From contig JACCGJ010000639.1 in the NCBI GenBank assembly GCA_013407085.1, positions 110,865-174,864 of the forward strand: a stretch of DNA of 64,000 nucleotides, read 5' to 3'. Of this stretch, positions 1 through 64,000 are shown piece after piece; the stretch's first letter is position 1; the number at the start of each line of letters is the position of its first letter. Under the pieces are notes generated by a model, which was given only the letters and a program-made list of their open reading frames with translations, was not told where the DNA came from and did not search any database. Source of the stretch: Atriophallophorus winterbourni. Its lineage: Eukaryota > Platyhelminthes > Trematoda > Plagiorchiida > Microphallidae. The translations under genes were made by a program, and so were the position numbers.

Positions 1-204
1 CACCGAATAATATCAAGTTTGAGGTTGTAGGCCACGGTTTGATAAGCTTGACACGACCGACATACAAGTAGAGGGGTTATACCTATAGGCTTGAACAAAA
101 ATCTCTATTTACATGCATTTGCATCCTATACACACACTTAGGATCAGATTCGTGCAGTTTGCGCTCATTAGGCAGACAGGGGAGGATCCGGATGCCTTTG
201 TATT

Positions 205-670
205 GAAGCCCATAGGTTTAACCCAACCACACCGCGTAGACACGTGATTGGTCGTACCAGGCATAACAAACAATGGCAGCCCATAACTTTGCCCGGATCA
301 TGATTGCCATTCCGTAGTTCACACATTCATACAGTGACTTACATGTTCAAATTTAGTCTACTATTTCTCCTTTTTTCAAGAGGATCGTACTCTTCAAACA
401 TGAGCGTAAGCACCACGAAAACGGTCGTGGGATGGAATTGCATGAAAAATCGATTTAATTTTATTCAAGGCCATGGGTTTAACCCATCTACGAGTGTGGT
501 CATTTGATTGAACAGGTTCGTAGTCCAATCTTATACAACAGTGGCTTACAATTTCAACCCTTCTTTACAATTTATTCACTGCTTCAGGGCATGCGTACCC
601 CGACCGATCGAACTGTCCCTACGTGATGACTACAAACAGCACGAAACCTGTCGTGGGGTGTGCGATGAAA
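205..670 (+). repeat. Tandem array of hammerhead-bearing repeat (about 2.5 units)
   Basis: Successive copies of one repeat unit. The cleavage-site trinucleotides of two neighbouring units lie at 424-426 and 650-652, a period of 226 bases. The block around 471 (a GGGTTTAACCC-like palindrome) recurs at about 211, so part of a third unit precedes them. The same unit occurs at 51.7-52.1, 55.3-55.5 and 62.9-63.1 kb. The first hammerhead (about 384-436) has a broken core; the second (604-664) is better kept. Unit boundaries are approximate. Confidence 0.7.
604..664 (+). ncRNA. Hammerhead ribozyme, type I, degenerate core
   Basis: The core reads GTGATGA at 623-629 where CTGATGA is expected, and GAAAC at 643-647. 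A two-base loop then leads to GTC at 650-652. Stem I pairs 617-622 (CCCTAC) with 653-658 (GTGGGG) over six positions, including one wobble. Stem II (CTAC against GCAC) is mismatched. The C3 change should abolish cleavage by known hammerhead rules, so this is a dead copy that still shows the fold. Confidence 0.6.
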
Positions 671-1111
671 ATGCAATCAGATACGGATTTTAGTGCAAAA
701 TATTGTTTTTTATCAAACAGCTTCGTTGGAACTATCGATTAACTACTGCTTGACTGAAAAATTAAGGGGTTTCTCTTAATTTCAACAGTACATGGCTCGG
801 CGAATTAAATGTATATCACATGATGTCGCTTGTTTATAATTCAATCAAGGGCATGAATTGTTTATGGAACGGATCTAGAGAAACTCGGTCGAAAAGCGCT
901 AGCAACGTATCGCTGGACGAGTGACGACAATTCATGTTCATACAAATACGGTTGATCCAGGCCAGGTAACGATTGTAAAATGAGAATCTTCTAATGAAAG
1001 CTAAGGATAAATCTATCGATAACATCGATGCCAGGAGAAAACAGTAAGATTCCACGGAGAGCGTTTCGACGAGACCTTTGAAGAGACTTTGAGCAACCAG
1101 ACCTCTGTCAT
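671..1111. other. No gene seen
   Basis: Between the hammerhead array and a SINE-like copy. Only short, shadow-like open frames; no motif or repeat recognised. Confidence 0.4.
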
Positions 1112-1350
1112 GGTATGGTATGAAAGCACAAGCCTGATCCAGGCAAAGTGCCGCACAGTCAGAGACTGTACGTGGGCTAAGATACTGTCAGGTGGCCCAG
1201 GCCTAGACAGCTATGAGGAAGAAAAAAGAACAAGAAATGGTAGTGAGAATCCAGCCTGTTTCAGCAAGCAGCTCACTACCGGTGGCCAATCAATTGAGCA
1301 CGGTGTTAGCCGCACAGCACAAAGTACTGCACGATTGCACATCCGTGCCC
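1112..1350 (-). repeat. SINE-like repeat, family A
   Basis: Copy of a roughly 240-bp dispersed repeat. Read in its own direction it ends in a tail of TACA repeats just after the sequence GGCTTGTGCTTTCATAC. Other copies lie at about 6.1, 8.5, 8.7, 9.7, 13.1, 28.6, 46.3, 46.5, 50.1, 58.4 and 61.9 kb. Several end in this tail and some have target-site duplications, which shows retroposition. No clear tRNA A/B box was found, so its origin is open. Confidence 0.7.
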
Positions 1351-1712
1351 GATGGCCTGAGATACTACCAACTGGCCGATGGCAGAGGATCACGAGGCGA
1401 TTTGCATTCATCACCATGAGCAACGTGACATGAAGTTCTGTTGAAATACACCAAAGTGTATTTGCTATCGAAAAGAGCAAACCACAAACCCGGAAAATCA
1501 ATCGTAAGGCAAACGTTAAATGCGAGATTATATTTTACAGCACACAAAACACAAAGCAATGTGAAAAATTCTGTGCGTCAAAATACCAAATCAACAGAAC
1601 ATCTATACACAATAATCGGTGAGTCAACAGGCCCTGCAGGTACACCACTGGAATCAATCAAACCTATTGAAAGGAAGCCGTTACAAAAATAAGTACAAGG
1701 GAAAACAAAAAA
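1351..1712 (-). other. 3' flank of the phosphatase gene
   Basis: Expected to hold the 3' UTR of the phosphatase gene. I found no canonical AATAAA on the minus strand in this stretch, so the poly(A) site is unresolved. Confidence 0.35.
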
Positions 1713-2913
1713 TTAGGAAACGGGAAAGATATTGTAGCAATTGCCACCGCGAGATGGTGAGGAAGGAATACTGCTACTGCTGCTGCTGGAAGATTTGCAC
1801 GTGAGCTGTTGCTGCTGTTGTCGACAGGATGCTTCGACGATGGCGGTTCGAAATCGAGAAGTCAGTCTCGTCGACATGGGGAAACCCTGAGATTCCGCGC
1901 TAAAGGATTCGAGCATCAAATCATCTTCGACGGATGCTGAAGAGCGCAAGGGTGTAGAGGCATCCAAAGATGGGCTAACATCTAGAGAGCTGGGTGTACT
2001 GCAACTTAACCTTAAAGAATGATGGGAGAAAGATTGTTGTTTACAGAAACGTTTGGTGCGGAATAGCGGCACCGTTAAGTACATACGTGCACATTTTGAA
2101 GCGATTGTGCAAGGGGAATTATCGACAGACATTGGGGAAGGTAGTTGGATAGTAGATACAGAGGGCAGTGGAGATAAGCATCGATCGAAGAACACAACGG
2201 AACCAGCCGAATCCATCGGCAAATTTTCAACAGGTGAGGAGCCAGTTCGGGAGAAAAGGTGAAAGTTTAGTTTATCGGGAGAGAATTCGGATATTGGTTC
2301 CAACGTGTCTGTCCATCGTGATGGTGGTTTTAGTCCAATGGAAAGGGTTACTTGTTGACTGGTACCAGGTACAATTGTAGTCGAAGAAGGTATACTTTGA
2401 GATTCATCAGAAGGGGAAGATAACTCTAGTTTGGACAAAGAGGTTGAAGGTGATGGGAGCAGTTGGGCACCGCTGGCAAATGAGCTAGGGGCGGGAAAGG
2501 AGGTTCGACTTCGTTTCACTTCGTTATGGCATACCGCGGCAGGTTTAACAGAACACAATGTGCCGGTCATCAGCTTCGGCGAATCGTTGTATCCGTGATT
2601 CGTTAAAGATGATCCAAGCCTGAGGTATGTTGGACGATCTCGCTTCTTAGAGACTACTGGTTTGGGAGGATTGCAGACAGGAAGAACCGGAGCAGCCGGA
2701 AGCCCAGGTTCCGTGTTTTGATTAACCTTTGGTCCGACCGTATTGGAAGGCATTGCAAAAGACAACGATTCGTGTTTGACACAATCCAAAGAGGGTTCCT
2801 TCGCAGTGGAATCTGGAACAGATTCCGATTCGAACAATGTACGCTCGAATTCAAGTAACTGGCTAAGAAAATTAAAGTTCGGAGCCATGGTTGACCGACT
2901 GGATTTGACGATA
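1713..2913 (-). CDS. Phosphatase exon 7: end of catalytic domain and Ser/Gln-rich tail
   Basis: The acceptor CAACAG lies just upstream. The first T completes the Asp codon split with exon 6. The exon opens with IVKSSRSTMAPNFNFLSQLL, the last helices of the dual-specificity phosphatase fold. About 370 low-complexity residues follow, rich in Ser, Pro and Thr, with QQQQQ and an eight-Ser run near the end. DUSP8-type phosphatases also have long disordered tails. The stop is at 1713-1715. Confidence 0.9.
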
Positions 2914-5900
2914 CTGTTGAAAAGGGAAAGATGAATACAAACAGTTAAACTGGCGACTGGGAGAAAGTTTAGAACATCAAATCCAAGCTACTTGTGGAGC
3001 AGTTAAACAGGACTGAGCAGTCATCAGGACTGATCTGATTCTCTCTCTGACCTGTATATCAATGCACAAAACCAACCTAGGTAGTTTTATTCAAGCTAAG
3101 GTATAAAAAAGATTGTTGCGAGACGAGCGAGAATCATTTGTCTCAGCGAACACAACGTAGAGAAAGCGTGCCAGCGGATTACTCCACCAAAAAGCGTACC
3201 TGAATGCACAATCGTCTGAAATTGTTATGCTGCAGTGGTGTAACACTGAATGCCATTAGTATCAAGCACAATTCAGATCATTTTATGTAGTTTTGTCTAG
3301 ACACAGCAAACCTGAGCGTGTGCAATGTTTTAATTGTGTGACACATTTTGCTTGCCTCGAGTTGTACAAATAAAAAAATAAAACTTTTAACTGTAAGGCA
3401 ATAACAAACGGGAAACAATCAGGGATGGGGATGTGACGAAAAGAATGTTTCCATAAGGGATAAAACCATCGTAAAACGGTGGTCTGCCGAGAAGTTGACA
3501 CCACTATCGAGTGAAGAAATAGTGAACACAAAACAGTAGCGAAATCGATTAAGCAATCACAAAGTTTGTCAAGATCGTGGCGCCGAGATAAAACACCGGT
3601 AGGATGACTATGATGATGATGATGAGTCACAAAGCTGATCCGGGCAAATTACAGCATAATCCTAGAATGCGCACCGTCAGCTTGCCCAGGTATACGCATT
3701 CAAACTGTGATTAAGCAGCAACTAAACCGTTTTATAACTCCACGAGAAATCGAACTTCAAATGGAAATCAGCAGTACACTTACTCGTAAGCTTTTCGCAT
3801 TGGAATTCGACACGTGTGCATGAGATAGGCGATCACGATAGTCGGGGAGCGTGATATTCCCGCCAAGCAATGCACAAGAACGCGACCATTGACAGATTTT
3901 ACTTTGTCTAAAATGCATACAAGAGGTACCGATAGAGAGAGAGAGAAAAACGCAAAAGAATGGGTAGTAATGCGGTTGAATGACCAAGCAAATACAGTGA
4001 TTAACAAGCACTATCGCCGATATAAACACGCGGGGTCCACACTCTACACGGAAACACACGGACGAGGTTACGAGTCGACAACGCACACACACACACACAT
4101 TAAATCGATTGAAGCCACATGCTGGCACGAAACACACGAGGAACGAGTAGTATGACGTCAGTGTGACAAGTTACCACATGAACTAGTTTGTGAGGTGATT
4201 AAACCAGTCTATGACGATATCGTTCGAGAAAGAGAAAGCAATCAGTTAATCCACCATTAGACACCCGCGCAAAACTGAGGTTTCAGATAACTTGGCTTGA
4301 TATAAGCACATCATACCAATTGTCGACAAACCTTCGACCTCGATGTTATCTTCCTCATCACCCAGTTATTAACCGTAAGAAACCGGGTAAGTTAAGGGTT
4401 GTACATGATAGTGCCGACAAGTTCGGAGGTGTATCACTTAATGATTGTTTATACCAAGGTCCAGATACACTGCGGAGCTTGGTTGGTTACGCTTCTGCGA
4501 TTCCGTAAGGAGGTGATCGCGCTCTCTCCCGATATTGAAGAAATGTTCATGCAAGTATCTCTTCCTGTTATTGACCGAGGTGCTCTGATGTTTTTGTGGT
4601 GGCCGAACATATCTCAAACTCCTACTGAATACCAGATGGCGGTTCATCCCTTTGGAGCTGTTTCGTCGCTAATTTGTCACGATTTGTTTATTTCTGTATT
4701 CAAGGGAGTTATGCAATAATCTTTATCGACGACATTTGCACTACGCTTTGGAAATGCGGTTTCACTTTGCGGAAATGGTTGTCTAAATGAAAGAGTGTTT
4801 TGAAAAATGTTCCAGATAAAGAATTAGCTCATTTGGATGGTAAATTTTATCTGAATCCCGTCCCCACTGATAGACACAATGGTGTTTATAACGTGACTGA
4901 ATTCTTTGACGTTGGACTCGATTTTCTCCGGACCGTTTTGTCGGTTACAAGCTCCGGTTTCAGTTCACACTCGACAGCAAAGAGTGCAGCGTTTTGGCTA
5001 TGTCCTCCTGGGTGATCACGAAACTCGTCCTCGACCCTACACCCGTCCGTACTTAGCTTCAGCGACAAGGCGGTCAAGTGGAGACCTGGCTGTCATTTGG
5101 AAGAGGGATGTAGATGCTCTGGATCTGCGCATCGTCTAAAGCGTTCGAACGTAAGAATGCGACTTTATTAAGATCTGCAACGATCTCGCCTCCGATCGAC
5201 GCGCGTGATTCGAAGCATCAATGAAGCCGGCTAATCCATCCTCTGACAATCAAGTCCAGCTTCTGGCCTACACGAGTGGCTCTCCGAGCACGGCGGAACT
5301 GCTTCTACCAACAGGAGAAGGGTCGAGGGCGAGTGACTGGCGCCTGAAAACCAGTTTGCTTCGGGCAGATGTAGCTCGTTAGCCTGGGAGGGTATTTCAT
5401 CTAAGGGTAGGTAAACCCTGATTTTGAACCTCCGCTGCCTTGCGGAATACCCAATCGCGGGAAAGGCTTCGGGAGAAAACCCTGAGGAAAAATCTCGCAA
5501 CTCCCTGCTGCCTTGCACTTGGTTGTGCAAAGGCTAGAGAAGCTGACTTGAACAAACGCCGATTGGTGCTGGGGACGCCGCTTTGTACTCAAATTCCCAA
5601 GAATCTTCATTGAAGCCGACTCATCCTCCAGGAGGAGATAGTCGCACAAAAGTAAAGTAAGGGGGCAAACACACAAAAGTAAAAGAAGGTAAATCGCGAA
5701 GGAATTTGAACCGCGGACCTTCGACTGTGACGTACAGGTCACTGTGGATGAATGATTTAGCATAATTTGAACACCAATAAACACATTCGATTAAAGTAGT
5801 GCAGGTTCGAAAACTTTGAAATGATGAATCGAAAAACGAATCGTTAGTGACATTATACCAACCACAAAACCGCTGCTAATATCGTGCACATTTGACTGTT

Positions 5901-8900
5901 GTAAAACATATATCTATAGTATATACACTGAGAACAAGATTTTATGTGTGTTGTGGACAACGTCAAGTCAGATAGGCTACGGCAATTTTAGTACACCAAC
6001 TGCCAACTGGGGTGTCACGATGGAAGTTATGATATACGTAGAAATGACTGTTGTGGCACACGAGCTATTCACGTCTCTGCACGGATGTGCAATCGTGCAG
6101 TACTTTGTGCTGTGCGGCTAACACCGTGCTAAATTGATTGACCACTGGTAGTGAGCTGCATCCTGAAACACGCTGGAGTCTCACTACCATTTGTATTCTC
6201 TATTTCTCATATCTGTCTAGGCCTGGGCAACCTGACAGTATCTTCGCCCACGTGCAGTCTCTGACTGTGCAGCACTTTGCCTGGATCAGGCTTGTGCTTT
6301 CATACATACATACTGAGCTATCCGTGTGTGGGGACTACAGTCACTGCAACACACACACACATAAAAAGGTGACCAATTCATCTGCACGCAACAACGGTAT
6401 TTGCCACGAAAAGGAATGAACGAAGAAAGCAAGCAAACGTACCGATGAACTGGAACGCATCGTCAAAGTGCGAAATCATGCTATCCACGTAATTATCTTG
6501 GATGGGAATGCGCAAGAAATTCGCTTCAGGAATATGCGCGGGACGTGCAATTTGATTGGAGACATTGAGAACATGAGTGATGCCGTACTGTTGACATATC
6601 GTCACAGATTGCGCATCCGATTGGCTGCCCAACACCACGTGAGGTAGAACAGGCGACGGGAGCTGATCGTCAGAAGGGAACGTGGCCAGTGCAGAAAAGC
6701 TCACTGAAGGCAACGAAGACGGTTTATTCCTGAAAGTGTAACGGGAGGGGGCATTGCAACAGTAGGAAGTCTAGAAACACATGAGTGGTTAACCTTGTGA
6801 AACTTGGAGGATGGTAATATCAGCCGTGATATGTTCGCTTTGAATCCAAGAGAACGGCATTGAACGAAAACGCTATGGTTACTACCCTGCTTCGGCCGAT
6901 ATGGACCAGGGACATACATTTCAAGCGGGTGATGATCTCACACTATCGTTTTCCTAACGTGGTTTTGTTTGTGACTTCTAACTCGGAATAGCTAGGTGTC
7001 CAGACTCTGACCGTTAAACTGGCTTCAGTTGGGGTGACCCTTCAACAGGTTACGGTCCTATAGATCGTAATACGCAATTGCTTGTTACCCTTTGTGATAT
7101 GATTCAAATGCGTGTTCAACGACAACCTTGTTGCAGACATTTTGGAGTTTTTGATTAATCTTGTTGTCAAGTGGCGAGGAAAGCCACAAGGAAGCTGTCA
7201 TGCTGATCCCGCTATACACGTTCACAGCACTTGATTGAACGCATGTTTGAGTCGACATGTAGGCACCTCGTCCCAGTGTGTCTCTCCTCAATCTTCCATG
7301 GGTTCAGCAAGTCCCACAATTCCACATCTTTTAGGAGGTTGTATGGCAGTTAACCACTTGGTACTTACTACCGATGATACAAACCGTGGCATTACCATAC
7401 AGTCCAAAACGGAAGTTACAAACTCTCACACAACGTTCAGAGACCAAGGTGCCAGTGTGATCACCGATCAGTAGTCCAGCGCAGCACCCGCTCTCATCCA
7501 GTCAGAAGATGACACTCGTTACTTGGCCTCCACTTCGTAAGGTTGAATGCCGAGAGCTTTCAGGTGTCACTTACAAACGTTTTCATATCGAATGTGTACT
7601 TGATGATTAAAATTCCCCATGGGGTAGATAATCTCGAACAGGACAATTTTCTATTCCACGAAAATGACCAGACGACAGTGTCAACATGCTAGCAGAATAA
7701 AAACACTAGCACGGCAATATACGCGGTTCCTTAAACAAACCATTGAGACAAACTGGACAGCATCAAGAGTTGACCAGTCCACAGATAAACGAGATACAAA
7801 TTCACACGAACCCAAAGTCAAAGCAATCGTCTAAACCAAGTACCGCCATATAATTCAGTTTAGGATAATGAACCAGAATAAACCACGTTCAAAGATTCGA
7901 CGGAAGATGGGTAAGCAAAGAAAGGATTCCTGCAGTCTTCTTGTAATCGAAGTTTTGTTTGTTGTTTGACAATAAAGCTGATCTCATCTACGATACATAC
8001 AACAAATAAGACGTCTGACTTCCTGTCGCGTGCAGTTCTTTGCACGATATCATCACCATTGCCATCAAGCCACGCGCAAATTCCAACAACCATGACCATT
8101 TCATTACTAAATGGGTCAGTGTGAGATAAGATCGCGCTGACCACCAACCATGGACTGAATTTGTCAATTTGTTCTGAATGCATTTCATTATACCAATGTA
8201 TTGTGGTGCTCATATCCCCACCCCTTACACACCACTACCGGGTTCTGTGTGTTTGTCGTCATCAGGTGGAGACAGTAAGATCAGTGAGCACTTGATTTAA
8301 TTTTTTTATAAAACAATAGACGTCGACTGTTTTTTGCCTTGTAATCCAAAGTGTCAATCGATCGTGCGTGGGCTTGCTTGCAACCGATTATCGTGGATGC
8401 ACGCTGCTGATCAAATAGGCCAACGGAGCTTGAGCGCCTACACATGAATTGACAACCCAAAGCTTATTCCAAGCTATTTAGTAGGAAGGTCAATTACAGG
8501 GGTGCATGATTTCACGGGGGTGAACAAGGCAAAGCGCCGTACAGTCAGAAACTGCACGTTGGCTAAGATACTGTCAGGGTGCCCAGGCCTAGACAGATAT
8601 GAGGAAGATAAAAACAGGAAATGGTAGTGAGACTCCAGCGTGTTTCAGCATCCAGCTCACTATCTCTGGCCAATCAATTTAGCACGGTGATAGCCGCACA
8701 GCACAAAGTACTGCACGATGTATGTAAGGAAGCACAGGTCTGATCCAGGCAGTGCCGTGCAGTCATAGACTAAGATGAGATCAGGTTGCTCAGGCTTAGA
8801 TAGATATGAGAAACGAGTTTAGATAGATATAGAAATGGCAGCGAGACTCTAGTGTGTTTTCATATGCGGCTCGGTAGTGGTGGCAAATTAATTTAGCGTG

Positions 8901-11900
8901 GTTTTAGCTGCGCAGTACTGATTGAGTATTCGTGTACACGTGCCATTTATTAACGTTCACCGTCCATGTCGAATGCGAAATGTTACTCAAAACTCTTTGG
9001 AACTCGCTGAAACTTTTTCTTATCCCACGAAACAGTTTGACTGGATTCAGGCTCGTTGTTTCATATAACTTAACAAACAATCTAGTGTGTATCGCCCATC
9101 TTATGGTAAGGATTCAATACCAAGACCGAAACTTGGGAAAATTACTCCTCGAAAAACACAGTGTTCACAATGTTCCAACTGGTTTCAAATCAGCTTTGAT
9201 GATTTGCAAACAACCACGCGTCTAAACTGCACACTGGAACGATCAAAAGTCAATCATGTGCTTGTCACAAAAACCAACGATAGCTAACGATTAGCAAGAA
9301 ATGATCGGGATTGTGAATACATCTGGAGGGAATAAAAACGGAATTCCAAACCTGGACCATCTGAACGGCATGTTTCGTCCGGAAACCCAAGTATCTGTCG
9401 GTGAGGTGAGCATTGGCCAATGTGGAGATGGCAAACCAGCTGACGCCGACTTCTTCGAGCCGAAGTTTGTGGCCTTTGGATGACGAGAGGGTGCCACACG
9501 CGATCCGCAAAGGATAGACGAGGGTGTATCGCATGCGCCTGAAATTCGCTTAGTGGTTTCGAAGGAAGGACAGTGGAGGGGACCAATGTTAGCTTCAAGG
9601 TTTTCCTTCTGCCAGCATAAGTTGGGGTACCGTGCACTGAACGCCCGGAAACCGCCTGTGAAGTTGGTCAACAATGGCGGAATAAAATGTTGGAACAATC
9701 GAAAATGTATGCATGAAATCACAAGCCTGATGCGGGCAAAGTGCAGCCCCATCATACACTGCAACGGGGCTAAGATCCTGTCAGGTTGCCCAGGCTTAGA
9801 CAGATACGCGAATGAAAACAGAAATTGCAGTGTGACTCCAGAGTGTTTCCGCATACAGCTCAGCATCGTTGGCGAATTAATTTAGCACGATGTTGGCTGC
9901 ACAGTACAGAAGTACTTGCACATCCATGCAATCGAAATGGGATAGTATAGACAGCAAGGTATTCACGCAAAAACCATGGTAGAATGCATCAACAATTGAA
10001 GTAAAACAGTCGTTTGAAAAGGTGATTGTCGTGTCATCAGTTTCCGGGGAACAAACGCCTAAATGGTCCAAAGCACAAACCCGGGCACGTGGGGGTTGCG
10101 CGTGAACCGAGAATATAAGCACTGGACTACAATGAGTTCACGCTAAAACGTGCTTTCAAAGCAGTTTGAAACAAAGTAAGGTCAACAAAAATTTATAATC
10201 TATGCCTAGCTTGACACCGGATGACGGAAAACGCTTCCGGTGCACAAGGCTTAAACCTCAACGTAAACTACAGCGATTCCACGGTTAGCGATTAATTACG
10301 GGAGTAAACTTTGTGAATTGCATTCAAACAACAGACCACGGCTTTAAACGCAAAGGCTTCGGAGGGGAATACATGTGGTTAATTTCAGCATTAAGTGAAA
10401 TTTAAATGAATTCGAATACACTAACATTTAGGCGCATCGATCAGATTTGGTGAACGGAAAAAAGCTTCATGTTGAAAATGTAATGAGAGAACCGGTTTTT
10501 CGAAACAAAACTCATTTGATAATGGAATAAATTTTGCTACATGTTCGGTCGATCACAAAACCGTGAAATACACCGACCCGTTAAAACAAATCAAGGATTT
10601 TTGATATTATAAGGAGTTATCAATCACAGATGGAAATAGGAAACATAGGAGTGATCAGAGGTGAGGTAAATCCTTATACGGAATGCCAAGATAATGAGGT
10701 AGCTGAGTCGATAACGGCTGGTAAGAATGAAGCGAATAAGATCGACGGCATGGAGGTCCAGCGCTCGTGTTTAGCGTGCATGCCGTCGGGGTCAATGAGT
10801 CGATGGATCTTGCACGCAATGATAACCTTGCAAATAGGTTCATGTGTTATCTGATTCTAGTATCATCGGCAATTTAGTGTCCGTCCAACATTGAAAAATT
10901 GCCATTGAACTCAACCTGATGCTCAATCTCATATCTTTGGCTCGGTGAAAAGCTAAAGGTTGCACTATGATGACAACGACATGAAAAACGGAAACCGATT
11001 CCAACGAGAGCATAAACTGAATTGTTTTAATATACGTTCATCAGCGAAATCAAGTAGCAACGTTTCAAAGTTAACCGTAGCAAAAATGCAGGGACACTAT
11101 CCGGAAGAAATCATAACATAGTTTCTGATATATTTTTGGCAAACTCAATCAACACTGAAACATTATGATGGTGCATGCTAAACGAATGTGAAAGTGAATC
11201 AGGAAGATCGCACTGAGTGCATGGTCATCACTAACAATCAATACGGAACCAAAGTTACCATGTGAAACAGTGAGAAATCGCGCGCGCTCTCTCTCACACA
11301 CACTAGTGTGTCAAACGTTGTTGATCGTACGAAAATTCTTAGTTTCGTTTCAGCGATGTGCGTTGCACACGAACACGATGGTGACCGTTTGTTGATGATG
11401 AATCAGCACAAAAATCACAATTCCAACGAAAGGCACCACACGGTGCAGTGTGAATCAATCACACCAGGTAGTGTATTGATAATTCGATCGATCAGTGGAT
11501 GACTCAACGGTTACCAATAGATACGAAGCTGGGAATGAAAGTAGTGCACAAGCAGGGATCAAACGTACGAGTGAGCTCAAATTTCAGGATCATTGTTTAT
11601 CCCAGTGGACCAGTAAAAACAAACAGTGTGTGAAAACTTGGAGCGATTCGAACGAGGAAAATTGTCTCACACCACTTGAAGTTATTTGTTAAGCTATTGT
11701 TGTTGGCTTTGGCTTAGTGCTCCGGGTAACGACGGTCGATAAAAAGCAGGGAGCTAAAGAAGCTACTAGCCCAAGCAAATTAGCAATCGGTTTCATTTGA
11801 TTCATGCCAAGAAGCGACTTAGACTGAAACCAATTAAATTATATTTTATACATCACTCAATCCAGTGATGATGTGCAGTTTAAATACCCTATTAAAATGA

Positions 11901-13848
11901 TGAACAACACCATCGAATATGTTACTGCAACGTGAGTAACAAACAACTGTTTTCTTCGTCAGAACGAGGTATAACATGCGTGTAGCTCTAGCCGCAGTCA
12001 CGTAAATGATGAGACGTAAAAGCATAATTTTGAATTCAGACTAATATCTACGCGAAACCCGAGGTGATGGACATTCTGGATATCAACGGATGATAAAAAA
12101 ACATTCACGATTATGGAAATAAGATGGGACAAGCATAAATATTGAACAAAGTATTACACGGGTGGTCATAACAGAATGGCAAAATAATACCTAGATTAGT
12201 GGGGGAGAATTTTGAATAAATCTGAACGGTGGGATGATGAACTAGACTGTTAGGTGGACTAGGTGAGCAGCATTAACACGCAATTTCATTTTAGCTTCAA
12301 ACTTACACGTACAAAAACGTTTGTTGTCACTCTACCACACAAAATATACACGCCTCACCAAAATATTGGCTTGGCTACAAACACAATCGTACAAGCTCGT
12401 AATCCGACAGTCCACTGCATCAACGTGTGTGTGTACGAAAGAGCGACAGTAACGAAAAGTATCATTTTCCATATAAAAGATAGACAACTGGAAGTAATGA
12501 AACGTCACTAAATTTGTTCTGTTTATCGATTCATTCGAATCATCAGGTAAGAGGATCAACAGGGTGTGTTCAGAGTTTCCGCCTGACCGCTAATGTATAG
12601 CAGTAATGATTGAGGCATGCGTGGATTATTGCGCAGGGAAGCGAATTCCGGTAGGACCTGTCTTACCCGTTAGCCCTGTGCTAAATTGATATCGCCATCG
12701 GCATTGAACTGCGACCATAGGTTAACAACAGTCTGATTACCGTTGTTGGTGTTGGTCTCCTTTGGTCGATGTCGACCATGGATGTACATTACAAGTGGTA
12801 CGAAGAGTGCAATGCTCCGCAGTGTTTCAAATGATGAAACAGTCAATTTCGGGAAGAGCAATATGTCCCACAGCGTTCACAGTAATAATTAGCGATCGGC
12901 ATCATTTGCACGCTTATGGACGAAGTCGAATGCCCATGTTAAATCAATAAAAAGTGAGTATAATGGTATACGCCATTATCGATTTCATAATATTCCGGGG
13001 GGTTGAGCAACCTGATCCATACAGTCTTGCTGATTTGCGCTGTCTGATTACTGGCATGTGACTTTGAACATAAAAACATAAAATAAGGCAACTTGGTACG
13101 ACCGTCGATTAAATTTAATTAAATAAATCATTAGCTTGGTTCCCGGCAATGTGCCCACAGTCATTGATTGCTGGTTTGTCTAACTCTAGACAGATATGAG
13201 TGAAGGAATATGGCGTTTCCGTATGCAGCTCAGTAGCGGTGGCAAATCAATTTAGCGCGGTGAGTAGTAAATAAGTACTGCACAATCACAGATCCGTGTC
13301 CATGGCTTATTAGTAGGTGTGTGAAATATCAGATGAGGGAATCATTGTTGATGAGCGCAAATAAATATTAAATGTAGCCAGTGTAAAGGGAAACTGACCT
13401 TTGAGCACGAATACATGCCTAACAACCGTCAGAAAGCGAGACATATTAGTCGTGAGAAAATTGTCGGCGTAGATCTCGGTTAAGTCATCGGACGCCTGAT
13501 CATAAAATATGATAGGAACATCTTGTGACGTATCCTGAGTAAAGCCAAAGTAGCGCTGCAGCACATCAGCAGAGAACTAGAAGTAAGACACTGAAACGTT
13601 ACATTACCTCTGGCTTTGAAATTTCTCTTCGGAACGATAAATTGCCACCAAGATCTAAAGCACTATTGATGTGAGCGGTTCTAAATTCGGTGAAAGAACG
13701 TGCGTCCAGCAAAATAATCTGCATATAATAAGGTGAATTAGACAAAAGGCATTACCTTTTCGCGCATTTCAATAGCATTGGCAACGAAATCTGGATCCAC
13801 TAACACAACTTCATCCGGATTAAATGACGGATGCCCGGTTGACTGCAT
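1713..13848 (-). CDS. MAP-kinase phosphatase (dual-specificity, DUSP8/DUSP16-like), whole gene, 7 coding exons
   Basis: Dephosphorylates the Thr and Tyr of an activated MAP kinase, by analogy with the JNK/p38 phosphatases DUSP8 and DUSP16. Exons, all with AG/GT borders: 13848-13756, 13718-13608, 13576-13399, 9655-9352, 6729-6443, 3907-3784, 2913-1713. Their lengths sum to 2298 bases, exactly 766 codons with the stop. The N-terminal rhodanese-like domain carries a basic docking stretch (LSFRREISK). A linker exon continues it with GGFRAFSARYPNLC. The catalytic domain has HVLNVSN, an acidic loop (IPIQDNY) and HCLAGISRS with the nucleophilic Cys and the Arg. A Ser-rich tail of about 390 residues follows, with short Gln and Ser runs. 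The start at 13848 is the nearest in-frame Met, but the frame stays open upstream, so an earlier exon is possible. Introns hold BEL/Pao, LINE, SINE-like and hammerhead repeats. Which MAP kinase it targets cannot be told from sequence. Confidence 0.9.
2914..3783 (-). other. Intron 6 of the phosphatase gene
   Basis: No gene or recognised repeat, apart from a short GAT microsatellite near 3608-3626. Confidence 0.6.
3784..3907 (-). CDS. Phosphatase exon 6: active-site exon
   Basis: Exon of 124 bases with acceptor TTTTAG and donor GTAAGT. It encodes DKVKSVNGRVLVHCLAGISR followed by SPTIVIAYLMH. The HC(X5)R motif is complete, so the enzyme should be active. Split codons join in frame at both ends (ATC-GAC upstream, GA-T downstream). 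Confidence 0.95.
4060..4110. repeat. CA microsatellite
   Basis: Short run of AC dinucleotides around 4083-4101 in intron 5 of the phosphatase gene. Confidence 0.7.
4270..4890 (+). mobile_element. BEL/Pao retrotransposon fragment (reverse transcriptase)
   Basis: Pieces in two frames match the start of a BEL/Pao reverse transcriptase: YLPHHPVINRKKPGKLRVVH, then SLNDCLYQGPDTL. After a frame change come SPDIEEMFMQV (the first catalytic Asp region), ALMFLWWP and VHPFGAVSS. The segment near 4720-4860 reads FIDDICTTLW and WLSK-like. It is frameshifted and has stops, so it is a dead fragment. It lies in phosphatase intron 5, opposite to that gene. Confidence 0.8.
4905..5239 (+). mobile_element. RTE-type LINE, 3' end fragment
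   Basis: Matches the 3' ends of the RTE copies at 40.9 and 48.2 kb, including the shared stretch about AACGATCTCGCCTCCGAT and the terminal AAGCCGGCTA block. It directly abuts the family B repeat at 5240. Confidence 0.65.
5240..5660 (+). repeat. Family B retroposon (tail of AAAGTA)
   Basis: One of seven copies of a 400-560 bp repeat, also at 19.7, 50.7, 53.2, 59.5, 63.1 and 63.4 kb. It ends after GGAGGAGATAGTCGCAC in a tail of AAAAGTA units. Its reverse frame keeps long open stretches by chance or ancestry. It may be a non-autonomous partner of an RTE LINE, because its tail resembles the ends of the RTE copies here. That link is inference. Confidence 0.65.
5661..6079. other. Intronic, nothing recognised
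   Basis: Part of phosphatase intron 5; AT-rich, no motif seen. Confidence 0.4.
6080..6313 (+). repeat. SINE-like repeat, family A, near full length
   Basis: Runs from CACGGATGTGCAATCGTGCA to a CATACATACATAC tail. This is one of the two longest copies in the window. Confidence 0.75.
6443..6729 (-). CDS. Phosphatase exon 5: first half of catalytic domain
   Basis: Acceptor CTTTCAG before 6729, donor GTACGT after 6443. It encodes LPSPVLPHVVLGSQSDAQ, ITHVLNVSNQ and NFLRIPIQDNYVDSM. The Asp in this last motif is the expected general acid. The ending AFQFI joins exon 6 through a split Asp codon. Confidence 0.93.
6730..7084. other. Intronic, nothing recognised
   Basis: Start of phosphatase intron 4. 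No gene or repeat family recognised. Confidence 0.4.
7085..7480 (+). repeat. Family R3 dispersed repeat
   Basis: Shares blocks such as AAAGCCACAAGGAAGCTGTC and the segment about TGGCAGTTAACCA with copies at 14240-14620 (opposite strand), 57180-57390 and 57700-57930. A partial copy lies at 61590-61700. Element type unknown. Confidence 0.6.
7481..8223. other. Intronic, nothing recognised
   Basis: Part of phosphatase intron 4. The minus frame at 7860-8213 is open for 117 codons but has no recognised motif and no supporting splice pattern. Confidence 0.35.
8224..8279 (-). ncRNA. Hammerhead ribozyme, type I, partly degraded
   Basis: Minus strand core CTGATGA at 8265-8259 is intact, but the GAAA box reads GAAC. 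The outer stem I helix (CUUAC with GUAAG), the inner helix (CCAC with GUGG) and the UGU internal loop match the copy at 51972-52027. Stem II is eroded. Lies in an intron of the phosphatase gene, same strand. Confidence 0.6.
8528..8719 (-). repeat. SINE-like repeat, family A, copy 1 of a head-to-tail pair
   Basis: Aligns with the family from the block GTACAGTCAGAAACTGCACG to CACAAAGTACTGCACGAT. It is followed immediately by a second copy in the same direction. Confidence 0.7.
8720..8922 (-). repeat. SINE-like repeat, family A, copy 2 of a pair
   Basis: Begins with a residual TATG tail and runs to GCTGCGCAGTACTG. More diverged than its neighbour, so the two probably inserted at different times. 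Confidence 0.65.
9352..9655 (-). CDS. Phosphatase exon 4: end of rhodanese domain plus linker
   Basis: The acceptor CTTCACAG precedes GCGGTTTCCGG. With the last G of exon 3 this reads GGFRAFSARYPNLCWQ, the same place where DUSP8 has a GGFAAF...FPGLC stretch. A Ser/Pro-rich linker follows. The donor is placed at CAG/GTTTGG because it gives the phase-2 end that exon 5 needs. That donor is weak, so the 3' border is the least certain one in the gene. Confidence 0.8.
9706..9929 (-). repeat. SINE-like repeat, family A
   Basis: Copy only about 50 bases upstream of phosphatase exon 4 (in the gene's direction), transcribed in the same sense as the gene. Confidence 0.7.
9930..13142. other. Large intron 3 of the phosphatase gene, mostly unrecognised
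   Basis: No host exon found. A small LINE tail occurs at 12744-12800. The minus frame at about 10655-10843 reads CKIHRLIDPDGMHAKHER-like in one frame, but I could not place it. The rest is AT-rich with no visible coding. Confidence 0.4.
12744..12800 (-). mobile_element. Family D LINE, terminal 3' scrap
   Basis: Carries the terminal TTTGGTCGATGTCGACCATG block also seen at 20250, 52640 and 60985. Confidence 0.6.
13143..13300 (-). repeat. SINE-like repeat, family A, partial
   Basis: Diverged copy with blocks TAGACAGATATGAGTGAAGG and GGCAAATCAATTTAGCGCGG. It lies about 100 bases past the donor of phosphatase exon 3. Confidence 0.6.
13399..13576 (-). CDS. Phosphatase exon 3: rhodanese domain, second half
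   Basis: Acceptor CTTCTAG, donor GTCAGT. It encodes FSADVLQRYFGF, then DVPIIFYDQASDD and VRHVFVLKG. The VFVLKGGF junction with exon 4 matches the DUSP8-type rhodanese domain, where a YDQ motif occurs at the same place. In MKPs this fold has no catalytic Cys and serves docking. Confidence 0.92.
13608..13718 (-). CDS. Phosphatase exon 2: rhodanese domain with MAPK-docking residues
   Basis: Exon of 37 codons, phase 0 at both ends, acceptor ATGCAG, donor GTAATG. It encodes IILLDARSFTEF, AHINSA and LSFRREISKPE. The paired Arg is where known MKPs have their kinase interaction motif. Confidence 0.93.
13756..13848 (-). CDS. Phosphatase exon 1 (start provisional)
   Basis: Encodes MQSTGHPSFNPDEVVLVDPD and VANAIEMREK. 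Donor GTAATG. The ATG at 13848-13846 overlaps a good acceptor sequence (TTATGCAG, exon then from 13842), so the true first exon could lie further upstream and this ATG might be intronic. Confidence 0.75.
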
Positions 13849-14239
13849 AACAAACAGCAACCAGATCACAGAGATATTGAAAACATTGAACAACAATTCT
13901 GAGAATAATAGGAAGAAGTTGAATTATTATTATACAGAGCAAGTGTGCATCGCTAGAACAGGAAAATTTCAGAAAGTGAGAAAACAAACAGTGAGTAAAA
14001 ATCCTAATATTAAGAACAACATAAACTGACAGCGTAAGCAAGTTCCTCGGTTTCCAATCAGCCAAGATTGAACTGAGAAAAATAGGGACACCTTTTGGCG
14101 TGTTTTTCTAACCTGATATACTACTTGCTAAAAACAGTTTTTGCGTTCAAATTTCACTTTTATTAATCGATCAGTCTTATTTGTAGAATCTGTAAAAAAT
14201 CGGTACAGTCATGTTGATCGTGAATTATTTCAACAACTA
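13849..14239. other. Upstream flank of the phosphatase gene
   Basis: The frame of exon 1 stays open upstream with a hydrophobic reading. No promoter element could be identified. Confidence 0.35.
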
Positions 14240-14620
14240 TTACATTATCATCATCAGGAAGCATTACATCGGTTGCATGTACCGAGTGCTTAACTGCCAC
14301 ACAACCATGAAAAAGTAAAATCCTGAAACATGGGGAAGGGTGGGACTTAAATTGCTACTGATTCCATAGAAGAGTAAGCACAAACAAACTGGGAAGAGGA
14401 GCCTACACCTCGAATGGAACATGCATTCAATCAAGTTTCGTGAACGAGTAGAGCGACATCAGCATGACAGCTTCCTTGCGGCTTTCACTGTCATGCATCA
14501 TAACAAGATTTTCTCGTCACTCCGCTTGACAACATACAGGGTTAAGCAAACACTTCACGAAGATGCTTACTGCAAGACCGTCATTGAACACGGTTTCGGG
14601 ACATATCCTGAAGCGTAACT
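14240..14620 (-). repeat. Family R3 dispersed repeat
   Basis: Reverse-oriented counterpart of 7085-7480, with blocks TGACAGCTTCCTTGCGGCTT and GAGTGCTTAACTGCCACACA. Confidence 0.6.
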
Positions 14621-14639
14621 AACCATTGCGATATCTGAT

Positions 14640-17200
14640 CGCGGGAAACCAGCCTGGAAGACATGCTGCGCCGACTTTGGAAAGGTTACTAGTAAGGGTT
14701 TTTAACTGCCTATGCCATGTGACGGTTTGGCCACCCCGAGATTTACGCCAATCAGGATGTGGCGTCGCAAAATGAATCCGTTTTGGAAGTCGGTGGTCTA
14801 GTATCCTTAAAACGTGACCAAACCAGCGTAACCTATGCAGGTTGATTTGCTTCTCTATATCAACATTTCTACCGAACAAATTATTTCGGAGCATCGGTGC
14901 GTATGCGATTGTAACAGCTATCTCATAGAATGTGTTCTTTACGTAATTTCTAAGTTTCGCACCCATACAGTAATACAGCCCGAACTGTCGCTTTGTAGAC
15001 TCTACCCTTGTGTAACAGAGGCAATCCATTCTGACGCCAGAGGTAACCTAGGTTGTAGAATGCTACGGTCGCTTTAGAAATGCGTGCTTAGTCCTCTTCG
15101 TTTAACGATGCAGAATTATTGACACAACTATTGAGATACGCAAAACGCATTCCAAATGCGTGCACAATACCGGCTAGCATGTTTAGTATCACCTGTGCAT
15201 CTGTGTACGAGTTGAATAGCAGAACTGTCATCAGCATAGTCCAAGTTGAAAAGCTTGCCACCTGGCATTATGTGAACTCCGAAAACTGGGGCTCCTTCGC
15301 TGCATAATTCCCTGACGATATCAATTACAAAATTGAACACAAACGGAGAAATCGGACATCCTTGCCGGACGCCACTTATGGTGGGGAATTTGTGTGAAAG
15401 GTCGTTGGAAACCCTAACGCATCTGGATGTATGAGCATAAAGTACACGCAAAACAAAACAGGCAGCACCCCATTGTCGTGTTGTTTTGTCATTCCTTTTA
15501 TTGTGTACACACACTTATTTTACCGTATTACACATCTAACCTTTTTCCTTTTGTTATAGCTCATACTCGTGTTCTCTAGGTGATTAAAGCCTTTCAATCA
15601 GGCGTTATCTTCTCAACGTTCGTTTGTGTTCTGATCATCTCTGACTCTCGTTACAGTCATCGGGGACAACAGTTTGGAATCGTTTCGTGGATTCGATACA
15701 TGCTTTAATTTCTAAATCATTTGGCGGATCTACGCTAACAGGCCAAGGATCATACTGCGTCAACTGAGGAAATGATTCCGTTGCAGGTGGCCAGTTGAAT
15801 TGTTCTTCAAAATGTTAGGCCCAGCTTGAGAGGAGGCGATTCTTATTAGTGATAAGAGCACCGTCTATTTCAGTGATAGTCTCCTTTATTCGTAAGACCC
15901 GTATATCGAATAAGATGGAAGAGTTTTCGCGTGTTACCAGTATTATTTGATATTTCCAATTGTTCGACCTTATTTAGCCATCACTTTTCTCTGTCTAGAC
16001 TTAAGCTCCGTTTAAGTACATTCCTTACGCGTCTACTTTCGGTATTGTGTCCAGGACCATGAGGTATTTGGCGTCGCTGGTGAAGAATTTATATAGATCG
16101 TGGTGAAATCCAGTGGGACTTTGGGGTTGATTGTGTAGTTTCACAGGTTGATATTGCGGCCCCCCGCATAATCACCGTTATTAACTGGGAGTGAGTTACT
16201 CAAGGTGGTCCTGTAAATGTCTTGAACTGGAGGCTGAGAGCATTTTTCGACCGCAATGCGTTTCACATTCGAAGGCTTCGTACCGGAAAACTTTAATGAG
16301 AACCTACATCGCACAAGAGCATGATCTGAATCTATGCAGGTATTCCAAAAGGAGCGGCCATCCTCAATGCAATCTCTCCAGTGAGCACTTATAGTGATAT
16401 GATCGATTTTTGCCGAAGGTTGGCTTCCATTCGGTGCGCCATGTGGCACATTGACATCTTTTATGGCGAATGGAAGTACTACTGATGAATAATCGAGATT
16501 GTGTACAGAATTGCATGAAAAGTTCACTATTATCTATGCGCTGGCCTTCGAGACCAAACATGCCACCTAATTGTGATTCAGATGTAACTAAGCGACCCAG
16601 TCTGGTATTCATATCTATCGCTAAGACAACAATATCGGAGATTTTTGCAAGTCGCAAAAGAGCATATAGACCGTCGTAGACGGCGTTCTTCTCGTCGTCG
16701 GAATTGGTCGGGGCGTAACTTGCTACAATCAACAAGCATCTCTGATTAGAAGATTTTGAGTTTGGTCTAATATTAGTGGCTAGTCTAACTGTGCAACTCC
16801 GGCCATTGCAAGGAATCCAATCGATTAGACTGGATTCGGCACGTGAATTCAGCACTATACCAACACCCGACTGTCCTGAAATGGCAGCTACAGAATCACC
16901 GGAGCAGCGCCAAAAGTAGCGAGTCGAAAGTTTTGGGGCAGTAAGTTCAGTAATTATAGACGGACCATATAAACGTGTTTCCGATAAACAGCAAACACCA
17001 TCTAAGGTAAGAGTCAATGCAGCTTGCTGGCCTATCTGTCTGAGAGTTCTGACATTCATGGCTCCGATGTGAGTAGAGGTCCGTGGTATCAGAAGGTCGT
17101 CTGTAAATTCGCGAACAGAGGATCTTCCAACATTTTCACTGCGGTCATTTCTAAGACTGGGATTGACAGACGGAGAGTTGTTAAGAGTGGATGGGGAAGG
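14640..17200 (-). mobile_element. RTE-type LINE, degenerate, endonuclease to C-terminus
   Basis: Reading leftwards from 17059: MNVRTLRQIGQQAALTLTLD, then CLSETRLYGP, SGVGIVLNSRAESSLIDWIP and APTNSDDEK. Next come IDMNTRLGR and, after a frame change, CIDSDHALVRCRF. These are the motifs of an apurinic-type endonuclease of RTE LINEs. The reverse transcriptase is partly deleted but keeps SGVRQGCPISPFVFNFVID and LDYADD (about 15390-15230). The C-terminal LHRLRWFGHVLR domain ends near 14640. Several stops and frameshifts make it non-functional. Confidence 0.85.
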
Positions 17201-17332
17201 TCAGAAACAGTTTGAATAGTAGGGCCATCACTAGCTTGTTTTTGCTTGTGGCAGGTGAGGCGACCCTGTTTATCGTGCGCGACGGCCGATTCACTATAGA
17301 GTTGGGTTTTGTAGTAATAGTCATTGTTGTAT

Positions 17333-17690
17333 GTGGGCTGGGATACTGCCAGGTCGCCCATGCCTAGACAGGAGAGCAATTAGGGTTCTCGACCAAAGGT
17401 TCATACAGGTACCCAAACCATCGCACCACGCTAATGTCCAGTCTCAGCGCGGTCTATGGTAGACTAGCTCAGTGCTTACAAGAAGCGAAATTTGAAATCA
17501 TAAACGAGGATTGCCCCACAACTTCGCATTACGAAGATTTCAGCAAAAGTAGATTTATGAATGAAATTAAAGCCTTGTCAAGGCAAAATGCCGCACCATC
17601 GTGGACCAGCTGGACTAAGATACTGACAGGTTCCCCAGGCCTCATCGTCATCATCATCATGAAGCACAAGTCTGGAGCCAGACAAAGTGC
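17333..17690 (-). repeat. SINE-like family A scraps
   Basis: Three short pieces (17333-17380, 17572-17645, 17655-17690) carry blocks such as GATACTGCCAGGTCGCCCAT. An ATC microsatellite lies at 17644-17660. They sit between two RTE copies. Confidence 0.5.
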
Positions 17691-17879
17691 CAAGCAATAT
17701 GAAGTAGGAAAAGCAGATAAGCAAGCGCGTGAAAAAAGGAAAAGCAGGCAAGCGGAATATGCAAAAGCAAATGCGCAAAAAGCAGCTTGTTTTTGTAGTT
17801 TCACTGCATGCGATTTTTCGGTTTTTTGTTTATTTTGTTTTCTTATATAAAATAATACCGGATAAAAATTATGAGACAC

Positions 17880-19140
17880 ATAATAAAATACACTGGCGCC
17901 ACTGACTTCGGCTTGTAGCCATATCGCGTAAGGTTTCCAGCCAACTATTAGGTGTAGCTTTTGCACCCCACCCAGGCAAACGAATACGCCCAACTGAGCC
18001 TAGCGCTACGGTGAGTTTCTTCATCCCAAAGCGCCTCGTCATGGACTGGCCACCCCATCGTTTCTTCCAGCTTCTGTCAGGCTCTGCGAATAGGGCGCGG
18101 TACGGTAAACGGTGAGTAGGCATTCTTAAAACATGTCCCAACCATCGCAAGCGAGCAAGCATCAGCATTTCTCTCAGTCCGTGACCACCTGGTCTAACAC
18201 CCGCTTGCGGACATTTATATTTGTAACACGATGCTGCCACCGAATGCGAGCAATTCTACGCAGGCAACGGGTATCAGAAACAGGAAGCCGGCCGACATCT
18301 TCCGCTCAGATAGACCAGGTTTCGCAGCCATAAAGGAGTGTAGCCCGCACCACTGCGTTGTACACTCGCCCTTTAGGATGGAGTGAAACATCGCGTCGAG
18401 GCCAAAAGTGGCGAAAGTTAGCAAACACTGCACCGCTTTGCCAACACGACGTGAGATCTCGTCCTCGACACAACCGTCAGCAGAGATACAACTGCCAAGG
18501 TAAACAAAGCTGGCGACCAGATCAAGATTGATATCGCAAACAGTTGGGTTTGGAAGAGAGCCGCTCCAATCCTGGGTAAGTGTTTTACACTTGTTAGGCG
18601 CAAAGCACATGCCACACCTTGAAGCTTCAAGTGACAGGCAGTCCAAGGCTTGTTGCATTATGTGAGGGTCATCTCCCAAAAGTGCGATGTCATCCGCATA
18701 CTCTAGGTCGGTAGCTCCCTCACCCAGCAGAAGTTCAACATTTGCACGCACCAGACCAACTAAAGCTTTTCTCAGGACATCGTCGATCGCGAAGTCAAAA
18801 AGGAACGGCGAGATAGGGCAGCCCTGCCGCACCCCGCTGGAGATATTGAACGAGGACGACAATTGCCTTACGCTCGAACACTGACCGAAGTTTGGCAATA
18901 TAATGCTTTCAATATCCAAACATACTTCTCGGGCACTCCATGTCTCAGCAGACAGTTCCAAAGACTGTCACGATCGATTGAATCGAATGCCGCTCGGATG
19001 TCAAGGAATACCACGATAATTGGTCTACGAAAAGTGGCGTTGCTCCAGTAACTGACGGTGTGAAAATTTGATCTATGCACCCTCGGCCGGCACGAAACCC
19101 AGTTTGCTCCTCACGGATTTGCTCTTCCCGTTTGGTACTC
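17880..19140 (-). mobile_element. RTE-type LINE, reverse transcriptase to C-terminus
   Basis: From 19140 leftwards: EQTGFRAGRGCIDQIFT, then IVVFLDIRAAFDSIDRDSLW, SGVRQGCPISPFLFDFAIDD and LEYADDIALLGDD. SCISADGCVEDEISRRVGKA and the LRWLGHVLRMPTHRLPYR C-terminus follow. Most of the reverse transcriptase is readable with few frame changes, so this copy is younger than the one at 14.6-17.2 kb. It is 5' truncated, with no endonuclease attached. Confidence 0.85.
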
Positions 19141-19159
19141 AATCGGTGAAGCAGGATGG

Positions 19160-19600
19160 ACGCCAGTATTTTATTTGGCGAAGGTTAGCAAACACTGCAC
19201 CCGCTTTGCCAACACGATGTGAGATCTCGTCCTCGACACAACCGCCAGCAGAAATACAACTGCCAAGGTAAACAAAGCTGGCGACCAGATCAAGATTGAT
19301 ATCGCAAACAGTTGGGTTTGGAAGAGAGCCGCTCCAATCCTGGGTAAGTGTTTTACACTTGTTAGGCGCAAAGCACATACCATACCTTGAAGCTTCAAGT
19401 GCCAGGAGGTCCAGGGCTTGTTGCAATATGTGAGGGTCATCTCCCAGAAGTGCGATGTCATCCGCATACTCTGTATGATGTATGAAAGCACAAGCCTGAT
19501 CCAGGCAAAGTCCCGCACAGTCAAAGACTGTATACTCTAGGTCGGTAGCTCTCTCACCCGGCAGAAGTTCAACACCTGTGCCCACCAGACCAGCTAAAGG
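19160..19600 (-). mobile_element. Partial duplicate of the RTE reverse transcriptase
   Basis: Near-identical to 18410-18770 (same TQDWSGSLPNPTVCDINLDL frame). It is split by a short SINE-like insertion at 19485-19538. Confidence 0.8.
19485..19538 (-). repeat. 5'-truncated SINE-like family A insertion with target duplication
   Basis: An insert of about 54 bases begins with the TATG tail and ends at AAAGACTGT. It interrupts the RTE sequence at a point where the neighbouring copy (about 18700) is uninterrupted. ATACTCT is present on both sides. Confidence 0.75.
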
Positions 19601-19720
19601 CCTATACAGACATGAGAGCAAAATAGAAATAGAAACGGCAGTGAGACTCCAGCGTGTTTCTGCATGCACATCACTACCGGTGGCAAATCAATTTAGCACG
19701 GTTTTGGCTGCACAGCATAA
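19598..19720 (-). repeat. SINE-like repeat, family A, partial
   Basis: Holds the part of the family missing from the 19485 insert, from TACAGACATGAGAGC to TTGGCTGCACAGCA. It ends exactly where a family B repeat begins. Confidence 0.6.
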
Positions 19721-20237
19721 CCGGGGGTGGCAGTCGGGGTAAACTCCCAACGTCTATAAAATGCTCCCATATGGCGCGCGTCTCAAACAGCCTCTGGAAA
19801 CCAAGGCCAGCTTCTGAGCCCGGCGGAACTGCTTCTACCAATAGGAGAAGGGGCGCGGGGGATTGACTGGCACCTAAAAATCAGTTTGCTTCGGGCAAAT
19901 GGAGCCCGTCAGCCTGGGAGTGCTTCTCATCTAAGGGAAGCAAAACCCTGATTTTAAGCCTCCGCTGCCTTGTGGAATACTCGATCGCGAGAAAGGCTTC
20001 GGGAGAAAACCCGGAGGAAAAATTTGGAGCTGAGTCTCGTAGACAGTTAGGTGGTGCACACCACCTCTTTCTGGCATCTCCTTGTTGCCTAGCAGGTCGC
20101 ACTTGGTGGTGCAAAGGCTAGAGAAGCTGACTCGAACAAACGTCGAGTGGTGCTGGGGACGGCGCTTTGTACCCAAATTCCCAAGAATCTTCATTGAAGC
20201 CGACTCATCCCCCAGGAAGAGATAGTCGCATAAAAGT
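19721..20237 (+). repeat. Family B retroposon, near full length
   Basis: From ACCGGGGGTGGCAGTC to GAGATAGTCGCATAAAAGT, about 515 bases; the most complete copy on this strand. Confidence 0.65.
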
Positions 20238-20239
20238 TG

Positions 20240-20560
20240 TTGTTGGCGTCCTTCGGTCGATGTCGACCAATGATGTATATCACAATCGCGTGCATTTTCA
20301 TGTTCTAAAGCTCTTTGAATTATAAAAAGTTTGATTCGGGAGGAACAAACTCTCCCGCAGCGCTTGCAACGATAGGTAGAACTTGGTTGCAGAGCGTCAG
20401 TTGCACGCCAGCGGCGTGCATGATTGCCCATCCTAAAAGTGAAACTATATATCATCAACTGAAAGCTTCGCTTCAATTGGAAAAGCCTTTGAATGTTACC
20501 CATAGCCGATACACTCACCATCTCCGAAGCGCATTCTTTTCACCAAAATTCCCGGTCGCG
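20240..20560 (-). mobile_element. Family D LINE, C-terminal fragment
   Basis: The minus frame reads RRWRATDALQPSS, then a Cys-His pattern (CKRCGRVCSSRI) near RALEHENARDCD. It matches the copies at 61.0-61.3 and 38.2-38.5 kb. Such a zinc-knuckle C-terminus is common in this class of LINE. Confidence 0.7.
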
Positions 20561-21279
20561 ACTCAGGCTCTTTTTGATTTGGAGTCTAAGACACTTCAGA
20601 TAATCTCCATACTCTAAACCCCCGGTAAGGCGCGCGCCGCTGGTTGAGTAAGGGACTCAGCAAAGATCATGCGGTGTGATGGTTGACAAGAGACTTGGTA
20701 GCATTCAGATGCAGAATCGTAAGAGTGTCTTCTTAAAGCAGCACCAACGACGATCCAATTCGACCGGCCGATATTTTGAAAGGAAAACCAATAGTATCCT
20801 AAAATCTGGCTTCTACTTCAGGCATTTGTGTCTAGTATGTGACGCTTTAGTTTGGGTTTGCCTCCGAATTGAAGGTTGATTGCTGCACACAATAAAGTGT
20901 GATCAGAATCTACACTTCAGAAAGATCTGCAGTTTTTGACACTACCTCGCCACCTGTAGCTTATCACGATATGGTTAACTGCGCCCAAGTACGTTGTGAT
21001 GAGAAATGCCAGAGAGCTAAATGACGCTTGGGATGTCGAAAGGGCGAAGAATAGGTGGTTGTCACAGAGGGACAACAATCTGTGTTCATCGTCTTTTAGG
21101 TCGTCTAACATCACACATTTTCCCTAAGGTAGCGTTTAGACTGCGCGGGCATTACAATCACAAGCAAGCACCACGTTATCGATTCTGGGTGCTTACACTG
21201 AGAAAACGAGGTGCTTCGTAGAATTCGTCCTTCGCCTCCTCTGCCACATAGTTCGTCCCATCCATCAGCACAAATCTCC
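20561..21279. other. Nothing recognised
   Basis: No gene or known repeat family seen between LINE fragments. Confidence 0.35.
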
Positions 21280-21500
21280 GAGGACATGGACTTAAATTGC
21301 TACATCAGCAAAGTCGACTTGAATGTCGCCGCAGGTTTTTCTCTGTGCGAGCCCGCAGTCCATGGAATGCTCTTCCATGCAAGCTTTTTGAATCCGCTTC
21401 TTTCGGTTCTTTCAAAGGTCTCCTCGATTGCCACCTCCATGAAATCTCCCACTCCCAAGACACTAATATCCCCTCGTGGCAACGGTAAGTTCTCTGTCTG
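21280..21500 (+). mobile_element. CR1/jockey-like LINE, 3' coding scrap
   Basis: Frame reads QQSRLECRRRFFSVRARSPW, then NALPCKLFE and FKGLLDCHL. This is the typical C-terminus in which 'RR.FF..R....WN.LP' precedes 'FK..LD'. Confidence 0.65.
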
Positions 21501-22310
21501 TGCCATTTGCATTTTCGTCACTACCCCTCTAACACTTCTCCAGTTTCATTGCTCTTCCAGATCCCAGTATCGGAAGTCCAAGCGCACGCAGTCTCAGCTG
21601 ACCCTGTTCCGGAGGATGTGGTGGGTAACGGTGTCCCGGGTTGACGCCCTACCTGTCCAAATGCCACAAAAATCCACTGATGGTGCAGGCTAACGCGAAT
21701 GTGGCCCGCTATAAGGCCTTGGAAACTCGAACATTTTACTATTCTTTTCTTTTCGATCCACCGCACAATCCACCTTGCGGTTTGTACAAGCTCCCCGCTT
21801 TTAATACAGTAATAAACTATTGAACTATTGATTGAAGTAACGTCGCTTGTCGCTGTAATTGTTATCTCTGTCGTAACCACGAAAGTTCGCTGCACACAGT
21901 CTGCTATTTTTCCCCAGACTGGCACATTTTAATGTTGTCTTTGGAATGCACTGATGTCTCTCCTCACCTATTGGTGAGGAGATAACTCTCATGCAAGAAG
22001 ATATTGTTTGAAGTGGTAGACGCTCCTCTGTAGCATACCACCGAAAGAAATCTGGACGCTCGATTGGCTCGTTAGCCACTTATTGTTCTGTGCAAACTGA
22101 AATGAACCAAACAGATCTCCGTGTTAGGTCTGCACATTTTTCGCTATATTTATTAGAAATGCACTAATTTTGTGAAGCTTCATGAATAGAGTTTACGAAT
22201 TTTGACTGAACTTTTATGATAGCTAAGAAGAAAACAGTGTTTCATTACAAAACATCTTATGTGAAATAAAAACTTTTATATATTGCGCTCGACCTTCGTT
22301 TGAAGGTCAT

Positions 22311-23520
22311 CCAGTTCAGTTCAGTTTGCACAGGACAGTATGTGTCTAACGAGCCAATAGAGCGTCTAGAATTTCTTTTGTTGAAAAGCTGTAAAGAAGC
22401 ACTCACCACTGCCAGAATGTTTATCCTCTTCGTCTATCTAAAATCTTCGACGATCGCGACGACAAGAGATTACCCGGATTGTACTTAGGAAGCACCGCGT
22501 TATAGCTGATGCTGGAAAAAGAAAAAGCAGTTTCTCTTCACCAGCACGGTGAGAGGTTAGCTGAAGTAGTATCGTGTATAACAAATAAAAAAACAGAGAA
22601 ACTTAGCCCTCACTTTATTTACGGGATAACGCTAAAAGATGAACTACCTAAGCTTGTACAGCAATTAAGGAGAGTATTCAGGAATAAACTTTCACCAGTT
22701 TCGGTCCAAAGCCTGCTTAAAACTCGAGACGGTACCACAGGATATAATATTTTCTGGAAGAATGTTCCAGAAGTTGACAACCCTAAGGCTGAAAAAGTGT
22801 TTCCTGGAGTTTATCCGACATCGTTTCTTAGCAATTTTAAGTGAATGGCCCCGAGTGTCCAGCTCGGGGTTTAAGGAATAGAAGTCGTTCATTGGCACGC
22901 CACTCAAACCCTTCAAGATTTCGAAGGTTTCTATTAAGTCACCTATCAAACGACGGTGCGTAAGTCAAAAAAGATCTAGGGGCTTCAGGCGTGCAGCGTA
23001 CGGTTTCCCTCGCTGACCCTCAATCATGCGAGTTGCGAGACGCTGTACGCTTTCGAGTTGAACGATATCCTTCTTGTAGTTAGGGCACTACGCCTGGACA
23101 CAATATTCTAAATGCGTTCGAAATATTGCCTTGTAAAGGGGCAGGAATACATCGGGTCTTCTGCTGGATATCACGGATCTCAGCCGAAAAAGAACTTGGC
23201 GAGCACGTTAAACTGCAGCGGCCCATTGGTCCTCCCATTTGAAGTCAGTCGTAACTAGTACCCCTAAATCCTCAACACGCTGTGTGGCGCTAACAGTGAG
23301 AGAATTGCCCAACACCTGAACTGAAATCTTATCAACCAGTGCTGACAAGAGTTGGCTCTTATTAAGGTTCAGTGGGAGGTCCCACCGGTGTGACAAGTTT
23401 ATGACCCGTTCAAGGTCGTGCATCAAGGTATTTTCATCCGTTGATCCGATGAATTTCACATCATCCGCGAAAATGAAGCATGCACACTTCAAGGCAGACG
23501 ACAAGTCATCAATAAATGCT
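22311..23520 (-). mobile_element. CR1-like LINE, 5'-truncated copy
   Basis: Minus strand copy of the 3' part of the element at 30.1-33.4 kb. It keeps SRKHFFSLRVVNFWNILPE at about 22810-22760 and the reverse transcriptase end (FIFADDVKFIGSTDENT) at about 23470-23420. It is cut off at 23520, where another copy's 3' end begins. Confidence 0.8.
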
Positions 23521-23790
23521 TAGTTCCGTTAAGCTCAGTTGGAAAAGGACTGTAAATGGCTGATAAGCCAGTCGAGTGCCCAGAATTTCTGTCGGTGCAA
23601 AGCTTTAAAGGAGCACCCACCACTGCCAAAGTTGGATAATTCTTCTCTGGTATCCTCTTCGTATGCGATGATACGTCCGCTGTTTGAAGGCTGTCCTTCG
23701 CTCCCAGTATTTTTAACTGTGAATGATAAAAAAAAGTAAAGGGTTTCTCTTCACCATGCCGGCGAGAGGCTAGCTATGGAAAATTGGTGC
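23521..23790 (-). mobile_element. CR1-like LINE, 3' end scrap
   Basis: Contains only the terminal untranslated part, including GTTAAGCTCAGTTGGAAAAG and the TGCCCAGAATTTCTGTCG block. Confidence 0.65.
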
Positions 23791-24059
23791 GTACATTTAG
23801 AACATGACATTTAAAACGAGGCATCATATAACAGGATTTTTAAATCGTTGTAAAAACCATATAAATTTAAAATGAACAAAAAAATGGACAATTCTGTCGA
23901 CAGGCGACTTGTATAGTCATGTTAGCGTTCAATTTTCACAAGAATTAGAGTGTTTGAAAATTGATCGCAACCACGGAATTTATTTGATGGTATTCCGTTG
24001 AGCATTTGACACCCCGATTATTGATATTTAGATCTTCTATTTCGGATATCTCAAAATTC

Positions 24060-25630
24060 AGGTTGTTCAGTTCAGTTCCGTTTGCACTTGACAGCAAGTG
24101 GTTTACGTGTCTTTAAAAAATTTTTGTGGAAATCTGCAGAGAAGTGCATTATATTGCTAAGAGAATTTTATCCGTTTGAAATCTTCTATGATCGCGAAAC
24201 CAAGAGATTAACGATATTTTATTTATGGAGCAAAACTTTATAACCGACGCTCGAAAAGAATAAGCAGTATCTCTTCACGAGCACGTAGAGAGTTCAACTG
24301 ACGTAGAATCGTGTATAACAACAGAATACTCTTGCTTTTATTTTCTTTACGGGATAACGCTAAAAGGTGATCTACCTAAACTTGTATAGTAATTAAGGAG
24401 AGTATTAAGGAAATAACTTACCACAGTTGTGGTCCAAACCCTGTTGGATACTCGAGACGGAACCGCAGGATATAAGTTCTTCTGGACGAATTTTCAAGAC
24501 GTTTACCACCCTAAGACTGAAACAGTGTTTTCTGGAGTCTCGTCGACATCCCTTCTTAGCAAGTTTAAGCAAACGGCCCGGGTGCTCAGATCGAGACTTC
24601 AAGTAAACTCGTTCTTTGGAACGCCACATAAACCCTTCAAGATCTTAAAGGTTTCAATTAAGTCATCTCTTAAACGACGGCGCCTAAGAAAAAAAGATCC
24701 AGAGACTTCAGGCATGCAGCGTACGGTTTCCCTCGCTGACCCTTAATCATGTGAATTCCAGGAGGCCTAACGCTTTCAAGTCAAAGTAGTGAGGACACCA
24801 AGCCTGAACACAATGTTCCATATGCGGCCGAACTAATGTCTGGTAAAGTGGCAGGAATACATCAGGTCTTCTGCTCGATAGCACTGATTTAAGCAGAAAA
24901 ATACCTTGCGTGCACGCTGAGCTACAGCGGCACATTGGTCTTCCTATTTGAAGTCAGGCTACCAGTACTCCTATATCCAAAGCACACTGTGCGGAGTTAG
25001 CATTGACTGAATTTCACGACATCTGCACCGAAATATTTTTCAACCATTGCTTACAAGATTTGGTTCTTATTTAGGTTCAGTGGGAGGTCCCTACTAGTAT
25101 GACTGATTTATGACCCGCTAAAAGTCGTGCATCAAGGTATTTTTATCCGTTGATCAGATTTACTTCACATTATCCGCAAAAATGAAGCATGGACACTTCA
25201 AGGCAGACAATAAGTCATCAATAATATTTAGGAATAGAAGAGGACCGAGCACCGAACCTCGAGGGACCCTACTGATCACGTCAAATTGGTTGGACAATAC
25301 GGATCCCACCCGAACTCTTAATATCCTACCAGTAAGAAATGATTTTATCCAACCAACTAGAATACACTGTATGCATTTTGCTGATAGCTTGATTTCTAAA
25401 AGGCAGTGGTTCACGGAATTGAGAGCCTTACTAAAATCTAGGTAGAGTGCTTCGACCGGCTTTCCTTCGTCTAGCCGTTTAGTGACAGTATTGAAAAAAC
25501 TAAGAAGGTTAGTCAGGCAAGATCTACCCATGAGAAATCCATGTTAAGTTACACTCAGTAAAGAATGCCGACCAACACTCAATAGTTCTTTCGAGACTAT
25601 CCTAGTCAGCATGAAAATTTCGCGCGCGCT
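24060..25630 (-). mobile_element. CR1-like LINE, 5'-truncated, degenerate
   Basis: 3' end at 24060 (TTCAGTTCAGTTCCGTTTGC). Reverse transcriptase frames at 25531-25160 include GRSCLTNLLSFFNTVTKR and ALYLDFSKALNSVNH. The TPDVFLPLYQTLVRPHMEHC-like segment lies at about 24860-24800. Stops and small indels throughout. Confidence 0.8.
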
Positions 25631-25754
25631 TGAATACGGTGCGTGATCCCAATTACATTTCCATATTACTTTTTCCTCTATACGCTACATACCGGAACCG
25701 ATAACATGTGAAATATCTTAAAGTTAAAATTTACGTTCCACGATATTCTACATA

Positions 25755-26428
25755 CAGTGGAACCCGGTTACAACGAATCGCTGGGGAGAGAGTAAAATGT
25801 TCGTTATAAGCGGAGTTCGTTGTAAGCGAGTTGCGACACTGACAGTCCAATCTCACGTTTTCTGAAGTAGCTGGCGATACTCTTTTGTTTAAGTTTTGAC
25901 TTCGCCACTGCCTCGATCTCTCTCTCCACAAATTCAAGTTCTATTTCGACGTCTCTTCCTTTTATTCTAAAAAATCTTCTGCAGAGATCAAGAGCACTCC
26001 TGGCATCTTTCACAGACGGAGTGTCTGACTGAGTGATTGCAATTTGTCATGAGTCTGTGATTACCAATCACAGAGAATTCACGTGATTTTCTTGTGCGTG
26101 CGTGCGACTCAGTTAGCACACTGTAGGCCAGGCTGCCTGTGTCTCACCAAGCTGTGTGTCAGTTCTATTCTTAACGCACTGCAGGCCAATCTTGACGGAG
26201 CGTGGCTGGTTAAAAGCCAGACAAAGCGAGTTCGTTGTAAGCATGTACTTTATTGAACAAAGTCGGGAAAGTGTACGGTGTTCGTAATAAGCGAGATTCG
26301 TAACGAACAGTTCGTTGTACGCATGTTTCAAATAAGCTTGCAGATAGGGAATTTATTTGGGAAATCATGGTGGTTCGTTATAAGCGGGAATTCGTTGTAA
26401 GCGAGTTCGTTGTAAGTGGGTTCCATTG
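25755..26428 (-). mobile_element. Tigger/pogo-type DNA transposon, internally deleted
   Basis: The 5' end CAGTGGAACCCGGTTACAAC and the reverse complement of the 3' end (CAATGGAACCCACTTACAAC) form terminal inverted repeats. TA flanks both sides (25753-25754 and 26429-26430). The minus frame at 26013-25804 reads DARSALDLCRRFF and KLKQKSIASYFRK, the C-terminus of a Tigger/pogo transposase. Most of the transposase is missing, so it would need a helper to move. TTCGTTGTAAGCG-like subrepeats occur inside both ends. Confidence 0.85.
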
Positions 26429-26430
26429 TA

Positions 26431-27080
26431 ATATGCATCCTAAAACATACATCTCACGCCGCATTAAAATTCGTAAAACTCCTCAAACAAGAAATTGCAC
26501 TGTAAGGTTAGATAATGACACTTCTTTAATGTTAAATAAATTGAAAAAATTAGAATCTGAAATATTAATTCTACGTAACGAAATAACAACTTCTCAGAAT
26601 TTATTTGATTCTTTTAAACCTTTATTATCTCTTATGAAGCCAAATTCCATTATTGATCATGATATCCTTATACAAACCAATAAATTTGTAGAAACTCTTT
26701 GTACTGAAATTACTCAAAGAGAAACTCGTTCTAAGAACATCATTTTATTTAATGTAGCTGATAATTATCCTTCGAATGACTTGAAAAGATGTTTTCTCAC
26801 TTCATACGGTATTCCAACAGATTGTGCTGCTTTGTCCATTTACGCAAAAACAGCATGAAACAACGAACCCCAATACTTATAAAATTCACCGACAAATGTT
26901 TCATTTCATATATATTAGAAAATAGAAATAATTTGAGAAATTCCAAGCCGCCAGCCTCACATTAAAAGCAATTACTCGACGTACTATTCATGTTGTTGGA
27001 ACGTCTTTCATCTCAATTCGAGGTTAAAATAATATTTCAGCTTTCGATTCATTGTTATTAAACCTTGACAATCTATTATT
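26431..27080 (+). mobile_element. LINE ORF1-like fragment
   Basis: Open for 140 codons from 26434. It has a coiled-coil-like stretch (LMLNKLKKLESEILILRNEI), then RETRSKNIILFNVADN. After a stop, the shifted frame continues KQRTPILIKFTDK. This order (coiled coil, 'RSKN..LFNV', 'PILIKF') is typical of ORF1 of CR1-like LINEs. It may belong to the CR1 family seen at 30-33 kb; that is inference. Confidence 0.55.
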
Positions 27081-28628
27081 GGTTTGATGGTGTTGTAAAG
27101 TTTGTGAGTTAATCTAACGCTTCTAATACTAGATTGTTAAAACAAACATGCATGTCAGTTGAGCTTGAGGGTATTTCAAATAAATTGACGGCATCTAAAT
27201 TTTGACCGATGATTGATCGAAAAAAGCCTATCTAAGCCTATCTTCCATCAACAGACCGTTTGGTTTAATTCGGTGCAAATTTTTACCATTTGGTTTGTGC
27301 AATTCTCATGTTATATTGCAACAAAGTCATGAATAATATTGCATGCTGTATGGTTGGTATTAATTTACACTAGGATGACGTTATTGTACATGCGCTAACT
27401 CAATTCGTTTATGACGAAATTTTATCGGAATTGTTTCGTAGATTAATTTCTAAAAATGTCGCTGTTAATACAAAACTGCTAGTTTTCTATTTGAATGCCT
27501 TGTATATAATGTTAATGGTATCGGATAAAAATCATATCACTGAAAAATTATAAATCTCCGAGGAACATGACAGAATTGAAATCTATTATGGGTGCATTAC
27601 ATTTAGGTTCATTTCAAATTTCAAGTTAGAAGCTTCGCCATTATTATCACTGCAATCCAAAGAACATATTGTATGGACTGAATAAAATGAACATATTTCA
27701 CGCAGTTTACTATACTTTTTGAAAGCAGGCGCGGTGCTTCATCCATTCACACCTTTATAATTACTGATGCATCCACTGACTTTATATATACTGTGTTCGA
27801 CCAAAATGGCCGTCAAATAATTCACGAAACTCACAGGACAACTGCTGCTGATAAAGCTTATGCCCAAACACACGGCGTCGTACGGGCGATTTATCTTACT
27901 CGCACTTCAATAAATAAGCTGATTTTCCGTATTGACCAAACATTTTTGTTGTTTTTATGCATTTCCTATATTTTTAATCTCTGGTTACTGTAAAGTATTC
28001 GAATTTGGGATCATTAAATCTTTGAATTACTTTGAATTAATCTGCAGAAACTGGCGAATTGATAAATAGAAATTGAGCTTGCCTGACGTTATAGCTGGTC
28101 TTTGAGTTGCTGCGTGAGTATTGGTCTGTTAGTAATTGCTCTTATAACTTTTTCACAAGTGACAGTATTGTTAACTTTTTTCAAGCTTGTGCATAAAGTA
28201 GGCAATGAGGGCTTGAACTCTAAATTGAAGAAGAATATATACGTTTTAGTAGGACATGCAACGTTTACACAAATTCCTGTTTGGTCATCGTTTTATCATT
28301 GTTACTGGTAATGAAACGTGAAAATCCATGAAAATCCCGTCAAAGCAATCACTACCTACTGCTTACCTTGGTGAAACGTTTGATTCTCTCTTGGTGCAAA
28401 CATTTTATGTGACTCGCAATATTTCAATTCGTGAAACGTAACGATTCTATTCTGCTTTTTCAACGCTTTGAAGAAATGATGGAATTCCCAAAATTTGGAT
28501 AGAATATTCATCGTAATTATCTAGACGGAAGAAAATTCTCGTTGACTTCAGAAGGTTTATTATGCTTGAATGATAGAATTGTTATTTCCCAAAAATTAGG
28601 TAAATTTGTACAAATTGATTTGTATTCT

Positions 28629-28850
28629 GTGAAATCACAAGCCTGATTCAGTCAATTTTTCGCACACTCAAGGACTGTACGCCAGCTAAAATACTCTCAT
28701 GTCACCAGACCAAGACAGATGAGAGAAACTAAAATAAAAAATGCAATGAGGTCCATTGTGTATTGACATGCAACACTTTGACGGTGGTAATTCAATTTGA
28801 CAAGGTGTTAGCTGCACAGCGCTAAGTACTTCACCATTGCACGTCCATGC
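28629..28850 (-). repeat. SINE-like family A inserted in the gypsy element
   Basis: Splits the gypsy reading between its pre-integrase and integrase parts, so it is younger than the gypsy insertion. Confidence 0.75.
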
Positions 28851-29088
28851 TTTTTAGATATCTTGGAATGAAAAAATGAAATTGCTTGCCAGAAATTTAT
28901 TGTGGTGCCATGAAATAGATGCAGACATATGTAGAACTGTAATTAATTGCGAATCAGGTAAGCATAAAGTTTTCCGATATCCATCTTAATGGACACAATG
29001 GTCAGAGGCATGTGAAGCAGCGCATTCATGTGAATTATTTTAAAACAAATATTATGCATTAATGGTGATTGATTCTTATTCAAAATGG

Positions 29089-30010
29089 CCTGAAGTTTTT
29101 TCACACAAAAACAAAATAATAGTTTTAATATACTTAATCTGCGTAAAGTATTCAACCGCAATTGTTAGATATAATGACAGTCATTTTCATCTGCATGTTA
29201 CATATTGGTTGAAAAATAACACAACAAACATGTATAAAATAGCAGAAAATTTCGAATAGCAGACTGGAATGTCGAAGTGTCAAATGGAATTTTTCAATTC
29301 CACATTGGTTTGTATGTAAGCGAGTTCATGGTTGAAGGCTCATGCTAAAAAGAAAGCATACCACGTTTTAAAGTCTATCTAGATTACGTATATGATGTCC
29401 TCCCTGAGAGTACTATGTACAGACAGTACTTTCAATATGTATGTGTTGTTCATTAAAGCGTTGCAAGACAAAGAAAAATATTAGAAAATTGGCTAGCCAA
29501 AATTCACCTCACATACTTTTAAGAAATTAGCTATTATGCAGTTTGAGAGCCTGAAGTTTTTTCACGCAAATACCAAATAGTAGTTTTAATATACTTAATC
29601 TGTGTAAAGTATTAAACCGCAATTTTTAGATATAATGGCAGTCATTTTCATCTGCATGTTACATATTGGTTGAATAATAACACAACAAACATGTATAAAA
29701 TAGCAGAAAAATGTCGAATAGCAGACACGAATGTCGAAGTGTCAAATGGAATTTTTCAATTCCACATTGGTTTGTATGTAAGCGAGTTCATGGTTGAAGG
29801 CTCATGCTAAAAAGAAAGCATACCACGTTTTAAAGTCTATCTAGATTACATATATCATGTCCTCCCTGAGAGTACTATGTACAGACAGTACTTTCAATAT
29901 GTATGTGTTGTTCATTCAGGCGTTGCAAATCAAAGAAAAATATTAGAAAATTGGCTAGCCGAAATTCAACTCACATATTTTTAAGAAATTAGCTATTATG
30001 CCGTTTGAGA
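29089..30010 (+). repeat. 461-bp direct tandem duplication, two units
   Basis: CCTGAAGTTTTTTCAC begins at 29089 and again at 29550. The two units are nearly identical for about 460 bases. The first unit starts inside the integrase coding part. Confidence 0.9.
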
Positions 30011-30139
30011 GCTAATAATTACTATTAGGAAATATTCCAAGAAAACAGTCAACCTACAGGCATAAACAATTGCTTGAACATTGTGTAGATGAGATGGTAT
30101 CCAGCAATTAACTATTTCATTTCAAGAGGCTGCCGAAAC

Positions 30140-33100
30140 TGATGCTCCTGCTCTAAGTAGCACGCCAAAAAACGTGCAGCTCCCTCGGGTGCTTCGACCG
30201 AGGGCCAAACAGGATTAGTTTCAGAAGCACGAATAACCAGTGCCCAAGTATTGTATGCAAATTTATGCAGCATCAGGAATAAGTGGACTGAACTTTCACT
30301 CTGCGTGGCTCAGTTACACCCAAGGGTTATTGCGCTTTCTAAGACCTGGCTGTCTGCGATTGATGAGGTGCCGGTAAACATCAGTGAACAGTATCTCGTC
30401 ATAAGATGCGATAGGCCGGGCGATAGCAGAGGCGGTGGCGTTGCACTGCTCTTGGAATTTGGTTTGCACAACATGGGTACATGGATATCTCTAGCCATTG
30501 AAAACGTATAAGTTGTTACGAATATAATGACTTGCTCCAAGTCATCGCTCGCAATTGCTCGTGTCTAGGTCACTACCAGTGCATCCCAACAGGAGTTTAC
30601 ACAGCTTATTGAGACACTCGACAGTTTGTTTCACTCAGCTCACAGCGTACTTATCTTGGGTGATTTCAACCACCCAGACATAGATTGGCCTGTCCCCACT
30701 GGTCTAGTCAACCAGCGAAGTGACACCTTTCTCGAATGGCTCCATAATCATTGGCTGCACCAGCATGTCAATGATCCTAAAAGGTTTCGCCATGGATGCA
30801 CTTCATCCACTCTTGACTTGGTATTGTCGTCCCAGCTAGAAGCCATTAGTCATTTAAAGTACCTACCACCGCTCGGCAAAAGTGATCACGTAATGATAAG
30901 CATCGAAGCGATATTGCGTTTTCGCAAACGTTTCTCTCGTCCTAGACGCAGTTTTAGGCTTGTAGACTGGGGTTAACTAATGCAGACTTCAAAATCTTCC
31001 CTTCAGTTATCTAGCGATTCAAATGTAAGTGAAAACTGAGATAGAATTTCTAAGTATCTAAACGAGTTATAAGACAAGCACGCTCCGCTGCTGTGTGAGA
31101 AGGCATCGAAGGCCACCCTGGTAGTCTCCTCGAGTCCGTAGGTCTACCCGTAAACGGGATCGTCTATGGCGGCAATATAAGCTATCCCTTACTACTGGTT
31201 CTTGGGCCCGCTACAAAACCGCTCGAAATGCCTGTGTTAAATTACAACGTGTGCTCAAACAGGATTTTGAGTTATCTCTAGCTAGGGCTGCTAAATCCAA
31301 CCCGAAAAGGTTTTATAGCTACGCACAAAAAAATGAAAAACTAGGGAAAACATAGGGGATTTGAAACTGGAGGACGGAAAAGTTGCCGATACCGACCTGC
31401 CTAAGGCGACTGCCTTCTCTGGGTTTTTCAATAGCGTTCAACGACGGGATAATTCTTCAAACGCACCGTCAGGTCTGCTTAACTCGACACCTGGTGTCCA
31501 TGTATTAGATGAGTTGTCCTTCAATGAGGCTGAGGTGTATGAGGCACTCATCCATCTTCGGGTCAACAAATCTGAGGGACCGGATGGCATCTATTCAATT
31601 ATGCTTGAAAATCTTGCCTCAGTGATTACCGAACCGTTTTGTCAGCTCTTTAATTCATGCCTGCAACTAGAAGTTGTTCCCAGTAAGTGGAGGGAAGTCA
31701 TAGTCGTTCCAATACACAAGGGTGGTTGCAGGTCAACTGTTGGAAACTATAGACCGGTCAGCCTGACTAGCATCGTCTCGAAAGTAATGGAAAAACTGCT
31801 GCGTGACAAAATCTGTCAGCATCTTTGTCGGCATTCTCTGTTGAGTGTAGCTCAGCATGGATTTCTTATGGGTAGATCCTGTCTGACTAACCTTCTGAGT
31901 TCTCTCAACACTGCCACTAAAAGGATGGATGAAGGGAAGCCTGTCGAAGCGCTTTACCTAGACTTCAGCAAGGCTTTCGTTTCCGTAAATCATCGCCCTC
32001 TAGAGATTAAGCTAGCAGCAAAAGGCATACGGGGTAGTCTACTTGCTTGGATAAAGGCCTTCCTTACAGTTAGGACATTCCGAGTTAGGGAAGGATCTAC
32101 GCTGTCAAATCGAACCGACGTGATCAGTGGTGTACCCCAAGGGTGGGTACTCGGTCCTCTTCTATTCCTGATTTTCATCGATGAATTGTCCTCTGCATTG
32201 GAGTGCCCATGCTTCATTTTCGTGGACGATGTGAAATTCATCGGATCAACGGATGAATATACCTAGTTGCACGACCTTGAGCGGGTCATAAACTGGTCAT
32301 ACGAGTGGGATCTCCCACTGAACCTAAATAAGAGCCAACTCTTGTCAGCACTGGTTGATAAGATTTCTAGCCATGTGGCGGGGAATTCCGTCAGTGTTAA
32401 CGCCACACAGTGTGTTAAGGATTCGGGAGTACTGGTTAGGACAGACTTCAAATGAGAGGACCAATGTGCCGCTGCGGATCAGCGTGCACGCAAGGTACTT
32501 TTTCGGCTGAAATCAGCGCTATCGAGCAGAAGACCCGGTGTATTCCTGCCACTGTACAAGGCATTAGTTGGGCCGCATCTCAAATACTGTGTTCAGACGT
32601 GGTGTCCTTACTACAAAAAGGACATCCTTCGACTTCAAAGCGTACAGCGCCTCGCAACTAGCATTATTGAAGGTCAGCGAGGGAAACCGTACGCTGCGCG
32701 ACTAATGTCTCTCGATCTTTTCTCCCTTAGGCGCCGTCGTTTAAGAGGTGACTTAATAGAAACCATAAAGATCTCGAAGGGTTTGAGTGGAGTGCCAATG
32801 AACGACTTATTTACCTTAAGCCCCGAGCTGGTCACCCGGGGCCATTCAATTAAAATGGCTAAAAAACGATGTCGGCTAGACTCCAGGAAACACTTTTTCA
32901 GCCTTAGGGTTGTAAACTTCTGGAACATTCTTCCAGAAGAACTTATATCCTGTGGTACCGTCTCGAATTTTAAGCAGGGTTTTGACCGCAACTGGGGTAA
33001 GTTTTTTCCTTAATTGCTATACAAGCTTAGGTATTTCATCTTTTAGCGTTATCCCGTAAATAAAGTGAGGGCTAAATTTCTCTGTTTTTTTATTCATTAT

Positions 33101-33375
33101 ACACGATACTACTTCAGCTAACCTCTCACCGTGCTGGTGAAGAGAAACTGCTTTTTCTTTTTCCAGCATCTGCTATAACGGGGTGCTTCCTAAATTCAAC
33201 CCGGATAATCTCTTGTCGTCGCGATCGTCGAAGATTTCAAATACACAAAAAGAATAAACGTTTTGGCAGTGGTGGGTGCTTCTCTGCAGCTTTCCAACGA
33301 AAGAAATTCTGGACGCTCGATTGGCTCGTCAGCCACATACTGTCCTGTGCAAACTGAACTGATACAATAGCAATA
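30140..33375 (+). mobile_element. CR1-like LINE, longest copy (endonuclease plus reverse transcriptase)
   Basis: Endonuclease segment: LYANLCSIRNKWTELSLCV, ALSKTWLSA, GGGVALLL, then VLILGDFNHPDIDWP and GKSDHVMISIEA. Reverse transcriptase: NYRPVSLTSIVSKVMEKLLR, QHGFLMGRSCLTNLLS, ALYLDFSKAFVSVNHRPLEI, ISGVPQGWVLGPLLFLIFID and CFIFVDDVKFIGSTDE (FVDD in place of the usual FADD). The C-terminus RKHFFSLRVVNFWNILPEEL lies at about 32890-32945. A TAG at 32264-32266 and stops at 30509 and 30974 break it. The 3' end is near 33365, and three truncated relatives lie at 22.3-25.6 kb. Confidence 0.9.
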
Positions 33376-35352
33376 TTTTTAATATTTAAAATTATTATTT
33401 ATTACAGTATATTACGATTATACATTCGAAAAGTGATTCTTACATAATTACTGTAACCTAATTGATTCGATTCAACGTTTTCCTGATTATCAAAGCTTTC
33501 TTTGCACCAATATTGTATCATGCCTTTGGTAAACTCCCCGCTCAAAACGATTTTAATTTAAATACTAATGTATCTAAAACTTTCATAAAAGCCTAAAGGT
33601 TGAGTGAAGCAAATGTTAGTGTACACGGAAGAGCGGAAGCTTTTTGGTACTACATTATCTAAATAGATCGTTCTATTTTCTTGGAATACGACTAATTCAT
33701 TAATTTTATATGCATGTTAAAGTCAAATTTTTTTTAATATTCATTCATTTTAATATGGAAAAATAATATATCTTTAATAAATTGCATGGCACTATAATTT
33801 ATTTTAAGACTGTTTATATTCAAGTTCAAGATTCACAAGGCTGAATGTGGCTAAATGTCACTGACGCTCCTATATATTTTCGACAGCTTGTGGTGGAGCA
33901 TCCGGCACTTTGATTGTAAATTTAATGTTCAATTTTTCACACGATCTTTATTCCGGATATTTAGAAATTGTGGTAGGAATCCTCCTCACCAGCGCCGAAG
34001 TAGAAGGTATAAAACCTCATTCAAGCTTTTTCACAGCAAGAAACTTTGGAGACTTGTGCTGACAAGGTAAGCCTTGCAAGTATAGGACTACCACTACATC
34101 ATTCAGGGGATCAAGTCCATCCGTCTTCACAAATGCTGATCCAACGCACTTTTGAATAGTTGTTCTAATGTTAGAGACAATATCACGTTCGGTAGCAAGT
34201 TCCAACTCAGCCTAAGCCTTTTTATACTTTTTTAACTTCAAGTTATGCCCACTAGTCGTCAATTTACCTATTAGTCGAGAAACCGGAGGAACTCGTCACT
34301 ATATTGGCCGAAAAGAAGAAGATCGAAAGTTTGTTGAAAAAATCTACGAGCATAGTAGAATAACCACAGAATAGTCGACACGTTGGGTATGGAGAAGTCT
34401 CAGCATGTCAGCGGAATGGTTGGAGAGAAACGTTCCCAATCTTCGTTGGGACAGAAAATACTGTTGCATAGCATTTGCGAATTTGATCAAAAACAAATAA
34501 GAAACCAAAGAGTTTATTATTTAGAAAAGCTATAGTGCATGATATCATTGTGATTTTACTATCTGTATCAATAGACATCGACGAAGCGGACCCAAAAATA
34601 ATTTCGAATAACACCAGGTGATTTGATCATATACACGTAATTAAAACCAAAATATCGGAGCTAAATCATGTTGGGCTATCATGACTCTTTACAATAATCC
34701 ATAAAGATTTTATTCAGGCAGATTACTGCCTGAATATCCGTGAAAATTTGAATGTAATCACGTAATGAGAAACCCATGGTAATTCTGTCAAGTTGAAAAA
34801 TATTAACTACCAATATATTATTAAGATATAACCATCCTCTCCAAATTAAAACAACTGAACAATATTATGTAGAGCACGATCTTGGAACCGAAGTTTGATA
34901 CCCTTAATAAATTACCATTTTACTGCCGAACAAGAATAAACAAAACAGAAAACTCTGGAATATTCAGTGAATTTTGTAAAAACTACTCACACACTATTAT
35001 TATTTGTTGATGATCCTCTTAATCTTAATTTTGTAAAAACCGAACAGAAGTGAAATTGGGACATTTTGTATATATGTTTACACATTTATACCCAAATCTT
35101 TCTTGATAATTAAAATATTAAACTGATCTTCGATCTTGCGACCCTATAGTCAAGCCCTATAATCATGGTGCTCATATCATTGACAATTAAATTACACAAT
35201 CAGTTTCCGGTTAATTGATTTTTCCGCAGAAGTTTGTTCCTTTATCGACCGATATCCGTTAAATCTTCCTGGTTAGAATAGCTCTATAACTCCGAATTAT
35301 ACGTCAGCCAATTTTACAATAACATCTGCAAACCTTTTGCTTCAGGTTTACA
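33376..35352. other. Between the LINE and the C19orf44-like gene
   Basis: AT-rich, no repeat recognised. A spliceable open segment (about 33970-34065) ends at a good GACAAG/GTAAGC donor. It could be an upstream exon of the C19orf44-like gene, but its protein matched nothing I know. Confidence 0.3.
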
Positions 35353-35491
35353 ATGCCGACTTTTTCTTCCAAAAATATTGGAAAGAAGATTACATCGGTA
35401 TACGGCGGATTAAACGAGGACAGTTCAGATGCATCCCAAGGATACTGTCCATTTTTAAAAGATGGAATAGCATCTGTAAAAGCTCAACGGA
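35353..35491 (+). CDS. C19orf44: C19orf44-like exon 1 (provisional start)
   Basis: Encodes MPTFSSKNIGKKITSVYGGL and ends SVKAQR. Donor GTAAGT. A TTCAG acceptor-like site six bases before the ATG suggests that a non-coding or further coding exon may precede it. Confidence 0.75.
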
Positions 35492-38400
35492 GTAAGTGTA
35501 GAACCGACAATATCTAAATTTAAGAAGGTTTTGATAGAAAAGATACACATGTTTTCCGATTCGGAGGTTGATCTATATCAAATCAAAATATTTAGAAAGA
35601 ATTTAATGATTTCTTTGTGGTGACGAGTGACGGAATGAATAACAATTGTTGTTAATGCAGCTGCCAACATTAGACATTTACATTTCATTTGCTACTAAAG
35701 GTACAGATTAATTCAGATCTGAGGAATTCTAACTATTATGAATGAAATTTTGATGCATAAACAACAGCAACAACAACAACAATGTGACGAAATATAACTT
35801 AATTTAAGTGTAAAAACTGTTCAATCAAACATCATCAGCCTTTGAGGTTCAAGTTAATTCAAGGTTTAAAGCATTGAGCTTAATAATAATCATAAAATGA
35901 TCAACATTGAAATGTAAAAACAAGCTTTGCAATCGGATTAAACAGAATATAAATGGCCAGGAAGCAAATAAATAAATAAAACTCTTATAATCTAGTTTTA
36001 ATTTCATGCAAGTTAGTTTAGTGAGCAACCGTAGAAGGTAAAGAGTTCCAAGTAAAAACAATTCTTACAGAATAATAATATCATCTACAGTTCAGACGGG
36101 AATTGTGTACCACTAGATTGTTATCATTGGCCTGATAGATCGCCTATCCCTTTGCGCGAACAGACCCTGTAACGGGTGGTTTTGGGTATGAACTATTTTG
36201 TAAAGCAGTGTAAAGTCTTCTGTGATTCGTCGGTTGAGAAAGTCGAACAAATTCTGGTGATTTACCCTTTCTTCATAATTACTTGTTTTTGAACTAGTTT
36301 TGTTGAGCGGTAATGGATTCGTTGCATGAGTTCTACATCTATCTTGGGCCACAGAGACCATGACTGTACAGCATACTTCATGACTTGTCTCATGTATTCA
36401 TGATACTTCGTAAAATCTTGAGCAAAAATGTCTCAAATACGGATTTGAGTATATTATGGACACCTGCTGCATTGTAAAGACAATCTTAGTTGGTCGTGAG
36501 GTTTTTAAACTGGAGCATATCCAGATAACCAAATCTTTTTCTCAGTTGCACTTTTCAAGGACATGCAAACGAATATGATATGTGAACTCTACTTTCTTCG
36601 CTACATTCATGAGCCTGCATTTGTTGAAGTTAAATCGCAGTTTGTTGTGAGCCTATCAAGATCTTTTTGTAATAGCAGGCAGTCTTATGGTCGATGGATA
36701 AAACGCCACCCAACAGAATTGCACCCGCTTGATTGTGCCCAAGCATCCAGTATTATCATTAAATTAGATGAACAGAATTAATTCTCGAAAGTAACTGCAT
36801 GTGTACAAAATGTTTCATTAGATCTTAATTATTCCACGTTTCTAATCTGTAGGAATCACGCTATTTGCCTGTGTTTGAATTAACAAATATGTGAGTGATT
36901 TTTATAGCAAGTGCGCACATTGCTTTAATATGAGCCGAGTTATTTCATCGGCCCCGTGTAGCAGAACGTAGAAGAAATATCACTGGCTTTAAAAGAATTA
37001 TCGCATTTGCGAATTAGTCAAATAGGAAGATCCTAATTGATTTCGCGCTGTTCACACTTCGCAATCATTCGACAGTTCGATTTAAATGTATGTAGTTCAA
37101 ATAAATAAAACTCTCATGGTGATTTCACTTTAAAATTCAGTTGATTCATCCGAATCTGAAGAGGAATTAAAAACTGAAGATTTACTGGATTTGTCAACAC
37201 AACCAAAAGAACAAGTACAGGAGATAACCAGCGAAAATCCATCCGAATCTCTTACGGTGAGCATTTGGTTTCAATTTGTTAGGTTTATACATTCATCCGT
37301 GTAGTCATATAGGAATGAATACCTCAAGACAGAATTTTGCTTGACCTTGCGCGAAGTCACATTGTTTTATTACTAATTGGAGTGGAATAGTTGATTGATG
37401 GCCCCTACCGGGATTTATTTGTATTCCAAATTAGTCTTTGAAAGGGGAATGACCTTGTGTCTTTTGATAACTATGTTACTCCCTGAAAGTTGTTCACAAG
37501 ATTTTTGGTTACTGGTAAGATTCAAATAAAACATCAAACTCGCTAAGCTGATTATCACAAACTTGCAAGCAATTCTGACCTACTCGTTTGCACCGCTCGA
37601 TATTGGCTACCTATCCAACAGGATGAGTGTATTTTGATAACTTGTGGGTTTCAGTTAATAAAACTGGACCACAATACGAGATCATTATACCACAGTACAA
37701 ACTGCATGATGCAATACAGCAGGACCTTAATTGTTTGCGTAGTTCTCGTTTAAACTATCGTACATGTAGCAACCGCAAGTTGACTGTGAAGACTAAGATG
37801 ATGTCATATAACGCGTGAAAACTAAATGCTTTACGTTACTGTAGTAATACCAGGACTGTCCAAGCAAGATTCAAACGGAAGCAGAATGCTTCCAATTTAC
37901 GAAGCATCCGCTGTATCTTGAACGTATCGTGGATGGACAAAGTAACGCACGCTGATGTGCTTTCAAAAGCTGGTCTACATAGCATATTCACCCTATTGCG
38001 ACAGTGCCGCCTACGCTGGCCGAGTGATGTGTACAGAATTAGAAATGATTGTATTCCAAAAGATCTACTCTATGGTGAGTTGCAATCAGGAAGTCGACCT
38101 TTGGGCAGAGTGCACTTGCGGTACAAAGAAGTGTGCAAAAGAGATATGAAATCTCTCGGCATTTACCCTACGAGTTAGGAAGAACTTGCTCTTGACTGCT
38201 CACTTTGGAGGCATTATATAAAGCATCGTCTGCAAGCTGGGGAGGAGCAGATACAGCTCTTGTCTGCTGAACGCAGATCACGTCGCCGGCATGCAACTGA
38301 CGCTGATCGACCGAGTATTGCCTATCGCTGTGAGTGAAGTCGAAGAGAATTTGTCGCTCCCGAATCGGACTGTTTATGCGTTTGAAAAGATGCGGAGCAG

Positions 38401-41400
38401 GAAATCACCATGCGCTTGTGATGTACATACATGATGGATATCGATCGAAGGAGGTCAACAACAAGTTCCCGCTGGCAATCAATACGTGAACTTGTGATAT
38501 AGAGGGATAGGGTATGTGCGCGTGTCACGTTTCTACCACACTTTCGAAACAAGTGTCTTAGTGGGTATCGTTCGGTAGACAATTTTATCGGCAAAAATAA
38601 TTTTGGGGCGTATCCCTTTTTGGCAAAGTCACATAGACCCAGACGTCACAGTCTTTCAGTGTATGGTACATTGCGGATACCAATCACTAACTTTCTCGTT
38701 CCGATGGCTAGAACGCGGTGGTAGAAACCGTCTATTAAGAGTGAGTTCACACGTCCGCCACACATCACAGTGCACGTTTATGAAACTGATTAACAGGTAT
38801 ACTTTACGATACGCAAAGTGTAAAATAATCACCGATTACAGTGGGAAAAATTAACTGTGATTTTGAAGCACACTGTTTAGTTCCAGACATTTGAACCGGT
38901 ATGTAGGGACTAATGACCTCTTATGAGTTAAAAGCATAAGAGCGATACGGTTTTGGGATATTTTATGTTTGTATGAACATGTCGGTGCGAGTGAAACCGG
39001 CAGTAAAAAATGGCCGTTCTAGCTTTAGAAACCTTAGGGGTAAGGCGCTGTGAGTGCCCGTTGAAGTCAACCCAACCGTTTCCGTGCTGTTTGCATGCGT
39101 CAAGTAGAAACAATACAATAGACCAGTACGAAATCTGATCGTACGGTCCCTATTTTACGCGAGCAAACAGCGAGAACCCGGCAGAAGGATGTTTGTGCTA
39201 AAACATGCATAAAAATACAGATATGTTGGTCATAACAATGGCATCAACCACATACACATCGCGCTTAAGTGTGATTAAAAACAAGTTCATGCCCGTCATT
39301 TCCATAAAAATTATGTCAACAGCATTTTTTCTGAATAAAGCATGTTCGACATTCCAACTTGCCTCATCTCAGTCAGATGCATCTTCAAAAATATTGAATA
39401 AAAATTCCCTGTGTTGTATTTTAACGAAATCGAGTTTCCTTTTGTTTAAAGGAACACGCGGAACATGAAGGCGGACGTTCCACCAAAATGGGGACCTCGC
39501 CGGTTGATGCCAGCTTTGCACAAGGTGATTTTTCAGCCAAATCTAGATCGTCGTTGATACCAACACCCCGCTACAACCACCACGTCGCAGACGAGGAGAC
39601 CAAATCCGTAATCCAGGGTATGCGTGAGTCTTAAACACCGACATTTGCTCGAAATTTGATTTAATGGTTTGCAATTCAATCTTCTTATGCTTAACACCTG
39701 AATTTATTCCGTACAATTGAGAAGAAATTGGTAAGAAGGTTTCGGTGTAATTGCTCGTCAAGTTCATTATAAAATCTCGTGAAATTCTTCAGCAAGCGAA
39801 TACGTAATTTTTGGAAAATTTTTTTCGGTAGTCATGTGAGAGATGCTTCAGGTATTCTAATGTGTTACTTAACGAGACAAATATCAAACTATGTGATCGC
39901 AAACTTACCTAAAAGTGATAGTAATAGCTAATGCGCTAGTCACCACGCACGCTTGTGATACGCAATGTGTTAATGTGTGGTTTAACCTAATAATGGCCAC
40001 AGCTATAAGTTATGGTTACTGTTGTTGGCAGATAAGATTAAACAGAACGTCCACTTTCGGGTTGTTTGGTACCCAACTGAGCGAATATGGTCATATTGAG
40101 ATGTTGGTCATATGACGTAGACTGGATTATGAACCAGGCATTCACGGACAATCAAGGGGTTCAAGTTTCACCGGATCTATGGATATCCGATCTCGACTAC
40201 GCCGATGGTGTAGTTGTTTTTGGCGAAAATGCCGAAATGCAGAAAAACGATTTTAGACCGCACCAGTAGCACTGCTGCGAAAGTCGGCCTCGAGATAAAA
40301 ACTGCAAAAACCAAAGCATTTTTATACCGTCACATCAAGCATCCAGCAAGTGAACGTCCAGGGATGTGCAATCCAGTACGTTCTAGTCTTCAAATACCTC
40401 GGTTCAAAGATATTGCCCAATGGTCAAGGGAAAGATGAAGTTAAGTTAAGGGTCAATCATGCGCACAATGCGTTTATACAGTTGAAAGGCACCCTTGGGC
40501 GCAGGCCCGAGATCAGTCTCAAAGATAAAATACGTGTTTATCAAGCCGCGATCCGCCCTGCAGTGCTTTATGAATGCGAGACGTGGCCGCTGAGGTCACA
40601 TGATTTACGGTCCTTAGAAGAGTTTTAAGACATTGGTCCTTAGGATAATCTTGGGCATCCGATATACTGACCAAGTGTCTAACGCTGCCGTTAGAGTGTG
40701 ATGCAACGGATTACCTCCACTTTCCGTTCACATCCAACGATGAAAACTACAGTGGTTTGGACACGTCCTCCAAAAGACAGATTCAGCGCTCACGAAACTC
40801 GTCCTTCACCCCAAACCCATTCGTACGTGGCTGTCGACTGCGAAGGAGGATGTGGATGTCCTCGGACTGTGCACTGTCTACGGCGTTTGCAGATGGGAAC
40901 GTGACTGGATTATAATCTGCAACAATCTCGCTTCCGATTCGAGACATCGATTTAAGGTGGGCTATTCCACCGGTGGAGCCAGTCGCACCAACGTAAAGTA
41001 AGTAGTATTGATGAGGGTTGACGTCCAGGTTTATCGAATATAATAATCAACCAAAGTGACGTGAATAATGAATTCGTAGATTGATCAAGTTTGCCGAACT
41101 TAAAAATCCATGGTGCTCAATATCAAGGTGACCGTTGAACATAATTGCCTGTCAAAATTTCGCTTCTCTTGCGTTAATTAAAATAACAGGTCTTCCGGAT
41201 GCTTTAGGGTTACAGTAATGTTTACGATGAAATAGAGATCGCGCATCCAATTGTTTTAGTTTTTTCACGTATGCCATCTCGTACAATTGCATGGATACTT
41301 CTTTCGTTTGATTGACAGGTAATCAACGTGACGAATTGTGTACTCCCGAAAACGTAGTGTTTTCACTAGATGAGCTTGATACTGCATCAGGTGGCTCAGA

Positions 41401-44400
41401 TGGCACGGAGATGCAAGACACAGGTGAGGACGATTGCAATTCAAGTAAGAAACGCTTCTGTTCTACGCCATTTACATTTTATCCAAAAGGGTCTACTAAA
41501 AAGTATATTCCGCAGTTTCACACCCGAAACCTTACCCGGGGACACGAAATAAGTGGACATCCTCTTCTGAAATATTCAATCCGAATCTGGGCATCATGGC
41601 TGCGGACGGATATTGATATCCCTGACATGCTTTATCATGGTGCAACCAAATTGATTTCATCTTACAATACGTTGCCTTTCCAATAGAGATTGTCTAAACT
41701 AAAACTACAAGATTTACGTAACGACGCGCACATTGTGATCTTATGTTTGCGTTTGCTAAAACCCGAGATTCTTACTCAAATACACAGAAAAATATTTAAG
41801 AGCTTTGAACATCTCTCATTGTTGATTCGCCGTGATTTTTTCTCGGGTAGAATCTCTTTCACTCAGAATGCCTTTACTGAAGAAACCATAAGCTCGGTAT
41901 CCGTTGTGGTTTTCACATCAAAGGTCGACGAATATATGACGATCCATACGCCATGTAAGGGTCCGTATCAACTCTCGCGAAATTATACATTTTTACTCCG
42001 TATACCTGGACACACTGTGGTTTTTAATAAGCTTATTGCTTTTTCTACAACGAAAATGTCGGATTCTATTCTAGGTATTGACAGATCTAAGAGAGTTCAA
42101 ATCCAGAAATATTGTTGCATTTCGAAAAACATTCGTGATGCTGTTTTGTCTCAACAACGAAAGATGGCTGAGATAGCATGTAAAACAACAAAAAATTATG
42201 TGCAGATTAGAAAAACTCAACGAGTTTTTAAAATAATTCAATTTATTTAGAGCGAGTTAAATGCAATCAATTTTATGGGCAATGCTCCATTGATTGATTC
42301 AAATGTCTTCCATTGTATTTCGGACAGGAAGCGCGAGTTCGTTATCCGAAATCGAGGAATGCATTGCACAGCATTCGAGATCCTCCCGAACTCCAAGCAC
42401 AATCCCAACCAACGGTTCACCCAGTATCACGGAACAAGTTTCCAAGGAATATACCGAGGATTTTGTGTCAGATACCGGCGAAAGTAGAACGATTAAAGAA
42501 CCAGATCAGCATTCTGCCAGCACTGTTTCGATGCACGCAACCAGGAGCAGCACGAAGACTCAAGCAAAGATCCGCAAAGGTTCGGTTTAAATTGGGTTAA
42601 TATGGCGTTGATGGACGAGTATATATTTGAAGAAATGTAAGAATTGACGTATGAAACTACAGGAAAAGTCTATTCTCGTCTTTGATATTAACCATACATT
42701 CGTGTTCTCAAGCACGCATCTACATGTCTATGTATTTTCTTCTGGTATGAACGCCATATAATTACAAAATACGAAAGTTGATAAGATTGGGTGGGTCAGC
42801 TGTTTAATCGCACGTCACACCAAGAACAAGAAATCGTGTAAAGCAGAGCATTGTAGCTTCAACGATTGCTTTCCCCACGGAACTTCCATTTTTATAACGA
42901 CTCGTGTGAAAACGCAAGAAAGTAATTACAGGTTTGCCGACAGGCTCTACACGTATAACTTTATAGTAATTTACACGGTGTGCGTTTGTGTAGCGCTTCC
43001 CAAAAAATAATCGAAATTGAAGTTAAACTAAATTAAACGAGTTTTTTTTTACCAGTTTTTGCAGTGCACACAGCCACCAAAACCGGTTTCTGGCTTTTGC
43101 CGTCGTCAGGTGGAGAGAGTAAGATCGGGCTAACTGAGTCTTTTAACAGTGGAACAGTTTGTTTACCACTTTCCATCTGTTTCAAGGCTCACTGAACCTG
43201 ATCGTACTGTCTCCACTTGATGACGGCAAGCAACCAGAAACCGGTAGTAGAGTGTAAGTGTAGGGGATGTGAGCACTGCAGAAACTTGTCATTTCCTTTG
43301 AGTTGCTCGGTTGACTTATATCCAGTGTGGATTGATCATTCAAAGTTTGGCTGTGCCAATCTGATTAACAGTGGTAGACGAGTTTTTGTTTAATTATTCG
43401 TTTCCCGGCCACTTATATATTGTTTAATCTAATTGCTTAGATTATTTTTATACACTTACATTTTAATTTTTACCAGCTATGATTATTCTTAAGCTCGATG
43501 TTTTTTTAGACCATTAAACACCATGAATTGCCTTGGAACTAAATTTTACTGAACCAATTGATTGTGTTGCTCACGTTCCATGCACTTATAGGCTTGGATA
43601 GGATATTACAAAAACTAATTTAGCACGATAAGAATAAAGGTAAATGTTTGATAAGTCTTCCTCGTCTTGATTACTACGGCTGCAAATGAGATCTTAAAGT
43701 TCATGGATCAAAAGCGGAATTTTCCGAGGATTCTTAATGAACTCACAGTGTGACAGATGTATTATTATTATTATTACACAAGTCTTTACAGGCGATGTGC
43801 CAACAAGTATACCACGAAGAAGGTACATGATGAAAGAAAAAAAGGAAAAAAGTGTTTTTTGTCTGTTTACACATGCCGTTTTTGATCTTATTTGGATAAG
43901 GGAGGGTCACTGATAAACGGGAACACAAACACGGCAGGATTCTCGCCACTGGTTTCTTTCTTTTGCCATCACACTGAGTGTTATCAGCCACATATCTTCA
44001 CGGTCCCTCGGACCCCACCCGGGTAAGCGCGATGCTCCCACGATGGCTAGTGGGGCTGTTAGACGCTTGAGGGTCTTCCGCCAGGTATTCCTTTGTCCGC
44101 CACGGCGACGTTTCTAATCAGGTCCAGCGATAGCAAAAAGAGCTAGGCGAGGAAGGCGTCGCTCATCTATACGGAGAACGTGCCCCAGACATCTCAGCTG
44201 GCACATGGATATATGATCGGAGAGTAGCACAGAGTGATCGCCGAGGAATGCCCTCCTGACGTCATCGTTTCTGACTCTGTGTTGCCAGCTTAGATGAGCA
44301 ACACTCCGTTGGCAGCGATGATCAAACGTCGATAATCCTCGACTATCGGCTTGACGCAGAGTCCACGTCTCGCAGCCATACAGTAGAACTGCTCGTACGG

Positions 44401-47400
44401 TGGCCTGGTACACTGATGTATGCAACTTTTAGGCTAACTCTGACCAAATGATTCCATAGATCGTCATAGACACAGAATTCCTTATTTTCATTTTTCTTAA
44501 ACAGATGATCAGATCTAAAGTAAATTATTAATTATTCGTAGCACCCCGAAAAACGCCTGAATCAGACACGCTGACCGGCCGCGAAAGAAAACAGAAACCG
44601 GACAAGCGAGATAGACGGGACACTTTAACGGAAATTGCGTACGTTTGTCTCTTTACCCTTGAGTTGCAACTTGTATCTAATCAAAAGCTGTTGAACAAGA
44701 ATTCGAATATAAAGTTTCAGCGTCATTGACTCGGGGGTTGATCTCCTCAAAACGGAGCTAGATAAATGAAATCAGGTAGTTTTAAGCCGGCACTGTGAAA
44801 CTTTCGAGTAAAAGTGTTCAAAAGTAGGATACAGTGGCTTGGGGCATAAGAAAAATACATGTAAAGAGAGGATCATATACTGGCTTGAGACTTGTTGCGA
44901 TCAAGTTATTCAATTTTCCATCCATAAATACAGGCATTTGGAATAGTGTCGATTGCCTTTCAATGAAGTGGGGAATTAAAGAGCTTTTCATGGGGTTGAA
45001 AAAGGCATACATGGCAAAACCTAGTGCATTTACATCTAATTGGGTTGGACTGAGATTATCTGCATGTTATTGATTGCCTAATAAGGAAATCGGGTAAAAA
45101 ACGTATTACGGCTAGAGAAAATGAAGCAGAGAACAAGTAACTTTGATTTGCCTAAAAGTCAACAAGTCAGAAACTGTCCATGACGGTATGCGAAATGCGT
45201 GGCCATGGTTAAGTCATTAAGCAGGATGCCAAGGTCCACAAATAGGTCGTCGAAATACGTAGTTTATCATTTTTAATTTCTCATCACCAAGTTAGACCGC
45301 ACCTGAAAACCATGCGATCGGATTTGCGAATGCTGTGCAGCAATCTTTAAAAAGTTTTGAAAAAGCCAAATGTATGAACGATTACGTTTAAACATTAGTA
45401 ACGTTTGCAAGTGCAATTATAAAGTAGATGAAAATTCAAGTTAACTTTTGCCGTAAGCAAACTAATTGTTAGGTTACACACCAAGAAATTTGGACATTGT
45501 TTTATATGTGTATAGCTTAAGTGGTTACTAATCTATTGCTTGTCGTAAATAAGATTTTCAACTTTTCTACTGGTAAAGCAGAGATGAGCGACTGGCCAGA
45601 GACATGATTGAGACAATTTTCAAATTTTTAAATGTACAGCTCGTCTAAGGGCTGCAAACGGAACCCATCGAAAACGAAGGACCGATCAACTCAAACGTTG
45701 CTCGATTCCTCGGTATCACGTCGGCAAAATCCCCTGGAAGATCACGTGCTCTATATGTCAGACGTGAAGCCAGTGATTAAAATTCCAATCAACCCGTTTC
45801 CACCGGAATCGTTTTTAATTCAACCTCATACGAAAAGTAAGTGGTACAATTCATCGTTCAGTAGTTGTCATTTTTTATTGAATAGTTAAACAAGTGATCC
45901 GATTTTATTTTGGTCCATGCATGTACGATCTTAGCTTATTGGGTGAAAGAAAGCAGAACGAGACAATACTCTAACAGACGAGTTAAGTTGACTTATTCTG
46001 TGTTCGTTTCGGTTCTGTCACCATTAGACAAACACGTAATCGATTTCGGTTAGCTGAAAGCCGTATTCGTCGATAAATGGCTGCTTTCGCTAGATAGCTT
46101 TCCCGTCTAGATGCTTTTGGTCGGAAATCAGAATGCAATGTATTAAATCAGGCTTGTAGCGAGAGAGCACAAACTCATCAACTTTTCCTTCCGATTTATG
46201 GATATGCCATAAAATTATCAGCCTAAAACCAGATGAAGTGCCGCAGTCATAGACTGTAGGTAGGCTGAAGTAAGATCAGAATGCCAAGGCCTAGAGAAAA
46301 TGAGAGCGGAATCATGGGAGTGAGAATCTAGCACGCAGCACATGTATGTATGTATGAAAACATAAGTCTGATCCAGGCATAGTGCCGCGCAGTCAGAAAC
46401 TGCACGTGGGCTAAGAAACTGTCAGGTTGCTCAGGCCACGCAGCGCAGTACCGGTGGCGAATCAAGATAGTACGGTTCCGTGCACAGTATTGGATCTCAC
46501 ATATGTGCAATTTTGCAGTACTTCTGTATTGAACGGTTAACACCCAGCTAAATTGATTTGCCATACATGCGGAAACAGGCTGAAGTCTCATTGATATTTC
46601 GCTTTCTTATAACTGTCTAGATCTGGATAACCTGACAGTATTTCAGCCCATGCTCAGTTTCCGACTGTGCGACACTCTGCCTGGATCCAGGCTTATGATT
46701 ACATACATGCATACAGTATTGGATGATAAAAAGCAAAGCTATTCCTATGAAACAAAGATATCAATCTACCTTTCAGGTTTGGCGGACAGTGATGATTGTA
46801 TCCTGGCTTTGGATGATATTATGAAAGAACAATTAAGTTTGACGCAACAGTTCTTTGCCGCACAACGGAGACTACACCAAATACTCGGCAAAGTAATCAG
46901 TCAATGCGCTACAAGTGATTACGTAACGTGGAACAATACTGTCGGGGTAAGATTGCTGATTTCATACATGCATACCTATTAATTCAGCACAAAACATCAT
47001 ATCATAGAGCCAAAATTGAAAAACAGATGGCCGGACGAGTTATCGAGATTCAAGTTAAACCTGCAGCTCTTGATGTTATAAGTACCAAGAGAATAAGGTG
47101 TACCTAAAAATTCGACAGTGTGTGAATTTTGGTCTAACATCGCGAGTGCATGCTTATCACATACTTCTCAGTCTCACGTAAACACAGTCCCATTCGGGAG
47201 TTAAAATATCTCCAACACCGCCTGCCTTGACAGCAGATCCACTCCGCTCCTCATCCTCCATATAACTGAAAATAATCAGCTATGCATGTATGCTGACATG
47301 TACAAGCAGGTCTTTTTCGGTCATTCTAAACCACCACATGTTATGCCATTGAAGTTCCAATCGCGGTTTTCGTTCTCGCTTATTGCGTAACATGTTTTCA

Positions 47401-47810
47401 TCCACAGATACTCAAAAGTGCGAACACCACCCGTGATCACTGAACTCGATCGTGTGAAATAAAATCATTACACATCAAACCAAACTCGCGTTTTTTCAAT
47501 AAGACAACGGAAGGCTTGAACCATAGTATGCAACGACAAGACTGGTAGGTTGTGAAGTGAACTGAGCGATCAGGGTGGGAACTCTTGCTTTCTCCACAAT
47601 CACCAAAACAATGGGAGAAATAAAATTTGTTTGGCTCCTTATGAACAGACAGAAAATATGTTAGAACAATTTTCACACTAGGTTATAAACGCAGCAAAAG
47701 CCAAGGCAGTTTTATATACTGATACACCAGGTGTCCAACAATTAAGTGGTACGAGTACGTTACCAGATGGTCACGCAAACGATGAAGTGATGGGTCGATC
47801 GTGTGCGTAA
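35353..47810 (+). CDS. C19orf44: C19orf44-like protein (DUF4614), whole gene, 9 exons
   Basis: Exons: 35353-35491, 37141-37256, 39452-39617, 41319-41423, 42328-42579, 44542-44638, 45640-45836, 46777-46946, 47682-47810. All phases agree, and the lengths sum to 1371 bases (456 residues plus stop). The conserved landmarks of the vertebrate protein appear in order: DSSESEEELK near residue 47, an acidic DELCTPENVVFSLDELD stretch, YTEDFVSDTGES, DRSTQTLLD, and LALDDIMKEQLSLTQQFF with RRLH. The last is the signature of the DUF4614 region. Molecular function is unknown to me. The protein is shorter at the N-terminus than the vertebrate one, so upstream exons may be missing. The last codons overlap an RTE LINE. 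Introns are loaded with LINE pieces, a hammerhead pair and an unidentified open frame. Confidence 0.82.
35492..36112. other. Intron, nothing recognised
   Basis: AT-rich; a short CAA microsatellite lies at 35762-35782. Confidence 0.4.
36113..36480 (-). mobile_element. CR1-like LINE fragment
   Basis: The minus strand reads KYAVQSWSLWPK-like, then NLFDFLNRRITEDFTLLYKI and VHTQNHP. This is the region after the reverse transcriptase in CR1-type LINEs. Frameshifted. Confidence 0.65.
37141..37256 (+). CDS. C19orf44: C19orf44-like exon 2
   Basis: Acceptor AAATTCAG, donor GTGAGC. Encodes DSSESEEELKTEDLLDLSTQ, aligned with the DSPDSDEEE block of the vertebrate protein as I recall it. Confidence 0.85.
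37540..38480 (+). mobile_element. Family D LINE, 3' coding part
   Basis: Reads RSIRCILNVSWMDKVTHADV, then RQCRLRWPSDVYRI, RPLGRVHLRYKEVCKRDMKS and EEQIQLLSAERRSRR. A broken Cys-rich end and the ATCGATCGAAGGAGGTCAAC terminal block follow. One stop (38177) plus frame changes. Same family as 20.2 and 61.0 kb. Confidence 0.8.
38481..39451. other. Intron 2, nothing recognised
   Basis: No motif or repeat family seen up to exon 3. Confidence 0.4.
39452..39617 (+). CDS. C19orf44: C19orf44-like exon 3
   Basis: Acceptor GTTTAAAG, donor GG/GTATGC. Encodes EHAEHEGGRSTKMGTSPVDA and RSSLIPTPRYNHHVADEETK. Poorly conserved region; supported mainly by matching phases. Confidence 0.75.
40120..40990 (+). mobile_element. 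RTE-type LINE, 3' part of reverse transcriptase to end
   Basis: Reads DLWISDLDYADGVVVFGENA (YADD has become YADG), then AAKVGLEIKTAKTKAF, FIQLKGTLGRRPEISLKDKI and VLYECETWPLRSHDLRSLEE. It ends near 40990 with a GTAAAGTAAGTAG tail like that at 48.4 kb. Frameshifted and dead. Confidence 0.8.
41319..41423 (+). CDS. C19orf44: C19orf44-like exon 4
   Basis: Acceptor TTGACAG. Encodes NQRDELCTPENVVFSLDELD and ends EMQDT plus one base. Two donors in the same phase exist, GTGAGG after 41423 and GTAAGA after 41444; the second adds seven residues. The frame stays open beyond, into the segment described next. Confidence 0.82.
41424..42250 (+). pseudogene. Unidentified long open frame with a single stop, intronic
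   Basis: The frame of exon 4 runs on for about 275 codons, broken only by one TAG at 41684. It includes HPLLKYSIRIWASWLRTDID, NAHIV-like and LLKPEILTQIHRKIFKSF, SLLIRRDFFSGRISFTQNAF and SRNYTFLLRIPGHTVVFNKL. I do not recognise it. Such length by chance in AT-rich DNA is unlikely, so it is probably part of an inserted element, or less likely a diverged retained exon. Confidence 0.45.
42328..42579 (+). CDS. C19orf44: C19orf44-like exon 5
   Basis: Acceptor TTCGGACAG, donor AAAG/GTTCGG. Encodes SASSLSEIEECIAQHS, SPSITEQVSKEYTEDFVSDT and ATRSSTKTQAKIRK. The YTEDF motif matches YSEDF of the vertebrate protein. Confidence 0.82.
42580..43074. other. Intron 5, nothing recognised
   Basis: No repeat family seen before the hammerhead pair. 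Confidence 0.4.
43075..43130 (-). ncRNA. Hammerhead ribozyme, left arm of an inverted pair
   Basis: Minus strand core CTGACGA (43109-43103), acceptable because position 7 is variable. Then CGGC, an AAAA loop, GCCA and GAAAC (43090-43086). After a two-base loop the cleavage triplet is GTT. The first stem I pair is lost but the next three pair. Confidence 0.55.
43205..43258 (+). ncRNA. Hammerhead ribozyme, right arm of an inverted pair
   Basis: The core is TTGATGA (43218-43224) where CTGATGA is needed. GAAA lies at 43238-43241 and GTA at 43245-43247. The flanking GTACTGTCTCCAC is kept. Probably dead because of the C3 change and a damaged stem II. Confidence 0.55.
43990..44430 (-). mobile_element. 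RTE-type LINE, C-terminal fragment
   Basis: The minus frame reads VYQATVRAVLLYGCETWTLR, then FDHRCQRSVAHLSWQHRVRN and QLRCLGHVLRIDERRLPRLA. It continues past a stop with a GGQRNTWRKTLKRL frame. Lies in intron 5 of the C19orf44-like gene. A TTA microsatellite is nearby (43760-43778). Confidence 0.8.
44542..44638 (+). CDS. C19orf44: C19orf44-like exon 6
   Basis: Acceptor TTCGTAG, donor GC/GTACGT (phase 2). Encodes PRKTPESDTLTGRERKQKPD and RDTLTEIA. A highly basic, low-conservation stretch, supported by phase agreement on both sides. Confidence 0.68.
44639..45639. other. Intron 6, nothing recognised
   Basis: The open frame on both strands at about 44818-45073 has no recognised motif. Confidence 0.35.
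45640..45836 (+). CDS. C19orf44: C19orf44-like exon 7
   Basis: Acceptor TGTACAG, donor AAAA/GTAAGT. Encodes KTKDRSTQTLLDSSVSRR, LYMSDVKPVIKIPINPFPPE and ends QPHTK. The TQT motif matches the AVQT of the vertebrate protein. Confidence 0.85.
46228..46340 (-). repeat. SINE-like family A, partial
   Basis: Diverged copy with GTGCCGCAGTCATAGACTGT. It abuts the next copy. Confidence 0.55.
46343..46512 (-). repeat. SINE-like family A, left member of an inverted pair
   Basis: Starts with the TGTATGTATGTATG tail and aligns through CGTGGGCTAAGAAACTGTCA. An internal deletion is present. Confidence 0.7.
46506..46714 (+). repeat. SINE-like family A, right member of an inverted pair
   Basis: Opposite orientation to the copy beside it, ending in ACATACATGCATAC about 60 bases before exon 8 of the C19orf44-like gene. 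Confidence 0.7.
46777..46946 (+). CDS. C19orf44: C19orf44-like exon 8: conserved DUF4614 core
   Basis: Strong acceptor (CAATCTACCTTTCAG), donor GTAAGA. Encodes LADSDDCILALDDIMKEQLS, then LTQQFFAAQRRLHQILGK and DYVTWNNTVG. The 'LxDxxKxQLSLTQQF' block is the most conserved part of the family. Confidence 0.9.
46947..47681. other. Intron 8, nothing recognised
   Basis: No repeat or coding segment recognised. Confidence 0.4.
47682..47810 (+). CDS. C19orf44: C19orf44-like exon 9, ending inside a LINE
   Basis: Acceptor TTCACACTAG. Encodes VINAAKAKAVLYTDTPGVQQ and continues to a TAA at 47808. From about 47735 the DNA aligns with the RTE element at 40.4 kb, so the last 20-odd residues are LINE-derived or the natural end was lost. 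A GTGTCC donor-like site at 47730 could lead to another exon instead. Confidence 0.65.
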   Translation, partial: VINAAKAKAVLYTDTPGVQQLSGTSTLPDGHANDEVMGRSCA

Positions 47811-48392
47811 TACAATGCTACAGCTGAAAGGCATCCTTTGGCACAGGCCCGGGATCAGTGTCAAAACCAAAACACGTACATACCATGCATCGATCCCCCT
47901 TTTGTCACTTTACGGATGTGAGACGTGGGCGCTGAGGTCACAGGATGTACGATCTTTAGAAGTGTTCGACCATTTGTGCCTTAAGATAATGATGGGCGTC
48001 CGATGTGCTGACCGGGTATCGAACGCTGACGCTCGGAACACCTCTGGTTTCTGTTCATATCCGACGGCACTGGTTTGGTCAAGTCTTCCGAAAGACAGAC
48101 TCAGCGCTCACGTAACTTGTCCTCGATCCTAACCCCGTTCGTAATTGGCACGACGACAAGCCGGTCAAATGAAGTCCTGGTCGTCGACCGTGAAGGAGGA
48201 TGTAGACGCAATGAGACTACGCATCGTCTACGGCGTTCGCAGGAGAGAAGGTGACTAGATTAAGGTCTGCAACGATCTCGCCTCTGATCGACGCACGTAG
48301 GCTGGCTTACTTCGATATATCAAGGAAGCCGGATATCCCAGCCGTTGAGCCGGTCACACAAGTAAAAGTGAAGTAAGTAAGGTTTACAAATT
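47735..48392 (+). mobile_element. RTE-type LINE, 3' fragment
   Basis: Reads MLQLKGILWHRPGISVKTKT, then LYGCETWALRSQDVRSLEVF and KIMMGVRCADRVSNADARN. It ends in a GTGAAGTAAGTAAGG tail. It fills the space between two convergent genes and stops about 35 bases before the WDR3 poly(A) signal. Confidence 0.82.
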
Positions 48393-48427
48393 TTACACAC
48401 AAAAATGCCAAAGACCAACTTTGAAAG

Positions 48428-48433
48428 TTTATT
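48428..48433 (-). terminator. WDR3: WDR3 poly(A) signal AATAAA
   Basis: AATAAA on the minus strand, 36 bases past the WDR3 stop codon; a compact 3' UTR. Confidence 0.75.
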
Positions 48434-48468
48434 TACAAGTGATGCTAAAAGTGCACAAGGATCAAACA

Positions 48469-48624
48469 TTAGCCAGGAATCAGAAAAGCTGTTCGGTTAC
48501 GTTTTTGACGCTTAGCTCGCTTAGTTCTTTCCTCAAGCAGGTGGTCAAACAGGAAGACTTGCTCTCGGTCTTCAATCATGCGTTTCAAGTAGTGCAAACC
48601 GGCCAGATTCGTTCCAACTATGCT
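48469..48624 (-). CDS. WDR3: WDR3 last exon
   Basis: Acceptor TTGCATTGCAG. Encodes SIVGTNLAGLHYLKRMIEDR to AFLIPG and TAA. Confidence 0.93.
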   Translation of the reverse strand, partial: SIVGTNLAGLHYLKRMIEDREQVFLFDHLLEERTKRAKRQKRNRTAFLIPG

Positions 48625-49805
48625 CTGCAATGCAAATACGATAAACGGTCAAGCTCAAGCACGTGTGGCCAAAAACAAAACGAATGCAAAGAAAAATTAC
48701 CAACCTTCAACGTTCCGATTTGTTGATGTCGAGCATCCCTTGACTGCTGAAGTGTTTCACGTAGTGGGAGACTGGTCGTGACCAAGCCAAAATGCAATGT
48801 GATTAAATGACGAATGGCTCTACCGACCAACTCGACCTCCCAACCACGAGAGAGCCATGTCGCCAGAAGTGGAAGCAAACGGCGGACATAATCTGTGGTG
48901 ATGGCACCCAAGGCATGCTCGAGACCAGCGCCACCACCACCCACATGCGAAGATGGTGCACGCAGCGCTGCGAGACTGAGCAGCAGAAACTTCTCCGGAC
49001 ACTCGGTTCCTCTGACCGCGAGCAGTGGATGTGGTGGAGCAGCCGCTTTGCCAGCCGCCAATTGTTGAAGCCTATGAGACTCGCTCTCATAAATATCGAC
49101 CGCTTCCATCAGTATATCAGCCTGAAATGATAGTGGATGGCAATTAGAAAGCACACAGACTACCATGTACAGGTAAATCGTCATTGATGGGTCAAAGGGT
49201 AGTTATGATGGCACGGCTCTGTGAGAATTTAATTCAATAAGTAGCATTTGGGCAAAGTATTGCACATTGACATATTGTATGTAGGTAATAATCTTGCTGT
49301 CTTTCGCAAGATTAGGCAGCAGGACAACGATTAAGTATAACAACAGCATACCATAAGTGTGGGTTGTTGAACGATACGTAATAAACGAAAAGAATCAGTG
49401 TTGAACGCTGTGTGCATTCAAACTTACGGCATCACGCGTATTAGTGGTAGGACGACCCAAAAGACCGGTTTCACTGAGTTCCTGCGGCATTGCTCCGGGG
49501 ATAACTGCCTCGGATCTGGCGAGTTCTTCTGCCTCCTCGGCTGCTTCTAAAGCCAGGAGTTCCTCTTCTTCTAAAACGAGCAAGTCATCCGTCTCGGACC
49601 AAACTCGAATGCTGAAATCACGGCCACAAGAAACAACAAGTCCTCCGGAAGAAAGGTCCTCGTCCTCTTCGATCTCTGACTCAGGGTCGGTCACTTGCTT
49701 CCGGTGTTTGGAAAACTTTTTCTTTTGAATGTTCTTGGCTTTGCGACTCATCAAAGCAGCATTGGAAACGGCAGTAGCTAAACAGTTAACTCCACCATAA
49801 TGACC
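48469..49805 (-). CDS. WDR3: WDR3 (Utp12/Dip2) C-terminal part, three exons, 5' end missing
   Basis: WDR3 is a WD40 protein of the small-subunit (UTP-B) processome in the nucleolus, needed for 18S rRNA maturation. Exons 49805-49428, 49121-48705 and 48624-48469 join in phase 0 to 316 codons plus stop. The last WD40 repeat (SCGRDFSIRVWSETDDLLVL) is followed by an acidic helix (EEEELLALEAAEEAEELARS) and PGAMPQE. The Utp12 domain follows: ADILMEAVDIYESE, TTDYVRRLLPLLATWLSRGW, EVELVGRAIRHLITLHFGL, then SIVGTNLAGLHYLKRMIEDR. The end is basic (KRAKRQKRNR). The two upstream WD40 propellers were not found in the remaining 14 kb, so the next intron is very long or the locus is rearranged. Confidence 0.93.
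48705..49121 (-). CDS. WDR3: WDR3 penultimate exon (Utp12 domain)
   Basis: Acceptor ATCATTTCAG, donor GTTGGT, 139 codons. An Ala/Gly-rich insert (SSHVGGGGAGLEHALGAI) sits inside the Utp12 domain where the human protein has a shorter, different loop. Confidence 0.93.
49428..49805 (-). CDS. WDR3: WDR3 antepenultimate exon (last WD40 repeat and acidic linker)
   Basis: Acceptor ACATTTCAG, donor GTAAGT. Starts GHYGGVNCLATAVS. A basic/acidic insert of about 45 residues (KKKFSKHRKQVTDPESEIEE region) lies inside the WD40 repeat. Confidence 0.92.
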
Positions 49806-50108
49806 CTGAAATGTGGAAAAAAGGTTGGCAAATTATTAAGATCAATCCTCATAATCCTGGAACACAAGCGTCGAGCTGCGTCATGTACCGGCCTACCCGG
49901 TTAGAGAAAAGTACAAATGGGTAAAATACATGAGTAATTTCGTGTTGTTTGTTCAAAAACAGCCATAGGAGAACGTGTAGATTGCACCAGGGACCACGAC
50001 TGTAGTTTGAACCAAATTTCAAATGGCAGCAATGAAATATTCTTAAGAAAGTCATAGCCATAAGCATTTCATCCAGTCCATGAATATGTAGACTTCAAAC
50101 AGGCCGAC
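49806..50108. other. Intronic or intergenic, nothing recognised
   Basis: Upstream of the first visible WDR3 exon; no further WD40 exon seen here. Confidence 0.4.
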
Positions 50109-50205
50109 AGAAATTTGTATGTATGTATGTATGAAAGCACAAGCCTGATTCAGGCAAAGTACCGCACAGTCAGAGACTGCACGTGGGCTAAGATAGAAAT
50201 TTGTA
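50109..50205 (-). repeat. 5'-truncated SINE-like family A with 11-bp target duplication
   Basis: AGAAATTTGTA occurs at 50109-50119 and again at 50195-50205. Between them lie the TATG tail and about 60 bases of family A. This fixes the tail as the 3' end of the element. Confidence 0.88.
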
Positions 50206-50227
50206 CCTAATGCTATCGTCGAACAAC

Positions 50228-50588
50228 TCCGCCAAGGACGGTCCCAAGCCCGTCTGAGAAAGGAGGAGGGTTGGGCTTAGGGCTAGCAACCCTATCCCGT
50301 AAAACCTACATTGCTACGGAAACGACGACAACAGATCCGTGGTCGGTCATGTCTGCAGGATGGATCCCAGTTCGCATACGAAGGTAGCCATGCACTGGCA
50401 TCCGCAAGGTAAACGAAAAAGGGGACGGCCCAAGGAAACTTGGCGCAGAACTTCGGAACGCGAACTACATGCACAAGGATTCACGGTGCAGACGGCAACG
50501 GAAGCAGCGGCAGACCGGAACTACTGGCGTGGGGTTGTCTTCGCCTCATGTGCCACCCGGCACGGAGAGGACTGACTGAATGAATGAC
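50228..50588 (+). repeat. Family C short retroposon derived from a LINE 3' end
   Basis: Starts at CTCCGCCAAGGACGGTCCCA and ends in GACTGAATGAATGA. Inside, the frame reads VGHVCRMDPSSHTKVAMHWH, then GKRKRGRPKETWRR and FASCATRHGED. This is the C-terminal DNA-binding-like domain of an RTE-type LINE. Copies at 54.2, 56.4 and 58.0 kb share the same start. Confidence 0.8.
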
Positions 50589-50691
50589 CGGCATTGACTG
50601 ATCGCATTTAATTTGATTACGGCTGACGTTGTCTGTCTTCTGTCATACTTCGAAAGATGTTGCCGATTGATTTGTTCGAATACAACCATTG

Positions 50692-50992
50692 CGAAACCCG
50701 GGTGTGGCAGTGGGGATAAGCTACCACTGTCTATAAAATGCACCCATATGGCACGCGTCTCTAAAAGCCTTTGACAACCAAGCCTAGCTAATGGACTACA
50801 TGAGTGGCTCCTCGAGCCTGGCGCAACTGCTTCTACCAACAGGAGGAGGGGCGACGGTGAGTGACTAGTGACTTAAAACCATTTTGCTTCGGGCTGATGG
50901 AGCTCGTTAGTCAGGGAGGGCATTTCATCTAATGGATGGAAAACCGTGATTTCAAACCTCCGCTGCCTTGTGAGATACCCGATCGCGATAAA
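50692..50992 (+). repeat. Family B retroposon, 3' truncated
   Basis: From CCGGGTGTGGCAGTGGGGAT to TACCCGATCGCGAT, then unrelated sequence. Confidence 0.6.
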
Positions 50993-51288
50993 CACTCATA
51001 TATAATGCAAGTCTATCCTTCACAATAGCGAACATAGTTAAACGCGAAATTAAAACAAAAAAGGACTCACGTAACGATATATCACCACGTCTCTTCAAGA
51101 GCCAGAACATTATTTTTATCTAAACATCAATTTATTGAATATCTGACATCATGCGCAAAAATAAAAAGACTTCACTTCTTCCGACCAATATCTCATGCCA
51201 TCAAAAACATTTTTATACACGAAGGCCGCATTTTCCGCTTTATGGCGATCGATAAAGTCGAAAAATCATTGCACACATTTCACTTCAG

Positions 51289-51453
51289 AGTCTGTTTGTG
51301 ATTGTATTCCATCACGGAAAAGATATCGAAGGGATCTTTCGACGGTCTGCTCTGGTCAGCCAAGTGGAGCAACTTCGGATGAAAGTGGATGAAAATGTGG
51401 AACGCATTTTGCCCTCGAATTGCTCAGCGGTGATCGCATCTGCCGTATTGAAA
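51289..51453 (+). CDS. RhoGAP exon with the arginine finger
   Basis: 55 codons, in phase 0 at both ends. Carries EGIFRRSALVSQVEQLRMKV. Confidence 0.85.
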
Positions 51454-52905
51454 GTAATTTATTTCATTTGCCTACTTACTATCATAACAGTAGTTGCTTT
51501 TTATGGTATATTAATTGAAGGCAATTTGATACTATTTGTTGTACTGAAAAGGTTGGACGTTTTGACAATTTTATCACAATTTGTTAATCACAGACACCTA
51601 ATAAAGTCTGGAATTTAGTTCATTGTCTAATTTCAGTGAATATTCAAAATTAAATTCTATTAAATAACTATAAATTAAATGTAAAATTATTCTCTTTTAT
51701 ATAGGTTCGCGATAGATAATCTAGGGTTCTGCCCATAATCGCTATAATTACACGAACCACAAATGGTTTCTGATTTATTGTTCCACTTCAGGTGGAGACC
51801 GTAAGATTGTGTACAGTGAGCCTTGAAACAGTGGATAAATGGTAAACAAGGTTATAGTTGAATGCCACTGTTACATAGGGTTCGTACAACGAACCATGAT
51901 GTTGAAACACAGTATCACATAGTATTTCCTAGTCAAGCACTGGAGGCCCTTATGGACGGCCATCCCCCGCACTTACACACCACTACCGGTTTCTGGCTGT
52001 TTGCCGTCATCAGGTGAAGACAGTAAGATTAGGTTCAGTGAGCCTCGAAACAGTGGTGAAGTGGTAAACAAAGTTATACTTGTACACCGAAGTTATTATG
52101 ATTGACTCAGCGAATTTCAGTGTTTCACTACTTTACCATGAAGCTAATCTTAAGTAAACCGTCCACTGTTATAGCGACGTGACAAAGTTACCGAATGTAT
52201 CATTTCTTAACACATATCTAGTCTTTATTGCACCATTCTATTCTCGGATGTCTCAGTTACTGATGCTTGCAAAACAGATAATTCAAATTTTCACCGCAAG
52301 ACTCCAGTACAAAATAATAACCTTATAGTCTATATAGATTGCGTTATTTCTCATGCTCCTTTCGTGAAGAAAGACTACCATTCATGGAGCGTGTTTTACG
52401 AAAAATCGAGGCCATGGAACATTCACCTCTGAAACTTATTCTTGTGACTACTCATAAGTAATAAGTCTATCGGAATATTCAGGACGTGTGAGCATAGGAT
52501 TACAATGGTGATGGTCCGGGGTTGGAAACTGATCCGAGTTGAATGATGTGCACTTGAACTGAGCTAGAATAGGACAGAAACTCGAGTTCAGTGCTTCCAA
52601 TGTAGACCGTCATGATGGCTAATAGTTTTAGATTTCCTTCGGTCGACGTCGACCATAAGCACATGTAGTGATGAGCAGTAACAAGCATTAGTAATGAAAT
52701 CTTCGCAATAACGACCCGTATTTACGCGTATACTAAATTTACAACCATCAAATATTCGGGCAAGTAAACCAAAAACTATTTCGTTCTTTGTGCAGAAATT
52801 TTTCAGTGAAATTCCTGGCCATTTGTTGGATGACTCGAAATACGACGAGTGGCTACGTGTCGCACAAATCCCGACGGAGATGGAAAGGTTCGCTGAAATG
52901 GAGGC
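51289..52905 (+). CDS. RhoGAP-domain protein (ARHGAP20/TAGAP-like), two exons, partial
   Basis: Accelerates GTP hydrolysis by a Rho-family GTPase, judged by its domain. Exon 51289-51453 has acceptor CACTTCAG and donor GTAATT. It encodes SLFVIVFHHGKDIEGIFRRS, with the GIFR motif whose Arg is the catalytic finger, and ends CSAVIASAVLK. Exon 52796-52905 has acceptor TTTGTGCAG and donor GTAAGT. It encodes KFFSEIPGHLLDDSKYDEWL and RFAEMEA. 'VIASVLK.FLR.IP...' is how ARHGAP20/TAGAP read at this join. Phases agree (0). Neither the upstream domains nor the second half of the RhoGAP fold was found in the window. Confidence 0.85.
51454..51744. other. RhoGAP intron, nothing recognised
   Basis: AT-rich; the open frame is read-through from the exon. 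Confidence 0.4.
51755..51815 (-). ncRNA. Hammerhead ribozyme, degenerate
   Basis: The second hammerhead of the tandem pair. It keeps the GAAAC block (rc of GGTTTC, about 51767-51772) and the CCACCTGA start, but stem II and the rest of the core are lost. Confidence 0.5.
51972..52027 (-). ncRNA. Hammerhead ribozyme, type I, core intact
   Basis: Minus strand: CTGATGA at 52013-52007; stem II 52006-52003 (CGGC) with 51997-51994 (GCCA), three pairs plus a C-A mismatch next to the core; loop AAACA; GAAA at 51993-51990; C, two-base loop, GTA at 51986-51984. Stem I has an inner helix (52017-52014 with 51983-51980), an internal loop with UGU on the 3' side, and an outer helix CUUAC/GUAAG (52027-52023 with 51976-51972). 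The C-A pair may weaken activity. Confidence 0.75.
52086..52625. other. Intronic, nothing recognised
   Basis: No coding segment or known repeat between the hammerhead dimer and a small LINE scrap. Confidence 0.4.
52626..52680 (-). mobile_element. Family D LINE, terminal scrap
   Basis: Carries CCTTCGGTCGACGTCGACCA. Confidence 0.55.
52796..52905 (+). CDS. RhoGAP second exon
   Basis: Continues the RhoGAP fold after VLK; ends in phase 2 at GC/GTAAGT. Confidence 0.82.
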
Positions 52906-53221
52906 GTAAGTTGTCCTTGAAATGATGGAATGATTGGTTGAATATTTCTGGTTGACCTTGAAACATTTATTTGATTGGTGGACGCGCAAATGACTTTTAT
53001 TATGCGAATTATGTCGGGTTAATCATTGGCAAATTGCGTTTTCGGTTTAAACAACTTTTACGTTATCATTGAGAACAATAGGAACGAAGTTATTCATGTC
53101 AAACAGCCCTTTCTGATTCCCGTATTCATTGCGTTATGAATCACACCGCTACCCCCGAATGGCACTACATGAACGTATCGGTATATGTCACACACAGACG
53201 CACACACTACTTACTTGTACT
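52906..53221. other. Intronic, nothing recognised
   Basis: No further RhoGAP exon recognised here. Confidence 0.35.
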
Positions 53222-53727
53222 TGTACTTGTGTATGACTATCTCCTCCTGGAGGATGAGTCGGCTTCACTGAAGATTCTTGGGAATTTGAGTACAAAGCAG
53301 CGTCCCCAGCACCACTCGGCGTTTGCTCGAGTCAGCTTCTCTAGCCTTTGCACAACCAAGTGTGACCTGCAAGCAGCAGGGAGTTGCCAGACTCTGTTCC
53401 AGGTTTTTCCTCAGGGTTTTCTCCCGAAGCCTTTCCCGCGATAGGATATCCCGCAAGGCAGCGGAGGTTTTAAATAAGGGTTTTCCTTCCCTTAGATGGA
53501 ATGCTTTCCCAGGCTAACGAGCTCCATCTGCCCGAAGTAAACTGGTCTTCAGGCGACAGTCACTCGCCCTCGCCCCTTTTCCTGTTTTTAGAAGCAGTTC
53601 CGCCGGGTTCGGGGAGCCACTCGTGCAGACCGGAAGCTGGACTTGGTTGTCAGAGGCTATTTGAGACGCGTGCCATATGGGAGTATTTTATAAACAGTGG
53701 GAGCTTATCTCCACTGCCACCCCCGGC
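53222..53727 (-). repeat. Family B retroposon, near full length, reverse
   Basis: Tail side at 53222 (TTGTACTTGTGTATGAC), head at TCTCCACTGCCACCCCCGG (53727). Confidence 0.65.
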
Positions 53728-54190
53728 ATTGACAACCTTTGGTACCACAGTACTCCATCTACCCTGAGTCTAACCTGGCGTAGGCTTATTGTGTTCAATC
53801 ATGAATACCATGAAACACGCGAAAGCCAAATGATAAAAAAATCACGCCAATTTTTTCGGAATTTCAAACACATTTGTCCGTCGCGCCTCGCCTAACGCTA
53901 ACCACGTTCACTCTCGAGTTTCACAACACAACAGAAAGCCTGAAAAACACGTTTATCACACACACATACAAAACAAAACACACACCTATCGTATCTATTG
54001 ACAATTCACGTAAACACAACCACGGTCCTGGTTGTCACTTGGATCTGGTTTATCGATCGAATTCGTGACAATTCAAGGTCTTTCCCCATTGGTCGAGTTA
54101 TCCCGAGGTTCTACACACGTTTTCCAACTGCTTTAGTTCCAAACAGGGTTTCACACAACACTTCCGAGACAATAATTATGGTGGGATTGT
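53728..54190. other. Nothing recognised
   Basis: Contains AC- and AAAC-rich stretches (53958-53985), no gene seen. Confidence 0.35.
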
Positions 54191-54578
54191 AAATATTGCC
54201 ATCAACTCCGCCAAGGACGGTCCCAAGCCCGTCTGAGAAAGTAGGAGGGTTTGCCTTAGGGCTAGCATCCCTATCCCGTAAAACCTAAATTTCTACGGAA
54301 ACGAAGACAACAGATCCGTGGCTCGGTCATGTATGCAGGATGGATCCCAGTTCGCATACGAAGGTATCCATTCACTGGCGTATGCAAGGTAAACGAAAAG
54401 AGACGGCCCAAGGAAACTTGGCGCAGAACGTTGGAACGCGAACTACATGCACAAGGATTCACGGTGCAGACGGCAACGGAAGCAGCGACAGACCGGAACC
54501 ACTGGCGTGAAGTTGTCTTCGCCTCATGTGCCACCCGGCACGGAGAGGGCTGAGCTGAGAGAGAGAAATATTGCCATC
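54191..54578 (+). repeat. Family C short retroposon with 13-bp target duplication
   Basis: AAATATTGCCATC at 54191-54203 and 54566-54578 flanks an element of 362 bases (54204-54565). It starts at AACTCCGCCAAGGACGG and ends in a GA-rich tail. The flanking repeat proves that this is the full inserted unit, not a random LINE remnant. Confidence 0.9.
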
Positions 54579-55299
54579 AGACTTTTCAGCGCTTCTTGTT
54601 CTCTGGGGTTGAACCAGAGGTTGGTTTTCTGCGGAGGGTGCCCAATTAACATTGATGGCTTACTTGACACATTCGCATTGTAATTGGCTGAAAAAATGTT
54701 GTGTAAACAGCGAAACATTCACCTACTGTGCTCAAACGTGGGGCACAATGAACGTAGATTTAGTGAATACTACAAAAAAGCGATCAAACACGTGCGCACA
54801 AAATCTCCAGTTCAATATTCACCGAGTAAAATCGATAATTATCCAACCTACTCATCACCAAAATAGAACGTAATTGAGGATAAGTTTGCAGCAATCGGCT
54901 GCATTCAAGAAAATGGGGAAGAACAAGAAGAAGACATTTTTATCGTTGTTAGCAATTGCAATAATATAACCACAAAACTATTTTTAAAAAACTGGACATA
55001 TGATTAAGATTTGTCAAGATGGACAACTTTAACGAATGAACCGTAATGCGCTTAAAAAGTGCGCGGCTAAGATTGACTAACGCTGATACGAATTCTGCGG
55101 AGAGATGACGTAAAATTTAACAAAAGTACATATAAGACGTATGAATGAATGAATTATTTGCACGGACGATGTGAAGGCCTGTTTTGAATCTTTTAGGGTT
55201 TTTTCTTTCGTTATTAATTGTTTGTAGATGTGCATCGTTATTCTTTGAAACAGACTGAGTAAATTCATTTAGATATCAACAAGTTTCGCTTGTATGCCA
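54579..55299. other. Nothing recognised
   Basis: AT-rich; no gene or repeat family identified. Confidence 0.35.
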
Positions 55300-55500
55300 C
55301 TGTTGGATAAGGCTGGTACGAACAACCTGTTCAATCTCATGTAGACAGGTTTTGAACCCATGATCATGAAGAAACAAGCTCATTCGCATGCATTTTAATC
55401 ACACACACAGCACGACCGGTTTCATGCTGTTTGCACATATCAGGTATTTACAACACAGCAGGAACCGGTCGTTGGAATATGATGGAAAGACATGCAAATG
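55300..55500 (-). repeat. Hammerhead-bearing repeat, single degenerate unit
   Basis: The minus strand keeps GTGC, an AAACA loop, GCAT, GAAAC (55423-55419) and GGTCGTG, as in the copy at 62.9 kb. The core has decayed to CTGATAT (55443-55437). The body shares the 'ACAGGTT..GTACCA.CCTTATCCA.CAG' block with 63.0 kb. Confidence 0.6.
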
Positions 55501-56361
55501 AGCATTAAATGTGAGATCGTTTTAAACGATTGGAATACATTGACCACTTATTGTGACTCATACGTGGCAGGCAATGATCTAGTGCCGCAACTAGACTTGC
55601 ACGTAGGCGTAAAATTTGTACAATACGTTGATTTAGGAATATGGAATTTACAAAGGCATCATTTCTTCGAATATATATCGCTCTACGTCCCCTTTCAGTT
55701 AAATCATTAATTTATATATAATCACTAAATGATGAGGTTTAAATTATTTCACAAAATATGTCATACCGACACAGCTTTGCGAGTTTCAACAGGAATCGGC
55801 GTTGTTGTATACATGGCAGACGTTGGTCTTTACACAACTGATCACATCCAAAGATTGCAACTGTTTAACAAAAGGCGTTTTTCGTAGCGTCATACGCACA
55901 ACAATGCTATCCGTAAAAAGATTTTAGTAGGAATATTCAGAAATAAATTACAGATCAACTGCCGAATAAGTTGATTTGACTATCTCGGGTGATCAGCTCA
56001 CCACGTTGAATATTCAGTGAAAGGATCTTCTGCTCAGAGATTGGAAGGTTTTGTAGCAGAAAAAGCAATAAGCTTATCAAAAAACCCCTGAATGACTGTG
56101 TATATCAAGTAAAAATACGAAATCTTTCAAAAATCAATAGGGACAGTCACATATCGCATGATACATGATATACTCATCGAAAACCGCAACAGATTCCGAG
56201 CGTGTGATTTCTTCAGGCGAAACATTTCCAATTGAAACCCATTCTAACTAAGAAACAATTTCAACGAATATCCTATCGCGAATGTGTGAATACCTGAAAC
56301 GTTTGAATGGTTTCGTGTCGGTAGGTCCATTCATTCTTCTCATTCATTCTTCATTCATTCA
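55501..56361. other. Nothing recognised
   Basis: AT-rich, no coding motif seen. Confidence 0.35.
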
Positions 56362-56712
56362 TTCAATCCTCTCCGTGCCGGGTGGCACATGAGGCGAAGA
56401 CAACTTCACGCCAGTGGTTCCGGTCTGTCGCTTCTTCCGTTGCCGTCTGCACCGTGAATCCTTGTGCATGTAGTTCGCGTTCCAACGTTCTGCGCCAAGT
56501 TTCCTTGGGCCGTCCCCTTTTTCGTTTACCTTGCGAATGCCAGTGCATGGCTACCTTCGTATGCGAACTGGGATCCATCCTGCAGACATGACCGAACCAC
56601 GGATCTGTTGTCATCGTTTCCGTAGCAATGTAGTTTTTACGGGATAGGGTTGCTAGCCCTAAGCCCAACCCTCCTCCTTTCTCAGACGGGCTTGGGACCG
56701 TCATTGGCGGGC
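56362..56712 (-). repeat. Family C short retroposon
   Basis: Reverse copy with an ATTC tail at 56336-56365 and an open frame reading GKRKRGRPKETWRR and FASCATRHGED. This is the most open copy: 113 codons from the head. Confidence 0.8.
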
Positions 56713-57179
56713 ACTTTACGCCCTAGTAAATTTTGGCAACAAACCCATCGCGGTAATGAAAGCGTAAACGCCTCAAAACTCAGATTGGACTTGTTTTATC
56801 ATCGCGGATAATTCAATGTGTTCACACGCCACGCTTTTCATCGGTTATCGCGCCGACAAGTCATGTGATCCGCTTCACAGCTGACTCACGCGCTCCGATC
56901 AGCTGACTTTAGTTTGGCAATCAGCTGTTTTCTGGACGGTGTGTGTGTGAGTGAGTGAGTGAGTGCACTTTAGTTTAACGTCGCTGTTTTCGTTTGACAG
57001 TCAAGTTGGCGTGTGATTACTTGGCAACATCTGTGATACGCGACGTACACATAAACTTTGTTCACGTAGATGAAGACTTTGACCGTTAACTTCGCTGCAG
57101 TTAACACGACTGTCTCCCTGGATGGGGTCCAAAAGATCGAAATTTGCCGTGGCTGTTTACTCCTAGTGATATGACTCAA
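56713..57179. other. Nothing recognised; GTGA microsatellite
   Basis: A GTGT/GAGT microsatellite lies at 56939-56964. No gene seen. Confidence 0.4.
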
Positions 57180-57930
57180 TATCTTGTTCATTGGCGGTCT
57201 TGCTGTAGACATTTTGGATTGTTTGGTTCGACCTTGTATGTTGTCAAGTGACATTTAAAGCCACAAGGAAGCTGTCATGATGATGTCGCTCTACTTGTTC
57301 ACAACACTTGGTTGAATGCATAATTGATTCGAGGTGTAGACACCTCATCACTGTGTGCCTGTGACTAATCTGCTATAGGTTCAATGGCTTTTTAGGTCCC
57401 ATCCGTCATCTTGTTAGGATGGGGTAAATAGGGGCTCGGTACTTGCTACCTGTTATTCAGGAATCTGAAACGTAATCCCAGGTCCGTGAACTCTAAATTA
57501 TAGTAGTATCTAACCCAGGTATTAGGTCCGCTGAACCCGTGAATTTGTTCGAATGTGATTATACCATGGAGGTTCCTGAACTTTTGTTATTTCCTAGTTT
57601 TCTAACATCATCGTCATCATGTACAGCATCATACTGGGTCATACAACCGTGGCATTGTATAAAATGATGGGAAATGATACCTGGGAAACTGCTGAACTTA
57701 TAGAAGATTAGGCACTGGGAGGTGCCTACATCTCGAATCAAAGATGCATTCACTTGAGTGTTGTGAACCAGTATAGCGATGTCAGCACGACACTTCTTTG
57801 CGGCTTTTACTGACATGCATCTTAACCGGCTTTCTTCTCTACTTCACTTGACAAAATACAAGTTTTATCAAACACTTCAAGAAGATGCCTTCAATAAGTG
57901 TCGCTTCAACTGCAGCTAGTTTAACAGACA
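57180..57930. repeat. Family R3 copies in inverted arrangement (foldback)
   Basis: The arm at about 57215-57360 and the reverse complement of about 57705-57855 share blocks such as TTGTCAAGTGA, GTTCACAACACT and GAATGCAT. About 300 bases separate them. The arms differ at many positions, so this is two insertions or an old palindrome. Confidence 0.6.
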
Positions 57931-58027
57931 AATCAGTGTCTGGTCACCCATACAACGAGGCCATTCTGAGTTAGCAATGACAACCAAAGCCGTGTTTGGG
58001 AATCAATAATTTCCTATTCACCATACG

Positions 58028-58402
58028 TATCCTAGCCAGTCAGTCCTCTCCGTGCCGGGTGGCACATGAGGCGAAGACAACTTCACGCCAGTGGTTCCGG
58101 TCTGTCGCTGCTTCCGTTGCCGTGTGCACCGTGAATCATTGTGCATGAAGTTCGCGTTCCAACGTTCTGCGCCAAGTTTCCTTGGGCCGTCCCCTTTTTC
58201 GTTTACCTTGCGGATGCCAGTGAATGGCTACCTTCGTATGCGAACTGGGATCCATCCTGCAGACATGACCGAACCACGGATCTGTTGTCTTCGTTTCCGT
58301 AGCAATGTAGGTTTTACAGGATAGGGTTACTAGCCCTAAGCCCAACCCTCCTCCTTTCTCAGACGTGCTTGGGACCGTCCTTGGCGGAGTTATCCTAGCC
58401 AG
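58028..58402 (-). repeat. Family C short retroposon with 12-bp target duplication
   Basis: TATCCTAGCCAG at 58028-58039 and 58391-58402 flanks an element of about 351 bases in reverse orientation with the family's standard head. Confidence 0.9.
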
Positions 58403-58420
58403 AGATGACCCGAATTACGA

Positions 58421-58621
58421 AACGCTAGCGGCTAACACCGTTCTACATTGATTGGCCACATGTAGTGAGCTGCATGCTGAAACCGGCTGGAGTCTCACTA
58501 CCATTTCTTTCTCATATCTGTCTAGGCCTGGGCAACGTGACACTATATTAGCCCATGTGCAGTCTCTGACTGTGTGGCACTTTGCCTGGATCAGGCTTGT
58601 GCTTTCATACCAACGCTAGCG
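58421..58621 (+). repeat. SINE-like family A with 10-bp target duplication
   Basis: AACGCTAGCG at 58421-58430 and 58612-58621 flanks a 5'-truncated copy ending GTGCTTTCATACC. Confidence 0.88.
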
Positions 58622-59289
58622 TAGCTCTGGAAATGCGTGCTGAATTGTTCTTAGACAAACACCCTTCTGTATCACATCTCGTCAAATGTGGTGGCTTGTG
58701 CAAACAACCTGCGTGTTTCTCATGCTTGCTTATCTCCCAGAACGCCAGACCCCGCAGTCAATCAGATGAACGGTTGTGTGCGCTTTGTCATCGGTGCATT
58801 TGCCAGATGTGCACTGTGTTTTCCCACCTTTCGATTTATCGACAGATGCGATCATTTTCGAAAGAATCCAGAGGTGGTCTGCGGGTGTGTGTGTTTCTGT
58901 ACCAGGGTTGCCTTGGTTTGTTGTTTTTGTATCTGTTTTACGTTAATCCGAACGGTGTCATATACTCTCGGCGAACGAAGGACGCATTCTTGTCATTTAT
59001 TTACGCTTCCGCTGTGTAACGGTCACAGATTGGAAAAACTCGAACATCATCCGAACTCGAACATCCGAACATCATTAATTGTAAGCAGTCGGCGGTTACA
59101 GGCTTCTGTCACTGTCACTCCATCGAACTGGAACGGCCCGCTCTGCCAGTGTTATGGATGTATGCAACTCCGAATTGTTGTTGCAAATGACTGTCGTCAA
59201 GGTCGGTTGACATGGTGACCCACGTACAGACAGACATGCATGGTCGCTTTCCTGTCGCGACCTTAATACCAAAGCATCGCTTTACGAGT
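58622..59289. other. Open frames without known homology
   Basis: The plus frames at 58582-59019 (145 codons) and 58688-59218 (176 codons) overlap and are Cys-rich (for example CALCHRCICQMC). I could not tie either to a family, and no splice structure supports them. Confidence 0.25.
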
Positions 59290-59390
59290 CTAAGGCTTAT
59301 CAATCTATCTAGCCACGAGTAAGCTGACAGTCCTTTAGTCCAAGTGCAGTTTATGACTGTGCGGCACTTGACCTGCATCAGGTGGTCAAT
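59290..59390 (+). repeat. SINE-like family A, partial
   Basis: Diverged 3' half, up to TGACCTGCATCAGG. Confidence 0.55.
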
Positions 59391-59529
59391 TGTAAACGTT
59401 GTAGTCAACTGTGAATGAGGATAGAGATCCCCTGGGACTACGTCTCGTCTACAGCTTCGAGGGTGAGAACGCGATCTGATTACAATCTCTCCTCCAATCG
59501 AGCCTCGTGAGCGGACATGATTATAAAAT

Positions 59530-60265
59530 GTTTATAAAATGCTCCATATGGCGCGCGTCTCGAATAGCCTCTGACAACCAAGTCCAGCTTCTGGCCTGCA
59601 CGAATGGCTCTCCGAGCCCGGCGGAACTGCTTCTGCCAACAGGAGAAGGGGCGCCTGAAAGCCAGTTTGCTTCGGGCAGATGGAGCTCGTTACCCTGGGA
59701 GGGCATTTCATCTAGGGGAAACAAAATCCTGATTTTAGACCTCCGCTGCCTTTCGGGATACCCGATCGCGGGAAAGGCTTCGGGAGAAAACCCTGAGGAA
59801 AAATCTGGAACGGTCAGTTGGTGCACACCACCTCTTTCAGGCTACTCGCTGCTGCCTCGCATGTCGCTCTTGGTTGTGCAAACGCTAGAGAAGCTGACTC
59901 GAACCAACGCCGGGTGGTGTTGGGGACGCCGCTTTGTACACAAATTCCCAAGAATCTTCATTGAAGCCGACTCGTCCTCCAGGAGGAGATAGTCGCACAA
60001 AAGTAAAAGTAAAGGGTGGTGTTGGGGACGCCGCTTTGTACCCAAATTCCCAAGAATCTTCATTGAAGCCGACTCATCCTCCAGGAGGAGATAGTCGCAC
60101 AAAAGTAAAAGTAAAGGGTGGTGTTGGGGACGCCGCTTTGTACCCAAATTCCGAAGAATCTCCATTGAAGACGACTCATCCTCCAGGAGGAGATAGTCGC
60201 ACAAAAGTAACATGATTCGAGACATCCATGAAGCCGGCTATTCTACTGTTGGAACCAGCCACACA
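59530..60265 (+). repeat. Family B retroposon with internal 102-bp triplication
   Basis: Family B runs from TATAAAATGCTCCATATGG. From 59912 the last 102 bases, including the AAAAGTAAAAGTAAA tail, occur three times (starts 59912, 60014, 60116). A short RTE 3' end follows (about 60216-60265). Confidence 0.8.
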
Positions 60266-60359
60266 AAAGTAAAATATGTAGGTACATGCTAGCTGGCAAT
60301 ATGCGATGCTATCGATATTAAGCTGTTTTCAGGTGGAAATGGTAAGGCTATATGTAATC

Positions 60360-60495
60360 CCATGCTTGAATCCAAACAAAGTTCCGCACAGTCAAATGTT
60401 GCAAGTTGCTTGTCCAAGCCCTTATCAGTGAGGGTTTTCACGTCTGTGCCAAATCAGCACAGTACAGAAGTACTATACAATAGCACGTCCGTGCT
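60360..60495 (-). repeat. SINE-like family A, diverged
   Basis: Keeps GTTCCGCACAGTCAAATG and GCACAGTACAGAAGTACT blocks. Confidence 0.45.
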
Positions 60496-60929
60496 TTGGT
60501 GAACCTTGAAACGCTTGTAAAGCGGGAAGCATCGCTTGTCCTTGAAGTCGCTATTAAACAGTATTCGTATATTCAAACACATAATCGCAACGTGCTCTCA
60601 AATCAAGCAATCAAGTTATCCGTAAATCGACAATGTGTTGTGCTATTCGTATCTCCTTTGCCTTTCACACGTGGGGATGTTCCGTCAGATTTGTTCTTCT
60701 CTTTGCCGGGCATTTATTGAATTCCTCTTCACTGTGTTTTTCTCAATTTATTTTTGCTTGTGCACGCAGATTATCGATTTTAATTGATTGACCTCATAGT
60801 GACCCGACTTTGTATGTCAGAGAGTTTCTTGATCAGTTTTTGCTTTTGTGCTTCTGATGAATGTTTGGATTGGTATGTGCTGCGATTTATTTTTAACGAA
60901 TCAGCCATTCAACCATGCATGCGCTATGG
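60496..60929. other. Nothing recognised
   Basis: No gene or repeat family seen. Confidence 0.35.
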
Positions 60930-61330
60930 TATGTATGTATGTATGTGTGTATGTATGTGTATGTTTGTTTGTTTGTTGGCCTCCTTCGGTCGATGTCGAC
61001 TATGGATGTACATCACAATCGCATGAATGTTCGTGTTCTACAGCTTTTTGAATGACTAAACAGTCCGATTCGGGAGGAACAATCTCTCCCGCAGTGCTGT
61101 CAGAACTCGGTTGTAGGGCGTCAGTTGCACGCCGGCGGCGTGATCTGCGTTCAGCAGCCAAGAGCTGTATCTGCTCCTCCCCAGTTTGCAGACGACGCTT
61201 TACACAATGCCTCCAATGTGAGCGGTCAAGAGCAAGTTCTTCCCAACTCGCCGGGTCAATGCCAAGAGCTTTCATATAACTTTTGCAATCGTCTTTGTAC
61301 TGCAAATGCGGTCTGCCTAATGGTCGACTT
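60930..61330 (-). mobile_element. Family D LINE, C-terminal fragment with TATG/TTTG tail
   Basis: The minus frame reads CKSYMKALGIDPASWEELAL, then DRSHWRHCVKRRLQTGEEQI and a C-terminal ALQPSSDSTAGEIVPP. The 3' end (TCGGTCGATGTCGAC) leads straight into a TTTG/TATG microsatellite at 60932-60977, which acts as its tail. Confidence 0.78.
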
Positions 61331-61336
61331 CCTAAT

Positions 61337-61500
61337 TGTATGTATGTATGTATTCATGTATGTATACATGTATTTATGTATGTATGTATGTGTGTATGCT
61401 TGTGTGTGTATGTATGTATGTTTGTATGTATGTATGTATGTGTATGCTTGTGTGTATGTATATGTGTATGCTTGTGTGTATGCATGCATGTATATACGTT
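61337..61500. repeat. TATG/TGTG microsatellite
   Basis: About 160 bases of TATG, TGTA and TGTG units with occasional variants. The long open frames here are by-products of the repeat. Confidence 0.9.
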
Positions 61501-61589
61501 CGATGAGGAAGCTGGTCGCAGCGATATCATCATTCGGAAAAATGATTTCCCGATAAAATCTGTTTAACAATTGTGTGACTTCACACGAA

Positions 61590-61700
61590 AGTCAGTCATC
61601 ATCAAAGACAGCATTACACCGGTAGCACGTACCGGATGCTTAACTGCCATACAACCATGAAAAATTAAAATTCTAAAAGATGGGGAAGGGTGGGACTGTC
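61590..61700 (-). repeat. Family R3, partial
   Basis: Shares GATGCTTAACTGCCATACAA and GATGGGGAAGGGTGGGACT with 14260-14345. Confidence 0.6.
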
Positions 61701-61873
61701 TAAAGACGGCCGAATCCTGTTTTCTTTACGTTTCATCCGTGAACTAGTATGACATGCTTTTTCATCAAACGACTATTGATATTCAGGGAAAAAAGACAGT
61801 TTATGAGAACAGTTTATTAGTTACGATTGGCTTCTAACGCAGAAGCTTCGTCAGACTAAGGGTGTCAGTACAA

Positions 61874-62111
61874 ACACGGATGTGCAATCGTGCAGCATTG
61901 CTGTGCTGTGCGGCTAACATCGTGCTAAATTGATTGGCCAACGGTAGTGAGCTGCATGCTGAAACACGCTTTAGTCTCACTACCATTTCTATTTCCCCCT
62001 CATATCTGTCTGGGCCTGGGCAACCTGACAGTATCTTAGCCCACGTGCAGTCTCTGACTGTGCGGCACTTTGCCTTGACCGGGCTTGTGCTTTCATACAT
62101 CATACATGCAT
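61874..62111 (+). repeat. SINE-like family A, near full length
   Basis: From ACACGGATGTGCAATCGTGC to a CATACATCATACATGCATAC tail. It lies between two arms of a short perfect inverted repeat (GTGTCAGTACAAACAC and its complement). Confidence 0.75.
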
Positions 62112-62323
62112 ACGAACAGAGATCATGTTTAAATTGCATCACATCTGACTAATGCTGAGCTCGGTAAGATCTGTATAGACCATAATGGACGCTGAGATTA
62201 TCTCGATAGACATGCGAGATTAAAATCGTCTGATGTGCACTCCGCTACATGCTGTGTATTCGCCTGATTGTTTTGATTGCATATAATCTGTACTTAGGAT
62301 TGGTGTTTGTACTGACACCCTTT

Positions 62324-62885
62324 GTGTGCCAGAAGCGAAACGTTACCAATACATTACACTCCAGCCGATTCATTGCAAACTTTCGTTTTCATTAATATAA
62401 TTTCCCGGTCAGTCAAAAACAGTTCCAATATTTTGCTGGCTTATCATATGTTGCAAAATGATTCAATGTTTGTCGATAATCGAGCTTTCTCGTCAATCTT
62501 CTCATTCTGCCTCAATTACTTAGCATGGCGTCACTTGGTCTTATCGATTTCTAAAACACACACACACACCTACCTGCTATTTCTTTCATACAAACCCACC
62601 AAAGTGTCGTGCTTGCCTCTGTTATTTGCGTACGGGCGAAAGAATCGGAAACCTTTATTTGCTTTGTGGTATTTGTTTTTCGATGTCATTCAATCGTGCA
62701 ACCGACTGCACAGCGCGTGTCACCTGATCGACCTGTGACCTTGTCTGAAGCGATTAGACTCCAGTCTAGAGGTCACGTTTGTGGCAGTATCGCCGCGTAG
62801 CGGTCTGTTTCAATCTCATCAGTTTGAAACCAGCCTAGTCGAATTTACTTGTGTATTTTAAGTGGGGTTCTTCTTGAATTCTCCC
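62324..62885. other. Nothing recognised
   Basis: The plus frame at 62322-62738 is open for 138 codons without a recognised motif; a CA run lies at 62553-62567. Confidence 0.3.
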
Positions 62886-63110
62886 CCAAGCGCTTTATCT
62901 GAACTGCATGGGGATCCTGATCGTACTGTCCCTGCCTGATGAGTGCAAACAGCACGAAACCGGTCGTGGGGTGTGTGTGATGGAGACGGTGTCGTTACAA
63001 CTCATCTGTGTGGGGTGGGTACATGAACTGAACAGGTTGGTGGTACCACCTTATCCACCAGCGGCCTATATTAACAACCTTGTTTAACATTCCTCCACTG
63101 TGGTGTTCGC
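62886..63110 (+). repeat. Hammerhead-bearing repeat, best-preserved unit
   Basis: About 225 bases. The hammerhead is near the left end; the body then matches 430-600 and the complement of 51.8-52.0 kb (blocks GAACAGGTTGGTGGTACCAC and AACCTTGTTTAACATTCCTC). It stops at CCTCCACTG, where the next unit's hammerhead would begin, and unrelated sequence follows. Confidence 0.75.
62920..62981 (+). ncRNA. Hammerhead ribozyme, type I with minimal stem III, fully conserved core
   Basis: CTGATGA at 62936-62942; perfect stem II, 62943-62946 (GTGC) with 62952-62955 (GCAC), loop AAACA; GAAA at 62956-62959; C62960 pairs with G62963 across a two-base loop; cleavage triplet GTC at 62963-62965. Stem I: 62930-62935 with 62966-62971 (six pairs, two G-U), a symmetric UGU/UGU internal loop (62927-62929 with 62972-62974), then 62920-62926 with 62975-62981 (seven pairs). 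G10.1-C11.1 is kept. Predicted cleavage after 62965. The tiny stem III suggests that it works best as a tandem or dimer. Confidence 0.85.
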
Positions 63111-63125
63111 GAGCTTATACTTTAC

Positions 63126-63384
63126 TTTTTGTGTGACTTATCTCCCCTCCTGGAGGATGAGTCGTCTTCAATGAAGATTCTTGGGAATTTGGGTGCAAAG
63201 CGGCGTCCCCAGCACCACTCTGCGTTTGTTCGAGTCAGCTTCTCTAGCCTTTGCACAACCAAGTGCGACCTGCAAGGCCGCAGGGAATTGCCGGAAAGAG
63301 GTGGTGTAAACCAACTAACCGTCTACGAGACTCTGCTCCAGATTTTCCTCAGGGTTTTCTCCCGAAGCCTTTCCTACAATCTGG
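63126..63384 (-). repeat. Family B retroposon, 3' part
   Basis: Tail side at TACTTTACTTTTTGTGTGAC; head cut off after CTCCCGAAGCCTTTCC. Confidence 0.65.
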
Positions 63385-63409
63385 TGTTCTGTGTATTATC
63401 TAAACTTGT

Positions 63410-63573
63410 CACTTGTGTGCGACTATCTGCTCCTGGAGGATGAGTCGGCTTCAATTAAGATTCTTGGGAATTTGGGTGCAAAGCGGCGTCCCCAGCACCA
63501 CTCGGCGTTTGTTCGAGTCAGCTTCATCTCTAGTCTTTGCACAACCAAGTGCGACCTGCAAGGCAGCAGGTGT
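63410..63573 (-). repeat. Family B retroposon, shorter 3' part
   Basis: Second tail-side fragment in the same direction, close to the first, cut off after CAAGGCAGCAGG. Confidence 0.65.
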
Positions 63574-64000
63574 TCGCGTTCGTAGTGTTGTGGACGTTCG
63601 TCATAGGGCTAGATGACCATCCATCAGCAAAAAACTTCTTTCGAAGCGTCTTGTAGTTGGAAATTTGCTGGGTTATATACGCTTGTCTGTCAGTTCACCA
63701 TCACTCCCGCGGTGGTTGAGTCATGTTATGCCTTCTCCGTGAGCGGTTTCTCATTGGTCCATATGTTGCAACCAGTTGGAGATGCTGGTTAATTGAATTT
63801 ATTGTTGAGTGCCACGCTTCCAGTAATTCTCGTGTCCGTCAGTCTTTTCCTCTGGCTAATATTCTTGTGCGGTCCCAGTCGAACTGATGCCCAAATTGAT
63901 CAACATGTATCGAGATCAGTGAATTCCGGTCATGTCTGCGTACGGCCAACTGGTGTTCATGTTGTCTTGTGCTGAGTTTGCGACCCGTTTGTCCGACGTA
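63574..64000. other. Nothing recognised
   Basis: No gene or repeat family identified up to the window edge. Confidence 0.3.

Follow-up and report, generated by a model that had tools for sequence, protein, structure and literature searches.

Animal non-LTR retrozymes carry type I hammerhead ribozymes and are expressed as circles of 170-400 nt (PMC7229834). In metazoan genomes they are non-coding units of 150-450 bp arranged in tandem, as anything from a dimer to a long multimer, with a GC content below 50% (Cervera and de la Pena 2020, PMC7229834), and their insertions are flanked by target duplications longer than 4 bp (PMC7229834). According to the accessible parts of the same paper, most invertebrate retrozyme hammerheads have a stable helix III or cut efficiently alone, and the newt and axolotl hammerhead HHR_Amex1 has a one-pair helix III with a palindromic tetraloop, its monomer cutting 6% in an hour and its dimer much better. 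Among other repeats, those of Nematostella are described with 15-bp duplications and those of schistosomes with a full tRNA (PMC4918200, in extract).

We propose that a hammerhead copy within the 64-kb stretch of DNA analysed here (the window) is an old copy of a non-autonomous, non-coding retroelement of the metazoan retrozyme type, which would be cleaved as a dimer, pass through RNA circles and borrow the reverse transcriptase of another element. We give this reading a probability of roughly three in four.

The hammerhead and its relatives in the window

A sequence-only reading of the window had placed a type I hammerhead at 62920-62981. It was borne out and its coordinates are correct: the motif has the conserved core, an open-ended stem I and a cut position after H17. 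All core nucleotides are present, as had been claimed (CTGATGA at 62936-62942, GAAA at 62956-62959, and GUC with C17 at 62965), and stem II is indeed perfect, with GTGC at 62943-62946 and GCAC at 62952-62955 forming 4 bp around the loop AAACA. Stem III is nearly absent, again as read, with CCGG at 62960-62963 lying inside an ACCGGU palindrome; since a two-base loop cannot close, it is in effect one A-U pair capped by the palindrome CCGG. The cut is predicted after C62965, so that the downstream product would begin at 62966, in agreement with the earlier claim. In the unit numbering used below (u), the cut lies between u55 and u56. The inner helix of stem I contains two adjacent wobbles (G62934-U62967 and U62933-G62968) and is paired in 88.6% of cells across 38 copies. 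The ribozyme part of this copy is intact on paper, and a pattern of core, 4-bp stem II and GUH has one match in the window versus none in 60 dinucleotide shuffles. The features of the locus are as follows.

62417..64000, no strand assigned: larger repeat carrying the window copy and its flanks; may reach beyond the window
62906..63101, plus strand: mobile unit in the window, from about u229 to about u220-u221, with an internal deletion
62911..62982, plus strand: hammerhead including outer stem I (72-position family model, u1-u72; profile match, covariation on 38 copies)
62930..62935, plus strand: 5' strand of the stem I inner helix, pairing with 62966-62971 (6 bp)
62943..62955, plus strand: stem II, 4 bp with loop AAACA (read from the sequence)
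62959..62964, plus strand: ACCGGU palindrome replacing stem III (read from the sequence)
62965..62966, plus strand: predicted cut between C62965 and G62966 (hammerhead consensus)

The motif had also been assigned to a 225-bp repeat with relatives across the window. The relatives are there, in a total of 12 copies, but the size was not upheld: the unit measures 233 bp elsewhere and about 196 bp here, where it stands singly with an internal deletion of about 30 bp that removes the region in which most other insertions end. The larger repeat around it is 91% identical to another locus (L002) over 1625 aligned positions, and because the window copy and its flanks are common to both, it was copied as part of that larger repeat.

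The 12 copies, counting the hammerhead described above, lie on both strands, and each has E < 1e-8 with a rebuilt profile. They include two tandem pairs (218 and 223 bp apart) and two head-to-head pairs, and belong to subfamilies A and B, which are distinguished by their stems I and II. Three of the 12 (62913, 52039 and 43134) retain the core letters; when stem I, stem II and ACCGGT are required as well, under strict criteria, 62913 alone passes and 11 of the 12 fail. The relatives, all found by profile, are listed here.

124..195, minus strand: degenerate relative with unit body at 1-193, facing a unit piece at 193-289 (plus strand)
383..434, plus strand: degenerate relative, first member of the tandem pair spaced by 218 bp
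601..667, plus strand: relative, second of the tandem pair 218 bp apart
8218..8285, minus strand: degenerate relative, subfamily B
39073..39120, minus strand: degenerate relative, head to head with 39129..39201
39129..39201, plus strand: degenerate relative, head to head with 39073..39120
43065..43134, minus strand: degenerate relative (B), head to head with 43191..43265; core letters kept, loop II short by one base
43191..43265, plus strand: degenerate relative (B), head to head with 43065..43134
51750..51816, minus strand: degenerate relative (B), second member of the tandem pair spaced by 223 bp
51966..52039, minus strand: relative (B), first member of the tandem pair spaced by 223 bp; core letters retained, 3 of 4 stem II pairs
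55396..55468, minus strand: degenerate relative with unit body down to 55254

In subfamily B (for example 51966-52039), the base of stem II is C-A, in some copies U-A or G-A, versus G-C in A, and an A occupies the cut position.

For outer stem I, the UGU/UGU internal loop proposed earlier is recovered by single-sequence folding of the window copy, but a CUGU/UG register pairs better across the 38 copies, with 78.3% of outer stem I cells paired versus 66.2%, and 85.0% versus 79.5% when all hammerhead pairs are counted. The folding energy of the hammerhead in single-sequence folding is not significant (36 of 200 shuffles are equally good), and we do not treat such folding as decisive. The circle folds modestly better than shuffles, 8 of 200 being as low. 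In the predicted monomer fold, the core CUG pairs with CGG of the stem III stretch, a pairing that would hinder the monomer.

The covariance-model hit that the sequence-only reading had named as a check came out divided. At the gathering score of RF00163 (34 bits), there is no match in the window or in the six further loci scanned, whereas at the level of E-values the motif is recognised, with 29.6 bits at 62930-62971 (E 4.8e-5 for 1 kb and 0.0031 for the whole window) and a best score of 32.9 bits in array copies elsewhere (L029, L034 and L020). The Rfam cut-off is a curated threshold and no feature of mechanism, and we think that the family evidence outweighs the sub-threshold score. The result is a hammerhead family without stem III that scores just below the Rfam cut-off.

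Other repeats share the window. Sub-threshold matches to the type-P1 twister (cut-off 67.2 bits) lie on the plus strand at 50220-50274 (44.6 bits) and 54199-54253 (34.2 bits), and on the minus strand at 56721-56665 (22.3 bits) and 58396-58342 (38.6 bits). Each overlaps, or precedes within 30 bases, an ORF with nearly the same RPKETWRRTLERELHAQ tail, which we take to be LINE-like; a Pfam search of one RPKETWRRTLERELHAQ tail gave no match. The matches resemble short elements composed of a twister head and a LINE tail, and RTE elements are described, in the accessible part of the source, as having truncated twisters at their 5' ends (PMC7761336). A coding-like repeat (LLLEDESASMKILGNLGTKRRPQHH...) occurs at no fewer than six window sites (5497-5659, 19991-20235, 53214-53436, 59760-60007, 63114-63385 and 63404-63570), and at 59912-60210 it forms a 102-bp tandem of about three units. 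The repeat at 62000-62106, up to about 107 bp long, is 78-93% identical at ten other window places (near 6207, 1216, 58512, 8602, 46437, 50195, 9806, 46609, 19530 and 17641), and a 462-bp unit forms a tandem pair at 29088-30012 with 95% matches.

A 233-bp family in the host genome

A 301-base query of the host assembly (537,331,230 bp in 15,840 contigs) gave at least 80 matches, which is a lower bound since 40 of 1835 candidates were scored. The hammerhead profile found 84 copies in 30 fetched loci that are partly overlapping or redundant. Copies on the same strand mostly follow one another at 220-250 bp, most often at 233, and the 233-bp unit (consensus GC 0.455) occurs both dispersed and in head-to-tail arrays. 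Contig C14155 opens within an array of at least 15 units that extends to 3542, and long homogeneous arrays are present at L029, L031 and L034; such arrays might have been enlarged later by unequal exchange. Three 10-kb stretches away from known matches, taken from contigs that bear matches elsewhere, contained four further matches, one of them weak (13.8 bits). If the sampled stretches are typical (16 copies in 94 kb, the window included), the genome would hold tens of thousands of mostly decayed copies. Outside the host, no relatives were found in a phage collection with a 201-base query, nor in viral contigs or bacterial and archaeal genome contigs with exact patterns. A protein search aimed at the identity of the host gave three unnamed proteins, two of them with a Utp12-type domain; judging by such fragments, the animal may be a flatworm, probably a trematode.

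Many of these copies are well preserved. An intact core, stem II, at least five of six stem I pairs and ACCGGT are combined in 34 of 83 distinct copies, these being the rows without ribozyme gaps (16 of 99 were dropped). Position by position, ACCGGT is conserved in 90-94% of the 99 distinct copies, which makes a dimer requirement for cleavage plausible on sequence grounds.

The family also bears marks of a folded RNA. In 38 copies of both subfamilies, 26 hammerhead cells are changed on both sides versus 12.0 in shuffles (0 of 500), and when the partners are slid, pairing falls from 85.0% in place to 27.5-48.5%. The second pair of stem II is changed on both sides, from U-A to G-C or G-U, in 9 of the 38. 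The 12 window copies alone are 71.4% paired, with 12 doubly changed cells versus 6.7 (10 of 500 shuffles). In the body of the unit, a hairpin at u155-u171 has 93.5% of its cells paired in 33 copies, with 9 doubly changed cells versus 2.7 (0 of 500 shuffles), and a G-C to C-G exchange occurs in 8 of the 33, some from the same array; the rows had been selected with a sequence pattern biased towards the hairpin, which yielded 42, of which 33 were used. Related copies inflate cell counts, and the counts of pairs and pair types are, according to the tool, the safer measures. By these, doubly changed hammerhead pairs (5 versus 4.5; 237 of 500 shuffles) and hammerhead pair types (54 of 500) are not above shuffles in the 38 copies, and neither are doubly changed body-hairpin pairs in the 33 (2 versus 1.4; 213 of 500). 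Consensus identity between A and B is 76% in the hammerhead, 64% in the body and 74% over u151-u233. Conservation of 94% in the hammerhead versus 82% in the body (21 pairs, 7 loci) was rejected as proof of selection, as the loci were picked by hammerhead. Taken as comparative sequence evidence, the case that the unit is maintained as a folded RNA is good but not conclusive.

Insertion ends, target duplications and inverted pairs

The 3' ends of the insertions are clustered. When mapped with a profile, the 3' end falls within u93-u108, some 45 nt beyond the cut, in 24 of the 28 main insertions, against 2.9 expected over the visible u79-u233 (p about 3e-20, with the windows for 3' and 5' ends chosen after the data were seen). 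The loci were picked by hammerhead similarity, so ends inside the hammerhead are invisible, and the test was redone with that limit. Four insertions end elsewhere: the window copy (at u220, as does L002), L012 (u202), L033 (u11) and L042 (u210). Ten weaker second matches outside the 28 end at u61, u76, u76, u77, u76, u87, u95, u190 and u197, with one cut by the locus end; several of them belong to subfamily B, where the A profile breaks off at u76-u77. One of the nine ends at u93-u108, and with all nine added the count is 25 of 37 versus 3.8 expected. The 5' ends are variable, 12 of 28 lying at u220-u232, just past the 3' arm of a hairpin in the consensus fold that is drawn differently in the fold of one single copy. 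Insertion lengths range from about 100 to more than 1000 bp with the same 3' phase, and ten short copies of 97-118 bp extend from u221-u232 to u95-u108 between flanks that are not alike. These counts exclude duplicate or near-duplicate loci (L002, L009, L014, L015, L023, L027, L030, L039, L045 and L046), loci truncated where a contig or slice ends (L029, L032 and L034) and five head-to-head pairs, which are reported separately.

Target duplications with a score of at least 8 were found at 9 of 30 insertions versus 1.7% of 870 mismatched flank pairs, and at the looser score of 6 at 12 of 30 versus 19.9%; a clear duplication (score at least 8) is absent at 21 of the 30. Of the nine duplications, three surround head-to-head pairs (L005, L037 and L038). 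This test omits L031, L042 and the L001/L002 repeat, all of which remain in the end count.

Eight distinct head-to-head pairs were identified (L005, L008, L019, L021, L026, L031, L037 and L038), three of which also contribute their main arm to the 28. In all eight, one arm has its end at u90-u106, and the other has it, where wholly visible, at u197-u210 in six of seven (L019 ends at u78; L031 is cut). Three of six pairs (L005, L037 and L038) lie within one 12-15 bp duplication with one or two mismatches, as would be left if target-primed reverse transcription were primed a second time from the opposite strand; L019, L021 and L026, each pair likewise tested as a single insertion, do not lie within one duplication. 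The inserted sequence is unbroken across the cut (u55/u56), hence the template was ligated or uncut, and some insertions exceed one unit across the cut (L020, 257 bp). From a linear monomer that stops at the cut, ends at u55 would be expected. None of the longer insertions has such an end, and the single copies in the sample could hardly show one. Insertion apparently proceeded through target-primed reverse transcription, with 5' inversions, from an RNA template that was either circular or an uncut multimer. A Pol III reading of the T-run where insertions end and of a B-box-like hairpin was also considered.

Proposed life cycle, rival origins and known systems

How might such a unit move? In the RNA, stem III of the type I hammerhead would comprise no more than two pairs. 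The ACCGGU palindromes of two RNAs, or of two neighbouring units, probably come together as a common stem III, so that each partner cuts the other; this would release 233-nt monomers that are then ligated into circles. Either the circle or a multimer left uncut would serve as template for the reverse transcriptase of another element. Synthesis would begin at a favoured position some 45 nt downstream of the cut and break off at varying points, in many cases at the base of a predicted hairpin. More tentatively, and at somewhat less than even odds, the insertions may record the passage from RNA circle to DNA, with a start at u93-u108 (at or after the T-run), a second site at u197-u210 used from the other target strand to give the head-to-head pairs, and copying for less than one or for several rounds, often up to the hairpin foot. 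If this is true, the family would show directly, at the genome level, that a circle made by a ribozyme undergoes target-primed, rolling reverse transcription; the many copies, the clustered 3' end past the cut and the inverted pairs make the RNA-to-DNA step testable from genome sequence. A literature search covering titles, abstract openings and few subscription papers, which therefore says little, found no maps of retrozyme insertion ends.

The hammerheads could instead be parts of Penelope-like terminal repeats, of the minimal type without helix III, with the 233-bp units as their remnants. Minimal Penelope hammerheads reportedly cleave RNA as dimers, as the title of a 2017 paper by Lunse has it. 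Penelope copies are often inverted or truncated, which would fit this origin. The missing helix III and the tandem occurrence also match Penelope hammerheads as described in extracts of two papers (PMC7761336, PMC6155905). This origin is nevertheless unlikely in our view, given uninterrupted head-to-tail runs of at least 15 units and single insertions with unlike flanks, arrangements that require no coding element around each motif. Moreover, 10 window ORFs searched against Pfam, a small sample, gave RVT_1 in three, DSPc in one and GIY-YIG in none. The analysis identified no Penelope or LINE partner of the unit, though a Penelope element may serve as its carrier or helper.

A tandem satellite spreading at the DNA level, with the hammerhead as a passenger without a role, would account for the long homogeneous arrays at L029, L031 and L034. 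We judge it very unlikely, since it is at odds with dispersed copies flanked by target duplications, whose 5' ends vary while their 3' ends cluster, and with paired changes in two separate RNA helices. That the motif is a chance or wholly decayed match without function is scarcely credible: the sub-threshold Rfam score and the 11 of 12 window copies that fail the strict test speak for it, but the 60 shuffled windows gave no match and many intact copies exist elsewhere in the genome. The single window copy may itself be silent.

The retrozyme interpretation is our preferred one. The arrays, the unit size, the GC content of 0.455, the target duplications and the covariation all support what the sequence-only reading had suggested, a small metazoan retrozyme, and we regard the 233-bp unit as a new family of a known kind, the weak-stem-III metazoan non-LTR retrozyme. 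As in those elements, a tandem unit of a size within 150-450 bp carries a type I hammerhead, GC is below 50% (0.455), and target duplications exceed 4 bp (9 of 30 versus 1.7%). Unlike schistosome repeats with a full tRNA, the family has no tRNA as scanned: ARAGORN found none in the window or in nine loci, and hence no tRNA in the unit as in Sm-alpha-like repeats. It nonetheless resembles Schistosoma Sm-alpha (PMC6155905, PMC4918200) and the hammerhead W-elements (PMC8490949), as far as the accessible parts of these sources describe them, in having a type I hammerhead in repeated, putatively mobile trematode DNA. With minimal Penelope hammerheads it shares the lack of helix III, whereas those, in the extracts at hand, occur in the pseudo-LTRs of coding elements or dispersed, and the 233-bp family is a stand-alone unit in arrays. 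Unlike most invertebrate retrozymes described in the accessible parts of the survey, it has a nearly absent helix III, as in amphibians (PMC7229834). It is like HHR_Amex1 in a helix III that is in effect one pair capped by a palindrome, and differs from it in that the HHR_Amex1 unit is 330-350 bp long, has another sequence and belongs to vertebrates (PMC7229834, in extract).
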